Source: Deltaproteobacteria bacterium
GTDB lineage: Bacteria > Bdellovibrionota > Bdellovibrionia > Bdellovibrionales > JAMPXM01
DNA length: 64,000 nt
Assembly (NCBI GenBank): GCA_017302795.1
Contig: JAFLCB010000009.1
Span: 124,001-188,000, forward strand
Reading direction: 5' to 3'
The stretch's first letter is position 1, and the number at the start of each line of letters is the position of its first letter. The notes under the pieces are model-generated. The model saw only the letters and a list, made by a program, of their open reading frames with translations. It had not been told where the DNA came from and made no database searches. Positions 1 to 64,000 of this stretch are shown here, in pieces. The position numbers were made by a program, and so were the translations under genes.

Positions 1-1153
1 AGAATCCGATGATCGCCAATCCGACTCCTCCCATTGCAGCCAAGACGAGGGGGTATCCATATTCATTTTCCAGTTCCGGCATGAAGCGAAAGTTCATTCC
101 GTAAACCCCGGCGATAAAATTAAGGGGAAGGAAAACAGTGGAGATCATTGTCAGTGTCTTCATGATCGCGTTCATCTTTTGATTGGTTAGCGAGTGCCAG
201 GTATCGACCAAAACCGCTATCATTTCCATCGACAATGAAAGCGAGTCGGTGACTTGGGTAATGTGTTGAGAAAGGTCTCTCAAGTAAAGCTTCGTATTCT
301 CTTGAAAAACCGATTCCTCGACTTGAACCTTGCTCAGCAAATCTCGGACCGGGTAAATGGTTTTTCGCAACCAAAGTATCTCGCGTTTGATTTGATAAAT
401 CCGGGTCAGGTGAGAGTCTCGAGGGCCTTTAGAAGATGGCGATCGCATCTCATCCTCGAGCACCTCAATTTGTTCAGCTAGATGATCAACGACTTGAAGG
501 TAACCATCTACGACGGCATCAAGAAGTGTGTAGAGCAAGTGGTCGGCACCGCGACTTCTTACTTTTCCAGTTTTGGTTCGAATCCGGTCGCGAATCCGAC
601 CAAAGGTGTCGCCGGGCTTCTCCTGAAAAGTACAAAGAGTTCGACCTTTGAGAACAAGGCTTACGTGCTCCGAAATTAAAGTTCGAGGGGCGGTCGGGCG
701 CGCGGGATCTTCGGGGGCAAGGTAGATCATTTTTAGAGCGAAGAAGAAATACCCGGGATAAGATTCAAACTGCGGGCGCAGGTGGCAGTTCACAAGGTCT
801 TCTGACGTGAGTGCATGTAAACCCAGAAGGTTTCCGACCTGCGACACGAGTGAGACGTCGTGAACACCTTCGACGTCCACCCAGACGACCGAACTTTCGC
901 GCTCTTCGAGAATCCCAGGCAGCTGATCGAGCCCCAAATGAATCCATTCGGTCACCGAATGTTCGGAAAAACGGGCAGCTGTAATAAAAGGAATAAAGCT
1001 TGGCTTGGCCCCCACATGAATCGGTGTTCCGGGGGGAGTGCCGAGCTTTTCTGGATTGATTCGTTCGAAAATTCGCCAAGGCCTGGTCGCTTTGTTGACC
1101 GACTTCAAAGTTGCCAATCGAATTTTCGACCTAGAGTTGGATGACTTTCCCAT
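1..1153 (-). CDS. corA: CorA-family Mg2+/divalent cation transporter (C-terminus cut by window edge)
   Basis: Seen: an open minus-strand frame from an ATG at 1153 runs off the window at base 1 (384 codons visible). A long cytoplasmic N-terminal domain with charged helices is followed by a hydrophobic segment (about residues 335-355) that ends in the signature YGMN (GMN at residues 352-354), then the first part of a second hydrophobic segment. Known: CorA is a homopentameric channel-like transporter of Mg2+, Co2+ or Ni2+; GMN after TM1 forms the selectivity filter. CorA proteins end shortly after TM2, so only a few residues should be missing. The gene is transcribed divergently from the DUF4123 gene at 1270. 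Family assignment is firm; the exact ion is not readable from the sequence. Confidence 0.93.
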   Translation of the reverse strand, partial: MGKSSNSRSKIRLATLKSVNKATRPWRIFERINPEKLGTPPGTPIHVGAKPSFIPFITAARFSEHSVTEWIHLGLDQLPGILEERESSVVWVDVEGVHDVSLVSQVGNLLGLHALTSEDLVNCHLRPQFESYPGYFFFALKMIYLAPEDPARPTAPRTLISEHVSLVLKGRTLCTFQEKPGDTFGRIRDRIRTKTGKVRSRGADHLLYTLLDAVVDGYLQVVDHLAEQIEVLEDEMRSPSSKGPRDSHLTRIYQIKREILWLRKTIYPVRDLLSKVQVEESVFQENTKLYLRDLSQHITQVTDSLSLSMEMIAVLVDTWHSLTNQKMNAIMKTLTMISTVFLPLNFIAGVYGMNFRFMPELENEYGYPLVLAAMGGVGLAIIGF

Positions 1154-1269
1154 ATTGAGATTGTGACACCGACCAAGAACCGAAGGCACCAGAAATATAT
1201 CTTAAAACTGGCTGTCTCGAATCGAGAACGCCCTTCAGTCGATGGGATGTATACGCCGATAGGACTCTT

Positions 1270-2280
1270 ATGGGTGCACCCGGGCTAAAATCGAATACTG
1301 ATCCTGCAGAGGACCCTCTGTTATACGGCGACGGCCGCAAGTGGGGCGAGTTGATCAGAGAGTCCCGCGAGCGTCTGACCAAATTTGCTATGGCCGGGAA
1401 GCTCTTTGCGCTGGTTGATCCATTTTTCGAAAATTTCGCCTTCGAACCAAATCGAAAACTTGAAATCCGCGACACCGATCCACAGTTTTTCGAGATCATT
1501 GCGTGGGATCGGGTTACTTACGAGCCGCCCAAATTGGTTCAAGTTCCCCTTGAGGGATTGTCGATTTTGTTAGACGGCTTATCAACCGAGCGTTGGGGCG
1601 TGTTCGTGGTTTCTCGGTTTTCCCTCAATGAATTAGCGGATCACCTGCAGCGCTTTGTCATCGCAAAAGGACCGGATCAAAACCCTTACTTCCTACGATT
1701 TCACGATGCGTCGGTTCTCGGCGTTCTGCTTGAAACTTGGAATGCTGATGCAAAGGCGAAGTTCTTTGGTCCGATCGACATGTTTGGCCTTCCAGACCTT
1801 CAGGACATGAGCATTCAATTGGTCGAATCGCCAGTTGGTTCAAGATCAAGAAAATCAGTTCGTCCTGAGGCGTGTCTTTTGGATCTAGGCAATCGCCAAC
1901 TTGAGCAATGTGGTCAAGCGATTGAACGAGATTTGATTAAGGTCATTTACTGGCACCTGAGAAACTACCACGCAAAAGTTGTTCAGCACGTCGACAGGGA
2001 TCTTTTGCAGCATAGAATTGCGGTTTCTATCACCCGAGGTCGCGGCTATGGCTTGCAAACAATTTCCGACCTGGCTGGATTTGCAGCGTTGATGTTTGAG
2101 CTTGCACCTAATTTTGACGAGCATCCGGCTTTTAAAAAGATTCTCTGCGATCAACAGATCCTGCCAGAACTGAAACTGCGCCGCTTATCGCAGACGATTT
2201 CTGAAAAAGACTGGCGGGAGGCGATGAGTCGTTATGACCGTGGATTCTGGCGTGCGCCCCATCTGGTAAAGAAGCCGTAG
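1270..2280 (+). CDS. DUF4123 domain protein (type VI effector chaperone/adaptor-like)
   Basis: Seen: 336 aa, no signal peptide. Residues about 43-180 follow the DUF4123 pattern: FALVDP near the start, a hydrophobic strand pair, a segment RFSLNELADHLQRF, then FLRFHDASVLGVLLETW. The region from about 215 on has the usual helical tail (RARRYG-like RGRGYGLQTISDLAGF, then FDEHPAFKKIL). An AGGA motif lies just upstream of the ATG at 1270. Known: DUF4123 proteins (Tap/TEC) load effectors onto VgrG spikes of type VI secretion systems and are normally next to vgrG or an effector gene. Odd: neighbours are corA and a PHA synthase-like gene, so no cognate effector or VgrG is in view. Family call is good; role is inferred. 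Confidence 0.75.
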   Translation: MGAPGLKSNTDPAEDPLLYGDGRKWGELIRESRERLTKFAMAGKLFALVDPFFENFAFEPNRKLEIRDTDPQFFEIIAWDRVTYEPPKLVQVPLEGLSILLDGLSTERWGVFVVSRFSLNELADHLQRFVIAKGPDQNPYFLRFHDASVLGVLLETWNADAKAKFFGPIDMFGLPDLQDMSIQLVESPVGSRSRKSVRPEACLLDLGNRQLEQCGQAIERDLIKVIYWHLRNYHAKVVQHVDRDLLQHRIAVSITRGRGYGLQTISDLAGFAALMFELAPNFDEHPAFKKILCDQQILPELKLRRLSQTISEKDWREAMSRYDRGFWRAPHLVKKP

Positions 2281-2282
2281 TT

Positions 2283-3497
2283 TTAATTCATAAATTTTAA
2301 AAGTTCCGGCCAAATCTCTTTTCGAGTCCGGCTCGAGAGCACGGCTCCAATGTGTCCGCCCTTTGCTTCGAAAAAACGATGCTCGCAGGCGGGATGAGAG
2401 TTTTTAATGCCCCGAGCTGATTCGATGGGAACGATATGGTCGTCCATTGCGGCCAAAGAAAAAATCGGAAGCTTCAAAGTGGATGTTCTCATCATCGAAT
2501 TTTCTCGGTAAATTGGAATCAAGAGGTCTTGAAAAATTTGACGTGGGAACGATACCGAATCGTTGGACCAAATCTCCATCTGTAGCCATGATTCGCGAAA
2601 CTCTTTTTCACTCAATCGCGATAAGAATTGAATCCAGCGCCGTGGTGTCAGAGTCGGACGTTGCAATTGGAAGCTTGCCTGTAGCGCTGACCACGGAATG
2701 AAGTCGACGCTCTTAGCAAAAAGATGGGGATCCCAGTTGGGCGTTTGAAACCACGTCGTCAATAGCGCGTCGCTTTTTTCCGTATCGATCGGAGTCGTGA
2801 GAAGGACAAGTTTGTCGAAGGCTTTCGGCGCCTGTTCGGCAAACAGCAGAGCCAAATTTCCACCGAGGCAGTGGCCAAGAAGCGTTCGCGGTTGCCGCAC
2901 CTGATCGTTGGTCGCGCTAAATGCATCGAGAATTTTTAGCGCACGAGGGAGTCGCTCTTGAAGCAGCGAATTGAGGCCTAGTTCTTGCTCTCGACGGGTG
3001 GGACTTCCCCAGTCAAAAAGTGCGACTTCAAAACCTGACTTCACCAAATACTGGATCAAACTTCTGCCGCGACCGAGATCCAAAATATAAGGTCGATTGA
3101 TCAGTGAGGGAAAAATAACGACTTGTCCCCGGGGAGGTGTTTCCCAGCTGTCATAAAGCTTAAGCTTCAGCGAGCCTTCGCGGTAGATGACTTTGTGTGG
3201 CGTCGCTTCGAGAAGAAGTAAGCGATGACTTCCCTTGGTTCCAGAGCGTTTAGAGAACGCCTTTTCTGCGGCCTCTAATAGGCGCACCGAACTGGAATCA
3301 CGAAACGGCGACTCTTGGGTTTCATTTTTAATTTTGTTTTTAAAGTGGTTTTTTAACTGCCGCGAAAAAACGCGATTGTTCGCTAGCATATTAATGCCCG
3401 AGGCTGCGACAGCCAGAAGCTCGGGGTTTCTTGCGATTCGATCGAAAGATTTGTCGAGGCGAATCAGCCATTGATTGAGAGCGCTGTTGTTGTTCAC
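2283..3497 (-). CDS. phaC: PHA synthase-like (PhaC class III type) alpha/beta hydrolase
   Basis: Seen: 404 aa with the core of polyhydroxyalkanoate synthases: FPSLINRPYILDL (about 129-141), FDWGSP (161-166), a lipase-like box GHCLGG with Cys210, an Asp in MDDHIVP (352/353) and His382 in KGGHIGAV. Cys-Asp-His is the catalytic triad known for PhaC, which polymerises 3-hydroxyacyl-CoA into storage granules. The length is near that of class III PhaC (about 355 aa plus an extra N-terminal helical stretch); no PhaE or PhaR subunit gene is adjacent. The gene is divergent from a phasin-like gene at 3679, which supports a PHA role. The intergenic region holds an operator-like element at 3546-3569. A non-PHA acyltransferase of the same fold remains possible. 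Confidence 0.8.
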   Translation of the reverse strand: MNNNSALNQWLIRLDKSFDRIARNPELLAVAASGINMLANNRVFSRQLKNHFKNKIKNETQESPFRDSSSVRLLEAAEKAFSKRSGTKGSHRLLLLEATPHKVIYREGSLKLKLYDSWETPPRGQVVIFPSLINRPYILDLGRGRSLIQYLVKSGFEVALFDWGSPTRREQELGLNSLLQERLPRALKILDAFSATNDQVRQPRTLLGHCLGGNLALLFAEQAPKAFDKLVLLTTPIDTEKSDALLTTWFQTPNWDPHLFAKSVDFIPWSALQASFQLQRPTLTPRRWIQFLSRLSEKEFRESWLQMEIWSNDSVSFPRQIFQDLLIPIYRENSMMRTSTLKLPIFSLAAMDDHIVPIESARGIKNSHPACEHRFFEAKGGHIGAVLSSRTRKEIWPELLKFMN

Positions 3498-3545
3498 GGT
3501 GGAAGAATAACCTCAGATTTAGCTAGGGGGCCAGTCAGATCTTCA

Positions 3546-3569
3546 ACTCTATTTAGAGTGTGTGCTCTA
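3546..3569. promoter_or_regulatory. Operator-like element, copy 1 (three alternating half-sites)
   Basis: Seen: the 24 bp begin with ACTCTATTTAGAGT (an inverted repeat ACTCTA/TAGAGT with a TT centre) and end with GCTCTA, so the half-site appears three times in alternating orientation. The same layout at 6070-6093 agrees at 20 of 24 positions. It lies 49 bp upstream of the phaC start and 110 bp upstream of the phasin start. Inference: binding site for a dimeric repressor of TetR type or similar; no regulator gene is adjacent. Confidence 0.55.
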
Positions 3570-3678
3570 AAGATCGGAAAGATGGGCCTGAAATAGTCTT
3601 CTCTTTGCGTTCTTTCGTAGTGAGGCGGAGGATTTTCGAAACGCTTCCAAATTAAACATTTTAAAAAGGCAGGAACAT

Positions 3679-3984
3679 ATGGCGATCACAGACACAGTGA
3701 AAGAAAAAGCGGCGCGCGGAACTTTCTTTGATTTCGGCGGTTATGATTTCAAAGGATTTGAAGCAGCGACTCAGACTTGGAAAGACCTGGTTGGCCAGCA
3801 GATTCGTGCAACGCAAACAATCACAGAACAGACCATGGTTCTTACGAAAAAAGCAGCTGATTACTGGGCGGTTCAAACTACTGAAGCGATGAAGCTTCAG
3901 CAGGAAGCACTGAAGTTCACTTTTGGCATGGCGGACGATATGCGAAAGACCGCTTTTGAAACAGCTGAACGCGCAATGAAGTAG
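3679..3984 (+). CDS. Phasin family protein
   Basis: Seen: 101 aa, mostly amphipathic helix, with Gln/Thr/Ala-rich heptads (FEAATQTWKDLVGQQIRATQ; TTEAMKLQQEALKFTFGMA) and no signal peptide. AGGA lies 5 nt before the ATG at 3679. Known: phasins are small helical proteins that coat polyhydroxyalkanoate granules and often sit beside phaC. Here the gene is divergent from a PhaC-like gene across a 181-bp region with an operator-like element, so the two are likely co-regulated. A good terminator follows at 3993-4031. The phasin call rests on composition, size and context more than on a strict motif. Confidence 0.72.
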   Translation: MAITDTVKEKAARGTFFDFGGYDFKGFEAATQTWKDLVGQQIRATQTITEQTMVLTKKAADYWAVQTTEAMKLQQEALKFTFGMADDMRKTAFETAERAMK

Positions 3985-3992
3985 TTTTCTGG

Positions 3993-4031
3993 CACCCCGA
4001 TCTCGTGCTGAGGCGGGGTGTTTCTCTTTCT
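3993..4031 (+). terminator. Rho-independent terminator after the phasin gene
   Basis: Seen: a 7-bp stem CACCCCG (3993-3999) / CGGGGTG (4014-4020) with a 14-nt loop, directly followed by TTTCTCTTTCT. It begins 9 bp after the phasin stop codon. Confidence 0.75.
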
Positions 4032-4099
4032 GAGACGGTTACATTAAATCTCTGTAATACGACTGAAGTCTAGGTCTAGTGCCTCCGATAAGTTGAGTG

Positions 4100-4780
4100 A
4101 TGGCATACGATATCCCGGATTGGTCAGTTGAAGTCGCACAAAATATCATGGCGAAGGTCAAGCTGAAGGACGTTGAGACTTTTGACCATTGCGTTCGCGT
4201 TTCGAGAATGGCGAAACTTCTTTCAAGGGCCGTCGGCTTAAACGAATTTGATGCCCGAATTGTTGAATACGCTGGTCTCTTTCACGATATCGGCAAAGTC
4301 GGTGTTCCAGACGAAATCCTTCTGAAACCAGCAAAGTTGACCGACGAAGAATATCAAATCATGAAATCTCATCCCGTACTTTCTGTGAAAATCCTAGAGC
4401 CAGTGTCTCATCTCGAGTTCTTCGGGAAAACGCTACCTGGCGTTCGTTATCATCATGAGCGCTTCGATGGGCGAGGATATCCAGATGGCGTGAAAGGCGA
4501 GGATATTCCGTTGGCGAGCCGAATAATTCTCGTGGTCGATACTTTTGATGCGATGACTTGGAGTCGACCTTACCGCCGAGGACTGTCAGCCGAGGTCGCC
4601 TACAAAGAACTTGTGGACTTCGCTGGAAGGCAATTCGATCCGAAGCTCGTGGAAATCTTTAAGTCGGTTCATCCCCGCTGGTCGATGCGTGATTTAAAAG
4701 TTTTCTCTGAGGTCAATAACGGGGTCCTTTCGAAACTGAATCCTAGCCCAGTTGTCCACTCGACCGAGGCTGCGTCCTAA
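4100..4780 (+). CDS. HD-GYP domain phosphodiesterase (c-di-GMP hydrolase type)
   Basis: Seen: 226 aa made of a single HD-GYP domain. The metal-binding HD is in FHDIGK (residues 61-66) and the GYP box is HHERFDGRGYP (118-128), both intact. No receiver or membrane domain is attached. ATG at 4100 is chosen over the overlapping GTG at 4097. Known: HD-GYP proteins hydrolyse the second messenger c-di-GMP (some act on cGAMP). In predatory bacteria c-di-GMP steers gliding and prey entry, so a link with the motility operon at 52.9 kb is conceivable but not shown. Free-standing domains depend on partner proteins or on dimerisation for input. Confidence 0.9.
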   Translation: MAYDIPDWSVEVAQNIMAKVKLKDVETFDHCVRVSRMAKLLSRAVGLNEFDARIVEYAGLFHDIGKVGVPDEILLKPAKLTDEEYQIMKSHPVLSVKILEPVSHLEFFGKTLPGVRYHHERFDGRGYPDGVKGEDIPLASRIILVVDTFDAMTWSRPYRRGLSAEVAYKELVDFAGRQFDPKLVEIFKSVHPRWSMRDLKVFSEVNNGVLSKLNPSPVVHSTEAAS

Positions 4781-4809
4781 GGCGGCGTTCCTAAGCAAGG
4801 GCCGCCTTA
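4778..4809. terminator. Perfect 9-bp stem between convergent genes
   Basis: Seen: TAAGGCGGC (4778-4786) pairs with GCCGCCTTA (4801-4809) around a 14-nt loop; the HD-GYP stop codon forms the foot of the stem. No T-run follows on either strand. A second small hairpin, CTGCTAC/GTAGCAG at 4826-4842, abuts the stop of the convergent hydrolase gene. Probably marks 3' ends of both transcripts. Confidence 0.4.
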
Positions 4810-4842
4810 TGAACCGGAGAGATCGCTGCTACGGAGTAGCAG

Positions 4843-5970
4843 TTACGGTGTGACGATGTACTCAGTACCTGATTGAAGGCTCTCGTCGCCATCAACAATC
4901 GCTTTGATCCATTCCGCGGTAGCGCTTGGCGCCTCGTCCGGTAGCGCGTGAACGACGCCATTGAATTCAGCAAGGCTTCGACGTTCAGCGGCTGGAATCA
5001 TGGACCAGGCCTTCAGTTGATCAACCTTTAATTTCGCTTCCTCAGATCCCGAGACCACCATGTGGACGTTCTTTAACGACTTCACTTCGTTGCGGAGATC
5101 ATAGTCACGAGCCGCACGAACCAGGTGAAATACTGATTTCTTGTAAACGGCTGCATCAATCCCGGGTGGAGTGCGTTGAACTCGAAGGTTCAAGTAATTT
5201 TCGTAGAAGAGATTATAGAAGGAGTCATACCAATAATCAGTCGTTGTGCAAAGCCATGGATTCAGCCAACCGTATGTTAAGCACGGCGCATTTTCCCAGA
5301 AGCGAACCGTGTCCAGATAGCTCCGCAGCGATTGTCCCGCAGAGTCGTAGCGATCCAACGGAATCACGAGGGGAGAAAGCAAAACCAAATCCTTCACGCT
5401 CTTAGGATTGAGCTTTGCAAACGTAGTAGCAACAGCGCCACCATACGAAAGACCGACAATTGTGACTTTTGATTTCACGCCGTGATGTTTTATTACTTGA
5501 GAAACATCGTCAGCGAGAGTTTCAAGTTCAAGGCCATCTTTGAAAAATGCGGGCGACTCATTTTGCTTTAGCAAAAGTAAGCTTTCAGGCTGTGCCGCAA
5601 AACTGAGTCGAATGACCGTAACACCAGATTTGGCTAACTGTTCTGACATCGGATTCCACCGATTAATGTCATAAATGAGACCGTTGAGAAGAACGACAAT
5701 CGGAGCCTTCGCAACATTCGACTTTGCGATCTCGGTGTAAACCGTGCGAGTGACGTTTCCGTCTCCGTCTTTCACGATGATTGCGCTGGGCTTAAAGAGT
5801 GGCGGAGTAGTTCGACCCGTTGATTGAGCCTCTGCGCGGCTGCTGTGCAGAGCGGAAGCGGCTACAAATGCGCTTGCTGCCAAAGCTACAGTCAAAGACA
5901 TAGCGACAAGAAGCTTATTCAGCCGGCTGCTGCGAACGTCACTGACAATGTCACTGAGAATGGTATTCAT
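4843..5970 (-). CDS. Exported alpha/beta hydrolase
   Basis: Seen: 375 aa from the ATG at 5970, which is preceded by GAGGCAG; an in-frame start at 6033 is upstream of any ribosome-binding site. The N-terminus carries a hydrophobic stretch (about 20-42) ending in AEA, a signal peptide or anchor. The nucleophile elbow is GLSYGG (173-178, Ser175), followed by the strand LVLLSPLVIPL. Cysteines in APCLTYGWLNPWLC may form a disulfide in the periplasm. The upstream region holds a second copy of the operator-like element found at phaC, which suggests shared control of lipid or ester metabolism genes. Substrate unknown: lipase, esterase and PHA depolymerase-like activities are all possible. Confidence 0.75.
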   Translation of the reverse strand: MNTILSDIVSDVRSSRLNKLLVAMSLTVALAASAFVAASALHSSRAEAQSTGRTTPPLFKPSAIIVKDGDGNVTRTVYTEIAKSNVAKAPIVVLLNGLIYDINRWNPMSEQLAKSGVTVIRLSFAAQPESLLLLKQNESPAFFKDGLELETLADDVSQVIKHHGVKSKVTIVGLSYGGAVATTFAKLNPKSVKDLVLLSPLVIPLDRYDSAGQSLRSYLDTVRFWENAPCLTYGWLNPWLCTTTDYWYDSFYNLFYENYLNLRVQRTPPGIDAAVYKKSVFHLVRAARDYDLRNEVKSLKNVHMVVSGSEEAKLKVDQLKAWSMIPAAERRSLAEFNGVVHALPDEAPSATAEWIKAIVDGDESLQSGTEYIVTP

Positions 5971-6069
5971 ATCTGCCTCGTTTGAATTTTCGGTGCTTGT
6001 TCTCGTACCTTGGACTTGGCGCCGTTCAAACACGCGAAAGCGCGAGGCGCAAACGAAAACACCTAAGCT

Positions 6070-6093
6070 ACTCTATTTAGAGTAGATACTCTA
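6070..6093. promoter_or_regulatory. Operator-like element, copy 2
   Basis: Seen: begins ACTCTATTTAGAGT and ends ACTCTA, matching the element at 3546-3569 at 20 of 24 positions with identical spacing. The right half, TAGAGTAGATACTCTA, is itself a near-perfect palindrome. It lies 99 bp upstream of the exported hydrolase start and 1 bp beyond the stop codon of the aldo/keto reductase gene. Confidence 0.55.
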
Positions 6094-6094
6094 T

Positions 6095-7585
6095 CTAGCT
6101 CTTATGGCGCTGCATTTTGGTCAGCAGATTCCGGGTTTCTGCTTCCGACAGTGCAGATTTGATGTTGCGAAGATCAGACACGTAATCGGCCTTGCGAAGG
6201 CCAACGAGGACCGAGTGAATTTGAGGAAGGCCAACATAGGCACTCACAACTCGGGCAGAGAGTGATTTCTCGGCATGGATCTGAAGCTTGGGCTCGATTA
6301 AATCGATGTTCTCCACTAAGAGGCGCGCACGAGAATTTGCAAGACATTCGAGATCGGCAGTCACTAGATCAAGAAACTTAGCGATCGCAGTTTCATATTG
6401 AACTCTCCATCCCTGAGCCTCAGCGGGGACGCGTCCGAGCGCGAGACGAATGGAAGGGTAGATGCGAGTCAATGCAAAGTCTCTCCACGAAAGGACGTCG
6501 CTCAATTCGCCTAACGGTTCGCGAAGCTCATGCGCCCACCTAAGACCTTGCGGGGCATCTTTGGGCTTAAATGGGTGATCGCGTTCGAGTTCGATGGCGC
6601 GACCGAGAGCGGCGTGCAGTTCACCCTTGATAAACACAGGATCATGTTCGCGGAATGGCCCCAAGCGCACAACTCGCCCTTCGCGAAGACTATTCAGTGG
6701 TCGATTCGTCAACACACCCAATTCTAATTTTTTAGCAACATCGAGCAGAATTTCGCCTTCTTGTTGCGGAAACAGAGCTGGGTTTGCTTCAAAAAGATTG
6801 AACGGAAACTGCACGACAGCGAAGTGATGTTCATCGCCTCCAGCTGCTAGCTTGGCAGTCTCAAAAAGCTTTTTCAATGGAACATGGGTGGATTGATTTT
6901 CTGGCTCCGGAAAGCCGTTGCTGGACACCCCGTAGTACTTGATGCGGCCGCGCGCGACTTCGCTTTCCAGATGCTTAAAGGCAGCTTGCATGCGGCTTAG
7001 AAAAAGTTTTCGCTCTTCAATGTTGCGGCGAGAAGCTTTGAAGAAAACTTCGGGATTGTGAATCAATAGAACGTCGATGGTATCGACCTTCAGTCTTTCC
7101 AGTGACTGAGTGATCGAATAGGTCAGAAAATCCGGTGAAATAGAGTGCCAAATATCGTTTGGAAGTTCGATAACGTCATTCCAAAGTTCGCCGCGATCTT
7201 TCATCTTTTTTGCTTCGGCATGGATCGCGCCTTGGATGAAGCCTGCTTTTGTCACAATGACAAGTTCGTCGCGCTTGACGCTTCCCTCATTGATCATATC
7301 GAGAAGTGTTTGCCCGATCATTCGTTCACTCGAGCCATCGGTGTAGTTGAAACTCGTGTCGATAAGATTCACGCCCGACAAAATAGCGGTTTTCAGAGAC
7401 TCGCGGTGATCCGGGTCGTGTTCGTGAACGCGGTATCCGCCAAAGCCGATTCTTGAAACTAAGAAACCTGTTCTACCTAGTTTCGCAGGAGGAAGTGAGA
7501 AGTGAGGTTGAGTCGTACTTTTCAGTTTCTCAAAAAAGCGTTTTGTACCAGCGACCGTAGCGGAGGAAAGGGAGGAGTTCGACAT
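6095..7585 (-). CDS. Aldo/keto reductase family protein with C-terminal extension
   Basis: Seen: 496 aa from the ATG at 7585 (a TTG at 7594 is also in frame). The N-terminal 300 residues show the aldo/keto reductase TIM barrel: KLGRTGFLVSRIGFGGYRV, then LIDTSFNYTDGSSER, with the catalytic set Asp, Tyr, Lys (VTKAGF) and His (LLIHNPE). Such enzymes reduce carbonyls with NADPH in the cytoplasm. The protein is about 170 residues longer than typical members (about 320 aa); the extra part after the barrel is helical. Near the end, YVGLPQIHSVLVGLRKADYV is the usual C-terminal cofactor-binding segment (SVLVG-type), so the extra sequence is an insertion before it rather than a tail. Substrate unknown. 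Confidence 0.85.
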   Translation of the reverse strand: MSNSSLSSATVAGTKRFFEKLKSTTQPHFSLPPAKLGRTGFLVSRIGFGGYRVHEHDPDHRESLKTAILSGVNLIDTSFNYTDGSSERMIGQTLLDMINEGSVKRDELVIVTKAGFIQGAIHAEAKKMKDRGELWNDVIELPNDIWHSISPDFLTYSITQSLERLKVDTIDVLLIHNPEVFFKASRRNIEERKLFLSRMQAAFKHLESEVARGRIKYYGVSSNGFPEPENQSTHVPLKKLFETAKLAAGGDEHHFAVVQFPFNLFEANPALFPQQEGEILLDVAKKLELGVLTNRPLNSLREGRVVRLGPFREHDPVFIKGELHAALGRAIELERDHPFKPKDAPQGLRWAHELREPLGELSDVLSWRDFALTRIYPSIRLALGRVPAEAQGWRVQYETAIAKFLDLVTADLECLANSRARLLVENIDLIEPKLQIHAEKSLSARVVSAYVGLPQIHSVLVGLRKADYVSDLRNIKSALSEAETRNLLTKMQRHKS

Positions 7586-7652
7586 CACTTTCAATTTTGA
7601 CCGTAATTCAGCTAGAAATCACCAAGATTGCCGCGAGAGTCCGGTTTAGGTT

Positions 7653-9647
7653 TTAAAGGCGAGCGCGTCCTTTCACTAGCTCGTGAACCACTGTGGGATC
7701 TGCAAGCGTCGAGGTATCGCCAAGGTTGGTCACTAAAATCTGATCTCGGCTTTGATCCAGTTCGGGGCTGGTGTTGATCCCATGCGTCTCGTCCGCAACG
7801 GCTTCAGCAATTTTCCTTAGGATTCGACGCATGATTTTTCCAGAGCGTGTCTTTGGAAGTCCTGGCGCCCACTGAATAACATCCGGTGTTGCGATCGGAG
7901 AAAGATGTGTACGAACGTAAACAATCAGTTCCTTTTTAAGCGCATCGCTTTCTCGTATTCCGGCGTTCAACGTAACGTAGCAGTAAATTCCTTGTCCCTT
8001 GATGTCGTGAGGGAAGCCAACCACAGCCGCCTCAGCAACGCTATTGTGGGCGACGAGTGCGCTTTCAATTTCAGCGGTTCCCAACCTGTGGCCAGCGACA
8101 TTCAAAACGTCATCGACCCGACCGGTGATCCAGTGATCGCCGTCGGCATCGCGCCGACAGCCGTCGCCAGTGAAGTAAGTCCCTGGGTACGTCGAAAAAT
8201 AGGTTTCCTCAAATCTTCGATGATCGCCAAAGACGGTTCGCATCTGTCCAGGCCACGAGTTTAAAAGCACAAGATTTCCCTCGCTTGCTCCTTGCTTTTC
8301 TGTCCCTTTTTCGTCGACCAGGCGAGTGTGGATCCCAGGCAGCGGTCTGGTGGCAGATCCTGGCTTAAGCTGTGTAGCTCCGGCGATCGGTGAAATTAAA
8401 ATTCCGCCGGTTTCTGTTTGCCACCAAGTGTCGACTATCGGGCACCGACTTTCACCGACAACGTTGTAGTACCACATCCATGCTTCTGGATTTATAGGTT
8501 CGCCGACGCTTCCAAGAAGTCGAAGTGTTGCGCGAGAATGTTTTTTAACTGGTGCGTCTCCCTCTCTCATAAGGGCGCGAATTGCGGTTGGGGCCGTGTA
8601 AAGAATTGTGACCTTGTGTTTCTCAACCACGGACCAAAACCGAGAAAAGTCAGGGAAATTTGGCACCCCCTCGAACATCACTGTCGTAGCACCATTTGCA
8701 AGCGGTCCGTAGAGCAAATAACTATGCCCCGTGATCCATCCTACGTCGGCTGTGCACCAAAAAATATCTGACTCTTGAAGACCGAAAACCAACTCGTGAG
8801 TGAAGGAAGCCCAGGCGAGATATCCAGCTGTCGTGTGCAGAACGCCTTTGGGTTTATTTGTCGATCCAGAGGTATAAAGCAGGAACATCGGATCCTCTGC
8901 GTCCATTTCTTGGGGCGGGCAATCGGACGGAAGATCTTTTGCGACTTCATGGTACCAGAGATCGCGCTTTAAATTCATCTCTACGTTTGTACCGGTGCGC
9001 CTTACGACGAGAACTTTTTTGATTTCTTTGGCACCGGCTTGTTTCGACAATAGGTCGATGGCGAGATCGACGTTGTGTTTCAGCGGAATATGTTTGCCGC
9101 CGCGGATGCCCTCGTCGGCTGTGATAATAAACCGGCTGTGACCATCGAAGCACCGATCCGCTATCGAATCAGGGCTAAAGCCGCCGAAGACGACCGAGTG
9201 AATGGCACCAATTCTTGTGCAAGCGAGCATTGCAAATGCTGCCTCGGGTATCATCGGCATGTAGATAGTTACGACGTCGCCTTTGCTCACGCCCATTTTT
9301 TTCAGAGTATTTGCAAAACGCCCAACTTCTTTGGCTAGCTCGCGGTAGGTAAAGCTTTTCGCTTTTTCAGAAACAGAGTCCGGCTCCCAAATCAACGCCA
9401 CCTTGTCTCGACGGGGGCCTGCTAAGTGCCGATCTATACAATTTAAACTTATGTTTAGTTTCCCGCCTTCGTACCAACGCACTGAGACGGGCTTTTCAAA
9501 AGAATTACGGCCAATGTTGTCCCATTTTTTAAACCACGAAAGTCGATCACCAATTAGCGACCAATAGGCGTTGGGATCTTTTTCGGCGAGTCGATAAAGA
9601 TTCTCTATTTCAGAAACTCGAATGGGATCTAGATGGGTTGAATTCAT
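7653..9647 (-). CDS. acs: Acetyl-CoA synthetase
   Basis: Seen: 664 aa, the usual size. The order of motifs is that of AMP-forming acetyl-CoA synthetases: N-terminal cap ([17 protein letters not shown]), phosphate loop [11 protein letters not shown] (258-268), the acetate-site region [11 protein letters not shown], the hinge segment [18 protein letters not shown], and the C-terminal TRSGKIMRR carrying the conserved catalytic lysine that is often acetylated. Reaction: acetate + ATP + CoA to acetyl-CoA + AMP + PPi, in the cytoplasm. It lies downstream of nothing obvious and is followed at 67 bp by the aldo/keto reductase on the same strand. With the PHA synthase and the exported hydrolase nearby, it fits a local theme of acyl-CoA and storage metabolism. 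Confidence 0.96.
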
Positions 9648-9730
9648 AGCATTTAGCCAAGCGCATCTGGCTAAACAGGGACAAGGAGTGGTGCATCAAA
9701 CCTGGTATTCGATCTTATTGTTCTATTGTG

Positions 9731-9796
9731 ACTATCGTGCCGGGTTATTCAAGCGTCACTATCGTGCCGGGTTATTCAAGCGTCACTATCGTGCCG
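9731..9796. repeat. 27-bp tandem repeat (about 2.4 copies)
   Basis: Seen: two identical 27-bp units begin at 9731 and 9758 (ACTATCGTGCCGGGTTATTC..., ending AAGCGTC) and a third breaks off after 12 matching bases at 9785-9796. The stop codon of the minus-strand gene at 9772 lies inside the second unit, so the last codons of that gene are repeated downstream of its own stop. Confidence 0.9.
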
Positions 9797-10275
9797 CCGA
9801 CAGCAATTCCGAAACCTTCGACTCCGACAAGGACGAGGTTTAATGCAAGTCCCGAATCATCATTTAAAATTGAGAGTGTTGCACCGGCGCCACTGGTAAG
9901 CGACCCGCGAATGTCGACGGTGAGATATTGACCTAGTAACCCTTGGGGCCCGCCATTTGGAACTGTGATTCCCGTTGATTCTCCGCGCACCACGACAGAT
10001 GGTGCGAAAGCAATTCGCGGAAAAAGAACCGGAGTTCCGACCGTGACCTTGACGTTCAACACTTCCGTGTTTCCGTGAGGATCTTCGCATCGAATAGTTC
10101 CGTAACCGTTTAACTTCGAGCGGCCGATGAGAACTTGAATGTCAGTCCCTTTAACTTCAAACGAAAACGAGCAGGTCGATTCTCCAACGACCTGTGCATT
10201 CGCCGAACCTCCGGCAATGGTGAGAAGCGAGAACAGCAATGTCGTTATTAGCGCGGGAACAAATCTTAAGCCCAT
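9772..10275 (-). CDS. Small exported protein of unknown function
   Basis: Seen: 167 aa. A signal peptide is clear (Arg near the start, hydrophobic core LITTLLFSLLTIAGG, AxA-type end SANAQ). The mature part is Gly/Val-rich with beta-strand character and two cysteines (TCSFSFEV and TIRCEDP) that could form one disulfide. Similar short beta-rich secreted proteins are common in this kind of bacterium but I do not recognise the family. The last seven codons lie in a 27-bp tandem repeat. Transcribed alone; upstream neighbour hisS is on the same strand about 120 bp away. Confidence 0.65.
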   Translation of the reverse strand: MGLRFVPALITTLLFSLLTIAGGSANAQVVGESTCSFSFEVKGTDIQVLIGRSKLNGYGTIRCEDPHGNTEVLNVKVTVGTPVLFPRIAFAPSVVVRGESTGITVPNGGPQGLLGQYLTVDIRGSLTSGAGATLSILNDDSGLALNLVLVGVEGFGIAVGGTIVTLE

Positions 10276-10392
10276 GATGCTTTACCCCGGTTTCTTGTGC
10301 GCCCGAGCTTTAGTCACTGTGCGTGCCGTAAGCAAGCCGCAGGCGGTGTGAGTTTAAGGGGGTGAAAGAATCGGCTCAAGAATGCCGTGTTT

Positions 10393-11652
10393 TTAGGCCA
10401 GGCTATACAATTCCGAGAGTTTAAGTTTCAAAACGGCATTCAAATTCGCGAGTTCGGCCTCGGATTGCGCACCGGTTTTCAAATTCTTTATTGAAACGGC
10501 CCCTTTTGCCAGTTCGTCTGTGCCCAAAATAATCGCCAGCTTGGCTCCGACTTTGTCGGCTCTTTTCAGGCGCTTAGTCATATTCCCTGAATAACCCAAT
10601 TCGACTTTAAAGCCGGCCGATCGCAATTCTTCTGACAATGTCATTGCGCGCGCCTCCGCCTCGTCTCCAAGCGGCACAAGAGCAATCATGGGATTGGTGT
10701 CTGATAGTTCGGGTAGGAGCTCGGCCAAACGATCGACGCCAAACGCCCAGCCGACGCCTGCGGTTTGCGGTCCTCCAAGATCTTTAACCAAACCGTCATA
10801 ACGCCCGCCAGCTAGAACCGCACTTTGGGAGCCAAGGGCGGTGGTTGTGAATTCAAAAACCGTATGGCAATAGTAATCAAGACCGCGGACGAGCCGCTCG
10901 TCGACGATCGAGGGAATTTCTAGCTTTTTAAGTCCGGCTTGGACCTCATTGAAAAACGCTTTTGCTGAATCTGTTAAGCAATCAGAAAGTTTCGGCGCAC
11001 CTTCGACGATTTTCTGGTCGTCAGGACTTTTTGAATCCAGAACTCGAAGTGGGTTTTTAAGCAATCGGTCCTGGGAGTCCTTTGAAAGGTCGGCTTTAAA
11101 CCCCTCCAAGTAGGTCGTTAAGACGGCTCGATATTTTGCCCGCGATTCTTGGTCGCCAAGGGTGTTGAGGTGAAGCGTGATCGTTCCCATGACGCCCAAA
11201 TCTTTGAGGATTCGGTAAGCACAGGCGAGAACTTCAAGATCGGCTTGTGGCTTCTCAACTCCTAAGAGTTCAACCCCAAATTGATTGAATTGGCGATAGC
11301 GGCCTCTCTGTGGGCGCTCGCGGCGGAACATCGGGCCGCGGTAAAAAAGCTTCATAGGAACATTCTGGCTTAAGCCCTCGTTGATGAACGCCCGCGCGAC
11401 TCCAGCTGTGCCCTCGGGCCGCAATACCAAATCTTCGCCGCCGGCGTCGGTAAACCGATACATTTCCTTTGTGACGATGTCGCTGGTATCGCCGAGCGTG
11501 CGTAAAAAAAGGCCCGTTGGTTCGAGAATCGGAGTTTGAATTTCTTGAAACCCATAAAGTCCCGCAATCACAGCGGAGCGATCCTCAATATGACGGAATT
11601 TATCGGAAATTTGAGGGAGAAGGTCCCGCGTACCTTTTACTGATTGAAGCAT
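10393..11652 (-). CDS. hisS: Histidyl-tRNA synthetase
   Basis: Seen: 419 aa, typical length. Class II synthetase motif 2 is FRRERPQRGRYRQFNQFGVE; LRPEGTAGVAR precedes it; the histidine-specific motif RGLDYYCHTVFEF and motif 3 region AGVGWAFGVDRL follow. The C-terminal anticodon-binding domain starts near residue 320 (MIALVPLGDEAEARAMTLSEEL). It charges tRNA-His in the cytoplasm. Divergent from pdxJ across about 60 bp. Confidence 0.97.
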   Translation of the reverse strand: MLQSVKGTRDLLPQISDKFRHIEDRSAVIAGLYGFQEIQTPILEPTGLFLRTLGDTSDIVTKEMYRFTDAGGEDLVLRPEGTAGVARAFINEGLSQNVPMKLFYRGPMFRRERPQRGRYRQFNQFGVELLGVEKPQADLEVLACAYRILKDLGVMGTITLHLNTLGDQESRAKYRAVLTTYLEGFKADLSKDSQDRLLKNPLRVLDSKSPDDQKIVEGAPKLSDCLTDSAKAFFNEVQAGLKKLEIPSIVDERLVRGLDYYCHTVFEFTTTALGSQSAVLAGGRYDGLVKDLGGPQTAGVGWAFGVDRLAELLPELSDTNPMIALVPLGDEAEARAMTLSEELRSAGFKVELGYSGNMTKRLKRADKVGAKLAIILGTDELAKGAVSIKNLKTGAQSEAELANLNAVLKLKLSELYSLA

Positions 11653-11712
11653 GTCGTAATACTAGCGAACTTGCCCCAGAGTGTTCAATTGAATTAGAAG
11701 TTTGTGAAGGCA

Positions 11713-12426
11713 ATGACAAAACTATCGGTCAACATTAACAAACTGGCAACGCTGCGCAATTCGCGCGGTAAAAACAATCCCGATGTTGTTACCTGGGCAA
11801 GGGAAATTGAAACTCTCGGGGCGCACGGGATCACGGTGCACCCTCGGCCCGATGGACGACACATTCGATTCCAGGATGTTTACGATCTGAAACCGGTAGT
11901 CAGGGGTGAATTCAACATTGAAGGCTACCCAGATGCGGAATGGGTGCGAATGGTGTTGGAGATTAGTCCACACCAGGCGACTCTTGTTCCTGATCCACCT
12001 GAGGCGCTGACCTCCAATGCTGGCTTTGATGTCTCGAAATCAGCGGGCCTTTTAGAAAAAGTCGTTCATGAGCTAAAAAGCGGCGCTTCGGAAATACGCG
12101 TTTCTGTTTTTATTGATCCAAGAGTCTTTTCGACGTCTGACGCAAAGAAGTTAAAGTCCCTTGGCGCTGACAGAATCGAGCTTTACACCGAGCGATTTGC
12201 TGAGGATCCAAGCTGCATCGACGAGTATGTAGGAGCAGCGAGACTAGCTTTGGACGCGGGGTTAGGGCTGAACGCTGGCCATGATCTTACGAGCGAGAAC
12301 CTTCCGATTCTAGTGTCGGCGATCCCGAGACTTGCCGAGGTCTCCATTGGCCACGCGCTGATTTGTGATGCACTGAGGTGGGGAATGGGTGAGACCATCG
12401 CAAAATATCTGAACGCGCTAAAGTAA
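11713..12426 (+). CDS. pdxJ: Pyridoxine 5'-phosphate synthase
   Basis: Seen: 237 aa from the ATG at 11713; a GTG at 11704 is in frame three codons upstream and has the better-spaced ribosome-binding site, so the start is not certain. Conserved blocks: SVNINKLATLRNSRG at the N-terminus, GITVHPRPDGRHI, NIEGYPDAEWV, and the closing NAGHDLTSENL ... EVSIGHALICDAL. PdxJ condenses 1-deoxyxylulose 5-phosphate with 3-amino-2-oxopropyl phosphate in the last ring-forming step of the DXP-dependent vitamin B6 pathway. In many genomes acpS follows pdxJ; here feoA does. Confidence 0.95.
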   Translation: MTKLSVNINKLATLRNSRGKNNPDVVTWAREIETLGAHGITVHPRPDGRHIRFQDVYDLKPVVRGEFNIEGYPDAEWVRMVLEISPHQATLVPDPPEALTSNAGFDVSKSAGLLEKVVHELKSGASEIRVSVFIDPRVFSTSDAKKLKSLGADRIELYTERFAEDPSCIDEYVGAARLALDAGLGLNAGHDLTSENLPILVSAIPRLAEVSIGHALICDALRWGMGETIAKYLNALK

Positions 12427-12486
12427 TTCTCACTTCTCTTTCATTACTGAACTCTCACTGCCGTTTAACGGCGGTTCCGAGGTAGG

Positions 12487-12846
12487 GTGATCTTACGCAT
12501 GGTAAATGACTCACGTTTGGCAATTGAATCCAAAAGTTCTGCTGTTAGCAGCCTTCTCGATTGGGTTCGCTCGGAAGCAGGCAAAGCTCTGCTTCGCAAA
12601 TCTCGAGGGATCGAAGCAGTATGGCTTCAGGTTGTGGGATTGAAGTCCGATGACTCCTTAAACTCGCAATTGATCGGGCGACTGGGCGATCTCGGATTTC
12701 ATGCCGCGGAACCAATTGCCATTCTCGGCCATGCGCCTCTCGGAGAACCGCTGTTTGTCGAAATTCGCGAGACTGTGTTGGCGCTTCGTTCCGAGGAAGC
12801 GTCTTGCGTTTTGGTGCGAGCGTTAGCTGGGGAGAAGGACCGATGA
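12487..12846 (+). CDS. feoA: FeoA-domain protein with N-terminal extension
   Basis: Seen: 119 aa. The C-terminal half is a FeoA SH3-like domain (LGDLGFHAAEPIAILGHAPL, then GEPLFVEIRETVLALRSEEA); the N-terminal 55 residues, with two helices, have no equivalent in the usual 75-aa FeoA. GTG at 12487 or ATG at 12499 could start it. Its TGA overlaps the feoB ATG (ATGA at 12843-12846), which implies translational coupling. FeoA binds FeoB at the inner membrane and is needed for ferrous iron uptake. The N-terminal extension might replace FeoC, which is not present, but that is a guess. Confidence 0.82.
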   Translation: MILRMVNDSRLAIESKSSAVSSLLDWVRSEAGKALLRKSRGIEAVWLQVVGLKSDDSLNSQLIGRLGDLGFHAAEPIAILGHAPLGEPLFVEIRETVLALRSEEASCVLVRALAGEKDR

Positions 12847-14777
12847 GTTTAATCCTTGTCGGTTCACCAAATTCGGGAAAAACCACTTTGTTTAACCGGC
12901 TTACAGGTCTGTCGGCAAAAACCGTCAACTATCCAGGATCGACGGTAGATTTACACAAAGGGCGCCTTATTGGTCATCCATCAGTCACCGTGGTTGATAG
13001 CCCAGGTGTTTATTCTCTTGTGCCACGTTCTCCCGACGAGGCGGTGACAATGCGCGCGCTTTGTGAGAACAACGAAATCATTGTCGCTGTGATTGATGCC
13101 ACACAGCTTTCGCGACAGCTTGCGCTGGCGCAACAGTTAAAAAAATTTGGCGATTGGCGCCGCGTTCCCGTGCTTGTCGCACTCACCATGACCGATATTC
13201 TCCGAAAATCTGGTGAGTCGGTCGATCTAGACCGTTTATCGGCCGAGCTCGGTTTGCAAGTGGTCGCAGTCCCCTGGGATGAAAGGTCAGGGTCAGAACA
13301 GATGCTGGTCGCGGCAATCCTCGCTGCCCGCGGAAAATCGAGGCCCGAAGAGGTTTCCACGGATGAAATGACGGAAAAATCGACGGATAAATCGAAGGAT
13401 ACAGCGGCGATACCGACATTTGACATCGTAAAGGATCTGCGCGAATCCCAACGGCTAAAAAATCTCGTCGTCATTGGGAAGAAAAACCTCCTCGCAGACG
13501 TTCGGCAAAGGACAAAACGCGTTGACCGATGGGTGCTCCATCCGCTTTGGGGGCCGATTTTGTTCGGGCTCGTCATGGCGACGATCTTCACGTTGGTTTT
13601 TTGGATTGCGGCCCCTTTCATGGAACTATTTGAAACTGCGTTTCGATGGCCTCAAGAATTGATTCTAAGTTGGTCTTGGGTGAATCCGGAAAGTATCGCG
13701 GCGAGACTTTTTACAGATGGAATTCTCACTGGCGCCGGCGCGGTCGCTGTGTTCGTGCCGCAAATTTTTATTCTTTTTTTGGGACTTATTGTTTTGGAAG
13801 ACAGCGGTTACTTGGCTCGGGCGGCCGCGATCGTTGATCAGCCTTTGAAGAAAGTCGGTCTTGGCGGAAGGTCATTTGTTCCGCTTCTTTCGGGTTTCGC
13901 TTGCGCAGTTCCGGCAATGCTTGCTACACGAACTATCAATTCTCGGGCGGAACGTCTCGTCGCACTTTTTGTGATTCCGTTAATGAGTTGCTCCGCTCGG
14001 CTTCCAGTTTACGCTCTTTTGTTGGCTTTTCTATTCACGGGCGACCCATGGACTGCGGGCCTGGTATTGACCTGTCTCTACCTATCAAGTGTTGTTTTTG
14101 GAGTGATCGCCGCAGGAGTACTTTCGTGGCTTATCCGGCGGAGCGGCGGGGAGTTGGCGAAAGAAAAATCATTTTTGTTGCTAGAGCTTCCGCTTTACCG
14201 AAGGCCTCGACTTAAAATGGTATTTCACCAGGCATGGTTGCGAACCAGTTCTTATGTGAAGCGCACGGGGCCAGTGATCCTTCTGCTGTCAGTTTTAATT
14301 TGGGCGGGAACTACCTTTCCGCATTACCAGACTCAAGATCCCGTGGATCGCCTTGAGTACAGTTATGCCGGAAAGCTAGGCAAATACATGACGCCGGTTT
14401 TTGAGCCAATGGGAGGCGACTGGCGAACCGGTTTGGGGCTGATTTCTGCATTTGCTGCTAGGGAAGTTTTCGTTGCAACTATGGCGGTGATTTTTCACGT
14501 CACAGACGAAGATGAATCGCGTATGCAAGACGGTCTTTTAAACGAAATGCGAAATGCGAAAAATCGTCATGGTCAGCCACTTTTTACAACTGCTTCAGTT
14601 GCTGGATTATTCGTCTTCTTTGTGATCGCACTTCAATGCCTGTCGACATTTGCTGTGGCCGTGAAGGAATCAAACTCTTTAAGATTTGCTATACGCCAGT
14701 TAGTCGTTATGAACGTCGCAGCTTATGCTCTCGCCGTTGTCGTCGTGCAGGTCATGAAGGCGATTGGGATTTCTTAA
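12843..14777 (+). CDS. feoB: Ferrous iron transporter FeoB (atypical G4 motif)
   Basis: Seen: 644 aa, shorter than the usual 700-770. The N-terminal G domain has G1 GSPNSGKT (7-14) and G3 DSPG (52-55). The membrane part has the two Gate-type segments, including SGFACAVPAMLATRTINSR and PLMSCSARLPVYALL, which match the FeoB core. Odd: the G4 box that reads NxxD in FeoB is TMTD here (115-118), so the guanine-specifying Asn is replaced by Thr. Known: FeoB imports Fe2+ with the help of nucleotide binding by its G domain. Inference: nucleotide specificity may be relaxed. Start chosen at the ATG overlapping feoA rather than the longer frame from 12804. Confidence 0.93.
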   Translation: MSLILVGSPNSGKTTLFNRLTGLSAKTVNYPGSTVDLHKGRLIGHPSVTVVDSPGVYSLVPRSPDEAVTMRALCENNEIIVAVIDATQLSRQLALAQQLKKFGDWRRVPVLVALTMTDILRKSGESVDLDRLSAELGLQVVAVPWDERSGSEQMLVAAILAARGKSRPEEVSTDEMTEKSTDKSKDTAAIPTFDIVKDLRESQRLKNLVVIGKKNLLADVRQRTKRVDRWVLHPLWGPILFGLVMATIFTLVFWIAAPFMELFETAFRWPQELILSWSWVNPESIAARLFTDGILTGAGAVAVFVPQIFILFLGLIVLEDSGYLARAAAIVDQPLKKVGLGGRSFVPLLSGFACAVPAMLATRTINSRAERLVALFVIPLMSCSARLPVYALLLAFLFTGDPWTAGLVLTCLYLSSVVFGVIAAGVLSWLIRRSGGELAKEKSFLLLELPLYRRPRLKMVFHQAWLRTSSYVKRTGPVILLLSVLIWAGTTFPHYQTQDPVDRLEYSYAGKLGKYMTPVFEPMGGDWRTGLGLISAFAAREVFVATMAVIFHVTDEDESRMQDGLLNEMRNAKNRHGQPLFTTASVAGLFVFFVIALQCLSTFAVAVKESNSLRFAIRQLVVMNVAAYALAVVVVQVMKAIGIS

Positions 14778-14843
14778 CGGAATTTCTCATTGGAATTTCC
14801 CAGTGGAATCTCCCAGCGGAAATTCTTAACTGAATCCTGACAT
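14766..14843. repeat. Six imperfect 13-bp tandem repeats between feoB and pstC
   Basis: Seen: successive 13-mers starting at 14766, 14779, 14792, 14805, 14818 and 14831, for example GGAATTTCTCATT, GGAATTTCCCAGT, GGAATCTCCCAGC and GGAAATTCTTAAC. The first unit includes the feoB stop codon. Units 3 and 5 also form an inverted repeat (GAATTTCC 14793-14800 / GGAAATTC 14818-14825). The array ends about 35 bp before pstC, where a regulator of the phosphate operon would bind. Confidence 0.75.
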
Positions 14844-14877
14844 AGAATTCGATCGGGGCACTGGTAGTTTCCCCACC

Positions 14878-15939
14878 ATGAACGACAGACTGAAATCTGG
14901 GCGAAACCGTGGCGACCGTTTGTTCGGTTTTCTGTTGCGGTTGTCGGCGTGGGTCACGATTGGGCTCTTCGCGGGGATGTTGATTTTTATTACCCGGCTT
15001 TCCTGGGAGGCAATCAGCACCATTGGACCGCGATTTTGGTCAGAAACAGACTGGAATCCGCCGATGGAGATCTTTGGTGCGGCACCATTCATTGCGGGCA
15101 CTCTTGCATCTAGTGCAATCGCTGTTTTGATTTCAGCGCCAGTTTCCATCGGCACGGCAGTTTTCTTGCGTGAAATCGCGCCACGAAAAGTTGCAAAGGT
15201 CGTCGCTTTTTTGGTCGAACTGCTGGCCGCGATTCCGTCTGTTGTCTACGGGCTCTGGGGCGTTTTTGTTCTGGCCCCTATCATGCGAGATGATGTGCAG
15301 CCCTTTTTGGCAAAATGGATTGGGCCAGATACATACTTCGCGTCAGCTTGCGCCCATTTGGCAACGGCCGTTCTTTATCCGTTTTTTTTGGTTGGTGATC
15401 TTTTCGGATTTACGACGGTTACTTTTGTTGCGCTTTCCGAAAAAATGATGACGATCTTTCACGGACTGTTTGATGGCCCGCCGCTTGGTTTGGGGCTTTT
15501 AACTTCTGGAGTCGTCCTGGCGATCATGATCACTCCGACCATTACCGCACTTTCCCGTGAGGTTCTTTTAACTGTGCACGACAGTGTTCGCGAAGGGGCC
15601 CTTGGGTTGGGTGCGACTCGGTGGGAAATGATCCGCGTGGCGTTGTTAAGAACAGCTCGCGCGGGATTGATCGGTGCGGTTATTTTAGGTCTTGGTCGGG
15701 CCATAGGGGAAACGATGGCTGTGACAATGGTCATCGGCAATCGAAATGTCATCCCGACGTCCTTGTTTGAACCGGCGCAAACCATGGCGTCTGTGATCGC
15801 CAACGAATACAACGAAGCAGATGGGCTTCACTTAAGTAGTCTCGCGTTTGTCGGACTTTCGTTATTTCTAATTTCTCTGATAATTAATTTTGGCGCCCGT
15901 CTAATGGTTCGATACCTTGAAGGCGGAAAAAGTGTTTGA
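14878..15939 (+). CDS. pstC: Phosphate ABC transporter permease PstC
   Basis: Seen: 353 aa, hydrophobic, with the typical N-terminal TM segment, a periplasmic loop (FWSETDWNPPMEIFGAAPFIAGTL region), and the conserved cytoplasmic EAA loop near the end (REGALGLGATRWEMIRVALL). PstC and PstA form the membrane channel of the high-affinity phosphate importer. First gene of pstC-pstA-pstB-phoU-phoB-phoR; overlaps pstA by 8 bp. A binding-protein gene pstS is not upstream, where it usually sits. The loop between about 100 and 220 is longer than in E. coli PstC. Confidence 0.94.
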   Translation: MNDRLKSGRNRGDRLFGFLLRLSAWVTIGLFAGMLIFITRLSWEAISTIGPRFWSETDWNPPMEIFGAAPFIAGTLASSAIAVLISAPVSIGTAVFLREIAPRKVAKVVAFLVELLAAIPSVVYGLWGVFVLAPIMRDDVQPFLAKWIGPDTYFASACAHLATAVLYPFFLVGDLFGFTTVTFVALSEKMMTIFHGLFDGPPLGLGLLTSGVVLAIMITPTITALSREVLLTVHDSVREGALGLGATRWEMIRVALLRTARAGLIGAVILGLGRAIGETMAVTMVIGNRNVIPTSLFEPAQTMASVIANEYNEADGLHLSSLAFVGLSLFLISLIINFGARLMVRYLEGGKSV

Positions 15940-16774
15940 GCTATCTCTTCGTGATCGCAAACGACGTTTGTCGAACTATTTCTCGTTGGCAGCCATCTGC
16001 GCTTTAGCGTTCATGGCCATTGCGCCGTTGTTTTTTATTTTTTCGTATCTCCTCATCCGCGGCTGGAGTGGTCTAACGATCGGGTTCTTCACTGAAATAC
16101 CGAAGCCGGTTGGCGAAGTAGGCGGCGGAATGGCGAATGCCATTTCAGGAAGTTTAGTTTTAATGGCGATTGCGTCGATGATCGGGGTCCCATTGGGACT
16201 GATCTGCGGAATGACGCTTTCAGAACTCAAAAAGACCTTCACCGCGCGAGTGCTCCGTGTATCAGTCGACCTTTTAACAAGCGTCCCCTCAATCGTTATC
16301 GGCCTTTTTGCCTACGCTCTCGTGGTTGTGCCGATGAAGGGGTACTCGGCCTGGGCGGGTGGTTTCGCTCTCTCGATTGTTATGGTACCTATTGTCGCGC
16401 GTTCGACGGAAGAGATCTTGAAGTTGGTCCCTCGTGCAGTTCATGAAGCGGGACTTGCGTTGGGAATTCCCCGTTGGAAGGTTTTGGTGCGACTCATTGT
16501 TCCAGGCGTGCGTTCTGGGATTGTTACAGGCGTGCTCTTGGCTTCGGCTCGCGTGTCTGGGGAAACTGCGCCACTTTTGTTCACTGCGTTTTCGAATTCT
16601 TATGGGTTCCGGGGTTTATCCAGTCCCACCGCAAGCCTTCCGGTTCAGATTTATACCTATGCGACAAGTCACGATGAAACTTGGCGACAGCTGGCTTGGA
16701 CCGGCGCACTGGTTTTAGTTTTCGTCGTATTTTGCTTGAATCTTTTGACGCGATTTTTAGTTCGTAGGCAGTAG
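15932..16774 (+). CDS. pstA: Phosphate ABC transporter permease PstA
   Basis: Seen: 280 aa from GTG at 15932, which has AGGCGG 5 nt upstream; a TTG at 15917 is less likely. Six hydrophobic segments; the permease EAA loop is HEAGLALGIPRWKVLVRLIVP, followed by the PstA-typical SARVSGETAPLLFTA. Partner of PstC in the phosphate channel. The start lies inside the pstC end, so the two are translationally coupled. Confidence 0.94.
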   Translation: MFELSLRDRKRRLSNYFSLAAICALAFMAIAPLFFIFSYLLIRGWSGLTIGFFTEIPKPVGEVGGGMANAISGSLVLMAIASMIGVPLGLICGMTLSELKKTFTARVLRVSVDLLTSVPSIVIGLFAYALVVVPMKGYSAWAGGFALSIVMVPIVARSTEEILKLVPRAVHEAGLALGIPRWKVLVRLIVPGVRSGIVTGVLLASARVSGETAPLLFTAFSNSYGFRGLSSPTASLPVQIYTYATSHDETWRQLAWTGALVLVFVVFCLNLLTRFLVRRQ

Positions 16775-16783
16775 GGAGTTAGT

Positions 16784-17590
16784 ATGGAACTGGCGACTAA
16801 AGTAGAAGTGCCATTAATGGCTCTCGAGACAGAGAAGCTCTCGGCATGGTTTGGCGATCACCATGTCGTTAAGGAAGTTTCTCTATCGGTAGTAAAAAAT
16901 GATGTATTTAGTTTGATTGGGCCTAGCGGTTGCGGAAAATCAACCTTCATTCGTTGTCTCAATCGGCTTCATGAAGAGGGCGAGGGCGCTAAAGTAAGTG
17001 GCGATGTTTATATCGAGGGATTGGCGAAATCTGGCCGTCGCGAAAATATCTATGCGAACGGCGTCGACCCAGTTTCGGTGCGCCGGCGAATTGGGATGGT
17101 CTTTCAAAAGCCGAACCCGTTCCCAGGGCTCTCCATATTTGAAAACGTCGCCTCCGGCCTACGTTTGGCTCAAGTCGTCAGACGAAATGTGCTAGAAGAG
17201 GTGGTCGAATCGTCCTTGATCCAGGCGGCGCTTTGGGATGAAGTGAAAGACCAACTGAAGAAACCCGGAACCTCTCTTTCTGGCGGTCAGCAACAGCGCC
17301 TTTGTATTGCGCGAGCATTGGCCGTGCGGCCCCAAATCTTGCTAATGGACGAGCCGACGTCAGCACTGGATCCGATTTCGACGGCGAGAATTGAGGAGCT
17401 GGTAATGAGGCTACGAAACGACGTGACCGTCGTGATCGTGACACATAATATGCAGCAGGCGGCGAGGATTTCGAATCAGACGGCCTTTTTCTTGATGGGT
17501 GAACTCGTGGAGCTTGGGCCAACAAGCCGAATCTTCACAAAGCCTAAAGACATTCGGACCGAGCAGTACATCACGGGACGCTTCGGTTGA
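16784..17590 (+). CDS. pstB: Phosphate ABC transporter ATPase PstB
   Basis: Seen: 268 aa. Walker [10 protein letters not shown] (46-54), Q-loop in [15 protein letters not shown] signature LSGGQQQR, Walker [14 protein letters not shown], switch His in VTHN. The Cys/Gly-rich Walker A and KPNPFP are PstB-specific. It powers PstCA and, with PhoU, signals phosphate status to PhoR. AGGGAG precedes the ATG at 16784; the 3' end is 8 bp before the phoU start. Confidence 0.97.
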
Positions 17591-17598
17591 GGGGGACT

Positions 17599-18279
17599 AT
17601 GCAGCGTCAATTTGAAACGGAATTGCGGGAACTAAAAAATCGTATTCTTGCTATGGGTGGCCTCGTCGAACAAGCCATCGAAAAATCGACGATGAATCTT
17701 GCGACCCGTGACCAGGAAATATTCCAACAGATCAAGGCCGTCGAACGCAGAATCAATGAAGAGAATATGGCTATTGACAGCATCTGCCTTGAAATTCTCG
17801 CGAGGCTATCTCCGGTCGCGGCTGATCTTCGACTTATCTTGGCAATTATCAAGATTAATACAGATCTCGAGCGAATGGGCGACCAAGCGATGAACATTGG
17901 CTACAACGTCAATCATTATCGAGAAGACGGCGAAGTAACAACTCAGTTGAATCTTCCAAGCATGGCGGGTCTTGTGAAAAACATGGTTCGAGAAGCGCTG
18001 GATGCATTCATGAAAGATGACGTACAGCTCGCGCAGAAGGTGTTGGAAAGCGACGATGCAGTGGACCAGTTCAAAAATAACGTGTTTCTAAAAATGGTCG
18101 AATACATGAAATTGCATCCACAAAATATCGAGCCCGCACTGGATATGATTTTGATTGCTCGCAATCTCGAGCGCATGGCCGACCACGCGACCAATATCGC
18201 TGAAGACGTGATCTTTGCGTGTACAGGGGAGGACGTTCGACATGGGGTCGGACGAGCCGCACGAGTTGAAAAGACATAG
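17599..18279 (+). CDS. phoU: Phosphate signalling protein PhoU
   Basis: Seen: 226 aa from ATG at 17599 with GAGGGGG just upstream (a TTG at 17587 is in frame but has no ribosome-binding site). Two homologous three-helix halves, each with the PhoU metal-binding signature: ILAIIKINTDLERMGDQA and DMILIARNLERMADHATN. PhoU restrains the PstSCAB transporter and keeps the PhoR kinase inactive when phosphate is plentiful. Length matches the family. Confidence 0.96.
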   Translation: MQRQFETELRELKNRILAMGGLVEQAIEKSTMNLATRDQEIFQQIKAVERRINEENMAIDSICLEILARLSPVAADLRLILAIIKINTDLERMGDQAMNIGYNVNHYREDGEVTTQLNLPSMAGLVKNMVREALDAFMKDDVQLAQKVLESDDAVDQFKNNVFLKMVEYMKLHPQNIEPALDMILIARNLERMADHATNIAEDVIFACTGEDVRHGVGRAARVEKT

Positions 18280-18323
18280 GGGAAGAAGCAATGGAACCGA
18301 CGATCAACATGGAGGTAGTCGCG

Positions 18324-19082
18324 ATGAATCTCAATACAAGTCAAAACATTTTGATTGTTGAAGACGAGGGTGATGTCAGGGATCTCATTGCCATTCATCT
18401 CAAGCGTGCGGGTCACAAAGTGACTGCGGTGAGTTCGGTTGAAGAGGCTCGCGGCGCATTTGCTGTTTCGCGCTCAGACGGGGCAACCAAATTTGATCTT
18501 GTTGTTTTGGATTGGATGCTACCTGGTGCAAGCGGGGTCGATTTTTGCCGCGAGCTTCGCCGCCAAGGAAACCGCGGGGAAGTTGCTGTTTTGATGTTAA
18601 CGGCAAAGTCCGAGCCGCAAGATATAGTTGAGGGGTTAGACGCCGGTGCTGACGATTACTTACCGAAACCCTTTGAATCTTCTGTGCTGATTGCACGAGT
18701 TCGAGCGCTTTCCCGTCGACTTAAGTTCCCGGATTCGAGCGCCGCATTGACTACTCCAGTCGGTACGAAAACTGTTTTTGAAACCATTCGACTAGGTGAT
18801 CTGTTGCTTTATCCCGAGACCTACGAAGTGAAATGTGGTCAGGAGCCTATTTTACTTACTCCCAGCGAATTCAAGCTCTTGATGGCTCTTGCGAAAAGTC
18901 AGGGGCGAGTTTTGACTAGAGATTCACTGATTTCTCAAGTTCAAGGCGACGGAGTAAGTGTGGTCGGAAGAACAGTCGACACCCATGTATTTGGTTTAAG
19001 AAAGAAACTGGGAGCCTGCGCCGATGTAATTGAAACGGTGCGCGGCGTTGGATATCGCGTTAAGCCCGAAATAGAGGCTTAA
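18324..19082 (+). CDS. phoB: PhoB-family response regulator
   Basis: Seen: 252 aa from ATG at 18324, chosen because GGAGGT lies 7 nt upstream; starts at 18291 and 18309 are also in frame. The receiver domain has the acidic pair ED (13-14), phosphoacceptor Asp63 in VVLDWMLPG and the Lys in LPKPFE. The C-terminal OmpR/PhoB winged helix is intact (LTPSEFKLLMALAKSQGRVL ... VDTHVFGLRKKL ... VRGVGYRV). It would be phosphorylated by the adjacent PhoR and activate phosphate-starvation genes. The receiver has a short insertion (SRSDGATKF) before the Asp strand. Confidence 0.93.
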   Translation: MNLNTSQNILIVEDEGDVRDLIAIHLKRAGHKVTAVSSVEEARGAFAVSRSDGATKFDLVVLDWMLPGASGVDFCRELRRQGNRGEVAVLMLTAKSEPQDIVEGLDAGADDYLPKPFESSVLIARVRALSRRLKFPDSSAALTTPVGTKTVFETIRLGDLLLYPETYEVKCGQEPILLTPSEFKLLMALAKSQGRVLTRDSLISQVQGDGVSVVGRTVDTHVFGLRKKLGACADVIETVRGVGYRVKPEIEA

Positions 19083-19093
19083 TACCGTCTATC

Positions 19094-20626
19094 GTGAACC
19101 AAATCGATCGGGCTCTTCGGCGTTTACGTCGATCGACATTTCAGCTTCAAGCAAGCTTTGCCTATTTTCCGTGGCGAACGGCGGGCCGGACTTTTTTTCT
19201 GCAGAGTGCGGCGCTCCTTTTTGGGCTCGTTGGAATCGGCTACTCGGTTCGGCACGTAGCTCTCCGGTATTTAGCGCGAGATGGAATGACACAAAGCCCT
19301 TCCGTTCAGCATTTCGACGAAGCCATTGCGGTCCGATTACTCATTTTTCTTTCGCTCGGTCTTGGCTGGATTGCGATTCTTACTTACACCGGACTGCGTC
19401 CGATGGCGCGGATCATGCGTGCCACTAAGCGTAGGGAAACCTCGCGGCGTTTGCGGCCGGTCGATGAGGATTTAGATGAAGATCTTTATGTGGACGAGCC
19501 GAGTGAGTGGATTGAGCTAGAAAAATCTGTCTATCAGTTGGCAGAAAATGTCCATTCGCGGGAAGCGGATCTCACCCGCGAAAGAGAAGAACTTGTAACA
19601 ATCTTGAGCTCTGTCAATGAAGCCATCGTAGCGATGGGCAGGGATACTGAACCGCTTTACTTCAACTCGAGATTTGCAGTCTTGTTTGGTTCGGGCAATA
19701 CGGGCGGCGGGGCTCTTCCGCTTCGGGAACGATTCCGGGTGCCTGATCTTTTGTCGGCCTTTGAGCGAGTGCTGAAAGAGGGCACGACGCGAACATTTCG
19801 CGTTAAAATTAGAACCGAGTTACATGATGCCGAGCGAGACTTCTCGGTTGCCGTTTCACCACTTTTTTCGCGTGACGAGGAGCGAGTTCTTTACGGAGCT
19901 GTTGCGGTCTTTCATGACATCACCGAAATGAAGGCGACAGAACAGATTCGAATCGACTTTGTGGCCAACGCTTCTCACGAGTTAAAAACGCCTCTCACGT
20001 CGATCAAAGGCTATGTTGAAACAGCAAAGCAAGATCTCGAGGCGGGACGAACCGAGGACGCCTTGAGCTTCCTGTCGATTGCCGAGCGAAATGTTGGCCG
20101 CCTTATGGCGCTTGTGAACGATCTCTTAGATCTTTCGCAACTTGAATCAGGAGCTGAATTTAAGAAAGTCATTCTCAGTACGGCAGAAGTTACGGAGGCC
20201 GCGCTTCGATCGGCAATTGATCGTCGGTCCAAACGACATGCGATTATAGTCGAATGCAAGGTCGATAGGGTACTTGGAGATGCAAGGCGGATCGAGCAGG
20301 TGCTGATCAATTTGGTCGACAATGCGACGAAGTACTCACCAGATGGCACCGAAATTCGAATCGTCTGGGAAATGGGTACCGGCACAAATTTAGGTGAAAC
20401 CGTTTTAAAAGTTAAAGACTCTGGACCTGGGGTTGCGGAAGATCACTTGCCGCGTCTTTTTGAGCGTTTCTATCGGGTTGATGCTGGGCGGGCTCGCGAG
20501 GTCGGCGGGACAGGGCTTGGTCTTGCAATTGTGAAACACATCGTGCTCAGCCATGGTGGATCCATTGCTGTTCGCTCAAAGCTCGGCGAGGGCGCAGAAT
20601 TCTTATGCCGATTTCCTTCCCGCTAA
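19094..20626 (+). CDS. phoR: PhoR-type sensor histidine kinase
   Basis: Seen: 510 aa from a GTG at 19094, 11 bp after phoB. Two hydrophobic segments (about 36-55 and 81-100) enclose only a short periplasmic loop, as in PhoR. A PAS domain follows (about 165-275, LSSVNEAIVAMGRD to AVFHDITEMK), then the H box FVANASHELKTP with His295, N box NLVDNATKYSPDG, G1 DSGPGVAEDH, F box and G2 GGTGLGLAIVKHI. It autophosphorylates on His and passes the phosphate to PhoB. Lack of a large sensory loop fits sensing through the Pst transporter and PhoU. Confidence 0.93.
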   Translation: MNQIDRALRRLRRSTFQLQASFAYFPWRTAGRTFFLQSAALLFGLVGIGYSVRHVALRYLARDGMTQSPSVQHFDEAIAVRLLIFLSLGLGWIAILTYTGLRPMARIMRATKRRETSRRLRPVDEDLDEDLYVDEPSEWIELEKSVYQLAENVHSREADLTREREELVTILSSVNEAIVAMGRDTEPLYFNSRFAVLFGSGNTGGGALPLRERFRVPDLLSAFERVLKEGTTRTFRVKIRTELHDAERDFSVAVSPLFSRDEERVLYGAVAVFHDITEMKATEQIRIDFVANASHELKTPLTSIKGYVETAKQDLEAGRTEDALSFLSIAERNVGRLMALVNDLLDLSQLESGAEFKKVILSTAEVTEAALRSAIDRRSKRHAIIVECKVDRVLGDARRIEQVLINLVDNATKYSPDGTEIRIVWEMGTGTNLGETVLKVKDSGPGVAEDHLPRLFERFYRVDAGRAREVGGTGLGLAIVKHIVLSHGGSIAVRSKLGEGAEFLCRFPSR

Positions 20627-20628
20627 AT

Positions 20629-21366
20629 CTAAAGCGAGAGTTTACAGCTGATTGCTAGATGGTCGCTAAGTCTCGACCATGGCGGACCGCTTAAGGCGTT
20701 TGCTTCAGTCGTTTGAAAGCCCCGCAGATAAACGCGGTCCAAAGTTAGGAATGGATACGGTGACGGGAAGGTCTTTGCGTGAGACCCATGAACTTTTCTA
20801 TAAGCCTCATAAAGTCCCAATCGCTCTTCAAAATGAGCGGTCACCATTCCCTGCCAATCGTTGAAATCACCAGCAAGGATCAGTCTTTCAATGCTGGGAA
20901 CATGGTTTTGGATTCTTTCGACGATACGATTGCATTGATTGAGACGACCCTTTGCCGTCAAGTCTAAGTGAACACAGAGAAGGTGAACGGGCGAAGAGTT
21001 CCAACTGATAACCGCATGCAAAATTCCACGTCGTTCAAAACGGTTGTTAGAAATATCGATGTTCTCAAAAGTTTGAATAGGATATTTCGAAAGGATGGCA
21101 TTCCCGTGATGTCCGTCTTGGTAGACCGCGTTTTTCCCGTAAGCAAAGTGGGGCCAAATATCGTCGGCTAAAAACTCGAGCTGATCTTTCGGCCACCCAT
21201 TGATTTTCTTAAAATTACCAGCGTGCTCGGCTTGTACCTCTTGTAAAAATACGACGTCAGCATGAACGGCGCGAATATTCTCCCGCATGCTTTCAAGCAC
21301 GAACCGTTGGGTCAGATCAAAACCTTTGTGAATGTTGTAGGTAAGGATATTGAGATTTGAGTTCAT
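20629..21366 (-). CDS. Endonuclease/exonuclease/phosphatase family protein (YbhP-like)
   Basis: Seen: 245 aa with the EEP fold motifs: ILTYNIHKG, FLQEVQ (metal-binding Glu), GNAILSKYP, HLDLTAKGR, LAGDFNDW (Asp/Asn pair), LDRVYLRG and LSDHLAIS (catalytic Asp-His). The family cleaves phosphodiester or phosphate-ester bonds in nucleic acids or lipids. It ends an apparent operon with the clsB-like gene 17 bp upstream; the same pairing, ybhP next to clsB, exists in enterobacteria, so a phospholipid-linked role is more likely than DNA repair. Convergent with phoR, only 2 bp apart at the stops. Confidence 0.88.
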   Translation of the reverse strand: MNSNLNILTYNIHKGFDLTQRFVLESMRENIRAVHADVVFLQEVQAEHAGNFKKINGWPKDQLEFLADDIWPHFAYGKNAVYQDGHHGNAILSKYPIQTFENIDISNNRFERRGILHAVISWNSSPVHLLCVHLDLTAKGRLNQCNRIVERIQNHVPSIERLILAGDFNDWQGMVTAHFEERLGLYEAYRKVHGSHAKTFPSPYPFLTLDRVYLRGFQTTEANALSGPPWSRLSDHLAISCKLSL

Positions 21367-21383
21367 GGTTGCGAGCCTTTTCG

Positions 21384-22541
21384 TTATACCCAGTAGCGGA
21401 TGAAGTAATTAAGTATTCTTCCTAAACGAGACCCGACGATCGTGCCGCGATTGAAAATCTCAATCGATTCACGAATGTCCAAAAGGTATTTTTCGGACAA
21501 TTTGTCGACGGTGACGGGGTTGTCAATTCTGACATCCACCTCGAGATCGTGCAGAAAGCTTCGGCGGTTGAGATTTGTTGTTCCGATCAGCGCTTGATTA
21601 TCAACTACCATACATTTCGCATGTAGAAACCTTGGCTGGTATTCAAATATCCTTACTCCGGATTTTAACAACGGACGATAATAGGCTCGAGCAATGAATG
21701 GCATAAACCAAACGTCGGATCTGCTTGGAACTAACACGCGCACATCGACTCCGCGCCGCGCGGCCTTTGTAAGCAACCTTTGAATATTGGATGGCGGAGC
21801 TAAATAGGCATTGGAAACCCAGATTCGATTTTCAGCGAAAGATAGGAGAGTCTGAAATTTCCCTCGCGAAATCCGCCGCAGGCGCATCGTGTAGTTAAGG
21901 CTCACGGCGCTTGCAAAATCTCCGGTTCTTCGGCGGAACGAAAATCGAATCTTAAATGGCCGGGTTTCGCCGACAGATTGCGACCGTTTCCAAGCGTGAT
22001 CAAACGCGACCAAAAGTTCAGCGATACCTGGGCCTTCTAGGCGCACTGAGGTGTCACGCCATGCATCCGAGCCTTTGTAAGCTGAAAGGTGAGTGTCAGA
22101 TACGTTTACTGACCCCACGAATGCTATTCGCCCATCTACGACGCTCACTTTGCGGTGATTTCGACGATTTAGGCGGCGAAGCACCAGCGATCGTTTTGGT
22201 TTTCGTTCTGGCACAATCAACCGCAAATCGATCATCATCCGGCGCCATAGCTGAGTGACCATAAGCGGGTGGTAAACGCGGACTTCAACACCACTTTTCT
22301 CTAACTCCACACCGCGTGTTTGCCACCAACCACTGGCACCAATACCGTCGACAAGAAGACGAACGCGGATTCCCCGGTTCGCGGCCGTTTGTAGCTCTTT
22401 TACGACCTCGCCTCCAATGAGGTCGTCGTCGAAAATATAGGTTTCGAAGTCGATTGTGCGTTCGGCGCGAGACCACTCTTCAAAAAGACATTGAAAGTAT
22501 TCATCGCCGTCAAAAAGAAGTGTTTCGGACTTCCAGAGCAT
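21384..22541 (-). CDS. clsB: Cardiolipin synthase, ClsB-like (phospholipase D family)
   Basis: Seen: 385 aa with two phospholipase D motifs: HRKVSVVDGRIAFVGS (HxKx4D, near residue 145) and HAKCMVVDNQALIGTTN (near 315). There is no N-terminal membrane anchor, as in ClsB rather than ClsA. Known: such enzymes join two phospholipids into cardiolipin by a transphosphatidylation reaction via a phosphohistidine. Begins 5 bp after the stop of the CxxCH lipoprotein gene and precedes the YbhP-like gene, so three genes form one transcription unit. Confidence 0.9.
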   Translation of the reverse strand: MLWKSETLLFDGDEYFQCLFEEWSRAERTIDFETYIFDDDLIGGEVVKELQTAANRGIRVRLLVDGIGASGWWQTRGVELEKSGVEVRVYHPLMVTQLWRRMMIDLRLIVPERKPKRSLVLRRLNRRNHRKVSVVDGRIAFVGSVNVSDTHLSAYKGSDAWRDTSVRLEGPGIAELLVAFDHAWKRSQSVGETRPFKIRFSFRRRTGDFASAVSLNYTMRLRRISRGKFQTLLSFAENRIWVSNAYLAPPSNIQRLLTKAARRGVDVRVLVPSRSDVWFMPFIARAYYRPLLKSGVRIFEYQPRFLHAKCMVVDNQALIGTTNLNRRSFLHDLEVDVRIDNPVTVDKLSEKYLLDIRESIEIFNRGTIVGSRLGRILNYFIRYWV

Positions 22542-22546
22542 TCGAC

Positions 22547-23773
22547 CTATTGACTACGGCTGCCAGCTTTTTCACTCAAGCGAGAAAGCCATTGTTGAAC
22601 GTCGGCAGGTAGATTTGTCCCTGAAGAGCCAGTGTATCCGGTGACGACACTGTCAGAAAGTAACTGGTAACAAGAGCGAGCAGTTTCCGACTTCGGATAG
22701 GAATCGATGCAAAGTTCGTAATAACGCTCGTGGAGAGTCCAAAAATTTAGCTCGCGGGTGGCCTCGGCGGCACGGCCAGCCAATAGAAGTCCTTTGGCGC
22801 GATTCGCATCCGGTTTCTCAGATTGCGGATGGGCCGAGAGCCACTGGTGGAGTTCGGCCGAGGCACGCAGGTAAGAAATGTCTTGTGGTTCAGCAAGATC
22901 TTGACGTGCCTCCGCTTGGTTAATCAATTTTTCCGCAAGCAAAAGGCCCGAATCTTGGTTTTTAGATTTGGTTTGTTTAGTCCACTCAGCAATCGACTTC
23001 GTCCAAGACTTAGCTGCCGCTTTCAAGGAATCTGGCGCAGATTTGTTTTTTTGCACCGCTTTTGCGATCTTCAAAGATTCCTCAGGGCTTTGTTTATATC
23101 GGACGGCGATGGCGAGGGCGGACCTAGCTGCTCGCTCCCAGCTGAATGTGTCGCGTTTTGCGTATTCAGCATCGCTGACGCCGGACTGATAGGATTCTAG
23201 GGCGCGATCAAACTGTCTGGTCGCTGCATAGAAATCACCGCGGCCGAGCGCAGAGAGCGATGCGGGATCAAAACCAAGTTCAAGCTTTGGGAAATTTGGT
23301 CCACCGGCCGTCTGAGTGTGACACTGAATGCAGTAGCCGATCGACTCCCGAATTGTCAGACGTGCGTAGTCACGGTTCCCGGTCGCAAGCGAACTGACCG
23401 CGCGTGCAAGATCTTCATCCAGCATCCGTGCGATTGATTCGTAGGCAGGATCCGCGGCTGGCTTTTGCAGAGATCTTACTTGGTGAGAAAGCTTTTTCAA
23501 ACGCGAGGTCGCATCCTTGATGGAAGCTTCGTTGGCTGGATTGTTGAATGCCTTCGTGTCAGAAACGAGCGGAAGAAGTTTATTCAGAGCAGACGAGAGC
23601 TCCTGCATTTTCGAGTTCCAGGCAGGACCTTTTTCCGAGGTTAAATTCACTACTTGCTGAGCCTGAGGCGGTTTTTCGCCCGATGAACAGGCATTGGCGA
23701 TCAGTAGAATATTAAAACCCAAAATTACCGGAGTCACTTGCAGGGTCGTTTTCAATAAAGATCGTTTCATCAT
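22547..23773 (-). CDS. Lipoprotein with a single CxxCH haem-binding motif and TPR-like repeats
   Basis: Seen: 408 aa from ATG at 23773 (AAAGGAAC upstream; the frame extends to 23797). The signal peptide ends in a lipobox IANAC with Cys29. A helical segment (55-145) leads to one c-type haem motif CIQCH (148-152) in a cytochrome c'-like setting (ARLTIRESIGYCIQCHTQTAGGP). The rest is alpha-helical with TPR character (ALGRGDFYAATRQFDRALESYQSG). Inference: an outer- or inner-membrane-anchored periplasmic cytochrome; redox partner unknown. Cotranscribed with the cardiolipin synthase gene. Resemblance to periplasmic monohaem cytochromes is structural, not a firm family call. Confidence 0.68.
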   Translation of the reverse strand: MMKRSLLKTTLQVTPVILGFNILLIANACSSGEKPPQAQQVVNLTSEKGPAWNSKMQELSSALNKLLPLVSDTKAFNNPANEASIKDATSRLKKLSHQVRSLQKPAADPAYESIARMLDEDLARAVSSLATGNRDYARLTIRESIGYCIQCHTQTAGGPNFPKLELGFDPASLSALGRGDFYAATRQFDRALESYQSGVSDAEYAKRDTFSWERAARSALAIAVRYKQSPEESLKIAKAVQKNKSAPDSLKAAAKSWTKSIAEWTKQTKSKNQDSGLLLAEKLINQAEARQDLAEPQDISYLRASAELHQWLSAHPQSEKPDANRAKGLLLAGRAAEATRELNFWTLHERYYELCIDSYPKSETARSCYQLLSDSVVTGYTGSSGTNLPADVQQWLSRLSEKAGSRSQ

Positions 23774-23831
23774 GGCGAGTTCCTTTGTTGAGATCACTCG
23801 CCCTTATTTTATAGCTGAATTAGAGAGCCTG

Positions 23832-24305
23832 TCACGCTGCCTTCGAGTCGGGCGGTTGGTCTTGCTTCACGATCGGGTCATGCATCGACTTTGTCGGGTC
23901 AAATCGCCACAGCTCTAAGATTCCGATGCGCTCAAGCTCTCGTACTTTTAAAACGATAAGAACATCTAGCTCGTCGTGCTCTGGCAGCGGAAAAGTCTTA
24001 AATTTTGAATCCTGTGGAACGCCAAGTTCCCTAAGCTTTGCGCTATGACCGCTTTCGGCAAGTACACTAAAAAGCCGGCTTCGGAGATCATTATTAAGTT
24101 CCGCAGAAAGCCGACGAAGCTCGACCGAGGTCCAGCTGGAGATGTGGTCGATCGTCAGCACCTTCGTTTTCACAATGGCGCCACATGCGGGGCTATCGGC
24201 CGATATGGAGTTGAACAGATGAAGCCGTCTTGTTTTGGAACAGGTTTCGAGAAGCGCAATCAATTGGAATATACCGTTCTGGCCGCGGAATCGGTGGAGA
24301 ATCAT
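23832..24305 (-). CDS. Conserved hypothetical cytoplasmic protein
   Basis: Seen: 157 aa, no signal peptide, GAGGTG 4 nt before the ATG at 24305. The first 90 residues read like a small alpha/beta domain (GIFQLIALLETCSKTRRLHLF ... GAIVKTKVLTIDHISSWTSV), loosely like the DUF4388/PATAN effector domains of two-component proteins, but the match is too weak to claim. The C-terminal part is charged. It lies 57 bp downstream of the beta-lactamase-fold hydrolase gene on the same strand and may belong to that operon. Confidence 0.55.
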   Translation of the reverse strand: MILHRFRGQNGIFQLIALLETCSKTRRLHLFNSISADSPACGAIVKTKVLTIDHISSWTSVELRRLSAELNNDLRSRLFSVLAESGHSAKLRELGVPQDSKFKTFPLPEHDELDVLIVLKVRELERIGILELWRFDPTKSMHDPIVKQDQPPDSKAA

Positions 24306-24362
24306 TTTACACCTCGACTAAAGTCTTATCGGAAAATGAAACTTTCCACTTTAACGGTGTCT

Positions 24363-25214
24363 CTAAATGGGTCGAGGAAACAAAACGAGTTTCGGTTTGA
24401 GATGTTCTGGTACGCGAGCTTCGATAATTTCGCGAACGTCTTTACTCGAGTGCCTGGCTGAAACATGAATTAGAACGATTCGCTCCGCCTCTATCTTTGG
24501 AAGAGCTTCAAGGAACTCGTCAAAGTGTATGTGTCCCCATTCGCGCGCATTGGCGACCGACTTTTTCCCATCCCAGTAAGTGACCTCCATGCAAAGCACT
24601 TTGGACTTTCGTGCTTCTGCATGCTGGAGAAATTCAATTTTAGTGTCTCCGGTAAAAGAAACTAGATTGTCTTCCACTGTTTCTTCGAGCTCTTCTCCTT
24701 GACGGCGCAGTTCCGCAAGCCGCTGGGGGCTTGATTTCGCGAGCTCCTGGTACTGGCTCTTTAATTTTTTTCGCCGACGATAAACGGTATAACCCTGAGA
24801 AGGTATGCGGTGATAGGTCGGAAATGCTTTAGCGAAGTAGCCGGCTTTCAGTGGGATATCTTCACCGATCGCAACGTGGCGGAATTCAAACGAGTACTTG
24901 AATTCGTCGACCTCATGCCAGATGGCCATTAAGCGTGTCATCGGATCTATGGCGGGTTGGGGCATGTAGATAATCGGTTTGGGTCTCTGCTGCATCGATT
25001 TTTGTGAAATCAAATAGGGGAGTCCGCTCGCATGGTCCATGTGCGCATGAGTCAGAAGAACGGTATTGAAAGGCGTTTGGTACGGTAGCCCTTGCGCCAC
25101 ATCAAATAAAACGTCGGCTTCTGGGAAAGCAATCGAAGTAGAAGTTCCAGCAATCGAGTACCCGACGAGCTTGAGCTCCCCATGCTGAAATACATAGCCG
25201 GTCGCTAGGCTCAC
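24363..25214 (-). CDS. Metallo-beta-lactamase fold hydrolase, RNase Z-like
   Basis: Seen: 283 aa. The zinc motif is THAHMDHASGLPYL (His56, His58, Asp60, His61); further ligands are likely in SFTGDTK and in VLIHVSARHS. The order of motifs and the GHIHFDEF segment resemble tRNase Z/ElaC-type phosphodiesterases, but the flexible-arm exosite of tRNase Z is not obvious, and a 30-residue charged insertion (RRRKKLKSQYQELAKSSPQR...) is present. Its start overlaps the stop of the 459-aa gene by 4 bp. Substrate unknown: tRNA 3' processing or a cyclic-nucleotide/ester hydrolase. Confidence 0.83.
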   Translation of the reverse strand: MSLATGYVFQHGELKLVGYSIAGTSTSIAFPEADVLFDVAQGLPYQTPFNTVLLTHAHMDHASGLPYLISQKSMQQRPKPIIYMPQPAIDPMTRLMAIWHEVDEFKYSFEFRHVAIGEDIPLKAGYFAKAFPTYHRIPSQGYTVYRRRKKLKSQYQELAKSSPQRLAELRRQGEELEETVEDNLVSFTGDTKIEFLQHAEARKSKVLCMEVTYWDGKKSVANAREWGHIHFDEFLEALPKIEAERIVLIHVSARHSSKDVREIIEARVPEHLKPKLVLFPRPI

Positions 25215-26590
25215 AAAGTTTTTCCGCTCGCGAGAGCTTTCGCCAGTACATCATGCCCAAGCCAGACGACTGGTCGTTCGCAATTGAATGAGTCGTGGTA
25301 CATCACATGCCCGGTGGCGCGGAAAACCTGTTCGGAAAGCACGCTTGTCATAAGATGCTTTTCGTCTCGATGTTGGGAAAACAAAGTCTCACTTGCATTC
25401 AGCATCTTTTCCATTTGTGGGCCAGAATTGTTTTGCGGCCACTTGTCGAATTCAGAATGGCGCTGAATCAATTCGCTGTGAATGTAGGCCTTTGTGAAAT
25501 CCATGAGTTGCTGGACGCTGTGTTCCGGCTTTAGCAATGCTTTGCAGTCTGAAAGAACAGATTGAATTCTTTTTCTACCCTCGTCCGTAGCTGAGGCCAT
25601 GAGTTTTTCGAGCGCACCGAGAAGTGGATAGAGAGACACTTCTACCCCTAAAAATATGGAAGACGAGTTCGTCAAAATTTCGGGGCAATTGTACACGCAC
25701 GTCTTGATACCTGTTTTGGCAAAATCGATTGCGATTTTTTCAAGTCGCATCTTCGCCCATCCTTGGAAATAGGGGGTGTAGGTCTGCCACTCAAACTTGC
25801 CATCTACTAAGACCTCTGTGCCATGGTAACCGTAGGCGATATAACGAGTCGTTCCACCGCCGCGATGAATTTCTTCCCGCAGGTCTTTGGTTTCCTCTAC
25901 TAGCGTGCGGTAGGTCTCCGAGGTGACCTCATCAAAATTCATCAGCGCATATCGGCCAATTGCCGACTGGAAGAGTGTGCTTGATGGAACGTGACGATCT
26001 CCGGTCCCCTTAAACACTCGATTCATGACCGGCATTATGATTTTCGTTCTGGGAACGCCGCCGGCCATGGTGTGGCAAAAAATAACGTTCGCCCCTTTGG
26101 GGATCATCGATTTCAGCTGAGTCACATATTCTTGTACGGATTTACGAAATCGGTCGCGCCCGCGAAGTCTTGATTTTTCAATCAAGGAAAAATCAGCGGC
26201 CGCATTTTCCCATTCACTCAGTTTCACTCCTTCGAAGAAAGAATTCGGAGTCGGTCCGCCTTCAGAAGCTGGCTCTAGGTCAAAACCTGCTTCTAGGGGA
26301 ACGTTGATGAACGGTAACTTTTGTTCTTTCACCTCGGCTTCATTCAGGCGACGCAGTTGCCCGGCCAAGGGGCCAGAGGGATCTCTTCTGCCAACTGTCG
26401 AACGAATGACCGTGAGTCCATGGCGTTCGGCTTCGTCGACGATTCCATTGGCGTAGCCCCGCGCAAAAAGCTCTCCGAATACAACTAAGACATCCCCTTT
26501 TTTAAATGCCGCTGCGTTCGGCAGTTCGCGCATGGCAGGAAGGGATGAAAGTGAGAAGCTAGAAAGTGTTGGATCTGAGTTCATTTTCAT
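25211..26590 (-). CDS. Conserved 459-aa protein, possible SDR-like/FabMG-type enoyl-ACP reductase
   Basis: Seen: 459 aa, cytoplasmic. Residues about 30-55 (KKGDVLVVFGELFARGYANG, then IVDEAERHGLTVIRSTVG) look like the first strand-loop-helix of a Rossmann fold with a non-classical Gly pattern. Later blocks: GANVIFCHTMAGGVPRTK, GRYALMNFDEVTSETYRTLV, IAYGYHGTEVL. The layout reminds me of the FabMG group of enoyl-ACP reductases known from triclosan resistance screens, but I cannot confirm this without a search. Overlaps the zinc hydrolase gene (ATGA-type, 25211-25214), so the two products probably act together. Confidence 0.6.
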   Translation of the reverse strand: MKMNSDPTLSSFSLSSLPAMRELPNAAAFKKGDVLVVFGELFARGYANGIVDEAERHGLTVIRSTVGRRDPSGPLAGQLRRLNEAEVKEQKLPFINVPLEAGFDLEPASEGGPTPNSFFEGVKLSEWENAAADFSLIEKSRLRGRDRFRKSVQEYVTQLKSMIPKGANVIFCHTMAGGVPRTKIIMPVMNRVFKGTGDRHVPSSTLFQSAIGRYALMNFDEVTSETYRTLVEETKDLREEIHRGGGTTRYIAYGYHGTEVLVDGKFEWQTYTPYFQGWAKMRLEKIAIDFAKTGIKTCVYNCPEILTNSSSIFLGVEVSLYPLLGALEKLMASATDEGRKRIQSVLSDCKALLKPEHSVQQLMDFTKAYIHSELIQRHSEFDKWPQNNSGPQMEKMLNASETLFSQHRDEKHLMTSVLSEQVFRATGHVMYHDSFNCERPVVWLGHDVLAKALASGKTL

Positions 26591-26704
26591 AGGGAAACAC
26601 GGTCCTTCATGTGCACAGCGTTAGGCAAGCCGTAAATAAGAAAATGCAAGCGACGTTTTTGGGCGCTTTTGGCAGCCAAAGACCGTTGCCGGAGACCTAC
26701 ATGT

Positions 26705-26740
26705 GGTTCGATCTTGGCACTGCACTTGTAAGGTCGAACC
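26705..26740 (+). promoter_or_regulatory. Sigma-54-like promoter core inside an 11-bp inverted repeat
   Basis: Seen: GGTTCGATCTT (26705-26715) and AAGGTCGAACC (26730-26740) pair over 11 positions with one G.T. The centre reads CTTGGCACTGCACTTGTA, which fits the -24/-12 consensus (TGGCAC, N5, TTGC) except for a T in place of the -12 C. It is oriented toward the lipoprotein gene at 26783. Confidence 0.35.
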
Positions 26741-26782
26741 ATGCTCATGTCATATGGGCTACTCAGTGCCTAGGAGCAAGCC

Positions 26783-27859
26783 GTGTCGGAAATCTCTCAT
26801 CAGATCACAAAGGCCATTTTCGCATCGGCGGCAATTGGCTTTTCAGTTCTCGGATTGGCCGCATGTTCAGGCGGTAACAGCTCTCCGCAGCCGATTCAAA
26901 CGGCACCCGCAAACCAGCTAACTTCCCACATAAAACAGTGTTACACAGCGAAACTAAATGGCGCTGCTCGCACTGTGATTCGCGAAAAAATTCAAGTGTG
27001 TCGCCGGGACGCTAGCAACCAGCCGGTTGAACACGAAATCACCCCTCGCTTTCAAATGGGCCGCACCAAGGGTAATAAAATTGGTTTTCGCCAAGTCATT
27101 GCAGTGAAGCTTTCTGGTGGCTCCGCTGCTACCGAACCCGCTTCTCCCGAGCGGTTAGCGCTCGACGCAACTGCGCTCGAGTTTTTAACAAAGGGATGCG
27201 CGCCGGTCATAAATGCGATCTTCCAGCGTTCGGGGTTCGAGTCCTCGCACCGGTTTCAAGTTTATAAAGAGGGTGATCAGGTCGCTCTCTCTAGTGAAAT
27301 TTCAAAAGATGGCGCCGTGGCCGAGGAATTCGAATTTGGCGATCCAAAGCTAGTAAAGCCAGCCGCTGAAAAAGATGCGCCTGTCGTGGCCCGGCCCAAA
27401 GAAGACGACGGCGCAAAACGGGCTTACCACTTGTTATTAGAGATAAAGCTCACAAAGGAAAATGGATTGCGCCTTCACGACGAAATCGCCGATGTGGAAA
27501 GCGGCTCACTGGTAGGTTATATGCCGTCTCCATTGGGCACTCAATTCGACCCGGCTGATGACGTCCAAAGTGCGAGACTTCAATTTTGTGGTCAGTTGGC
27601 TATGCGGGTGGCCGAAAATTATGGTCTTTCCGAAGGTCGTGATTGCAAGGCGATGAGTGGCGTTGCGAGCGAAGTCGCAAAGACGACAGAGACACCTAAA
27701 GATTCAACCAAGTCTGGTGCGGCGAAGAAAACCGCTATCGGTTTAATGAAGCCCGGAAAAGCGATTTCAGATCTATCAACAGTGAAGCTTGCAAAACGGG
27801 AAATCCATGAGATCTTAACCCCCGTGTGTGGACCGCTTAAAGATCAAAAAGGACTATGA
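26783..27859 (+). CDS. Lipoprotein of unknown function
   Basis: Seen: 358 aa from a GTG at 26783 with TAGGAG 7 nt upstream. Signal peptide with lipobox LAAC, Cys28, followed by SGGN (no Asp at +2, so an outer-membrane destination is plausible). The mature part has two beta-rich blocks with several cysteines (KQCYTAKL, IQVCRRD, TKGCAPV, QFCGQLA, RDCKAM) and a Lys/Ala/Thr-rich C-terminal stretch. Its TGA overlaps the ATG of the next gene (27856-27859). I do not recognise a family. Confidence 0.7.
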   Translation: MSEISHQITKAIFASAAIGFSVLGLAACSGGNSSPQPIQTAPANQLTSHIKQCYTAKLNGAARTVIREKIQVCRRDASNQPVEHEITPRFQMGRTKGNKIGFRQVIAVKLSGGSAATEPASPERLALDATALEFLTKGCAPVINAIFQRSGFESSHRFQVYKEGDQVALSSEISKDGAVAEEFEFGDPKLVKPAAEKDAPVVARPKEDDGAKRAYHLLLEIKLTKENGLRLHDEIADVESGSLVGYMPSPLGTQFDPADDVQSARLQFCGQLAMRVAENYGLSEGRDCKAMSGVASEVAKTTETPKDSTKSGAAKKTAIGLMKPGKAISDLSTVKLAKREIHEILTPVCGPLKDQKGL

Positions 27860-28965
27860 AAGTTTTTAACGGGCGAGACTTTACCGAGCTCGAAGATGGC
27901 CGACTTGTATTTTCTCGCGAGTATCTTTTTGCGAGAGGAGTTTGCTGCGGCTCTGATTGCCTCAATTGCCCCTACAAATTTGATAAAGAGAAAAAGTCTG
28001 AAAACAGGCAGGATCTGCGTCCTGTGATCTCCATGGTACCCTCGTGGACCGAAACCCTCATCAAAGCTGGTGCAAACGTTGTCGGGCGAACACGCTTTTG
28101 TATTCATCCAGCCGACCGCGTCCAAAATATTCCCGCACTTGGCGGCACCAAGAATCTTGCGCACGGTTATGAAGAAAGTTTGAATAAGATTCTGCTCGAA
28201 CAGAAAAAATCTTCCTCACTCAAGCCGCTCGTTGTTTTGGATAAAGAGGAAAACCCGAAAGAATTTGCAACGCGATTTCTTGAGGCGGGCTGCGAGGTGT
28301 TAGCAACTGAGGTAACTTCTCTAGCTAAATTCCGGTCAGAGCTTGAAAATTTGGCGAGTCTTTTCTCGGAAAAATCAATAGCGAGCGCGGATTCTGTAGT
28401 GACAGCTTCAGTAGTCGAAGCAAATCTTTTGGGTTATGCAGATCGCCTTGAAAAAATTCTGCAACATAATGCTTCTGAAGACATTTCGGGTCACTTATCT
28501 GGTTTAAAGACGCCGACTGGTTTTGGAGAAGCGCTAATCAAAGATTCCCATTCGAAATCTTCAGCAGACTTGGTGGAGACCTATAGGCGCCTTCAGGACG
28601 GGGAGCAGCAGTTAACCTATATCATTTGGAAATCACCATGGATGTGTGTCGGAGCAGGTACCTTCATTGAATCTGTTTTGAATTGGCTTTTTCGGGGCAA
28701 TAAAGTTCTTTGGACTGGAAAAAATCAAGGACCGAAGTACCCAGAATTTGATTTTTCTGACGTCCCTCCTAGCACCTTTTTTGTTTATTCGTCGGAACCA
28801 TACCCCTTCGAAAAAGAATTCGCCCGATTGCCCCCTGGCGTACTCGTTGATGGCGAGAAAATCAGTTGGTTCGGAATCAGGGCAATTCGCTATCTCGAGA
28901 ATGTTGTCGGCGATCTATACACAGGCCCAAAAGTGGCATACAGCGACGAATCCAAGCCTATTTAG
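27856..28965 (+). CDS. DUF5522 plus BtuF-like (helical-backbone metal receptor) fusion protein
   Basis: Seen: 369 aa without signal peptide. The N-terminal 42 residues carry the DUF5522 signature: REYLFARGVCCGSDCLNCPY, with four cysteines (30, 31, 35, 38) suited to metal binding. From residue 56 on, the protein follows cobalamin/siderophore-binding periplasmic proteins of the BtuF type (VISMVPSWTETLIKAGANVVGRTRFC, IPALGGTKN, then LTYIIWKSPWMCVGAGTFIE). Those usually are exported; this one is not. Known: free-standing BtuF-like proteins of this sort exist in genomes without a vitamin B12 ABC transporter. Inference: a cytoplasmic corrinoid or metal-binding sensor or chaperone. Start overlaps the lipoprotein stop. 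Confidence 0.8.
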   Translation: MKVFNGRDFTELEDGRLVFSREYLFARGVCCGSDCLNCPYKFDKEKKSENRQDLRPVISMVPSWTETLIKAGANVVGRTRFCIHPADRVQNIPALGGTKNLAHGYEESLNKILLEQKKSSSLKPLVVLDKEENPKEFATRFLEAGCEVLATEVTSLAKFRSELENLASLFSEKSIASADSVVTASVVEANLLGYADRLEKILQHNASEDISGHLSGLKTPTGFGEALIKDSHSKSSADLVETYRRLQDGEQQLTYIIWKSPWMCVGAGTFIESVLNWLFRGNKVLWTGKNQGPKYPEFDFSDVPPSTFFVYSSEPYPFEKEFARLPPGVLVDGEKISWFGIRAIRYLENVVGDLYTGPKVAYSDESKPI

Positions 28966-29107
28966 GCCCACGAGCCAGCGTCTTAATGTTGGACAGGGGC
29001 ATAAAAACCTTCATTGTTACGATACTTTAGGTTGACCTCGCAGGGTTCATTAACCAGCCGCTCACGAAGAATGTTTTTTGAATGTTGAGGAGTGAGGCAG
29101 GTGGGGC

Positions 29108-30334
29108 ATGTTCCGAGCACTCCGAAATCCAATCTTGTTTAAAGCGGCGGAAATGGCTGTCGCGTTTGCGGTACTTCAAACAGGATCGGTTGCATTTGCT
29201 GAGGGACCGAAGGACGAGGCAGGCGTAGGCGAAGCTCGCGGTGAACTTTCCACTACTCGGAATTCTGATTCCTCTTGGCGCAAGTCAGTGGATACTAAGT
29301 CTGCCTACAAGCTTAGTTCTGGATTCGATTCGTTTGCCAACGATCGAGAACAATCCCAGTTTTTCGGAATGACAGCAGCTGCCGATTTTAGAGCCCAGCT
29401 TCTGACCGGCCTTTCTTTCCGCACGAAAGCAGGTGCCACGCTTTCGTCGGGCTACGCACAGTCGCGTTTCGGCGATAACGTAGGCCGGTCGAGCGTCTGG
29501 TTCGAAGAGGCAGTCTTAAACCTACGAGTTGTAAATTCGCAGGCAGCCCGAGCCTACTTGAACGCCGGGGCTTTGAATCAAGGGGACCTTGGAATGCGGC
29601 TCCTTGTGGATCGCCAACCGTTTCCTGGAGTCAGGGAAGCAATGGTGTTCGGCTCAAAGGAGAGTGTTCAGGTGAAGATCTGGGCTCAGCAAACCATCCC
29701 GACATCGAAGACTCTATCGACCAAGACGATCGATGCGGAAGTGACGCCAGTTTTTACGACAGAAACAATCGAGTTAAAACTAAGGCCAAGTGATCGAATT
29801 CAATTGAGCGGCTTTCTAACTCATTTTTCTTTTCACAATCTCCCTTCAGCCGTCGCCCTCGAAAGCCAAGTCTACGGGAACACCGTTTTAGAAACCGGGC
29901 CGAACACTGCGCGTTTCAAATATGCCTTTGACGGGATCGGTGCTGGCGGGTCTGCCTATTTCCAACTGGCTAGAAATCTTGGTTGGCAGGTTGGTGGCTA
30001 CGTTCTGCAAAACGGCCAAGCGCCAGAGGGGTTCCAAAACGCGCAGGTTGTAAGAACGAATCTAACGATTGGTCTTGCTGAAGATATCGATTTGATTCCA
30101 TCAGCCTCCATGTTTTTCAGCGAAGATGATGTTGCTCCAGGCTTCTACAATGACGCTTATGTTGGCCACAATAACCGTCAGGGCTATTCGGGCGCTATGG
30201 AAGTTTTTTTCCAGCGTCAACGATTCAAGTTGAGAGCTGAGTTTACAGACTCAGACGTCATCAATTTTAATATCAATCAATCGCGACAGCAGACCCTTTC
30301 CATCGGATTCGAGACATTCTATGAAATTTTCTAA
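29108..30334 (+). CDS. Outer-membrane beta-barrel protein candidate
   Basis: Seen: 408 aa. A signal peptide ends near residue 31 (SVAFAEGP). The rest has alternating polar/hydrophobic strands (TGLSFRTKAGATLSSGYAQS, TIELKLRPSDRIQLSGFLTH, FKLRAEFTDSDVINFNI) and ends in FETFYEIF, with the aromatic C-terminal residue that directs proteins to the BAM complex. Inference: a porin- or alginate-export-like barrel of about 16-18 strands. Its 3' end overlaps the next gene by 14 bp, so it should work with the 1358-aa lipoprotein. Preceded by a GAGG-containing leader. Specific family not recognised. Confidence 0.7.
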   Translation: MFRALRNPILFKAAEMAVAFAVLQTGSVAFAEGPKDEAGVGEARGELSTTRNSDSSWRKSVDTKSAYKLSSGFDSFANDREQSQFFGMTAAADFRAQLLTGLSFRTKAGATLSSGYAQSRFGDNVGRSSVWFEEAVLNLRVVNSQAARAYLNAGALNQGDLGMRLLVDRQPFPGVREAMVFGSKESVQVKIWAQQTIPTSKTLSTKTIDAEVTPVFTTETIELKLRPSDRIQLSGFLTHFSFHNLPSAVALESQVYGNTVLETGPNTARFKYAFDGIGAGGSAYFQLARNLGWQVGGYVLQNGQAPEGFQNAQVVRTNLTIGLAEDIDLIPSASMFFSEDDVAPGFYNDAYVGHNNRQGYSGAMEVFFQRQRFKLRAEFTDSDVINFNINQSRQQTLSIGFETFYEIF

Positions 30335-33300
30335 AGCTGGTCTTAGTCTAAGTCATGCGATGTCAGCACTTCGAGATATAGCGATCTACGCTGTGTTCAT
30401 AGTAACTTTGGTTCTTGCTGGTTGCATGAAGCCCGGCTCGCGAGCGACGGATCCAAATGCCGATTTTTCGGATCCTACAAAATCTAACCTCAATCAAGCA
30501 GCAGCGACGTTTTATAATGAAGAGGTAACTGGTTCAGCCATCGTGACTCAAAATCTTCCAGGATTTTCGATTCCCTCTGAAAAATTATTTTCGTTCAAAA
30601 CCTGCATTTTTGATAAGCGCACGCGAGAAGCAATAAAAGGGCACTCGTTCGTTGTAAAGGGTGGGGCAACGGACATCCAGGCTCGAAGCGAAGAATCGGG
30701 TTGCATCAATTGGTCCGAGAAAATTGCCTACGATGGCGTCGCGGATGCGAAGTACATCCCAATCAAACGAACCATTTATGCGACCGGAATGCATAGCGGA
30801 GCGCGAGAGCTTTCGCTTTGTGTTAATCCATGGAATTACGACGGTTCAGAGGCTGTTCGTGACTGCGCTCGACGTCCAGTTCCGGACGACATGCTCGTGG
30901 CGTCTACGGAAGTTTCTTCGTACTTAAAGGGACTCTCAAAGTCAGGAGAGAAGACTCCGCGTCACCTCTGGATCGACGATTTACGTATGAACTCAGTTCA
31001 TAACCCAGGTGGCTCCGATGGAGCTATGATCGACTTCAGTATTTCGATTGGACCGAAAGTTCTGATGCGAAATATCAAAGGCGATGAAGATCCGATGACG
31101 TTGAAAGACGGTCTGTTTACCGTTCAACTTTGGATCGTCGCGAAGACAGGGATCAAAGACAGTCGTTGCACGGTCATCAGTAAATCTGAACCTACGATGG
31201 AATTAGCTATGGTCGCAGGTCGATTGCGTGAAGAACTCAAAATGAAAGTTCGGTACATGAGTACCTACGGTCAGTTAGAGCTTGTCGGTACCGTCAAACC
31301 AAAAGCTGGCCCCAATGCGATTCGTCCCTACGATGGCGTCTGGACACTTGGTGACCACACAGGACTTCTTGGAATGAAGTGGGGCTTCGAGCGTCCACCA
31401 GCCTATAAAAGTGCGCCCGGTGAATTTAGCGCGAAAAAGTATGTCGAAAGCTGCATCGACATCTCTGACGGTGTTAAGGAAGCTGATGCCATAAAGCTTA
31501 TTGGTTCGAAGTCTTCAAAAACTATCGACTTACCGAAGGGCACACCAGAAACCGTGTTTGCCGGTGGTTCACTTAAAAAATTAAGCACGGGTCCCGACGG
31601 CAAGATTCGAATCGAAGTTCCTTCACCCTTGGTGAAAAGCGCAATAGGCGCGTCCGACGCGGATAAGGCGAGACTATCACCGAAGTTCATTGATGTAGAT
31701 GCAGACCTCATGAGGGACGATTGCGTGGATCAACGTGATCTCCCGCGGCTGTTCCCTATTGATAATGCAAAAGCACCGATCAATCCTGGCCCAGATATTT
31801 TGACTTGTATCAATAAGGCGATACAGCCGGGAATGACCAAAGTTGAGCAGTTCGAATTCAGTCCTGTTGATGTTCGACCGGAACCCATCTTGGATCCCGT
31901 CAATAGTGAAACCACTGTTGATCGTACAATCAAATTTCGGGTCATATCCCGGGTCACTAATCCAATGGCACAGAACGCTGCCGTTCGCGATATGGATTTT
32001 ACTGTCGAAACCGATTCGGGAACCACAAACGTCAGAACGAACCATCTCGGAGATTTGATTTTCAACGATATGATTGATCATCTTTACTATCAGCCTGAGC
32101 GCTTTATGATAAAGCTGGTCAAAATCTCTCATCCATCCGGCTTTTCAAAACGACTGGCAATCGTTCTTGTTCCTTGGGATAACAACGGTTTTCAGTTTGC
32201 TCGGGACATTCGCGGTTTAACTAAACAAACCATCGCACAAATGAATTTGGTGCCGCGTCCGGCGTCACAAATGCTGATCACTGGATACAACTGGGGCACG
32301 ATTGGTTTTCGCTACCAGGTCGATAATTATCTTTCTTTAAAAATTTTCAAACAATTCATGTTGGCTCTTGAGCCTCGCGCGCTTCGCTATAGCAGTTTCA
32401 CTCATGGTCGAATGGCGAACGAACCGCTTCGCGATGGTCTTTACCTTATGAAGGTAGCCGTTCAAAAGGATTACCAGCCACTTGGTGGCGGAGCACAAGA
32501 GTTCATCACCGGGATTCGAACGCTTGTCCCTGTGAGAGCCGGTAAAATTGTCGTTCCTGTTGAAATGATGTTCAGAGACTTTAAAGTTCTGAAGCTTCGA
32601 AGCAACCTCTTGATTGAACTTGAGACGATTGATGAGCGGAAGCTTCCGATCGAAATCCGACAAGCTGCATTCAGTCTTCAGCAAGAATCTAAAAATGCGG
32701 ATAGCCGATCGGAACACTTGGTTAAGTTAGAATCGGAATTCTACAACATCGTTTACAACAAGACGAAAGTTAAAATGGCGCCGCTGGATTCTTACGTTGA
32801 TCGGACGTCTGGCCTTGCGGCAAGAACCTTTGTCGGCGCTGTTGTTCCCTATTCAAACGGGTTCAATGCCGCAGTCCGCGCGACTGATGAGCTTCTGGAA
32901 GTCAGTTGCCCGACTGGCAATACGGTTGATTGTGATGAACTTAAATCCAACGATGATATTCCGCCTTCGGAACGCAGCGAACGCGCGAAACTTTATGGCG
33001 ATATCAAGCATCTTTACCGAATGTCAGTGACGCGGCTTTTAGAACGTCAAGCTGTTCTTGAGGCGAAATATGTTAAAGAAATGCACGAGAAAACCAGAAT
33101 GTCTGAGCTTCTCCACGTTGGAAATTTAGAATATCTTGCGCTCACCAACGAGCAGGAGTTCGTTCAACAAGCGCTCAAGATGGATCCTAAGCTTGCAACT
33201 AGTAACAAAATTCTTACACCAGGTGCAGGTTACAAAACTTTTGCAGATCAGTTCACGCGATTTGAACCACAAGACAAGTTCGAGGCGGTTCATCTTAGAG

Positions 33301-34397
33301 GCTACTATACAATCCTCAACCCGAATTGGTCGATGGGTTCAATGGCGTGGGCGACTCCGCCCCCGCGAAGGCCGACGAAAGCGCAGATGCTTGAAGAGTT
33401 TAAATCCAATTTGTTTGATTCCGGACAATTGACTCGGGAACAGTCGATCAAAACTTGCGTCTTCTTGATGGAAAATCTCATGCTGCGCGCTAATCCAGAT
33501 GCAGAGAAGGCAATGAGCTTCGGCCAGCGAGGGATGTCGAGCATGGCGCGAAAAGAGTTGAACGCGTCTTGTCTATTCGAAAACATCCTTCAGGTGGAGC
33601 GAAAACTTCGCGTCTTTAAGCTTTATGATTTTGAACGTGGTGGCGGAAATTTAATGGCGCTTAACGTTGGCGCTAACTCTTCGTTTGATCGCAGCGAAGG
33701 GTTTTCGTTTAGTTACGGTCTCAACGCTGGCGGGCTAGCGTCGGGTGCCATCGGCCTTGTCTCTGGCGGAGCCTCGAAATTTCTTGATTTACTAGGCGTA
33801 AGCATTGGAATTTCAAAGTCAACGTCCGGCGGTACCTCAATCGGATCTTCGGTTGCTGGCTCCGCAACCATCGGGGTTGAACTTCGACGGATGGATTTAA
33901 CGATGGGGGCTTTCGAGCGTTGCACAGTTGTTCGTCTTAGTCCGCAAATAGCACAGTCAACACGATCAAAGCTGATGATTTATATGCGAAATATTCCGAA
34001 AAATGATCTTCAAGAGCACGTATCGCGCGGAATGATGATCTGTGAGGGCTTTGAACGAAAAGAACCGCTGAAAGTAGCCGAACGCTATTATCAGTTTTCG
34101 CAGTCGATTGGCGACGAAGTCATTAACGATCCAACTGACATCAACAACCAACCGTACTTGTTTGGTTTACGTGGCCGTGGCGATTACGTTAGATTTATCC
34201 GTACCATTGAAGCCCGACCGACATCCGTGTGGAAGCTTGACCAAGACGTATCTGTCGGCGAGTTGGCAAACGATAGGCTGATGGCAATTTTTGGTGAGGC
34301 GACGCCCACATATCCAGGGGTCTTGTCGATCGAACCCAATGTTGTGACGACGCTGAAACCAATTATGCATACCAAAGATCTGCCAGCGAAAAAATAG
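30321..34397 (+). CDS. Giant (1358-aa) lipoprotein of unknown function
   Basis: Seen: 1358 aa. The signal peptide ends in a lipobox LAGC (Cys35). The ATG at 30321 lies inside the barrel gene. The N-terminal half (40-660) looks like several beta-sandwich domains with paired cysteines (KTCIFDKR/SGCINWSE; NPWNYDG...RDCARR). The middle (about 780-950) is helical and charged. Residues about 1110-1190 are Gly/Ser-rich and amphipathic (YGLNAGGLASGAIGLVSGG, SIGSSVAGSATIGVEL), like membrane-inserting hairpin segments. Inference: a surface or periplasmic scaffold that pairs with the barrel encoded just upstream, perhaps for secretion or adhesion. No known family recognised. Confidence 0.7.
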   Translation: MKFSKAGLSLSHAMSALRDIAIYAVFIVTLVLAGCMKPGSRATDPNADFSDPTKSNLNQAAATFYNEEVTGSAIVTQNLPGFSIPSEKLFSFKTCIFDKRTREAIKGHSFVVKGGATDIQARSEESGCINWSEKIAYDGVADAKYIPIKRTIYATGMHSGARELSLCVNPWNYDGSEAVRDCARRPVPDDMLVASTEVSSYLKGLSKSGEKTPRHLWIDDLRMNSVHNPGGSDGAMIDFSISIGPKVLMRNIKGDEDPMTLKDGLFTVQLWIVAKTGIKDSRCTVISKSEPTMELAMVAGRLREELKMKVRYMSTYGQLELVGTVKPKAGPNAIRPYDGVWTLGDHTGLLGMKWGFERPPAYKSAPGEFSAKKYVESCIDISDGVKEADAIKLIGSKSSKTIDLPKGTPETVFAGGSLKKLSTGPDGKIRIEVPSPLVKSAIGASDADKARLSPKFIDVDADLMRDDCVDQRDLPRLFPIDNAKAPINPGPDILTCINKAIQPGMTKVEQFEFSPVDVRPEPILDPVNSETTVDRTIKFRVISRVTNPMAQNAAVRDMDFTVETDSGTTNVRTNHLGDLIFNDMIDHLYYQPERFMIKLVKISHPSGFSKRLAIVLVPWDNNGFQFARDIRGLTKQTIAQMNLVPRPASQMLITGYNWGTIGFRYQVDNYLSLKIFKQFMLALEPRALRYSSFTHGRMANEPLRDGLYLMKVAVQKDYQPLGGGAQEFITGIRTLVPVRAGKIVVPVEMMFRDFKVLKLRSNLLIELETIDERKLPIEIRQAAFSLQQESKNADSRSEHLVKLESEFYNIVYNKTKVKMAPLDSYVDRTSGLAARTFVGAVVPYSNGFNAAVRATDELLEVSCPTGNTVDCDELKSNDDIPPSERSERAKLYGDIKHLYRMSVTRLLERQAVLEAKYVKEMHEKTRMSELLHVGNLEYLALTNEQEFVQQALKMDPKLATSNKILTPGAGYKTFADQFTRFEPQDKFEAVHLRGYYTILNPNWSMGSMAWATPPPRRPTKAQMLEEFKSNLFDSGQLTREQSIKTCVFLMENLMLRANPDAEKAMSFGQRGMSSMARKELNASCLFENILQVERKLRVFKLYDFERGGGNLMALNVGANSSFDRSEGFSFSYGLNAGGLASGAIGLVSGGASKFLDLLGVSIGISKSTSGGTSIGSSVAGSATIGVELRRMDLTMGAFERCTVVRLSPQIAQSTRSKLMIYMRNIPKNDLQEHVSRGMMICEGFERKEPLKVAERYYQFSQSIGDEVINDPTDINNQPYLFGLRGRGDYVRFIRTIEARPTSVWKLDQDVSVGELANDRLMAIFGEATPTYPGVLSIEPNVVTTLKPIMHTKDLPAKK

Positions 34398-34404
34398 TTT
34401 CAAG

Positions 34405-34427
34405 AAGCTTCTCGCAAAAGAAGCTTT
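34405..34427. terminator. Hairpin between convergent genes
   Basis: Seen: a perfect 8-bp stem AAGCTTCT (34405-34412) / AGAAGCTT (34419-34426) with loop CGCAAA, between the stop of the giant lipoprotein gene and the stop of waaA. Plus-strand tail is short (TTC); on the minus strand TTTTTT follows after about 15 nt. Likely bidirectional terminator. Confidence 0.5.
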
Positions 34428-35767
34428 CAAGTTTGGTGAACCTTAAGCCAATTTAAGACCGCTTCCGTTGCGCCACCTTTGGCTCGAACTTGGTTTTGAA
34501 TTGTCTCCCGAAGGCTCGCTCGTTCAATAGCCGACATGCGCCCAAACTGTTGGACAGCCGACAAGAGCGCAGATCCAAGCCCGGCCGTGTCGGTGGCAGC
34601 GATCACGGATGTCCCAAGACTATGGCAAGCTTCGGTTTGAAATTCTACGGCTTCGCGATTGTTTGAGTGAAAGGGACCTACAAAGGTAAGACATCCGGCC
34701 GCTAACGGCTCCATGACGGAATGGACAGTTTTCTTAAATGAACCACCGACAAATGCAAATTGGCCGAGCATATAAAGCTCCGCCAAAATGCCGATTTGAT
34801 CAACTATGAGAATCTCGAACTCGCTATCAGATTCTAACTCGCTAAGGATCGCTGTTTTGAGTCCAAAAGACTGGGCCTGCTTCTTTATGGAGTTCGAGAA
34901 GCGGTCTGAGATTTCATGGGGTACCATATGGCACGAGAATCGTTCCCCAGTTTTTAATGCATTTTTAGTTTCAACAATTGCCGGTAGCAAGGCTTGAACG
35001 TCTTCTTCCCAAACACTGCCGGCTGTCAGCAAATAGCCTTCGGTGTCTCGTGCATGCTTATCTGCTCGAAGTTTTTCGGGAAGTGGTTTGGGGTGTTTCA
35101 GGCGTTCTAGCACTTGATCGTATCGCGTGTCGCCGCGCGCGACGCCACGTTTATAACCTAGGCTCAATAGTAAGGCTAAATCCTCGTCGTTCACACATTG
35201 GATCTCATCAATTAATTTGTAGGTCGCTTTTGTAAGTGAACGCCCCACCCATCCAATACGTTTCGAGCCAGAGTGAAAAGTGGCAGAAAATAGTAGAACA
35301 GGGACCTTCTCATGTGAACATTCGCGAACCATGTTGGGCCAGGTGTCAGTTCGTGAAATCAGTAAGGCTGAGGGCCGAATTTTGTGAATCATTTCTCTTA
35401 GTTGCGACTTGTCTTCAAGGGGTAGCGCACACGAGGCCGTTACCCCAGGAAATGACTCAATATTGCTTTTATAGGTCGGGGAAAAGTAGGTCACAAAAAT
35501 GGTTCGGCCAAGCCGATGCAGTTCTCTTACAACAGGTTTTGCATATTCAAATTCACCACTCGCAGCGTGAATCCAGATAGGTTTCTGTCCCAGAAACTTT
35601 TCAATCTGAATACTTTCAAAGGCTGGCCGTCCATTGACGGTGCGTATTTCCAGCGTCTTAACTAGTTTGCTTGCTGAATCGATTCGCATTGCCCGTAAAA
35701 GAGCGACCGCTGCGCGAAATAGTCCCAGCGCTAAGGGTTGAAGTAGATCGTAAAAAAAGAGGGTCAT
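34427..35767 (-). CDS. waaA: 3-deoxy-D-manno-octulosonic acid (Kdo) transferase
   Basis: Seen: 446 aa. An N-terminal hydrophobic anchor (about 4-25) is followed by the WaaA pattern WIHAASGEFEYAKPVV (the Glu is the catalytic base in the family), PLEDKSQLREMIHKIRP, RTDTWPNM, GDTRYDQV and, in the C-terminal Rossmann domain, GGSFKKTVHSVMEPLAAGC. WaaA adds Kdo to lipid IVA at the cytoplasmic face of the inner membrane. Several usually invariant positions are altered: SRTDTWPN instead of the common ET(E/D)xWPN, and GGSFKKTVHS instead of GGSxxxxGGHN, so it is a divergent member. Overlaps the GT9 gene upstream by 4 bp. Confidence 0.87.
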   Translation of the reverse strand: MTLFFYDLLQPLALGLFRAAVALLRAMRIDSASKLVKTLEIRTVNGRPAFESIQIEKFLGQKPIWIHAASGEFEYAKPVVRELHRLGRTIFVTYFSPTYKSNIESFPGVTASCALPLEDKSQLREMIHKIRPSALLISRTDTWPNMVRECSHEKVPVLLFSATFHSGSKRIGWVGRSLTKATYKLIDEIQCVNDEDLALLLSLGYKRGVARGDTRYDQVLERLKHPKPLPEKLRADKHARDTEGYLLTAGSVWEEDVQALLPAIVETKNALKTGERFSCHMVPHEISDRFSNSIKKQAQSFGLKTAILSELESDSEFEILIVDQIGILAELYMLGQFAFVGGSFKKTVHSVMEPLAAGCLTFVGPFHSNNREAVEFQTEACHSLGTSVIAATDTAGLGSALLSAVQQFGRMSAIERASLRETIQNQVRAKGGATEAVLNWLKVHQT

Positions 35768-36858
35768 TCCCGTCGCTCGCTTTCGCGGGTTGCGAAACTG
35801 GCCAATGCGTCAGTCAAAAGCTCGACAACCTGTTCGGTAGAGACAAGTTTCAAACATTTTAGATTTTCCGAATTTGTACAACGATCGCGTCCATCCTTCG
35901 AACATGGCTTGCACGGAAGTTCGACTTCTGCCACACGTGAATAAAGACTTGCGGGATAGCCAAATGCCGTCGGGCCAATAATAGCTACAGAGGGCAAGGT
36001 GAGGCGATCCGCAACATGAAGAAGACCAGTATCATTTGCAACCAGGGCATTGACCTGGCTCAATAGTTTGGCTGATTGCGCGAGTGAAGATTTGCCGACG
36101 GAATCGTAAACCGTGTCGGGACCAAGTTCCGCACCGATCTGGTGTAGGAATGTATCTTCCGGCCCGCCCAATAAAAGAAAGCGCGAAGAAGGATTGAGCA
36201 CTAACCATGCCCTCGCAAGTTTCAACCAGCGATCAATCGGCCACCGTTTATTTGGCCATGCAGCCGAAGGAGCGAAGGCCACGATAAGCCCCTCTCGGGT
36301 GCCTTTCCAGACATTGAATTCATTGAGAACTTCGTCTTCGAAATTCTTGGCCTGTATGCTTGCCGTCCAGGTTGCTGATTCGAATTTGAAGGCGAGTTCC
36401 GGGTACCATGAACGAAGTGGGCGCAGAAAGCTTTCTGCTCCACGAAAGGGTTTAGGTAAAACAGGAAGTCGAAATTTGAAAAACAAAAACCTCCGCCATC
36501 GGTCTTTGGAGCGTGTAATCATTGACGCATTTTTTCCCGCCGAAAAATAGTGGAGGGTCCAATAAAGCCGAATGACGATTCTGACTAGCAGACTGCGAAG
36601 GTTGTTGTGCGCATCGAACACGCGAGAATAATTTGGGGCAAGCTTCCAGCTTAATCTAATGAGGTTAAAAGCCGAATTTTTTCGGTCGAAGGCAATTACT
36701 TGATGAACGAGACTTTGGTTCTCTAGCAATTCAGCAAAATCGCGACGGACCAACCAGTCGATCTTGGCTGCAGAGTCAATTTGCTTGATGTGTGCTGCCG
36801 CCTCCAAAGTTTGGAAGATATCCCCAAAGCTCGAAAAGCGGATAATCAAAATTCGCAT
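35764..36858 (-). CDS. Glycosyltransferase family 9 (ADP-heptose:LPS heptosyltransferase-like)
   Basis: Seen: 364 aa. N-terminus RILIIRFSSFGDIFQTLEAA is the GT9 start motif (usually RxSSLGDV). Later blocks: FAPSAAWPNKRWP (sugar-nucleotide site), FLLLGGPED, LVANDTGLLHVADRL and AIIGPTAFGYP. The C-terminal CKPCSKDGRDRCTNSENLKC holds five cysteines, a feature of some heptosyltransferases. It would add heptose to the LPS inner core after WaaA. ATGA overlap with waaA implies coupled translation. Confidence 0.87.
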   Translation of the reverse strand: MRILIIRFSSFGDIFQTLEAAAHIKQIDSAAKIDWLVRRDFAELLENQSLVHQVIAFDRKNSAFNLIRLSWKLAPNYSRVFDAHNNLRSLLVRIVIRLYWTLHYFSAGKNASMITRSKDRWRRFLFFKFRLPVLPKPFRGAESFLRPLRSWYPELAFKFESATWTASIQAKNFEDEVLNEFNVWKGTREGLIVAFAPSAAWPNKRWPIDRWLKLARAWLVLNPSSRFLLLGGPEDTFLHQIGAELGPDTVYDSVGKSSLAQSAKLLSQVNALVANDTGLLHVADRLTLPSVAIIGPTAFGYPASLYSRVAEVELPCKPCSKDGRDRCTNSENLKCLKLVSTEQVVELLTDALASFATRESERRE

Positions 36859-36896
36859 ACTTTACGACATTAGCGAAGTTTAAGCAGCGAAGTCGA

Positions 36897-37493
36897 TCAA
36901 AATGGCATGAAATAAAGATGGATACTGATCTGTGATTCCGTGTAAGTGAGTCCTTCGAAATTTCCAGTACCAAGCTTGCCCTCGATCATAGTACGAACTC
37001 GATCTTCTGCTGGAAATGTCAACTGACCGATGGCGTGGTAGGCAAGTCCCTTAAACGAAGTTCTGCTCCCAGTACCGGCGCTAGATACGTTGTCGACGTC
37101 TATTTGATTTTGGCTCGCGGCAAACCCAAGACCAATCATGCCGTAATAGATACCTGCTTTAGCAATAAGTGCCGTGTTCGTTGCTTTCTCTAAATAGGTC
37201 GTACTCTGCAGCGTATTGAGTAACTCATGCCTCGCGTACTCAGCCTCGAAGAAGAGTCCAAGATTGGCATTGAGGTCGAACTCTATTCCTGCGATACCAG
37301 AGGCGCCCCAGCCAGTGAAATTGGATTCAGTCGAATTGAATTTATACGAGTTGATTTCTCGTAAAAATCCTCCACCAAAATAAATGTTTCCTTTGCCGCC
37401 CGATCTTGCATCAGCGTTTTCTACGTTGCCCAGCCACAAGATTAACGCAATCACCGCGAACGAAATTTTGTTTTTCCAGGTCCTTGGTGTCAT
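36897..37493 (-). CDS. Small outer-membrane beta-barrel protein
   Basis: Seen: 198 aa. Signal peptide (FAVIALILWLGNVENADA). The mature part has about eight amphipathic strands (GNIYFGGGFLREINSYKF, GASGIAGIEFDLNANLGLFF, ALIAKAGIYYGMIGLGFAAS) and ends in IHLYFMPF with terminal Phe. Size fits an eight-stranded OmpA/OmpW-like barrel. Overlaps the upstream lipoprotein gene by 4 bp, so they are probably partners. Confidence 0.72.
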   Translation of the reverse strand: MTPRTWKNKISFAVIALILWLGNVENADARSGGKGNIYFGGGFLREINSYKFNSTESNFTGWGASGIAGIEFDLNANLGLFFEAEYARHELLNTLQSTTYLEKATNTALIAKAGIYYGMIGLGFAASQNQIDVDNVSSAGTGSRTSFKGLAYHAIGQLTFPAEDRVRTMIEGKLGTGNFEGLTYTESQISIHLYFMPF

Positions 37494-38596
37494 GGCGCGA
37501 TCTCGAGACCCGCGATACAGCGCGTATAGATCCCAGTATTTATAAAGGGAGTGGTACCGATTTTCGTCAGGACTCCGGCTGAAAGAGAAAACTTTTCGAT
37601 GTTGTTATATGTGGCGGCGCCATTTGCAATGTAGACGAAGCCAGTTTCTTGGTCGATAATCATCTTGCTTGCACCATAGACGATCCCGAAGTCCGTCCAC
37701 GCAGCGATCGGATTAGAAATCACACCGGTCGCAAGATCAATGTCATAGCTATAAACGAAATTGCTTGCCGAGGTAGTAGACGCATAGGCGACCAAAAGTT
37801 TTCCCGACAGTAGGTGATAGGCCACTGAAGTAGGAAGCGCGGTTGTCGCTGGTGCGGCCTGGGCTGCCAGGCAGTTTCCAACAGCTGCGTATCCGGAAGC
37901 TGAAATCACACCTACTTTATTGTTTGGAGTAGCGGCAGCGTGCGCATAAACGATTTTGCCGTCGGGGAGAGTGATGGTTGATGACATAACGGTCGTCGAT
38001 GTGGCGCAGGCTCCCGCAGGTGCGTTGACGAAGGGGTTAGCGCCCTGGGTAACGCGCGCGCGACTGGGTGCAAATTTCTCGACCGCCGTGGCTTTCGCAA
38101 CGAGAATCGATGAGTCATTCAAAACTGCGAGATCTCGAAATGCAGCATTTAAGGCCGTCGCATTGGTCAAATAAGTTGTAAGACCAGTTCCATCACGAGC
38201 CACAATGTCTATTCGACGGCCGCCCGCATTTTCTATTCCGATCAAAAACGTGTCGTTGGCGAACTTTTTGATGGCTGAGGGCATGTCTCCGAGGCCAAAT
38301 GTGTTGTAATCAATGACGAGGTCAGCAATTACACCCGTCGTGAGATCATATTTCGCGACCGTTGCTGATCCGGTCGAGGCCGCGACTCCCCCCGAATAAC
38401 ATGCACCGCTTGCGACGTAGAGGAACTTTTTGTTGAGGACCGCCGAGTTAAACTCTTCACCAGAAAGAGTTTCCGAGCATGCCGTAGTAAATAAAGCTAA
38501 GAACAAATTCGCGGTGATGGTTGACAGTACGGTGCAGAATCCTCGGACCTTCCGCTGGATTCCACCTCGCATTGTTATGGCTTTTCGCCTCGACAT
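37490..38596 (-). CDS. Lipoprotein with beta-propeller-like repeats
   Basis: Seen: 368 aa; signal peptide with lipobox TTAC (FLALFTTACSETL). AGGAAGG lies upstream of the ATG at 38596. The mature part contains repeated strand units typical of YVTN/NHL-like propellers, e.g. FLYVASGACYSGG, TFLIGIENAGGRRIDIVARDG, KLLVAYASTTSAS and GFVYIANGAATYNNIEKFSL. Inference: a surface- or periplasm-facing binding protein. Coupled to the small barrel gene downstream. No catalytic residues seen. Confidence 0.68.
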   Translation of the reverse strand: MSRRKAITMRGGIQRKVRGFCTVLSTITANLFLALFTTACSETLSGEEFNSAVLNKKFLYVASGACYSGGVAASTGSATVAKYDLTTGVIADLVIDYNTFGLGDMPSAIKKFANDTFLIGIENAGGRRIDIVARDGTGLTTYLTNATALNAAFRDLAVLNDSSILVAKATAVEKFAPSRARVTQGANPFVNAPAGACATSTTVMSSTITLPDGKIVYAHAAATPNNKVGVISASGYAAVGNCLAAQAAPATTALPTSVAYHLLSGKLLVAYASTTSASNFVYSYDIDLATGVISNPIAAWTDFGIVYGASKMIIDQETGFVYIANGAATYNNIEKFSLSAGVLTKIGTTPFINTGIYTRCIAGLEIAP

Positions 38597-38781
38597 CCTT
38601 GCCGATCCTTCCTGATTTGTCTCATTTCTTATCGGCGTTCTTGGTTGATTCTTAAAATTTGCCCAACAATCGATGTAGCAATCAGGACCAAGAGCTAGCG
38701 ACTGGATGTTTGACCCTCGACCATCGCAGAGGTTTACTAGACTGGACGAATAACTTACCCCATCAGGAATCGAGGTCGACC

Positions 38782-39234
38782 TTGAAATCGAAAATTGAGT
38801 GGAATGGAAAAATGAAGTTTACGGGCGGGCCGGAGGGTTTTTCGGTGCCACTCGACTCGACTCCTCCCTTGGGTGAAGACACCGGAATGAGTCCAAAGCA
38901 AATGATGTTGGTTTCTATTTGTGGCTGCACCGGTATGGATGTGGTGGCATTATTGAAAAAGTACAAACAGCCACTTGTTTCGATGTCGATAGAAGCAGAG
39001 GCAGATACGACTGACGAACATCCGAGAATCTTCAAAGAAGTACACGTTCGCTACGTCGCGAGCGGGGAACTCGAAGTTGAGCGGTTGAAAACCGCCGTCG
39101 ATCTTTCTATGAATCAGTACTGCGGAATTTCTGCAATGGTAGCAAAGGCTTGTCCGATTCGGTATTCAGTGGTGCTGAACGGAAAGACTATTCATACTGG
39201 CCAAGCGTTTCCGAGCTTTTCTTCAGCTATCTAG
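38782..39234 (+). CDS. OsmC/Ohr family protein
   Basis: Seen: 150 aa from a TTG at 38782 that has GAGG 6 nt upstream; the frame is open to 38659 but the extra 41 residues do not look conserved. OsmC fold signs: KMKFTGGPEGFSVPLD at the start, then SPKQMMLVSICGCTGMDVV with the first redox Cys and NQYCGISAMVAKACPIRY with the second. Known: OsmC and Ohr proteins reduce organic hydroperoxides with a Cys pair; the YhfA subgroup is of unknown role. An additional Cys next to the first (CGC) and a Cys in ACP fit the YhfA/OsmC side. Stands alone, divergent from the lipoprotein at 38596. Confidence 0.85.
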   Translation: MKSKIEWNGKMKFTGGPEGFSVPLDSTPPLGEDTGMSPKQMMLVSICGCTGMDVVALLKKYKQPLVSMSIEAEADTTDEHPRIFKEVHVRYVASGELEVERLKTAVDLSMNQYCGISAMVAKACPIRYSVVLNGKTIHTGQAFPSFSSAI

Positions 39235-39285
39235 CTGGGGGCTTAGGTCATACTAATCCTGTTTCCAAAAAATAGGATTTCATGG

Positions 39286-39570
39286 ATGGAGTTGTCGCAA
39301 ATTATAGTTAAGCCGGTGACCGCGGTCGGTCTCATCGACACCATTTTTTCGCCTTTTGTTGGTAGTTTGTCGAGAAGGCTCGCAATATGAGCAATCACTT
39401 TTGGATCAGAAGTTTCTTTCGTTTCGCTTTATGTTCTATTCGCAGGCATAGCTGGTGGAATTGTAGATTACATGGTCGAGGGGCGGCTTTACTCTGCATT
39501 CAAGGCTGTGTTTATATTTGGTGTAGGCACATATGTGCTTGTCAGAAGCTTCAAGAGAAAGGGCGAATAA
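39286..39570 (+). pseudogene. Small two-TM membrane protein gene interrupted by an in-frame TGA
   Basis: Seen: an ATG at 39286 with AGGA 8 nt upstream opens a frame of 34 codons that meets TGA at 39388-39390. The same frame continues for 59 sense codons to TAA at 39568-39570. The second part has no usable start of its own near the break and reads like a membrane protein (SFVSLYVLFAGIAGGIVDYM, then AFKAVFIFGVGTYVLVRSFK). The first part also has an amphipathic/hydrophobic helix (PVTAVGLIDTIFSPFVG). Inference: a recently broken gene of about 94 codons; read-through is possible but less likely. Family not recognised. Confidence 0.55.
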
Positions 39571-39732
39571 ACCCCTTGTTACGAAGCTGAGTTGCTCTCG
39601 ACATCGCGAGCGTGTTGCGGCCGGAAATTTTCGGTTTGATTTTTCGCTTCAAAAGCCGCGCTCACGTAACCGACCCCGTTTAAATCGCAGATGTTCCAAT
39701 CATTGCCAAGCGCGCCCGTGGTCCCGCGTTAG

Positions 39733-40920
39733 GTGACGTCTAGGTCGGTTAGGCGACTATCTAAAATTGCATCATTCTACCGATACACAGCAGTGGGTAT
39801 TTCAAACGTCACGCTGACTATTCTAGCGATTTCGATCGGCCTAAGCCGAGCATCAGCCGAGATGGACAGTGCAAGGTCGTTCTCGAAGGCGGTTGAAATA
39901 GGGATCTTCAAACTTGATTCGCATACCGTAGCGACATCGTGTTCGACATCTCTTGGAAATCTGAGTCTTCAGCACAATGTCTGCTCAAAGCTGGCAACAC
40001 TCGTGCAGGCGAGTGACCAAACGATGCCCGCTCGAACTGGGGTCGGTCACTTCTGCAGCGCGTTTTGGCAAAACTCTGGATTCTATAAGACCAGAAACTC
40101 TTGCCCACTTCAAAGCGAATCATACGGCGATGCTAACCTTGCACGCTCGAAAGTCATGGTTATGAGCAAAGCCGAGATCGCAAAATTCGTTGGTCGCAGA
40201 AAGAGCCAAATCGCGGAGCTTTGTTGCAAATCCGAAAACTGCCGCAAATTTATCGGCGCCGTCGATGCGACATATTCAGAAGATTCCGCTGAAACCACGG
40301 AGTACTATGCGACCTACCTATCAGATCGAAATGGGGAAGCGTTGAGGCCGGAATCAGGGGTCAAAGCTGGATATATGAAATTGGTGGTTGAAAAAAGAAA
40401 AGACGGTCGCCTGAAAGGACTTTTCCAATTTGATTCCTCAAGTATCGACCATGAACTCATTCATGCGTGCCATGATTTTAAGGCGCAGGAAAAGGCTATT
40501 GCGGATCCGATATTTTTAAAAAAGCGATTTGAAGTCACCCAACGAAAAACACGCTGCGATATTGCCAGCCTAGATTCGTGGGTCGCATACTATACGGCGT
40601 TCGCCGATCCTGTGATTTCAAATCCAGAACTATTAGGATGCTTTGCCAATCTAGTCAGGCAAGCGGCAAAACAAAGTTCACCCTTTCCAACATGTTTAGC
40701 GACCTGCGCCCGGGAACAACTCGAAGAGGCGATCAATCTCTACCAGGAAATCAGATGGGCGGTCCTCTCGCCCGAGAAGATGACAAACTCCTTTATGCCC
40801 GAATACTGCGAATCCCTTCGTGACAAAAATCATCCGGCAGGCGCTGATGTTTTAGACTGCGTAATTCGACACGATCCGGTCGTTCAGGCTAATATCGACC
40901 TTCAATTTCATTGTCGATGA
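39733..40920 (+). CDS. Secreted Cys-rich protein with HExxH motif (putative zinc metalloprotease)
   Basis: Seen: 395 aa from a GTG at 39733. Arg-rich start and hydrophobic core (about 22-37) ending near SRASAE make a signal peptide. The mature part has about 17 cysteines. A zinc-protease-like motif DHELIHACHD is at 239-248 (His240, Glu241, His244, with His247/Asp248 as further ligand candidates). Known: HExxH is the catalytic motif of zincin proteases. Inference: an exported protease, perhaps acting on the outside or on prey; disulfides would stabilise it. I find no named family. First gene of the accessory region on the plus strand. Confidence 0.62.
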   Translation: MTSRSVRRLSKIASFYRYTAVGISNVTLTILAISIGLSRASAEMDSARSFSKAVEIGIFKLDSHTVATSCSTSLGNLSLQHNVCSKLATLVQASDQTMPARTGVGHFCSAFWQNSGFYKTRNSCPLQSESYGDANLARSKVMVMSKAEIAKFVGRRKSQIAELCCKSENCRKFIGAVDATYSEDSAETTEYYATYLSDRNGEALRPESGVKAGYMKLVVEKRKDGRLKGLFQFDSSSIDHELIHACHDFKAQEKAIADPIFLKKRFEVTQRKTRCDIASLDSWVAYYTAFADPVISNPELLGCFANLVRQAAKQSSPFPTCLATCAREQLEEAINLYQEIRWAVLSPEKMTNSFMPEYCESLRDKNHPAGADVLDCVIRHDPVVQANIDLQFHCR

Positions 40921-41073
40921 TCTTTCTTCGACATGATAATTGGACAAAATCCAAAGCACGGTAGCGACTATACGGTTCATCGGCGATCTTTCGAATTGAA
41001 GTTTTTGTCGAATCCATCTGTTTTCGCGATGGTTTAACTTCTTCGGAGGGCGCTAACGTGTCTTGATGACAAG

Positions 41074-41838
41074 TTATAGAAGCGCACCTTCGTCGATCCA
41101 CGCTGAAATTTCACGATCTAAGTCGTCGCATTTGCGAATCCACGATTCGTTTATACAAGAGCGCGCTTCGGCCGTCAGAAGAGCTATCAGCGCATCAGCC
41201 TCAAGCGCAGGCCCACGACCTCGCTCTTGAATCGACTGTCCGATGTACTCGACCTTCCAAAGGAGTTTCGTAAGTGACAGTGCGGAGTTGAAGCTATAAG
41301 GATTTTTTTCGAACTCGAAAATCGTTTGCAGCACTGCTCGGCCAGGCGGGCCGAGACCTGCCTGGTGTAATCTTATCGCCAATTGGAAGGCGGGATCAAA
41401 GGTAGGTTGGTTTGCGATATCGAAGAGACCGTTCGAATATCCCTTGATCCGACTGAGCGCCGTTCCTAATCCGACGCAATCAAGGTCACACATTCTCAAT
41501 GGTGCCAAATCAGCCGACATCAAGCTGTTAACTCCTGCTAGTGAGAGCGATCCTAGCTCCGTCGCTTTAGTACGTTTGTCTTGAGATGTTACTTTGGGGT
41601 GAACGACATGAAGAATTTCACTTGCACGCATTCCTGTGAATCGCATTTTTACTTGTTCGCTTTGGACGACCTCTCTATCGGCACGCCTTTCTTTAACAGT
41701 TCTCAAGGAATTAATGGCGAACCAAACTTTGAAACCGGTCGTGACCAAAAATATCGCCGCAATAAAGATGAACACCGCTGCAAGCGAAACTGAAAATTTA
41801 ATCAGTCGTGAATTTCGTCGACTGTTCATTGCCATCAT
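41074..41838 (-). CDS. Membrane-anchored protein of unknown function
   Basis: Seen: 254 aa. One TM segment near the N-terminus (FSVSLAAVFIFIAAIFLVTTG, about 15-36) preceded by Arg/Lys, so the bulk faces the periplasm. The rest is helical; PLRMCDLDCVGLGTAL and EARSCINESWIRKCDDLD hold two cysteine pairs. In the reading direction it precedes nothing for 150 bp. The upstream neighbour on the same strand is the broken helical-repeat gene at 42-43.3 kb, and a periplasmic complex with it is possible. No family recognised. Confidence 0.6.
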   Translation of the reverse strand: MMAMNSRRNSRLIKFSVSLAAVFIFIAAIFLVTTGFKVWFAINSLRTVKERRADREVVQSEQVKMRFTGMRASEILHVVHPKVTSQDKRTKATELGSLSLAGVNSLMSADLAPLRMCDLDCVGLGTALSRIKGYSNGLFDIANQPTFDPAFQLAIRLHQAGLGPPGRAVLQTIFEFEKNPYSFNSALSLTKLLWKVEYIGQSIQERGRGPALEADALIALLTAEARSCINESWIRKCDDLDREISAWIDEGALL

Positions 41839-42023
41839 TTAACATTCAGTCGCCGGTCCCTGAGGGTCAAGAACCAAATCGATCTGGGGGACACGGGAAT
41901 GTACCGAGGGCAAAGGCTGGACCGCCGACCCCTGTCGATCTACCGGTGGTCATGAAGCGGCGCCTTTCGAATCAATGGGTTGAGCGAGCATTGATTTACA
42001 GGCTCTATTGGCGCTTCAAAAGG

Positions 42024-42938
42024 CTAACGAAAGCGGGCAAACCAGTCGGCACATTTGGCACGAAGCGAGTTTAATGGTGGCGGTTCTGCAATTGTTTCTA
42101 TCGGTACGGCTGCGACCTTCGGAATTTGCATGACCGGTATTTCAAGCGGTGGCGGGCGCTGCGCTTTGAGGCTAGCGACGCGAGCTGAAATTTGAACCGC
42201 ATCTCCAGTGGCGGCTTTCATTGAGCGCGCTTCATTGAGAACGCGGTCCAGTCTCCTCGAAAACTCTACGTCATCAAGCAGTGCTGGCGACTCCTCAACT
42301 GCTCGCGCCAAGAGATTGACCATGATTCTAGCCGCTTCGCCATTGTAGGGTTTGTAGCGAGAGGCCAAACTTTCTGAGGCGGCAAGTAGGCGCGCGACGC
42401 AGGCTTTAGAATGGCAGTCATAGAGATCCCAACGAAGTGGCTTTTCTGAATCGAGTCCGTAGAAGTATAGCGAGGAGTCTTCGGCTAACCCTTCGGGCAA
42501 CAGTTTTTGCTTCACCAGTTTTCGAAAAAAAATTTCTGAGACTTCATCGGGAACTTGGTGTTTTTGTGCGAGCAAAGAAATCGCATGCAAAGCCGGGCCG
42601 GGGTCCTTTGCTGACGCCGCTTCGTCAATAAGGGCTTTCCAGATTCCGTCTGGGAGAGAATTGGACTTAATAAGTAAGCGCAGCTGTCGGTTTGGATAAG
42701 GACCAAACGAAGGAATTTGGTTGGCATCATTGCGAAATGTTCTTTTAACTGAATCCACGAGCAACGTATCCATCGTTGCAGTTCGCATAGGCCTGTAATC
42801 CTCAAGCAAATCAAGGCCACGATTGAAGAGATCGCTGTTATGATCGGCAGAAAGAAAGGATTCAAGGGCACTCACTAGCCCTGGAGAAGGAATCGCCTCT
42901 CTTCGACTGATAAGAAGATCGACTGCGGCAACGCGCAT
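42024..42938 (-). CDS. Helical-repeat protein, downstream part of a frameshifted gene
   Basis: Seen: 304 aa from the first ATG, but the frame stays open further upstream to the A8 run at 43085-43092 and reads GQNLSRLVDTIKRQANWPPA and LGSGLISADEVAATQNMRV before that ATG. The part upstream of the A8 (43049-43312) continues the same protein in another frame. Repeated helical units share a W-(P)-x-x-(L/F) core: WPPDLWKKL, WPPAFREKV, LPDGIWKAL. The C-terminal quarter is Pro-rich (PPPLEIPVMQIPKVAAVPIE). Inference: a HEAT/TPR-like scaffold. No function is known to me; it may be inactive unless the shift is corrected. Confidence 0.55.
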   Translation of the reverse strand: MRVAAVDLLISRREAIPSPGLVSALESFLSADHNSDLFNRGLDLLEDYRPMRTATMDTLLVDSVKRTFRNDANQIPSFGPYPNRQLRLLIKSNSLPDGIWKALIDEAASAKDPGPALHAISLLAQKHQVPDEVSEIFFRKLVKQKLLPEGLAEDSSLYFYGLDSEKPLRWDLYDCHSKACVARLLAASESLASRYKPYNGEAARIMVNLLARAVEESPALLDDVEFSRRLDRVLNEARSMKAATGDAVQISARVASLKAQRPPPLEIPVMQIPKVAAVPIETIAEPPPLNSLRAKCADWFARFR

Positions 42939-43048
42939 GTTTTGAGTCGCAGCAACCTCGTCCGCACTGATTAGACCAGAGCCAAGTTGACGTGCGACTT
43001 TTTCGCGAAATGCCGGTGGCCAATTGGCCTGTCGCTTGATCGTATCAA

Positions 43049-43312
43049 CTAGCCTACTGAGGTTTTGCCCGGCGCGAAGGCTAGTTTTTTTTCTTCAAGT
43101 TTCTTCCAAAGGTCTGGCGGCCAATCGCCATTTTTGCCGATAGCAAAGAGCTTGTTAGCGAGGGCATCGCTGACCGCAGAATTCGTGCCATTTTGATCGA
43201 TAAGGCCGATCACAAATTGAAGGTCGTTTTCGCTAAGAGCGCTCGTCGGGATCTTGTCGAGTTGCTTGATTGCCAGGAGTGTCTGTTGCGAAGGTGCAGC
43301 TTCGCTGCTCAA
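43049..43312 (-). CDS. Helical-repeat protein, upstream part of the frameshifted gene
   Basis: Seen: 87 codons from a TTG at 43312 to a stop at 43049, ending in WKKLEEKKLAFAPGKTSVG. The frame is open upstream to about 43400 with no start other than this TTG and reads LLLGIQPVSKALESEYF there, like the end of a signal peptide, so the true 5' end is probably lost in the debris at 43.4-43.76 kb. After GAA GAA the DNA has eight A (T8 at 43085-43092 on the plus strand). A shift to -1 at this run enters the long downstream frame. Confidence 0.5.
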   Translation of the reverse strand: MSSEAAPSQQTLLAIKQLDKIPTSALSENDLQFVIGLIDQNGTNSAVSDALANKLFAIGKNGDWPPDLWKKLEEKKLAFAPGKTSVG

Positions 43313-43399
43313 CGCTTGCTTAAAAGAAGTTAAAAATTCTTTCTCCGTTTGATTTTTCGCGCGAAAATATTCTGATTCAAGCGCCTTCGAGACAGGCTG

Positions 43400-43765
43400 A
43401 ATGCCAAGCAGAAGGTATTATACAACCCTGATCTCCCTGTAGTTTGCACAAATGGGAATCGATCCCTGTTGCGGTGGAGTCGGGCCAACCTATGCGTTCT
43501 GAGACGGTCCAGGATGGGGACAAATCCGATGATTTGGAAAGTGGCAGTATGAGCGCAGCTTCTGTAGCGCGAGCCATGACGGTCAACTAGCGACGGTTTA
43601 TGACCGACGACGAGATCGGTCGATGGGGACCGAACGTGCCCACCGAGATAACGCACCCATTTTTTGTATGGGTACGCGAAGGGGAAATGGAAAGACCCCG
43701 CTCGTATAAGCCAGGCCATCGATCAAATCGGTGACAGGGATCGCAGTGTTATTTGGTCGCGCATT
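43400..43765. other. Gene-poor stretch, no gene recognised
   Basis: Both strands contain only short frames with no ribosome-binding site or recognisable domain. The plus strand has a short peptide (SAASVARAMTVN, ending at a stop near 43590) faintly like the helix-turn-helix start of IS66-type helper proteins, which may be chance. Probably remains of an old insertion that also removed the 5' end of the helical-repeat gene. Confidence 0.3.
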
Positions 43766-44194
43766 TTAGAGTGAACCAATTTTGTTGAAGAGCTCCGCAT
43801 TGCGTTCAATTTCCTGAGCCAGTTCTTCTTTGGCCTCAGTGATTTTACGTTCGATATCCGCCGGAACACTATCTCTTTCAATCTTCATTTCTCCACATGC
43901 AATGATAATGGCTTTTGTAAGTGGAGGGAGGGAGTTAACCTGATTCTTCATCTCGAAACCATAGTCTTGTGGTGCTACCATGAAGGGGCCAGGGCAAGGG
44001 TATCGACTCCCACTTCTGACTTTTCCCAACATGTATTCAAGGCTGGTTGAATAGTCTTTGAAGGAACTGATAATAGTCAAAGTCCGTAAACCGTCAGTCA
44101 CTTTAGGGTAAAAGTCTGGGTCGTTCGGGGAAGCCATGCTTACACTTCCGACAAGTGTTACAAAAATTGATACTGCTGCAAAAAAGTTCCACAT
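43766..44194 (-). CDS. Small exported protein of unknown function
   Basis: Seen: 142 aa from ATG at 44194, preceded by GAGGAG; the frame reaches 44233 but without such a site. Signal peptide FFAAVSIFVTLVGSVSMASP. The mature part has two cysteines (YPCPGPF and IIACGEM) and a charged C-terminal helix (ADIERKITEAKEELAQEIER). No family recognised. First of four small secreted-protein genes on the minus strand (43.8-46.8 kb), each with its own leader. Confidence 0.6.
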   Translation of the reverse strand: MWNFFAAVSIFVTLVGSVSMASPNDPDFYPKVTDGLRTLTIISSFKDYSTSLEYMLGKVRSGSRYPCPGPFMVAPQDYGFEMKNQVNSLPPLTKAIIIACGEMKIERDSVPADIERKITEAKEELAQEIERNAELFNKIGSL

Positions 44195-44274
44195 AATGGG
44201 GCTCCTCGAATCACTCACAATGATTACCAACACTCTTCCTGTAGCAGTGCCAAAAGCGTTCCGCTAAGCTCCGC

Positions 44275-44817
44275 TTGTCGAGCAAAATGAATGTTTCCCG
44301 ATTGCTCATTGATCTGAAACTCAGTGTGTTCCTGAATGGACAGCACAACGCTCCCGCTGCCAGCGGCCGCCTTCAAATTCCTAAGATTTGCTCGTCAGTG
44401 AATCAACTGCAACTTCGTTTCGCTCATAGAAAGATCGACACGAATTCCCCGATTGGAAAAGCCGTTTTCGTCATCATTTCTGCGATCGCGACCCTGGAGC
44501 GTGACCTAATCAGTGAGAGGGTCCGCAATGGTCTCGCGAACGCGAGAGCGAAAGGGAAATTAATCGGGCGAAAGAAACTTCGCGATTCCGACTTGATCCG
44601 AAAACTTCTGAAAGCAGGCCTCTCTTATCGGAACGTCGTGAAAATCGAGAAGTGTTCTCACGGTTCGGTGCACGCCGAAGTTTTGGCTCTGAAAAGAGAC
44701 GAAGCCGCTGCCAAAGGGAAAGAAGAGGCCGATAAGTTCGCCGAAGAGCAGCTGCTATTGAGCCAGGCTAAGGCCGTATCTGAGTCCGGAATCCTTTTCC
44801 CAGAAGCGGCGGCATAA
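44275..44817 (+). pseudogene. Serine recombinase (resolvase/invertase) remnant
   Basis: Seen: residues from about 55 match the end of the catalytic domain and the long E helix of small serine recombinases (KIDTNSPIGKAVFVIISAIA, TLERDLISERVRNGLANARA, KGKLIGRKKL), followed by a helix-turn-helix-like part. Upstream of KIDT the expected text VSLIE is present only in the +1 frame (NCNFVSLIE, at about 44402-44430), so a frameshift separates them, and the N-terminal part with the catalytic Ser and the DRLGRS region is missing. Inference: an inactivated mobile-element recombinase. It is evidence of past insertion in this region. Confidence 0.72.
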
Positions 44818-44939
44818 CCCTCATGTTCGTCAAAACAGTCGAGCCTCGCAGCCGTGACCGCCCTCGGGTGCACATCGCTGCTATTTGTGGTCGCATCGTT
44901 TTTAATTTGTCGTTCGCGCCAATCGATTTGAAACCAACG

Positions 44940-45533
44940 TTAACGATCCTTCGCGCAGAGAACCGCATAGAGGCTGTCGAGATAGTAGTAATTGAGGTTA
45001 CCATTTTCTAGATTGAGGAAGACCGTAAAGTCGGAAGAATGCTTTGAGATGATCGACGACGCCCTGACTGTTATGTCGGTCCGCACCTCTTGGCGAAGTT
45101 GAATTTCGGGACGTTGATATCCCTCGCGACTAAAGTAGAAATTGTCCGAGGTACCATCGGAATTTTTAAACTTGAATTGGCGATATGACTCGTCCGGCTT
45201 GCCGCCTTTAATCTCAGCGATGCCTTTTGCGCCAAGACTCATTGATAAGTGTGCTAACTCGCGTGCACTTGGAAGATGCGCCTGCCGATCTATGCAATAC
45301 TTAATAGCCTCGTTATGGTTCATATGTTTCACTGTCCCATCATCGTTTTTCGCGATGTCGAGAAAAGCGGACAATATGCCGGCTTGGATCTCTTTGATAG
45401 TCGCCTGATCTTGTGCAATCCGTGCTTGGCATTCCGGGACAGTTCTGCATTGGTCGGCTGCCCTTGCGCTTAACGTCGCCATTAGGAACAAGCTAAAGAT
45501 CATTAAATGGGTTTTTAAATTCGTTTTGAGCAT
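44940..45533 (-). CDS. Exported protein with a DUF1566-like segment
   Basis: Seen: 197 aa from ATG at 45533 (GGAGAAGAA upstream). Signal peptide HLMIFSLFLMATLSARAADQ. A Cys pair follows (QCRTVPECQ). The core MNHNEAIKYCIDRQAHLPSARELAHL resembles the A-x-x-x-C-x...LPT-x-x-EL element of DUF1566/lectin-like domains that are frequent in secreted proteins of Bdellovibrio-like bacteria. The C-terminus (FTVFLNLENGNLNYYYLDSLYAVLCA) would be the closing strand with its Cys. Inference: an extracytoplasmic carbohydrate- or surface-binding protein. Confidence 0.62.
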   Translation of the reverse strand: MLKTNLKTHLMIFSLFLMATLSARAADQCRTVPECQARIAQDQATIKEIQAGILSAFLDIAKNDDGTVKHMNHNEAIKYCIDRQAHLPSARELAHLSMSLGAKGIAEIKGGKPDESYRQFKFKNSDGTSDNFYFSREGYQRPEIQLRQEVRTDITVRASSIISKHSSDFTVFLNLENGNLNYYYLDSLYAVLCAKDR

Positions 45534-45820
45534 GAGTTCTTCTCCGAATAGTTTATTCAGAGGTAGTTGAGGGCACGCATCATGCCCATGATTCGGTTGC
45601 TTAAACCACGTCAATTTTGAATTGGCGACAGGCTTTGGGCAAAAATAAGGAGGCCTTGCCGCAAGATTGTCATCTCAATAGCCATTTAGCTAGTCAGCGA
45701 ATTAAATCCCAATGAGTTTACGCACCTCGTAGAAATTAAGTGCACTCAGAAAAACTATACAAAAATGCACCGGCCCGCCAATTCAAACTCCAATCTACTC
45801 GAGAAATACTTGTCCTACTG

Positions 45821-46324
45821 TCAACGCCATTGAAGCGCGAAATTTAGCGTCATACTTTCACGATCTGTTTGCCATTTTCCATCGACGCTAACGGAAAGTT
45901 CAATCGTACATACGACCTGGTCGCCACCGTGAATTGCAGAAAAGGTTGTAACGCCTTTTTTACTATACATATATAGCTGCCGAGACCCATCGGCCTTGCG
46001 AGAAAGTTCCCAGGCTTCATCTGCCTGCATCTTGGATTCACCGTAGTAAATCGATCGACACCTGGGCATCAAGGCCACGACCACGGTGGAATCTTCTTTC
46101 AAATTACGCCCCGAGACAGTGACAGAAAGCTCCTCAGCTGTATCGACTTGTGTCGCGCCGGCGTAACCGGAAGAATAGCGTGAAGCTTCAACCTTGATCT
46201 CTAAACCCTGTTCCGAATATAAAGTCTGCGATGTTTTGCCATTAAAGTTTCTATAACTCGAATCAGCTGCGTTGGACACCGATGGCAGCAAAACCAAGAC
46301 AAACAAGACCAAAAACTTCTTCAT
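45821..46324 (-). CDS. Small exported beta-rich protein
   Basis: Seen: 167 aa. Clear signal peptide (KKFLVLFVLVLLPSVSNAADS). The mature part is beta-rich with two cysteines (MPRCRSIYY and QVVCTIELSV) that could pair, and ends in FALQWR. The pattern AEELSVTVSGRNLKEDSTVVV suggests an immunoglobulin-like sandwich. No family recognised. Independent transcription is likely: 73 bp separate it from the next gene upstream and 287 bp without a gene lie downstream. Confidence 0.6.
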   Translation of the reverse strand: MKKFLVLFVLVLLPSVSNAADSSYRNFNGKTSQTLYSEQGLEIKVEASRYSSGYAGATQVDTAEELSVTVSGRNLKEDSTVVVALMPRCRSIYYGESKMQADEAWELSRKADGSRQLYMYSKKGVTTFSAIHGGDQVVCTIELSVSVDGKWQTDRESMTLNFALQWR

Positions 46325-46397
46325 AAATTATCTCTCTAATTAATTCGCTAGAGTGAATTTGTAAGCGTAATATCACCTTCGGCGCATTACATCTGAA

Positions 46398-46817
46398 CTA
46401 TGGTTTAAACGTGCACTGAAGTTTGAGTGATTCGGCTGGTTGGCTAGGATCTGTCAATGAAAGCTGAATGCCGCCGCCTGCGCTCTCAGCATCACAACCG
46501 CTGGTCAGCGCCCCGTCCAGATTGTCGCCCATAAGATTGACTTTAAAGCTGAAAGTGTGCGGGCAACGAGCGGTCACAAGGTCAGAGAGTTGCATCGGGA
46601 GGCCCTCAGTATCGGCGTCGGTTTCCATCATAAACAACTGCATTTCAGCAACGCTCACTGCGACACTTTCTCCGGGACCATTGGAACAGATGTAGAGGTT
46701 TGAGGTCGGGACCGCTACGGGTTGCGGCAGATCGAGAGGAATAAATGCAAGCGCTGCTTGCGACGAAGCCATCAATGCAACGAGTGAAAGCAAAGAAAAC
46801 AGCCTAGATTTTTTCAT
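46398..46817 (-). CDS. Small exported protein of unknown function
   Basis: Seen: 139 aa. Signal peptide (SRLFSLLSLVALMASSQAALA). The mature part has four cysteines (YICSNGPG, TARCPHTF, SGCDAES, KLQCTFKP) likely forming two disulfides, and is beta-rich. ATG at 46817 follows GGAGAGTC. No family recognised; same style as its neighbour at 45821 (signal peptide, disulfide-stabilised beta domain), which points to related roles. Confidence 0.6.
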   Translation of the reverse strand: MKKSRLFSLLSLVALMASSQAALAFIPLDLPQPVAVPTSNLYICSNGPGESVAVSVAEMQLFMMETDADTEGLPMQLSDLVTARCPHTFSFKVNLMGDNLDGALTSGCDAESAGGGIQLSLTDPSQPAESLKLQCTFKP

Positions 46818-47040
46818 TTTTGACTCTCCGTAAGAAGATCGATCTGGTAGGAAAATCGATCGGGATTGAAATTCCCAGTTTATAAGAACATTAAGTACGG
46901 ATACGGATAGTAAATGGTTTCCCAGTCAATATCCAGCCGCCGCCTGTCTTTTGAAATGTTTCTGCATTTCAATCGAGCTAGATGGGCCGTCTACCGCCTG
47001 AACGGTACTGCCGAAATACACAAGCACTAGCCGCTCGCAA

Positions 47041-47754
47041 TTAGAGGGTTTTGAACTCAGTGCCAAAAATCTTGTCCCAAATTCGAAAGTACAGAGCGTA
47101 GTTGCCATGGAAGGACTGATGGTGGCGGTTATGAAAAGAACAAAGCGCGACCCATGAAAACCCGGGCTGGCGTCCGAGCGCAAATCTCTCGAGGCGAAAC
47201 CCCGCATGGCCAAGAAGATTGATCAGAGTCGTCACAAAAACATAAAACAGAACGACGTAGACATTTAGTTTAAAAAAACAAAGCACGAGAGGATAAAAAA
47301 GTAGCTCGATGAACCCCTCAAGAAAGTGATGATTAAATGAAGTCCAAGGCGTCGGGTTCGTTGAACGATGATGGCGTGCATGAATCCGTCGATACAGCGG
47401 CGGCGAATGGAGCGCATAGTGGGTCAGATAGAAATACAGGTCCTGTGCGAAAAGCAGTCCGACAAAAGCAGCGATGGCGGGTACAATTTGAGCTAAACTC
47501 ATGGTCTGCGTAAACTCGATCTTGTCATAAGAAACGAGCGCCAAAACAACCACCAAGACAGAGATGTCGGTGGCGAAAGATCGCTGTGTTTGCTTTTTAT
47601 CCCAGGTGATGCTTTCGGCGGAGGGCAGGCGACTCTGAATTCGGTCTGCGGCCCATTCTCGTTGCTTGGCAACGTAGAAATAGTGATAGAGAACCATAGG
47701 CCCAAGAAAATGGCGAAAAGCGACCAATAGTAAGGCCAGGCTAATCGGCAGCAC
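47041..47754 (-). CDS. Sterol desaturase/fatty acid hydroxylase family membrane protein
   Basis: Seen: 237 aa from GTG at 47754, chosen because GGGAGG lies 6 nt upstream. Several TM segments; the three His clusters of the family are present: HYALHSP, HARHHRSTNPTPW and, near the end, SFHNRHHQSFHGNYAL. These bind a di-iron centre that uses O2 to hydroxylate or desaturate an acyl chain or sterol-like lipid in the membrane. Its start overlaps the stop of the acyltransferase-like gene by 14 bp, so it is the last gene of a four-gene operon. Substrate unknown; products of the preceding acyltransferase are the natural guess. Confidence 0.87.
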   Translation of the reverse strand: MLPISLALLLVAFRHFLGPMVLYHYFYVAKQREWAADRIQSRLPSAESITWDKKQTQRSFATDISVLVVVLALVSYDKIEFTQTMSLAQIVPAIAAFVGLLFAQDLYFYLTHYALHSPPLYRRIHARHHRSTNPTPWTSFNHHFLEGFIELLFYPLVLCFFKLNVYVVLFYVFVTTLINLLGHAGFRLERFALGRQPGFSWVALCSFHNRHHQSFHGNYALYFRIWDKIFGTEFKTL

Positions 47755-48658
47755 GCAGCGCCTCCCAGGACTCAATCACCTTAAGCTCAGAAAAATGGGG
47801 TCCATTTAGCAGCCAGCCCGTCAGCGTGTTGCTTGGACCGACATTGATAAATTCGCGAGCTCCTTTTTCATGATAAAGATGCGTTAAGGTTTCTTTCCAA
47901 CGGACTGGCGCAATCGCACAGTCCAAAGCCTCGCCAACAATTTCGTCGGCAGAAGCCATGTCTTTCACCCAGATACTCGAGAACGTGGGCGTGTGCGGAT
48001 CAACAACGGGCCATTGGCTCGCCGTTTTCTGCAAGAGATCGTACACCGGCAGCAAAGCCGGAGAGTGAACGGGAAAAGGCAACATGTCCTTAATCTTCAA
48101 TCCCTGCGAAGCCGCCTGCCCACAGATCAACTGCATGTTCTCGGAGTCCGTACCAATCGTTCCGTGAACGTCGGACCAAACGCTCACCGGTGCGCGCCGT
48201 GTGGCCAGCCACTCAAGATGCATTTCCGTCAGGGGGGTGCCATCGATGGTTCGCACTGTGCACGTGCTGCCAATGGGCAAGAGCTTTCGCAGTTCCGAAA
48301 AGGCCCAGAGAAGTTGTATCGCATCCTTCAATGTGACGCTCCCACAAACCACCGAGCGCGCGATGTCGCCATGACTGCATCCTTGAACAAGATCCCAACG
48401 ATGCCCAACCCGCAGCAACTCCTCGGCGATAGCGACCTGCAGTACCGTCAGCGCAATCAAGGAGCGATCAAGGTCGGCGACATGTGGCCGATGAGTATTC
48501 AAGAAGAAGCGGCAAAGATCCTCTTCTTTTTGAGTTATCTCCGAGAGATTGATCGAGGCTCTTTGAAACGCGCTTTGAATATAAGGGTAAGAGAGCCACC
48601 GTTTCATTTGTGACGTAACGAAAAGTGCGTCGAGCCCAGGAAAAAGCAGCACCTTCAT
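47741..48658 (-). CDS. FabD-like acyltransferase domain protein
   Basis: Seen: 305 aa. Order of motifs follows malonyl-CoA:ACP transacylases: LLFPGLD (usually FPGQG) at 4-10, nucleophile box GCSHGD with Ser95 (usually GHSLGE), a His in LPFPVHSPALL, and VRWKETLTHLYHEKGAREFI ending in NVGPSNTLTGWL. So the Ser-His pair is kept while the surrounding residues deviate. Known: FabD loads malonyl groups on ACP; trans-AT polyketide enzymes share the fold. Inference: a specialised acyl transferase for an unusual acyl group, acting with the adjacent oxygenases. Gene spacing is 4 bp to the ferritin-like gene upstream. Confidence 0.8.
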   Translation of the reverse strand: MKVLLFPGLDALFVTSQMKRWLSYPYIQSAFQRASINLSEITQKEEDLCRFFLNTHRPHVADLDRSLIALTVLQVAIAEELLRVGHRWDLVQGCSHGDIARSVVCGSVTLKDAIQLLWAFSELRKLLPIGSTCTVRTIDGTPLTEMHLEWLATRRAPVSVWSDVHGTIGTDSENMQLICGQAASQGLKIKDMLPFPVHSPALLPVYDLLQKTASQWPVVDPHTPTFSSIWVKDMASADEIVGEALDCAIAPVRWKETLTHLYHEKGAREFINVGPSNTLTGWLLNGPHFSELKVIESWEALRAAD

Positions 48659-48662
48659 AATC

Positions 48663-49304
48663 TTAGCTCAAAACGCGGGCGTAGGCCGCCTTAAGATTTG
48701 CGTTCCATTCGGCCGCCAGCTGCTTTTCCATAACAATGATTTCGCCTTGTGAGGCTTCGGCAAAATCAAGACCCTTTGGCAGCTTCCCTGTTACCAGCGC
48801 CAAATGTTCCCGCTCATCAAGGATAATCTTTTTAGCAAGGTCGCGCATTTCTTCAGTGGCACCAAACTTTGCAAGATTGGGATAAATCCGCATAATTCGC
48901 CGTTCAATCAAAAACGCTAGCATTGCGTACGAAGAAATCGCAAAAACCGAATCGCAGCTGCGCTGGTGAAACGTCAGACGAAACACCCGCTTTGCTAGTT
49001 TTTGTAAATAGACTTCCGTCTCTTCATAGAAGACGCGACTCAGTCTGGCCTCTTTAGCAAGATCTTCATTCGACAGCGTCCACCGGGCTGCGCGAGCGCA
49101 GTCCTGAATCAGCTTCGTGTGACGAACTTCATCGTAAGCATGTCTGTGCGTCTCAGCACTCCAGTTATCATATGTCAGCGCCATCATCCAGGTCACGCCC
49201 ATCAGCTCAAATAGCGAGACGCCCTCAAGAAGCGAGATGGCGGCAATCTTATCAGAATACAATGACAAGGGGAGGTCCGACTCCGCGACTGAAATTTCAA
49301 TCAC
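48663..49304 (-). CDS. Ferritin-like di-iron protein (putative oxygenase)
   Basis: Seen: 213 aa, helical. A four-helix di-iron pattern is complete: Glu27 (LLEGVSLFE), E59-x-x-H62 (DEVRHTKLI), Glu134 (FLIERRIM) and E164-x-x-H167 (LDEREHLAL). Known: this ligand set (E, ExxH, E, ExxH) occurs in acyl-ACP desaturases, R2-like proteins, rubrerythrins and N-oxygenases. No signal peptide. Overlaps the small secreted-protein gene by 4 bp and precedes the acyltransferase gene by 4 bp. Inference: an O2-dependent enzyme acting on an acyl or amino substrate in a small pathway with its neighbours. Confidence 0.78.
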   Translation of the reverse strand: MIEISVAESDLPLSLYSDKIAAISLLEGVSLFELMGVTWMMALTYDNWSAETHRHAYDEVRHTKLIQDCARAARWTLSNEDLAKEARLSRVFYEETEVYLQKLAKRVFRLTFHQRSCDSVFAISSYAMLAFLIERRIMRIYPNLAKFGATEEMRDLAKKIILDEREHLALVTGKLPKGLDFAEASQGEIIVMEKQLAAEWNANLKAAYARVLS

Positions 49305-49633
49305 TTCGGGCTAACCTGAACTATACATTTAGCGAAATCTAGTACCTTGGCCTGATATGAAGAATGGCCCACATACCCAGTGACGCGGTTAGAAATCTCA
49401 ACCGTTACGAGATATTCAATATCGGTAGAGCCGCTACTTGCGGGCGCTTCATAGAAGTCTGAAACAGAGTAGTTCGACGACCCGAGGTCCCATAAAGAAG
49501 ATCGCTCAACGTATTTTGCGAGCGCTGTGGCCATCATTTCTCGTTTACATTCGACGGCTTCCAAACTTGGTGAAGGGGCCGCGACTGCTTGGCCGCCAAT
49601 CAGAAGAATTCCTAAAGCTAAAACGGACTTCAT
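49301..49633 (-). CDS. Small exported protein heading the acyltransferase/di-iron operon
   Basis: Seen: 110 aa. Signal peptide SVLALGILLIGGQAVAAP. The mature part has two cysteines (EAVECKREM and FAKCIVQV) and beta-strands. ATG at 49633 follows GGAGATTT. Its stop overlaps the ferritin-like gene start. No family recognised; being exported, it is an odd partner for the cytoplasmic enzymes that follow. Confidence 0.6.
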   Translation of the reverse strand: MKSVLALGILLIGGQAVAAPSPSLEAVECKREMMATALAKYVERSSLWDLGSSNYSVSDFYEAPASSGSTDIEYLVTVEISNRVTGYVGHSSYQAKVLDFAKCIVQVSPK

Positions 49634-50036
49634 AAAATCTCCTCGAAATTTACTTAAACGTGTTGTCAGCAGCGCTTACCCGCCGCAAAAGATGCCGGCT
49701 TCAGACGTGCAAGGTAAATGATTCTTCCGATGATTTCCCGAGATCTTTTTCAACCTGTAAAGTTTTTACCGCAAAGCTTTGGACGCAGGTTTTGATTCGC
49801 TGGTTCTGCTTAAGCAGACGTCCAACAGTTTGGCGATCTAGATAACAGTGCAAAAATGAAAAGGCGATAGAGCTTGCTTCAAGCAGCCTCTTTCAGAAAT
49901 GTCCATGGTCCCGGGTGTGGTACCGGTCACCTGCGCCTTTGATGGGTTGGATTTCGCACCAGGAGTCCATTCGAATGGACGAGCCGACTGAGGTCACGCG
50001 GCCATCGATGAAACCAAAGAGCGGTGGCTTTGATGA
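49634..50036. other. Gene-poor stretch, no gene recognised
   Basis: No frame with start, ribosome-binding site and protein-like composition. The minus strand around 49.9-50.04 kb reads FGFIDGRVTSVGSSIRMDSW without a start, which could be the relic of a coding region. A perfect 14-bp palindrome TCCATTCGAATGGA lies near 49970. Otherwise nothing supported. Confidence 0.35.
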
Positions 50037-50882
50037 TCAGTTCGCGAAGTCTTCGCGCTTCATGTTATAATGCTTTCGATTTTTGAATGAGACTTCCAAC
50101 GGCTCTGGAAGGCGAGTCAGAGGTGAGAGATCTCCATCTAAAAAGTTGGTAGAGCCGTAGAACATTACTTTGCTAAGATCTGTCAATCCTTCAATCGGTT
50201 TTAGCGAAGCGATGTCGCCGCATTCAACGATGAGAAGTATTCTCAGACGCTTCAGCGAAGATATGGGCTCAATTGAGCTCAATTTTTTGCAAGTGTTTAT
50301 CTCAAGTTCCACCAACTGCGACAGCCGTTCCACACCAGCGAGTGAATCTAGATTCTTCGCTAGACCAAGTGTTAAACGGCGCAAGCCGTGGAGTTGAGAG
50401 ATTCCAAATAGCGATTTGATACCAGTATTTTTGATCGAGAGCTCTTCAAGATCCTTCAGATTGGCAAACTCTTCGGAAGATGCTGTGGAATATCCACTTA
50501 AGAAGAGTCGTTTCAAACCGGAAACGCCAAAGATCGATGAAAATCCAGGCTGCCATTCAAGCGAACAATCCAAGAGATTTGGAAAACGCCTGAAATCGAT
50601 ATTATTCTTGGAGTAAGTCGAAAGCGAAAGATGAGTGAGACTCGTCAACTCTTGAATCGGCGAAAGATCAATTTCTCCGCCGCCGATCTGAATAACAGCC
50701 AACTCTTTTAACGAAGGGATATCGGAAAGGAACTTGAGGTTGCCGCGCCACCCTTTTGAGACATTCAGTTCAAGACCCGTGACGCTTCGCTCTCGAAGAT
50801 GCGATACGATCTCTGGCGTCGTGTTCGACCGTAAAACCGCTTTACATCCATATGGCTCGTTCAAGAATTCGATTTCTTGCAT
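50037..50882 (-). CDS. Leucine-rich-repeat protein
   Basis: Seen: 281 aa, no signal peptide. At least seven LRR units with about 22-24 residue spacing, e.g. PSLKELAVIQIGG, TSLTHLSLSTYS, SGLKRLFLSGYS, KDLEELSIKNTGIKSL, HGLRRLTLGLAKNLDSL, SQLVELEINTCKKLSSI and KRLRILLIVECGDIASL. Known: LRR domains form curved solenoids that bind proteins. Inference: a cytoplasmic or non-classically exported interaction protein; in bacteria such proteins are often effectors or immunity-related. Located in the accessory region beside the broken lepB copy. Confidence 0.8.
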   Translation of the reverse strand: MQEIEFLNEPYGCKAVLRSNTTPEIVSHLRERSVTGLELNVSKGWRGNLKFLSDIPSLKELAVIQIGGGEIDLSPIQELTSLTHLSLSTYSKNNIDFRRFPNLLDCSLEWQPGFSSIFGVSGLKRLFLSGYSTASSEEFANLKDLEELSIKNTGIKSLFGISQLHGLRRLTLGLAKNLDSLAGVERLSQLVELEINTCKKLSSIEPISSLKRLRILLIVECGDIASLKPIEGLTDLSKVMFYGSTNFLDGDLSPLTRLPEPLEVSFKNRKHYNMKREDFAN

Positions 50883-51424
50883 AGTTAAAACTTATTATGG
50901 CCTCAAGAGTTTGTCCATAGATCTGCGTTTCACGACCGCTCTAGCGAGCAAAAATCTCGTTCTAAATGCGGCGAGATTTTTTCTGTTCCCTTCTCAGCGA
51001 CGCAATTTCTCGGATCTCTTTCCGATCATTCCTTCCCAATCCCGAAATTTTAAGATCAACTCGTTTTGCCTTTTTGAAAGTAAGGCAGGATCACGACTTC
51101 GCTGCGGTGATATCGCTCGGCCAAGTCTTTTCGGGACCACTTTTCGATCCCGCGAAATGACGGTTGTTGCGAGCGGCGTTCTTGATCGAAAAAAGAACTC
51201 GCCGTATCGAACTGCGAGACTTCGTGGCCTGCCAGGCCAATCAGCAAAAAGTCGTTGAGCCTTTCGGATCAAGCGACTGGCTTCGAATGAAGTCATCGGC
51301 ACACTTCGGCAGTTGCGGTCGGTGTTAAACCATCGCGGTCATAGAGGGACTCGACAAAAAATTCGAATGGACCATATGGCAAGCAGCAAGTCGGCTCTGG
51401 TCACCAGCGCGCGCCTTCCATCAT
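50883..51424. other. Gene-poor stretch, no gene recognised
   Basis: Several overlapping frames exist on both strands (for example minus 50994-51302 and plus 50734-51258), but none has a convincing ribosome-binding site, domain or amino-acid composition. Probably degraded coding DNA between the LRR gene and the lepB remnant. Confidence 0.35.
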
Positions 51425-51720
51425 TTAAACACGGCTGTCTCAAGAATTATCGCGATTGTCACCCATCATAAAAAACCGGTCTTGAGGAACAATGACTGGT
51501 CCGAAGGCGCGTGGTCGCGACTCAATGCTCAGTTTAGTTTCGTAGCCGGTTTCATCAACCGCCTGACTATTGACTGATAATATTCCGTCTTCGGAATACG
51601 AAATCTGATCTCCCGGCAACCCGATGACGCGTTTAATGTAGAACGTACTTTCGACTTTTGGATATCGAAACCCTGACGGTTTGGTGCCTGGGCCCCAACC
51701 GACCGCTACCCTAAATGCAG
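51425..51720 (-). pseudogene. Signal peptidase I remnant with an in-frame TGA
   Basis: Seen: minus-strand reading gives FRYPKVESTFYIKRVIGLPG (conserved box with the catalytic Lys of signal peptidase I), then VPQDRFFMMGDNRDNS followed by TGA (51440-51442), then DSRV and TAA. In functional LepB the text is DNRDNS-x-DSR-x-WG, so the TGA replaces one sense codon. The N-terminal membrane anchor and the catalytic Ser segment are missing upstream, where the tRNA gene begins. Inference: the 3' two-thirds of a lepB copy, decayed. A functional lepB must lie elsewhere. Confidence 0.85.
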
Positions 51721-51732
51721 GGTCCCGGTCGG
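51699..51732 (-). terminator. Hairpin downstream of tRNA-Ala
   Basis: Seen: outer stem CCGACC/GGTCGG and inner stem ACCCT/AGGGT with a 6-nt loop (51699-51732), 22 bp after the tRNA 3' end. No T-run follows, so a terminator or processing signal is possible but not certain. Confidence 0.35.
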
Positions 51733-51753
51733 GGGTTCATTCCGTAACTAAGT

Positions 51754-51829
51754 TGGTGGACCTGACAGGGATCGAACCTGCGACCTGAAACATGCCATGC
51801 TTCCGCTCTCCCAGCTGAGCTACAGGCCC
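51754..51829 (-). tRNA. tRNA-Ala (anticodon GGC)
   Basis: Seen: a 76-nt cloverleaf on the minus strand. Acceptor stem GGGCCTG pairs with CAGGTCC (one G-T), followed by A and an encoded CCA. D arm GCTC/GAGC with AGCTGGGA loop, anticodon stem GAAGC/GTTTC with loop ATGGCAT (anticodon GGC, reads GCC/GCU Ala codons), variable AGGTC, T arm GCAGG-TTCGATC-CCTGT. It marks the edge of the accessory region, a frequent integration site for mobile DNA, though no duplicated tRNA end was found. Confidence 0.97.
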
Positions 51830-51848
51830 TCACTTTTAAAAGCGACGA

Positions 51849-51884
51849 CCGGATAAAAATACGTCCGTAAAGCGAGTCCGTCAA
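51849..51884 (-). promoter_or_regulatory. Strong sigma-70-type promoter of tRNA-Ala
   Basis: Seen on the minus strand: -35 TTGACG (51879-51884), 17-bp spacer, -10 TATTTT (51856-51861); predicted start near 51849, 20 bp before the tRNA 5' end. Confidence 0.7.
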
Positions 51885-51964
51885 TCAACTTGAACTTTCT
51901 AAGTTTCTTGAGCGACGATGAGAGCTCGGATTGTCGCCGTAACTTTTCTTTTGGAGTCTTGAAA

Positions 51965-52489
51965 ATGAATCAAGTAACTGGAGTTCGGATCCTTACATTT
52001 TTGGGAGCACTGATTTTAATCGGCTTGGTATCTTTCGTAGCGCTACCGCAGAACGCTGAAGCCAAAGACCTCTCGAACCGACTAGGACTCGGATTTAAGA
52101 ATCAATCCAGCACAGAACTTCCCGGAATTGCGGTTCAATATTGGCCAGGTGCCGACTTAGGGCTTTCAGCCTCCCTTGGAATCGACACACAAACAAACAA
52201 CTCTAAATTTGGAGCGATGCTCAAACTTTACCGAGTGATTTTTCCCGAAGACAACTTGAACTTTTACCTTGGCGCAGGCGCAGGAATTTTAAGCCTTGAA
52301 ACTGCGGGAAACAATGAATCCGGATTTGAGCTAATGGGTTTCGCTGGTGTCGAGGCGTTTCTCGCAGGACTCGAAAATGTCGGGTTTAATTTTGAGTTCG
52401 GAACGGCAATTACGTCTATTTCTTCCGGTACCCGATTCCGAACTTTGGGTGATTCTCCGGTAAGAGCCGGCGTAACGTTTTATTTTTGA
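51965..52489 (+). CDS. Small outer-membrane beta-barrel protein
   Basis: Seen: 174 aa from ATG at 51965 (TTGGAGTC upstream; the open frame reaches 51890). Signal peptide ILTFLGALILIGLVSFVALP ending near NAEAKD. Eight or so amphipathic strands (LGLSASLGIDTQTNNSKFGA, LNFYLGAGAGILSLETAG, GFNFEFGTAITSI) and a C-terminal VRAGVTFYF with terminal Phe, which fits the BAM signal. Inference: an eight-stranded barrel like those in OprF/Omp25 families. It lies directly before the motility operon but 440 bp away and is likely independent. Confidence 0.72.
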   Translation: MNQVTGVRILTFLGALILIGLVSFVALPQNAEAKDLSNRLGLGFKNQSSTELPGIAVQYWPGADLGLSASLGIDTQTNNSKFGAMLKLYRVIFPEDNLNFYLGAGAGILSLETAGNNESGFELMGFAGVEAFLAGLENVGFNFEFGTAITSISSGTRFRTLGDSPVRAGVTFYF

Positions 52490-52928
52490 TGCTCGGTTTT
52501 TCCTTTTTTTCAACGCCTCTTCTAATACCTCCTATAATCTACACCATTAGTTACTGGGCGAACCGCTACTAAAATCGAGTACGCCCGAATATTGAGAATC
52601 CTTGCCGGCAGCCGGTCTTGGGCCAAATGACTCACTCCCTGCTTCACTTTCTGAAATGACTTCCAAAACCAGTGGTCAAGTTGACACCTGATGTCACTCC
52701 TCCGATACTTGCGCGACGTTCCCGTGGACCCATTTTGAGACTTTCGCTAGATTCTGGGTCCAACGCGAAACGTGCAGCCGCAGTTGCGAGTTCAAACGAA
52801 CTGCAACTCGACTGAAATTAAAAACAGGAAGCAAGCTTCGTAAAAGTTTGAAATTAACAATTTCTCGTGGGGACGAGACGAAACTTTGAATCAAACAGAT
52901 CAAAGGTTTGAAAGTAAGGGAGACGGAC
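52490..52928. promoter_or_regulatory. Structured leader region upstream of the motility operon
   Basis: Seen: 440 bp with no credible gene. It contains a strong hairpin at 52782-52808 (AGTTGC-G-AGTTC / GAACT-GCAACT, 11 pairs with one bulged G, loop AAAC), a small inverted repeat GAAGC/GCTTC near 52828-52839 and another, GAAATT-aac-AATTTC, at 52850-52864. The ribosome-binding site AAGGGAG of the first motor gene follows at about 52917. Inference: promoter and 5' untranslated leader with possible post-transcriptional control. Confidence 0.45.
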
Positions 52929-53630
52929 ATGGAAATGCTATCGAAAATCGCAACAGCCTTCGAACATGGTGGATTCTGGATGTGGCCAATTCTTGGTTTC
53001 CAACTAGCATCGATCGCAATCATGATTGAGCGCGCAGTTGCACTCTTCGGTAAACGAAAAGTCAGCCAAATGACTTTTGTTTCAACTTTTGAAGATGCTG
53101 TTCGCCGTGGCGAAATGGAAACCGTCATTCAAAAAGCGGAAGCTGCAAAAGCAACTTCCCCTGTGGCACGTGCTGTCTCTGCTGGTGCAGTAGTCGCACG
53201 GTCGTTTGGTGGTCGCGAGGAAATTCAAGGTAAAATGGATGAAGTACTACTTCACGAAAACGCACTCCTCGATAAACGAGTCGGCTTCCTGGCGATGCTT
53301 GGTAACGTTGCGACACTGACTGGTCTGCTCGGTACGATCACGGGTATGATCAAATCGTTCGCTGCCGTATCTTACGCAAACCCAGCAGAGAAAGCTTCTT
53401 TGCTCGCGGCCGGGATCGCAGAAGCAATGAACGCGACCGCGTTTGGTCTTATCGTCGCCATTCCCGCACTTGTTGCCTTCGCTGTTCTTCAAAACCGCGC
53501 GAACGTTTTGGCGGACGATATGAACCAAGCGGCTCTGAAAGCATTTAACTGGTTGAGCTATTCTTTTGATCCAATCACGTCGAAAGCTCAGGCTAGCAAA
53601 GCTGCTCGTCATCCAGAAGCGAACGCTTAA
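52929..53630 (+). CDS. TolQ/ExbB/MotA-type proton channel protein (AglR/AglQ-like)
   Basis: Seen: 233 aa from ATG at 52929 with GGGAG 6 nt upstream (the frame opens at TTG 52908). TM1 about 15-37 (FWMWPILGFQLASIAIMIER), TM2 and TM3 about 120-190 with the family core LGNVATLTGLLGTITGMIKSF and EAMNATAFGLIVAIPALVAF. Known: ExbB/TolQ proteins form the pentameric stator that, with ExbD/TolR partners, converts proton flow to mechanical work; AglR/Q is the version that drives Myxococcus gliding. Here it starts a nine-gene operon with Glt-like partners, so the Agl type is inferred from context. Confidence 0.9.
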   Translation: MEMLSKIATAFEHGGFWMWPILGFQLASIAIMIERAVALFGKRKVSQMTFVSTFEDAVRRGEMETVIQKAEAAKATSPVARAVSAGAVVARSFGGREEIQGKMDEVLLHENALLDKRVGFLAMLGNVATLTGLLGTITGMIKSFAAVSYANPAEKASLLAAGIAEAMNATAFGLIVAIPALVAFAVLQNRANVLADDMNQAALKAFNWLSYSFDPITSKAQASKAARHPEANA

Positions 53631-53701
53631 ACGTTCGTCTATTCGCGCTGAAATGTGTCTCGTCGTGAAGTGCGACGAAACCTGACTTGGAGTGAGAAGA
53701 T

Positions 53702-54154
53702 ATGAGCAAGAAGCACAAGCATCTCGAGTTCGAAATTAACCTGATTCCTGCAATCGATCTTTTGTCGGTTTGTATCTGCTTTCTTCTTTTGACGGCAGTC
53801 TGGCTTCATGTTGGCGCGCTTAACGTCAAGCAAGCGGTCGGTGGTCAACCGGCCAGCGAAACTGCGAAGAAGCCAACTGTTTGGGTTCAGATCAATGGCC
53901 AAGGGGATGTGGCTCTCGATGTCCGCGACGCCCGTGTCCCGGCGAAATTGGCAAAAGCAAAAGTACCAGGAAAAGAAGGTAAGCCCGATCTTGAGGCCTT
54001 AAAGGCATTGGCTCTGGAACTAAAGTCGGCTGAGCCGACGCTAACCACGGTACTGATTCAGCCACAGGCCGCAACAGTATATGAGGCCATTATTGATGTG
54101 ATGGACTCATTCAAGAAGCAGGGAATGATCGACCTAGGAGTTTCGCCGCTCTAA
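53702..54154 (+). CDS. TolR/ExbD-type motor protein, first copy (AglX/AglS-like)
   Basis: Seen: 150 aa. Short cytoplasmic N-terminus, one TM (about 15-36) with the proton-carrying Asp19 in NLIPAIDLLSVCICFLLL, then a periplasmic domain (PTVWVQINGQGDVALDVRDA to GMIDLGVSPL). AGTGAGAAGA lies upstream of the ATG. It would pair with the TolQ-like protein. A second member follows immediately, as in the Myxococcus AglS/AglX pair. Confidence 0.9.
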   Translation: MSKKHKHLEFEINLIPAIDLLSVCICFLLLTAVWLHVGALNVKQAVGGQPASETAKKPTVWVQINGQGDVALDVRDARVPAKLAKAKVPGKEGKPDLEALKALALELKSAEPTLTTVLIQPQAATVYEAIIDVMDSFKKQGMIDLGVSPL

Positions 54155-54161
54155 AGCGGCG
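54144..54161 (+). promoter_or_regulatory. Intercistronic hairpin carrying a stop codon in its loop
   Basis: Seen: CGCCGCT (54144-54150), loop CTAA (with the TAA stop of the first tolR-like gene at 54152-54154), AGCGGCG (54155-54161). The ribosome-binding site GAGGGG of the next gene begins on the last stem base. A ribosome terminating here would open the stem and free that site; a translational-coupling device is the likely role. Confidence 0.5.
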
Positions 54162-54173
54162 AGGGGATTGATA

Positions 54174-54668
54174 ATGTTAAACAACAGTATTGTTAAAATG
54201 TCGGCCTTCCATAGCATCATTCATGAGTCATCTGTATTGGCTCCTGAGGGTGATAAGAAGCATCGGAATATTGTCGCAGATTTGCTTCTAACGGCGCTGA
54301 TTGATGCGTTTTCGATTCTCGTTATTTTCCTTCTGATGAGCTTCTCGTCAACTGGCGAACTTTTGATGGTAGGAAAAGGGATGGAGCTTCCGAAAGCGAG
54401 TGGCGACACGCTTGAGCGAAACCCAGTTGTGAAATTTGAAGAGGGAAAGCTCTTTCTTGAAGATAAAGAAGTGACGCCTAACAGTTTGGTTCAGGCACTT
54501 TTGGATCTCCGTAAAACTCATCAAGAAAATCGTCCAGGAGAGCCGTTCCCTGAGCAGTTGACTGTTCAGGCGGATCGTCGCGCGAAGTTCGAACAGCTAA
54601 GTGCCATTGTTCAGGCATCGGCCCAAGCGGGCTTCAGTGATATCAAGTTTGCCGTCGTGATGAAGTGA
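54174..54668 (+). CDS. TolR/ExbD-type motor protein, second copy (AglS-like)
   Basis: Seen: 164 aa from ATG at 54174 (GAGGGG upstream). A longer cytoplasmic N-terminus than the first copy, TM about 37-57 with Asp44 in LLTALIDAFSILVIFLLM, and a periplasmic domain with a TolR-like end (FSDIKFAVVMK). Two different TolR-like proteins next to one TolQ-like protein is the pattern of gliding motors. Overlaps the TPR gene frame at its end. Confidence 0.9.
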   Translation: MLNNSIVKMSAFHSIIHESSVLAPEGDKKHRNIVADLLLTALIDAFSILVIFLLMSFSSTGELLMVGKGMELPKASGDTLERNPVVKFEEGKLFLEDKEVTPNSLVQALLDLRKTHQENRPGEPFPEQLTVQADRRAKFEQLSAIVQASAQAGFSDIKFAVVMK

Positions 54669-54700
54669 TTGGCGAAGTCGTGATTGAAAAGGGGGCGTCG

Positions 54701-57700
54701 GTGGCGCGAGGGACAAGCAAAAATCTAAACAGCTTAGGTATTAGCGGCATCGCAAAGTCTTTGGCTGTCGTGACCATTTTGGCATTGGCATTTGAAGCAA
54801 AAGCCCAGTTGGCTGATGCGAAGACGCGAGATTTACTAATTAACAAATTAACTCAAGTCTACATGACGTTGGCGCCTGCCGATTCGGCGCGAACCCCTCT
54901 CACTACGCGCTTGGCGGATCTTCACGCGGAACGGGCGCGCCAAGAGGCGATGGCCGAACTCCAGGCGGGTTGCACAGTATGCAATGCTGGCACAGAAGAT
55001 CGAAAAAAGGCACTTCGTTACTACCAAGAAGTATTACCGAAACTCAATGATTCTCAAGTTGCAAAAGTACTTCCTCAAGTTGGTCATCTCTACCAAATGA
55101 CGGGACAAGAGAAACTCGCAGTTGAGACTTACGAAAAAGTCATCAAAGACGGTAAGCAACCAGAGGCTGTGGCCGAAGCGCATCTGTCGCTTGCGGAACT
55201 CGGCTTCAAAAAACGCGATTTCGAATCGGCAAAATCCCATTACGGAAAAGTGCTCAGCATTCCCCAATCTAGTTCGAAGGGTTTGGCAGCCTACCGCATA
55301 GCTTGGTGTGAATTTAACCTCGGTAACTTAGAAGCCTCAATTTTAGGATTAAAGAAAGTATTAACGACGCCCGAGTTGTCATCAAGAAGTGCTACCGGCG
55401 GAGTGGTTCAGGTTGACAAGCAATTCCAAGAGGAAGTTTCTCGAGATCTCGCAACTTTTCTCGCACGTCGTCCTGTTACTTCCGACGATGCGAAAATGTT
55501 GTTCGATCTCAGTCCTGAAACCGTGAAACTTCCGAACGTCATCTATTTGGCGGGTGAAACTGAACGACTTGGTCAAGGAAAGAGTGCCATCGCTTTATGG
55601 CGTTTTGCTCAAGAGCGGCAGTCAAAGCCTCGCCTAAAAGTAGAGGGTCATATCCGGATTGCTCAGCTTGAAATGGAGCAGAAAAATCCCAGAGCTGCTG
55701 GGCAGGAATTTGATCTGGCGATGAACCTTTGGGGAACTGCGATTGGGACTTCACCAGAAACTCAAGCTGACGACCAGGTTAAAGAAATGAAAGCTCGTCT
55801 TCGGAAGCTTGTCCTCGACTGGAATCGCGCAGAGAAAAAAGCGCCTTCGGACGAACTTTCGGCTGCGTACAAAGCCTACCTTTCGACCTTTCCTGAAGAA
55901 GCAGATATGACCGTTTGGTCCGCTCAGGTTGGCCGTGAACGAAAAGAATTTGCTAATGCCGTTGCTCTTTACAGTCGAGGCGCGCAGCTTTATTCGGCAT
56001 CCGCTAAATCTGCCGTTAAAGCAGAAGACAAAAAAGGGGAGATAGAAGGTCTAGAAAATGCTCTTCTTGGAGCCATCGAAACTGCTGAAATTTCAAAAGA
56101 CAATGCTCTATTGGTTAGTGCCTACGATTCTTATCTGACGCTCTCACTTGATAAGAAACGCGAAGTAGAGGTTCTTTACCAGAAAGCCAACATCGCCTAC
56201 CAAAACCAGGAGTATCCAGCCGCGTCTGAGCAAATGCGCGCAATCGCATTTATGACGGCTGCGAAATCCCCTGATGCTTTAAAAGTGAGAATGCAAGCTG
56301 CGGATCTCGCATTAGACGCCCTTGTCCTTATGAAAGATGATGAGAAGATTGAAAAGTGGGCGAAGGACTTTGCGGGATTATTTCCCAAAGAGGCTCCGGA
56401 GTACGCGAAAGTCGCGCGAAAGTCGGTATTGACACAGTCGGCGGCGTTGGCGTCCAAAGCAACGGAAGGTGCTGCCGCAGTTGATCTCGAGAAGGCATGG
56501 ATGGTGCTTTCACGTTTTGATCTTTCAACGACGACGCCAGAAGACAAGGTCGCATATTTAAAGAATCGCCTGATCCTCGCCGAGAAAACCAAGCGATTTG
56601 CAGAAGCTCGTGATTCTGCTGACCAACTTCTCAAGCTTGCCGGAACTTCAGCAGAAGACAAGCAGTACGCTTTGTCGCGCAAGGCGTGGCTGGCTGAGCT
56701 TATTCTTGATTTCGATACCGCTCTCAATGCGACGGAACAAATTCTCCCAACCAAAGACGTACCTGAAGATCAAAGGCTGTTAAAACTTGCTATGTACGCT
56801 GATCTTGCGAATAAAGACACGCGTCCGTATCTTTCGAAATATCTTGGAGTTTCCAAGGACGAGGATAAACAGCTGACAATCGCCAGCCAACTTGTCCGAG
56901 AGGCAAAAGAGCCACTGAAAGAACTCGATAAACAAAAGTCAGTTCTGCTGAAAAAGCCGGAACTTTACGGCGAAATTGCTTTAGAAATTGCCGCGAAACT
57001 TGAAAAGGTTGAAATCGCAAAAGCGGCTCTGACTCAAAAAGGTATCGTTGGTACGAACCCTGGTCGCCTACTTTCTCGCATGGTGATTTTGGATGAAGTT
57101 TCGATTCAGAAAGCGAAATTCGCGGCACATGTTATCGATGGCTCTAATCAAAAGAAGTTAGCGTCGACGCTCAAAGCTCGTATCGCGATGATTGAATCTT
57201 TGGAAAAGACAGCCGGTAAGGCCGTCGAAAGCGGAGATTGGACGACTCAATTGGTGAGCCTCGATTTCCTCGCAAAAGAGTCGGAGCGTTTTTATTCTGA
57301 AATTCTCTCTCTTCCAATGCCAGCCGGCTTATCGCCAGAGGATGAACAGCAATACCTTGGTCTCTTGTCCCAACAAGCTGCGCCCTATCAGATTAAAGCT
57401 CAAGACGTGAAGAAAAAGGTTGAGGAGTTCTGGGCCAACAAGTCGGCAGTTCAAGCGTTGGAGAAGTCTCTTGTTTCGTCAACGGGCGCACTTCGGTCGC
57501 TCGTCGTTAAAGAAATTAAGCTTCTTGCGTCGGTTGCGCCGGACACTTCTAAAGCTGAACTTGAAACATTGGCAAATCGACCCGAAGCGAACGCAGCACT
57601 TAAGCCGAACCTCGCACAAATTGAGCAAGCACGACAAGCTGTTCGCGAAGAGCCTTTAAGTACCGCTCGTCTTGAGGCGCTGCTTGGACTTGAGCGCCAG

Positions 57701-57790
57701 GCTGGACGCGTTGGAATGGTTTCGTATCTAGAGGGGCGAATTCAAAATGCCGGTGCATCAGCTCCGGCGACGACAGGGGGTTCAAAGTGA
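54701..57790 (+). CDS. Large periplasmic TPR protein of the motility operon (GltD/AgmU-like)
   Basis: Seen: 1029 aa from a GTG at 54701 with AAGGGGG upstream; GTG codons at 54665 and 54680 are also in frame. The start gives a classic signal peptide (LAVVTILALAFEAKAQ). Early CxxC (AGCTVCNAG). Many TPR units, e.g. LYQMTGQEKLAVETYEKVIK, LGFKKRDFESAKSHYGKVL and LGQGKSAIALWRFAQE. Known: GltD/AgmU is a large periplasmic TPR protein of the Myxococcus gliding machine. Inference: periplasmic connector. Homology to GltD is by size, location and repeat type only. Confidence 0.78.
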   Translation: MARGTSKNLNSLGISGIAKSLAVVTILALAFEAKAQLADAKTRDLLINKLTQVYMTLAPADSARTPLTTRLADLHAERARQEAMAELQAGCTVCNAGTEDRKKALRYYQEVLPKLNDSQVAKVLPQVGHLYQMTGQEKLAVETYEKVIKDGKQPEAVAEAHLSLAELGFKKRDFESAKSHYGKVLSIPQSSSKGLAAYRIAWCEFNLGNLEASILGLKKVLTTPELSSRSATGGVVQVDKQFQEEVSRDLATFLARRPVTSDDAKMLFDLSPETVKLPNVIYLAGETERLGQGKSAIALWRFAQERQSKPRLKVEGHIRIAQLEMEQKNPRAAGQEFDLAMNLWGTAIGTSPETQADDQVKEMKARLRKLVLDWNRAEKKAPSDELSAAYKAYLSTFPEEADMTVWSAQVGRERKEFANAVALYSRGAQLYSASAKSAVKAEDKKGEIEGLENALLGAIETAEISKDNALLVSAYDSYLTLSLDKKREVEVLYQKANIAYQNQEYPAASEQMRAIAFMTAAKSPDALKVRMQAADLALDALVLMKDDEKIEKWAKDFAGLFPKEAPEYAKVARKSVLTQSAALASKATEGAAAVDLEKAWMVLSRFDLSTTTPEDKVAYLKNRLILAEKTKRFAEARDSADQLLKLAGTSAEDKQYALSRKAWLAELILDFDTALNATEQILPTKDVPEDQRLLKLAMYADLANKDTRPYLSKYLGVSKDEDKQLTIASQLVREAKEPLKELDKQKSVLLKKPELYGEIALEIAAKLEKVEIAKAALTQKGIVGTNPGRLLSRMVILDEVSIQKAKFAAHVIDGSNQKKLASTLKARIAMIESLEKTAGKAVESGDWTTQLVSLDFLAKESERFYSEILSLPMPAGLSPEDEQQYLGLLSQQAAPYQIKAQDVKKKVEEFWANKSAVQALEKSLVSSTGALRSLVVKEIKLLASVAPDTSKAELETLANRPEANAALKPNLAQIEQARQAVREEPLSTARLEALLGLERQAGRVGMVSYLEGRIQNAGASAPATTGGSK

Positions 57791-58062
57791 TGAAATTCGG
57801 TAAAGCATGGTTGCTTGTATTTGTGTTCGTAGCACCGGTTTTCGCAATCATCGCACAAGATGCTGGCGCACAAGATGCGGCAGCAACATCCAAAAAGAAA
57901 AAGTCGACGGAAGTCAGTTTCGACGATGTTTTGGTTCAAGGTAAATATCATTTTTCAGACGAAGCGGTAACAACAGTGGAAGACGATAAAATTCTTGATG
58001 CCCTCTTAGGGGTCCGCACGGACTTCAAAGATAGGGTTAAGAAGTCGACTTCAAGGCAGTAG
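57790..58062 (+). CDS. Small exported protein in the motility operon
   Basis: Seen: 90 aa from ATG at 57790, overlapping the TPR gene stop by one base (TGATG). Signal peptide LLVFVFVAPVFAIIAQDAGA. The mature part is short and charged: a Lys-rich stretch (SKKKKSTE) then a compact segment VSFDDVLVQGKYHFSDEAVT. Such segments occur between TPR and TonB-like genes in this kind of cluster in related genomes as far as I recall, but I cannot name the family. Probably a periplasmic accessory factor. Confidence 0.65.
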   Translation: MKFGKAWLLVFVFVAPVFAIIAQDAGAQDAAATSKKKKSTEVSFDDVLVQGKYHFSDEAVTTVEDDKILDALLGVRTDFKDRVKKSTSRQ

Positions 58063-58112
58063 TCGCCGGTAGCTATTTGAACGGTTTCGAACGAAGTTTT
58101 GCGGAGATTGAA

Positions 58113-59261
58113 ATGGAAGCAAAGAAATTAGCACTAGAAAATTTGGATGGCGTTGTCGTTCGCACTTTGGCTTGGCCAAGCGACGAGTCGGACGTGCTCA
58201 CAGTCATTCGCCGCAAAGATACTCGCCGTGTCGAACTTATGACGACGTTGGCGGGATTAAATGCCGAACGCATCGAGTTCGAAACGCTAGGTACCATTGA
58301 TCGAAAAGATCTGGAAACAGGGATGATCACGATTGCTGGCATCGGCCGACTTGTTCCAACTTCGCCAACTTCGCGAACTTTGGAAAACGTTCGGTTGCGA
58401 CAAGACTCGGACAATCTTTGGCGCGGGTCGGTTGGTGCCGTTTTGATGGGTGCGATAATCTTCATGTCGGTTTTGGCCTCACGACCGAAAGACAACCCGA
58501 AGATCGAACAAGAATTGAAACAGCAGGTCGTGCAAATCATTAAGCGAATTCAGGTGAAACCGCAGCCAGTGCAAAGCAAAGTTTCTGACACACGCACGGA
58601 GACGCCGAAAGAAACGACGAAAGTTGTCAACAAAGCTGCATCGATAAAACGAATGGGTGCGCTTGCTGTTTTTGGTCAGATGAAAAATGGAGCCCAAAAA
58701 GGTGGAGTGAATCTCGGAGCAGTTAACACCACTGCAGGACCTGGTTTAGGTGGAAACGCCGGCTCTGGGGGCGTTCAAACTTCAATTTATGGCAAGGGCC
58801 TCGTTGCGGCACCCCTTGGCGCCGGAGGCAATATGCAAGGTGGCGGCGGGTATGGCACCAAAGGTAAAGGCGGGGGACAGGCCGGTTACGGCCAGATCTC
58901 TCTCGTCGGTTCCGCAGGTACAGCACCAATTCCACTTGGTCGTGAGGCGATTATCGGTGGTGGTCTTGACCGCGATCTTATTGCGGATGTCATCAATCGA
59001 AATCTTGGACAGATCCGTTTTTGCTACGAGCAGGGTCTGCAAGGCGATCCGGCGTTGGCTGGACGGGTAGCAGTTGATTTCACGATCGGCGGTAACGGCC
59101 AAGTGAAGGTTGCAAACGTAGGCTCAACAACTTTGAATTCCAAGCTTGTTGAAGATTGCATTCTACTTCGTTTGAAAACTTGGAAGTTTCCACTGCCCGA
59201 GGGTGGAGCTGACGTAAAGGTATCTTATCCATTTGCACTTCGCCGTACGGGCCAGGGCTAA
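58113..59261 (+). CDS. TonB/AgmX-type trans-envelope protein (GltG/GltJ-like)
   Basis: Seen: 382 aa from ATG at 58113 with GGAG 6 nt upstream (TTG at 58077 in frame). A cytoplasmic N-terminal domain of about 100 residues, one TM (about 105-122), a Lys/Gln-rich stalk, a long Gly-rich linker (about 205-280) and a C-terminal TonB-like domain (LIADVINRNLGQIRFCYEQG ... GRVAVDFTIGGNGQV ... LKTWKFPLPEGGADVKVSYP). Known: GltG (PglI) and GltJ (AgmX) of Myxococcus have this layout and link the inner-membrane motor to the outer membrane. Cys pairs in FCYEQ and EDCILL are typical of that domain. Confidence 0.85.
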   Translation: MEAKKLALENLDGVVVRTLAWPSDESDVLTVIRRKDTRRVELMTTLAGLNAERIEFETLGTIDRKDLETGMITIAGIGRLVPTSPTSRTLENVRLRQDSDNLWRGSVGAVLMGAIIFMSVLASRPKDNPKIEQELKQQVVQIIKRIQVKPQPVQSKVSDTRTETPKETTKVVNKAASIKRMGALAVFGQMKNGAQKGGVNLGAVNTTAGPGLGGNAGSGGVQTSIYGKGLVAAPLGAGGNMQGGGGYGTKGKGGGQAGYGQISLVGSAGTAPIPLGREAIIGGGLDRDLIADVINRNLGQIRFCYEQGLQGDPALAGRVAVDFTIGGNGQVKVANVGSTTLNSKLVEDCILLRLKTWKFPLPEGGADVKVSYPFALRRTGQG

Positions 59262-59326
59262 ACGGTAGAGCGCAAGTGTTAGCGATTATGGGTAAAATGG
59301 GTTTTGATAAAAAGGGGATCTTCAAT

Positions 59327-60685
59327 ATGTCACTTTCAAAGAAAATTGCCCGAACAAGCCGCGTGATAGCGGCCATGTTTGTTGTTTCGGCGGCGATCGG
59401 CTGTTCGGTCAATCAGGACCCATTTGAAGAAAAATCAGACCAGATTAAAAACGGCGTCCCGCCAGAATTGGATAAAGAACCGCCAGTTCCGAAACCGCTT
59501 GCAAGCGATGCATTGCGAATTGATGCATTGGACTTCTACACTTTCAAGGAAGAAGTTGAAGGGGAAATTTCAATTTCAGGTCGTGTATTGACCGCTAATC
59601 CTCAGTTTGAGCTGACGATTGATTCCACGAGTCTTAAAGATTTCCCTGGCGCTGTGTTTGACGGAAAAACCGGAGTTTTCAAATGGACGCCGCCTCGTGA
59701 ATCAACGGGCCAAGAGTATGGTATCCCGAAGCGCTTAGTTGTTCGTTTAACTGCGCCGTCGCCAGTCGGTGGAGCGATTATCGGAACGACCAAAGCCATT
59801 TTGGTGTACGTTACGCGCTCGGAAGTTGATCCGCAAATTTTGACTACCGACGATCTCGTTCGAACCCCTGTGCGAGAAGGTGAATTGAGAAAATTCACTG
59901 TGACTGTTCGCGATCCAGATTCACTTGATGTCGATGGGTTGCGCCCGCGTCTTGTAGCTGTTCCAGCTGTCCGAGGTCCATCTGATGTGTCGGGTTTGAT
60001 CTACATGCAGGAACCGACATCGAGTACTGATCTGAATCCCGTCCAAGATCCAATGGATAAAAAGAAGTGGATTTTTAAAATGGTCGTCGATCTCCGCGTG
60101 CCCACCGACATGCGCGGTCGCGATTTCACTCGCGCTCAGGATAAATTCAAGTTTGGTTTACAAGTGACTTCACGCTTCGGCCGCGTTGGGTACAAAAACG
60201 ACGGCGAGGTGATGATTTGGACTGACATCATGAAGCCGGAAATCAGTTGGTTCAGCCCGATTGAAGTCATTGCTGGCCAAGAAAACGTAGTGCAATTCAC
60301 AGTCTTTGATCCCTACGCTGAGGGTAAGCTGACTGTAAACTTCCAGACTCGCATTGACCAGTTACCAGGTTCTGCGATCAGCAAATGTATCCCCGCTTCG
60401 CGCGAGGGAAATATTCTCTGCACAATTAGCTGGAAACCGCTCGCGACGACAACAGGAGACTTCAAAGTTGATATCGAAGTTATCAACCAAAGTAAGATCC
60501 CTGGTGATATCAAAATTCAAAAAGAACTTTTCCAACGCACGTTGAAAGTAAAAACTATTCCGGTTGCTCCGCCAGTCGTGCCAGCGCCACCAGTGGCGCC
60601 TGCTCCAGTCGAGCCAGCGCCAGTGGCGCTTGCTCCAGTAGCTCCTGTGGTAGAGACGCCAACAGTTACGCCTGCGGTTAATTAA
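59327..60685 (+). CDS. Lipoprotein with Ig-like domains and a Pro/Ala/Val-rich tail
   Basis: Seen: 452 aa from ATG at 59327 (AAAGGGGA upstream; the frame opens at 59276). Lipobox AIGC with Cys26. Three or more beta-sandwich-like domains (GRVLTANPQFELTIDSTSLK, VFKWTPPRESTGQEYG which is a cadherin/He-PIG-like phrase, FTVTVRDPDSLDVDG). The last 45 residues are repeats of PVAPAPV type. Inference: an outer-membrane-anchored periplasmic spacer of the motility complex. No exact Glt counterpart can be assigned. Confidence 0.75.
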   Translation: MSLSKKIARTSRVIAAMFVVSAAIGCSVNQDPFEEKSDQIKNGVPPELDKEPPVPKPLASDALRIDALDFYTFKEEVEGEISISGRVLTANPQFELTIDSTSLKDFPGAVFDGKTGVFKWTPPRESTGQEYGIPKRLVVRLTAPSPVGGAIIGTTKAILVYVTRSEVDPQILTTDDLVRTPVREGELRKFTVTVRDPDSLDVDGLRPRLVAVPAVRGPSDVSGLIYMQEPTSSTDLNPVQDPMDKKKWIFKMVVDLRVPTDMRGRDFTRAQDKFKFGLQVTSRFGRVGYKNDGEVMIWTDIMKPEISWFSPIEVIAGQENVVQFTVFDPYAEGKLTVNFQTRIDQLPGSAISKCIPASREGNILCTISWKPLATTTGDFKVDIEVINQSKIPGDIKIQKELFQRTLKVKTIPVAPPVVPAPPVAPAPVEPAPVALAPVAPVVETPTVTPAVN

Positions 60686-60707
60686 TTAAGAGAGAATGAG
60701 GAATTAT

Positions 60708-61430
60708 ATGAAAAGTTCAAACAGCCTTACCAAAGCTCTCTCGATAGCGGCGACCCTGATGCTAGCAACTTTGACGGTTGAAATTTCGGCGGCGGCAGAT
60801 CTTCTAAAAGACTTCGATACCCTTGGTGGTAACGATGTTCTGCTGGAAAAAGCTCAAGCGCTAAATCCAGACGCACAAATTCGCATCGTCCAGGACCGGG
60901 TTGTCAATCGACGACGACGACTGGAACTTTCGCCTGAGTTTTCTTCTGTAATTGGCGGCGATGCCTACAACACGACGTCAAACATCGGTTTGAACGCTCA
61001 CTATCACTTCACTCCTCAGTGGAGCGTGGGACTTAAGTATAACTACTCGTTCAATCAATTGCGCCAAGAGGGTGAGTACCTCCTTACTGACACTTCGATC
61101 AATGGGAAGGCTCAGATCCCACAAATCGACTTCCCTAAGCAACATGCGATGATGGTGATCAACTGGTACCCCATCTATGGGAAAATGAATTTGTATGATC
61201 TAGGCGTCGTTCATTTTGATGTTTATGCCCTCGCAGGTGCCGGACAAATGGAGCTCAAATCTGGTCCCACAACCTCCTACACCGGCGGTGGCGGGATTGG
61301 TTTCTGGGTCTCTCAGCATCTTTCGACTCGCTTAGAGCTTCGCTATGAAGGTTACTCGGCGAAGCGTTTTACCGGTGATACGAATATGAATACGACTGTT
61401 GCAGGTATTCAGATCGGCTACATGCTATGA
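60708..61430 (+). CDS. Outer-membrane beta-barrel of the motility operon (GltA/B/H-like)
   Basis: Seen: 240 aa from ATG at 60708 (GAGGA upstream). Signal peptide ATLMLATLTVEISAAAD. Barrel strands such as TSNIGLNAHYHFTPQWSVGL, VHFDVYALAGAGQMELKSGP and TRLELRYEGYSAKRF; C-terminus AGIQIGYML. The ELSPEFSSVIGGDAYNTTSN entry is typical of the outer-membrane barrels found in deltaproteobacterial and Bdellovibrio Glt-type clusters. Known: GltA, GltB and GltH of Myxococcus are such barrels and contact the substratum adhesin. Confidence 0.82.
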   Translation: MKSSNSLTKALSIAATLMLATLTVEISAAADLLKDFDTLGGNDVLLEKAQALNPDAQIRIVQDRVVNRRRRLELSPEFSSVIGGDAYNTTSNIGLNAHYHFTPQWSVGLKYNYSFNQLRQEGEYLLTDTSINGKAQIPQIDFPKQHAMMVINWYPIYGKMNLYDLGVVHFDVYALAGAGQMELKSGPTTSYTGGGGIGFWVSQHLSTRLELRYEGYSAKRFTGDTNMNTTVAGIQIGYML

Positions 61431-63121
61431 AATTGCGTAATGCTTTAAATCGGAATTTTCTAAATGGTTTCTTTATCCTAAGTGTTTCGCTAGTTTCCGG
61501 GCTGGCTCCTGGAATAGCAATTGGCCAAAACGGCGAGGCGACTGCCAACCAAGAGGATGAGCTACTGAATATTCTTGGTGGCCAAGGCCCTTCGGCGGCT
61601 AAATCAAAAGATGGCGAAAGCCTTCTTGCGAAAGCGATCAAGGCCGCACAAGGGAATGTATCTGCCGAGCAAAATATATTTCTCCAATTCTTTGATTCAG
61701 GTGATTTTGAGAAGTCGCTCTTTCAATGGCCCGCGGCCTTTGAGGGTAGTTCTTTTGCGAAGACACCTTCTGGGCAGGCGCTGAACGCACTTGTGCTTTT
61801 TAAAAACGGCATTCAGGTGACGTCACTTGAAATGCTACTCGCGATCGAGAATCCAAAACAAATTGATGAATACATTCTGCAAAAGTGGCGTGAAGCTGCT
61901 CCAGACAATGCGCCTGTGTGGGCTGCGATTAATACAGCAACATGGAACAATGGCTGGACTGAAGTCTTTGGAATCGGAGCCGAAGTTCGAGTGCGCGGAC
62001 GGCAGGTCTATACTGCTGACCAAGCGGAACTCGTAAAAGAATTGATCAAAAAGACTCAGATCGACACGCGCGAACGCGCTTGGCTGTCTTGGCAGTTGGT
62101 GATTGCCTTGGCTCAAGGAGACGACGCCGGTCTCGCTGGAAAAGCTTTGGCGGTTTTAATGAAAGCCCCCAACAATCCAGTTAGCCAGGATTTAATGACG
62201 ATGACAGCGGCAAGACTTCTTTTCCAAAATGGCTTTTTGGATGCAGCTTCGAATTACTATCAAAAAATTCCTAAGGCCTCGGACTATTGGTTTGATGCTC
62301 AAGAAGAGTTGGCTTGGGCTCAAATCCGGAAGGGTGAGCCGCAGAACGCGATTGCGGTTACTAAAACTCTCGTCGCTCCAGCTTTTAGTTCGCAAGTCGG
62401 CCCAGAACCTTTCTTCTTACGATCCTTAGCGCAGTTGAAAGTCTGTGATTATCCATCTGTCGTAAGTACCTTGAACAGCTATCGGGAGCGATTCAAGCCA
62501 CGTGCGACTGAACTGACGAAGCTGACAGAGTCTGCAAATACTCCAGCGGTTGTACGATTGATCGAGCGACTTAAAAAAGGTCCTGCGAAGTTGACTGATC
62601 TAGGCACTGACGCTGCTTTGCTTCCTCGATTCGTCACAAGAGATGCGGCTCTCGTGCAGAACGTTTTGACTGAGAAAGCTCTTGAAGGCGAGTCGAAACT
62701 AGCGGGAGAATTGTACGCACGATCTCTGTCTGGTGGAACGGCACAAGTAGGGTTCCAGGCGCGTCTCGAAGCCTTTAAAAAAGCAGTTGAAACGCGAACA
62801 GTCGCTGCGCGTTCCGCGACTTATGGTCGTGTGAAGTCGCTAGCTGTTGAAGAACTCGCAGAAATTTCGGCGATGCTTCAAAAGCTTCACATTGTTGAAG
62901 CCGAACTCCTCCAACAGATTTCAATCGCCGATAGAGTGATCTCAGCAACTCAAGGCCGTACGTCGACCAAAGCCGGCACCACAGGAAGCCAAGCGAAAGA
63001 CAAAGTTTGGTTTCCAGCAGAAGGCGAGACTTGGTTCGATGAATATGCGAACTACAAAGTCGACATCAAAAAAGGTTGCGCGGCCGCAAACACTTCGAAA
63101 CCGGCGACGGCTAAACCTTAA
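61427..63121 (+). CDS. Periplasmic TPR protein (GltE/AglT-like)
   Basis: Seen: 564 aa, ATGA overlap with the barrel gene (61427-61430). Signal peptide FFILSVSLVSGLAPGIAIGQ. Sel1/TPR-like helical repeats through the middle (AARLLFQNGFLDAASNYYQK, EELAWAQIRKGEPQNAIAVT). A distinctive C-terminal element VWFPAEGETWFDEYANYKVD, then KKGC, resembles the conserved end of the GltE-type TPR proteins of gliding clusters. Inference: periplasmic part linking motor and outer-membrane complex. Confidence 0.8.
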   Translation: MKLRNALNRNFLNGFFILSVSLVSGLAPGIAIGQNGEATANQEDELLNILGGQGPSAAKSKDGESLLAKAIKAAQGNVSAEQNIFLQFFDSGDFEKSLFQWPAAFEGSSFAKTPSGQALNALVLFKNGIQVTSLEMLLAIENPKQIDEYILQKWREAAPDNAPVWAAINTATWNNGWTEVFGIGAEVRVRGRQVYTADQAELVKELIKKTQIDTRERAWLSWQLVIALAQGDDAGLAGKALAVLMKAPNNPVSQDLMTMTAARLLFQNGFLDAASNYYQKIPKASDYWFDAQEELAWAQIRKGEPQNAIAVTKTLVAPAFSSQVGPEPFFLRSLAQLKVCDYPSVVSTLNSYRERFKPRATELTKLTESANTPAVVRLIERLKKGPAKLTDLGTDAALLPRFVTRDAALVQNVLTEKALEGESKLAGELYARSLSGGTAQVGFQARLEAFKKAVETRTVAARSATYGRVKSLAVEELAEISAMLQKLHIVEAELLQQISIADRVISATQGRTSTKAGTTGSQAKDKVWFPAEGETWFDEYANYKVDIKKGCAAANTSKPATAKP

Positions 63122-63130
63122 GGGGGACTC

Positions 63131-64000
63131 GTGAAACGATCTTATGCAGTTTCAGTTTTCACGGTGATGGCTACATCTATCGCGCTCATGATGAGTGCCT
63201 GCTCACCAGCGTCTCCAAAATTAGTCCCACTTCCGTTGGTGAAAAAGGAACGGGTTCGCAACACGGGCGGATCAAAAGTTTCTTTTAATCGCGCAGTCGA
63301 TATTTTGTTCGTCGTGGACGATTCTGGGTCGATGGGTGAACATCAGACGAGTTTGGCGCAGAACGTAAAGCTATTTACCCAAGGGATTTGGGCGAATCAA
63401 ATCTTGGATTTTCACATCGCTGTTACGTCTTCCAATATGGACTCTGATCCGTATCAGCCCAAACCGGGCTATGGGTGGAAGGGTGAGCTGAACGGTGTAA
63501 CAAAGTACGTGACTCGAAACACCCCCAACGGGCAGCGAGAGCTCGAATCTAATTTGTTAATTGGCACCGAAGGTTCCGGAAGTGAGACTTTCTTTACTCC
63601 GGTTAAGGCTGCTTTGACGGCTCCGATGGTTCAAGGTCCGAACAAAGGATTTTTCCGTCAAGATGCTTATCTTGCGGTGATTTTCGTTACCGATTCTGAT
63701 GATCAGTCGAACCTCAATGCCCAGGATTTCTTTAAGTTTTTGGTTAATTTGAAAGGTGGCGACCCATCGAAGGTCATCGCCTACGGAGTTTATATTCCGA
63801 ACGTCGATAAGACCTGCAATCGATCGAGCGAAAATCTGCCGAACAAGCTCGAGGAGTTTTTTGGGTTGGCAAAGGCGCAAACTCTTGGTCTTTGTGATCC
63901 AGATTATGGAATGAAGTTATCGGAACTTGGGGCAGACCTGGTTCGTCGTGTCGGGAGCGTGCTTTACTTGTCGCGACCACCGCAACCCGATACGATCTTC
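63131..64000 (+). CDS. VWA-domain lipoprotein, CglB-like adhesin (3' end beyond window)
   Basis: Seen: from GTG at 63131 with AGGGGG upstream, 290 codons to the window edge. Lipobox MSAC with Cys24. The VWA domain begins with AVDILFVVDDSGSMGEH, a complete MIDAS DxSxS (D63, S65, S67), followed by FHIAVTSSNMDSDPY and the second conserved core VIFVTDSDDQSNLNA. Cysteines at TCNRSS and GLCDPDYG. Known: CglB of Myxococcus is an outer-membrane VWA lipoprotein that acts as the focal adhesin of gliding, attaching to the substratum through a metal-ion-dependent site. Its place at the end of a Glt-like operon makes the same role likely here. Confidence 0.87.
   Translation, partial: MKRSYAVSVFTVMATSIALMMSACSPASPKLVPLPLVKKERVRNTGGSKVSFNRAVDILFVVDDSGSMGEHQTSLAQNVKLFTQGIWANQILDFHIAVTSSNMDSDPYQPKPGYGWKGELNGVTKYVTRNTPNGQRELESNLLIGTEGSGSETFFTPVKAALTAPMVQGPNKGFFRQDAYLAVIFVTDSDDQSNLNAQDFFKFLVNLKGGDPSKVIAYGVYIPNVDKTCNRSSENLPNKLEEFFGLAKAQTLGLCDPDYGMKLSELGADLVRRVGSVLYLSRPPQPDTIF

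Follow-up and report, generated by a model that had tools for sequence, protein, structure and literature searches.

The window, by which we mean the whole 64,000-nucleotide stretch of DNA that was analysed, ends in a plus-strand run of ten genes (positions 52929–64171) with intergenic gaps or overlaps of only −4 to +71 bp. The run opens with three putative motor genes, which encode an AglR-type, TolQ-like proton-channel subunit of 233 aa (52929–53630; PF01618, 1.4e-25), an AglQ-type, TolR-like subunit of 150 aa (53702–54154; PF02472, 5.2e-15), and an AglS-type, TolR-like subunit of 166 aa (54168–54668; PF02472, 6e-14). These are followed by genes for a GltD-like exported TPR protein of 1041 aa (54665–57790), a small GltF/CglF-like exported protein of 91 aa (57787–58062), a GltG-like protein of 394 aa that is predicted to be an inner-membrane TonB-type force transducer (58077–59261), an Ig-like lipoprotein with lipobox Cys43 (59276–60685), a GltA/GltB-type outer-membrane beta-barrel of 244 aa (60696–61430), a GltC-like periplasmic TPR protein of 564 aa (61427–63121), and a VWA/MIDAS putative surface lipoprotein of 346 aa (63131–64000 in the window). 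The stop codon of this last gene lies 171 bp beyond the 64-kb window (the gene is L009:11131–12171). All genes that a preliminary description had placed in one plus-strand run are therefore present, as judged from Pfam and NCBIfam matches and coordinates. The suggestion that gltC or aglQ might lie beyond 64 kb did not hold, as both are inside the window and no further glt or agl genes were found downstream of the VWA gene.

A gene for a small outer-membrane barrel protein (51965–52489, plus strand; PF13505, 5.8e-4), a possible partner outside the ten-gene core, lies 440 bp upstream of the operon, and a similar gene precedes the AglR gene in loci L050, L051, L052 and L058. Ahead of the operon there is also a sigma-70-like promoter match, by consensus only (52681–52709, plus strand; TTGACA-17-GATACT, 10/12 positions), in a region where three such sites were found and 1.2 are expected by chance. 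On the 3′ side the operon is followed by genes for RidA, an ElyC/YdcF-like protein, and Mla/Lol transport; the neighbourhood with Mla-type lipid-transport and LolC-like genes directly downstream is kept in L050–L052 and L058.

Eight of the ten proteins have homologues in Myxococcus (AglR, AglQ, AglS, GltD, GltF/CglF, GltG, the GltA/B barrel, and GltC), and only the Ig-like and VWA lipoproteins have no such homology assignment. Because the same ten-gene order occurs in 16 of the 20 relatives' loci examined and in Bdellovibrio bacteriovorus HD100, the run is not a product of chance. The system is, however, not complete, contrary to the preliminary description: profile searches and hhalign comparisons found no counterpart of GltE (which is also absent from between GltD and GltF), a second GltA/B barrel, CglC/GltK, or GltH-J among the ten proteins.

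In the motor phylogeny, the TolQ-like protein of the window falls in a clade with myxobacterial AglR (with support of 100/100), and Escherichia coli TolQ and ExbB are placed outside of it. Placement of the protein with Tol-type TolQ is rejected (AU test; P-value ~ 1e-97), and neither of the two observations that had been named beforehand as jointly refuting the Agl/Glt assignment was made: the TolQ-like protein does not cluster with Tol-Pal or ExbBD, and the other products include homologues of GltD, GltC, GltA, GltF and GltG. On these sequence relationships, the operon motor is of the Agl type and not of the Tol-Pal or ExbBD type. The residues associated with the motor are intact in the window. 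The AglR pore residues Thr129, Thr136 and Thr170 are invariant across 16 orthologues, as is the AglS membrane-helix Asp46 (16/16). The membrane-helix Asp19 of AglQ is present in the window and is replaced by Ser or Asn in 6 of the 16 orthologues. The possibility that the operon is a Tol-Pal or ExbBD-TonB system to which accessory genes have been added draws on the generic TolQ/TolR and TonB C-terminal similarity of its products, but we give it next to no credence. In addition to the AglR placement, the TolQ, ExbB and TolR scores are far under their cut-offs (83 of 221, 64 of 206 and 40 of 127, respectively), the same genome encodes separate TolQRA-like and ExbBD-TonB-receptor sets elsewhere, and neither TolB, Pal nor a TonB-dependent receptor is found among the ten genes.

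The Glt-type assignments rest on profile matches of different strengths. GltD is matched to myxobacterial/own GltD by TPR matches and profile–profile comparison (hhalign probability of 99.9 per cent, E-value of 1e-37, 827 columns), the barrel to GltA/B (TIGR04565 OMP_myx_plus, 8.1e-30 and 103.9 bits against a cut-off of 60; hhalign, 99.7 per cent), and GltC to its family (NF033756 gliding_GltC, 2.3e-17; hhalign, 99.5 per cent). The small exported protein, for which the preliminary description had seen no clear named equivalent, does have one in CglF/GltF (NF033764 gliding_CglF, 1.7e-6; hhalign, 95 per cent). The GltG-like protein matches both NF033760 gliding_GltG (2.2e-40) and the TonB/AgmX C-terminal family NF033768 (105.6 bits; cut-off of 40). 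At the level of NCBIfam equivalogs, GltG (138.9 bits of 650), GltC (63.0 of 450) and CglF (27.9 of 90) remain below the cut-offs. The predicted layout of the GltG-like protein comprises a cytosolic part of ~95 aa, a transmembrane helix at ~112–134, a Gly-rich linker, and a TonB-like C-terminal domain at 299–388. Unlike two paralogues, it has no Pfam match to an FHA domain. Its AF2 model is poor overall (pLDDT of 59.6), and only the C-terminal tip, which has Foldseek matches to TonB CTDs, was used.

For the Ig-like lipoprotein, the view that it lacks a named equivalent stands. Its AF2 model (mean pLDDT of 78.7) contains three Ig/cadherin-like domains (approximately residues 80–180, 187–300 and 308–426), with Foldseek matches to cadherin and Ig repeat ectodomains (E-values down to 7e-11). 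Strong matches are almost confined to the order Bdellovibrionales, and the protein is a lineage-specific component. Identification as GltA/B, CglC or GltE was ruled out, with hhalign probabilities of less than 3 per cent.

The VWA lipoprotein carries a lipobox (Cys24) and a complete MIDAS motif (D63xS65xS67-T131-D188), all of which are invariant in 11 aligned orthologues and near-invariant in 17. Its best family matches are to CglD (41.6 bits; cut-off of 400) and to the Bdellovibrio MIDAS adhesin (35 bits; cut-off of 700), and several Myxococcus VWA proteins match it, none of which can be named as CglB. By its lipobox and MIDAS motif, it is a CglB-like candidate surface adhesin. The VWA phylogeny tracks the lineages of the operon itself, and the presence of the gene within the operon is a conserved feature of Bdellovibrionales. 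The preliminary description was thus right that a VWA/MIDAS lipoprotein is encoded with the motor, but the arrangement, which it had considered notable for cglB, is standard in this order. The Bdellovibrio MIDAS adhesins Bd1483 and Bd0875 (PMC11003981) likewise combine a lipobox with a VWA/MIDAS domain, and Bd1483 also adjoins agl genes. Both lie outside the operon-VWA clade, and the window protein scores far below the cut-off of the Bd0875 family.

In B. bacteriovorus HD100, which is of the same order as the source of the window but of a different family, and whose genome we recognised via Bd0875 (378 aa; C22, D66, E213 and Y349; NF052240, 730.7 bits), the cluster Bd2368-2377 reproduces the full set of ten genes, order included, and falls in the same clade as the window in the motor, Glt and VWA trees. 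Identity between the two is 49 per cent for GltG and 41 per cent for the VWA protein, but only 23 per cent for the Ig lipoprotein. At the HD100 operon, in contrast to that of the window, the Mla and RidA genes are not found downstream and the small barrel gene is not adjacent upstream. The window operon thus matches a known but barely studied gliding-homology cluster, which has been published as the tonB/agl or "gliding" cluster (PMC2797640; PMC12546842) and for which our literature search found no mutant. Its proteins are at least 4-fold up at prey exit (PMC12546842), and its transcripts are raised during host-independent growth but not 30 min into predation (PMC2797640). The secretion-signal flags of Bd2369, Bd2370, Bd2373 and Bd2374 (PMC12546842) coincide with the genes that we mapped as GltC, GltA, GltF and GltD, respectively; Bd2368 is the VWA protein and Bd2371 the Ig lipoprotein.

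The genome that carries the window encodes further clusters of this kind. One (L070, contig C15) corresponds to HD100 Bd0411/0412-0420, for which an early peak in the bdelloplast has been published. Clusters of this type have the same ten-gene order, Ig-type and VWA lipoproteins included, but a short GltC, and form a separate paralogous branch (with support of 99/100 for AglRQS and 99/96 for Glt). Another (L072, contig C2:404–416 kb) is of the Bd0828-0838 type, as judged from its gene order and the literature; Luciano 2011 favours Bd0828-0838 as the Bdellovibrio gliding machine. This run contains no Ig or VWA gene and is more similar to Myxococcus than the window operon is, with a GltE, two barrels, an FHA-containing GltG of 256 bits (139 in the window), and a GltC of 174 bits (63 in the window).

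These comparisons bear on the equivalence to the Myxococcus xanthus gliding machine (AglRQS-GltA-K; PMC3169522; PMC4488436) that was implied in the preliminary description. That the operon is the orthologue of this machine, with components lost or re-ordered, is suggested by the same type of motor, the five Glt homologues, and the motor tree, which taken alone is compatible with Myxococcus AglRQS as the sister group (AU test; P-value = 0.33 for AglR and 0.17 for AglRQS) and does not decide whether the window or the L072/L073 motors are the nearest to it. In the Glt-protein tree, however, the operon belongs to a Bdellovibrionales-only clade (with support of 100/100) apart from Myxococcus Glt and Nfs, which group with L072 (with support of 95/95), and a grouping of the window with Myxococcus Glt is rejected (AU test; P-value = 2e-6). 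For the transducer proteins, orthology is already rejected on these trees, and for the operon as a whole we consider it very improbable. Moreover, Myxococcus needs GltE, a second barrel, CglC and GltH-J, none of which has a counterpart in the window operon; the operon also lacks the FHA domain on GltG. The VWA lipoproteins CglB and CglD are likewise gliding proteins in Myxococcus, but their genes are unlinked, whereas the candidate adhesin gene of the window is inside the operon. It is also conceivable, albeit unlikely, that the motor is Nfs-like or serves envelope biogenesis, and moves surface polysaccharide or lipoproteins rather than the cell. In Myxococcus, the same motor together with Nfs proteins moves the spore-coat polymer (PMC3858216), the Mla-type and LolC-like genes lie next to the operon, and the HD100 transcripts, which rise when cells grow without a host and show no rise 30 min into predation, make it possible that the operon functions in growth or at the envelope. 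Yet the nearest relative of the operon is not Myxococcus Nfs, and the putative MIDAS adhesin in every operon copy points to external binding.

We favour, with reasonable confidence, the interpretation of the operon as a paralogous, Bdellovibrionales-specific trans-envelope motor of the Agl/Glt type with its own adhesin. It is a proton-driven machine that probably reaches across the cell envelope to pull on an adhesin at the cell surface, and it is probably used for gliding or for a surface interaction such as exit. AglR and the AglQ/AglS pair would form the inner-membrane motor, beside which the GltG-like protein would be anchored and, via its Gly-rich linker and TonB-like tip, would pass force on to GltD and GltC, the TPR proteins of the periplasm, together with GltF. 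At the outer membrane, these would link up with the GltA/B-type barrel, and the barrel assembly may display or pull on the two lipoproteins. The MIDAS/VWA adhesin would bind surface or prey material, and the three-domain Ig-like stalk may replace the missing GltE, second barrel and CglC. Such a machine would produce gliding through directional traction, or would let the cell actively attach and detach. The loss of the AglQ membrane Asp in 6 of 16 orthologues counts against this interpretation, as do the HD100 transcript pattern, the lack of counterparts for parts that Myxococcus requires, and the preference of Luciano 2011 for Bd0828-0838.

More tentatively, and with some doubt, we propose that Bdellovibrionales duplicated an Agl/Glt core and built the adhesin and the three-Ig stalk into the operon, and that two or more such adhesin-specific motors in one genome would serve different stages of predation (early bdelloplast versus exit), in which the paired adhesin, not the motor, would set what the cell grips. 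According to a 2026 review, it is still a major challenge to identify which motor, which adhesins and which force path underlie gliding in Bdellovibrio (PMC13104615). The operon and its HD100 orthologue offer a concrete list of parts, from the motor, the transducer and the barrel to a candidate stalk and a candidate adhesin, that are kept together, and in order, across Bdellovibrionales. Since a closer homologue is present elsewhere in the same genome, caution is warranted in annotating the cluster as "the" Myxococcus gliding machine. The genome also encodes MglA, 60 per cent identical to that of M. xanthus, which counts in favour of the Agl/Glt-type interpretation.

From position 52929, ten consecutive genes lie on the plus strand with intergenic distances of -4 to +71 bp, the single run that the preliminary description had recognized. 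They encode a TolQ-like protein (AglR, starting at 52929), a TolR-like protein (AglQ, 53702–54154), a second TolR-like protein (AglS), a TPR protein of 1041 aa (GltD-like), an exported protein of 91 aa (GltF/CglF-like), a protein with a TonB/AgmX C-terminus (GltG-like), a 469-aa lipoprotein with Ig-like domains, an outer-membrane barrel (GltA/B-type), a 564-aa TPR protein (GltC-like), and a VWA lipoprotein, whose reading frame ends 171 bp past the window end. The window (contig C9, 124001–188000) comes from a 4.23-Mb genome (98.6 per cent complete) that shares its taxonomic order with Bdellovibrio bacteriovorus HD100 and belongs to a different family. Upstream, 440 bp containing one promoter-like match separate the operon from a small outer-membrane barrel gene (51965–52489), which is kept upstream of aglR in several relatives (loci L050, L051, L052, and L058); its product could be the missing second barrel and matched no Glt family. 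A RidA gene starts 1 bp 3' of the VWA stop and is followed, almost without gaps, by ElyC/YdcF-like, MlaE, ABC ATPase, MlaD-like, and LolC-like genes (L009:12173–17690, in the contig's continuation, equal to G000:C9:188173–193690). No convincing terminator was found between the operon and this run, and the neighborhood is conserved in L050–L052 and L058.

In a 42-row AglR phylogeny, the TolQ-like protein, myxobacterial AglR, and the proteins of the genome's further Glt clusters form one clade (100/100); Escherichia coli TolQ and ExbB lie outside it, as do the remaining TolQ/ExbB proteins of the genome. The motor is neither Tol-Pal nor ExbBD. Forcing the protein into a Tol-type grouping costs 100 log units (approximately unbiased [AU] test; P-value ~1e-97); the genome carries separate TolQRA-like (L074) and ExbBD-TonB-receptor (L011) sets. 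Tests on the motor proteins alone do not discriminate between the clusters as the nearest to Myxococcus AglRQS (AU P-values of 0.33 and 0.17). The motor proteins are of the Agl type, and the claim from them goes no further.

The remaining proteins were named by similarity. NCBIfam gliding models, apparently built on myxobacterial proteins, matched GltG (2e-40), GltC (2e-17), CglF (= GltF; 1.7e-6), and OMP_myx_plus (8e-30), with only OMP_myx_plus and the AgmX/PglI C-terminal domain passing curated cut-offs; the proteins are therefore homologs of unconfirmed orthology. Profile-profile alignment of 16 orthologs against myxobacterial and own-genome Glt proteins confirmed GltD (probability 99.9 per cent), GltC (99.5 per cent), GltA/B (99.7 per cent), and GltF (95 per cent). 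The Agl/Glt assignment was right in kind. The small protein, described as a 90-aa product lacking a clear named equivalent, corresponds to GltF; the Ig-like lipoprotein, described likewise, does match none of GltA/B, GltE, or CglC. Its structure model has three Ig/cadherin-like domains (mean pLDDT 78.7) with generic, functionally uninformative beta-sandwich fold matches, and its strong sequence matches are nearly confined to the order. The C-terminal domain of the GltG-like protein is TonB-like; the protein lacks the FHA domain present in those of loci L071 and L072. The VWA protein has a lipobox cysteine (Cys24) and a full MIDAS (D63, S65, S67, T131, D188), invariant across aligned orthologs.

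The genome holds five GltG-bearing Agl loci. L072 (C2:404–416 kb) reads barrel-barrel-GltC-GltD-GltE-GltF-GltG(FHA)-AglR-Q-S and outscores the window for GltG (256 versus 139 bits) and GltC (174 versus 63 bits). Comparison genomes (Myxococcus sp. CA023, Hyalangium versicolor, an Anaeromyxobacter MAG, and Minicystis rosea) were reached via their MglA. In a tree of the GltG C-terminus, GltC, GltA, and GltD, the window type (10 rows) forms a 100/100 clade apart from Myxococcus Glt and Nfs, both of which join L072 (95/95). When the window type is constrained to group with Myxococcus Glt, the cost is 121 log units (AU test; P-value = 2e-6). On this tree, the operon is not the Myxococcus gliding machine, contrary to the equivalence first implied; nor can it be called complete, since the operon holds no counterpart of GltE, a second GltA/B barrel, CglC/GltK, or GltH-J. 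A distinct Agl cluster (L071:8003–12326; G000:C2:58–62 kb) carries, ahead of its AglR, a protein similar to a portion of GltJ; its HD100 counterpart (L245:17126–18819) is preceded by the MIDAS gene Bd1483.

The ten-gene order is retained in 16 of 20 relatives' loci, from several families, and in HD100 (2.272–2.283 Mb). Four tonB/agl operons were published for HD100: Bd0412-0420, Bd0828-0838, Bd1473-1483, and Bd2368-2377 (PMC2797640). Published secretion-signal flags on Bd2369, 2370, 2373, and 2374 map to GltC, GltA, GltF, and GltD (PMC12546842). Gene number, position, and flags together place the HD100 operon as Bd2368-2377, a published cluster of which the window operon is an ortholog. This gives the published cluster a clearer parts list, with GltF, GltD, GltC, and GltA named, an FHA-less GltG, a three-Ig lipoprotein specific to the lineage, and a putative MIDAS adhesin that is conserved. 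The HD100 genome was recognized by its Bd0875, which agrees with the published protein in length (378 aa) and in residues C22, D66, E213, and Y349 and passes the Bd0875-family cut-off. In Myxococcus, the CglB and CglD genes are unlinked (PMC4488436), whereas here the putative adhesin gene lies inside the operon. A VWA lipoprotein also adjoins agl genes in Bd1473-1483 and Bd0412-0420; given these clusters and the conserved gene order, an in-operon putative adhesin, initially considered a notable cglB linkage, is the rule among the relatives and HD100. One relative has the VWA gene doubled in tandem at the operon end (L063:13649–15832), an adhesin duplication.

The AglRQS-Glt mechanism is established for Myxococcus. 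By analogy, proton flow through AglR-AglQ/AglS would drive the GltG-like transducer, which would act on the barrel through GltD, GltC, and GltF; the VWA lipoprotein would provide the grip, and the Ig lipoprotein would serve as a stalk or link. Across orthologs, neither AglS Asp46 nor the threonines of AglR vary; AglQ Asp19, the proton-binding aspartate expected in the TolR-like helix, is present in the window, and 6 of 16 orthologs have Ser or Asn in its place. Since Asp19 varies and Asp46 does not, the essential proton site in this operon family is probably that of AglS, and one of the two TolR-like subunits may be enough to run the motor. The genome's MglA is 60 per cent identical to that of Myxococcus. 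Bd2368-2377 is upregulated in host-independent growth and not at 30 min of predation (PMC2797640), and its proteins are at least 4-fold up at prey exit, read by the authors as gliding-assisted escape (PMC12546842). For another cluster, Bd1473-1483, published work found predation unaffected when bd1483, a related VWA gene, was deleted; predation on biofilms was reduced by transposon insertions in bd1481 (aglR) and in bd1483.

VWA-type proteins also occur elsewhere. A 552-aa protein with a weak match to MtsD (cell-cell cohesion) adjoins another Agl/GltG locus of the same genome (L073:9730–11388; G000:C1:49.7–51.4 kb). In H. versicolor, a VWA protein of ~396 aa (L255; C46:85 kb) scores 52.6 bits to Bdellovibrio MIDAS adhesins and lies ~18 kb from AglRQS motor genes.
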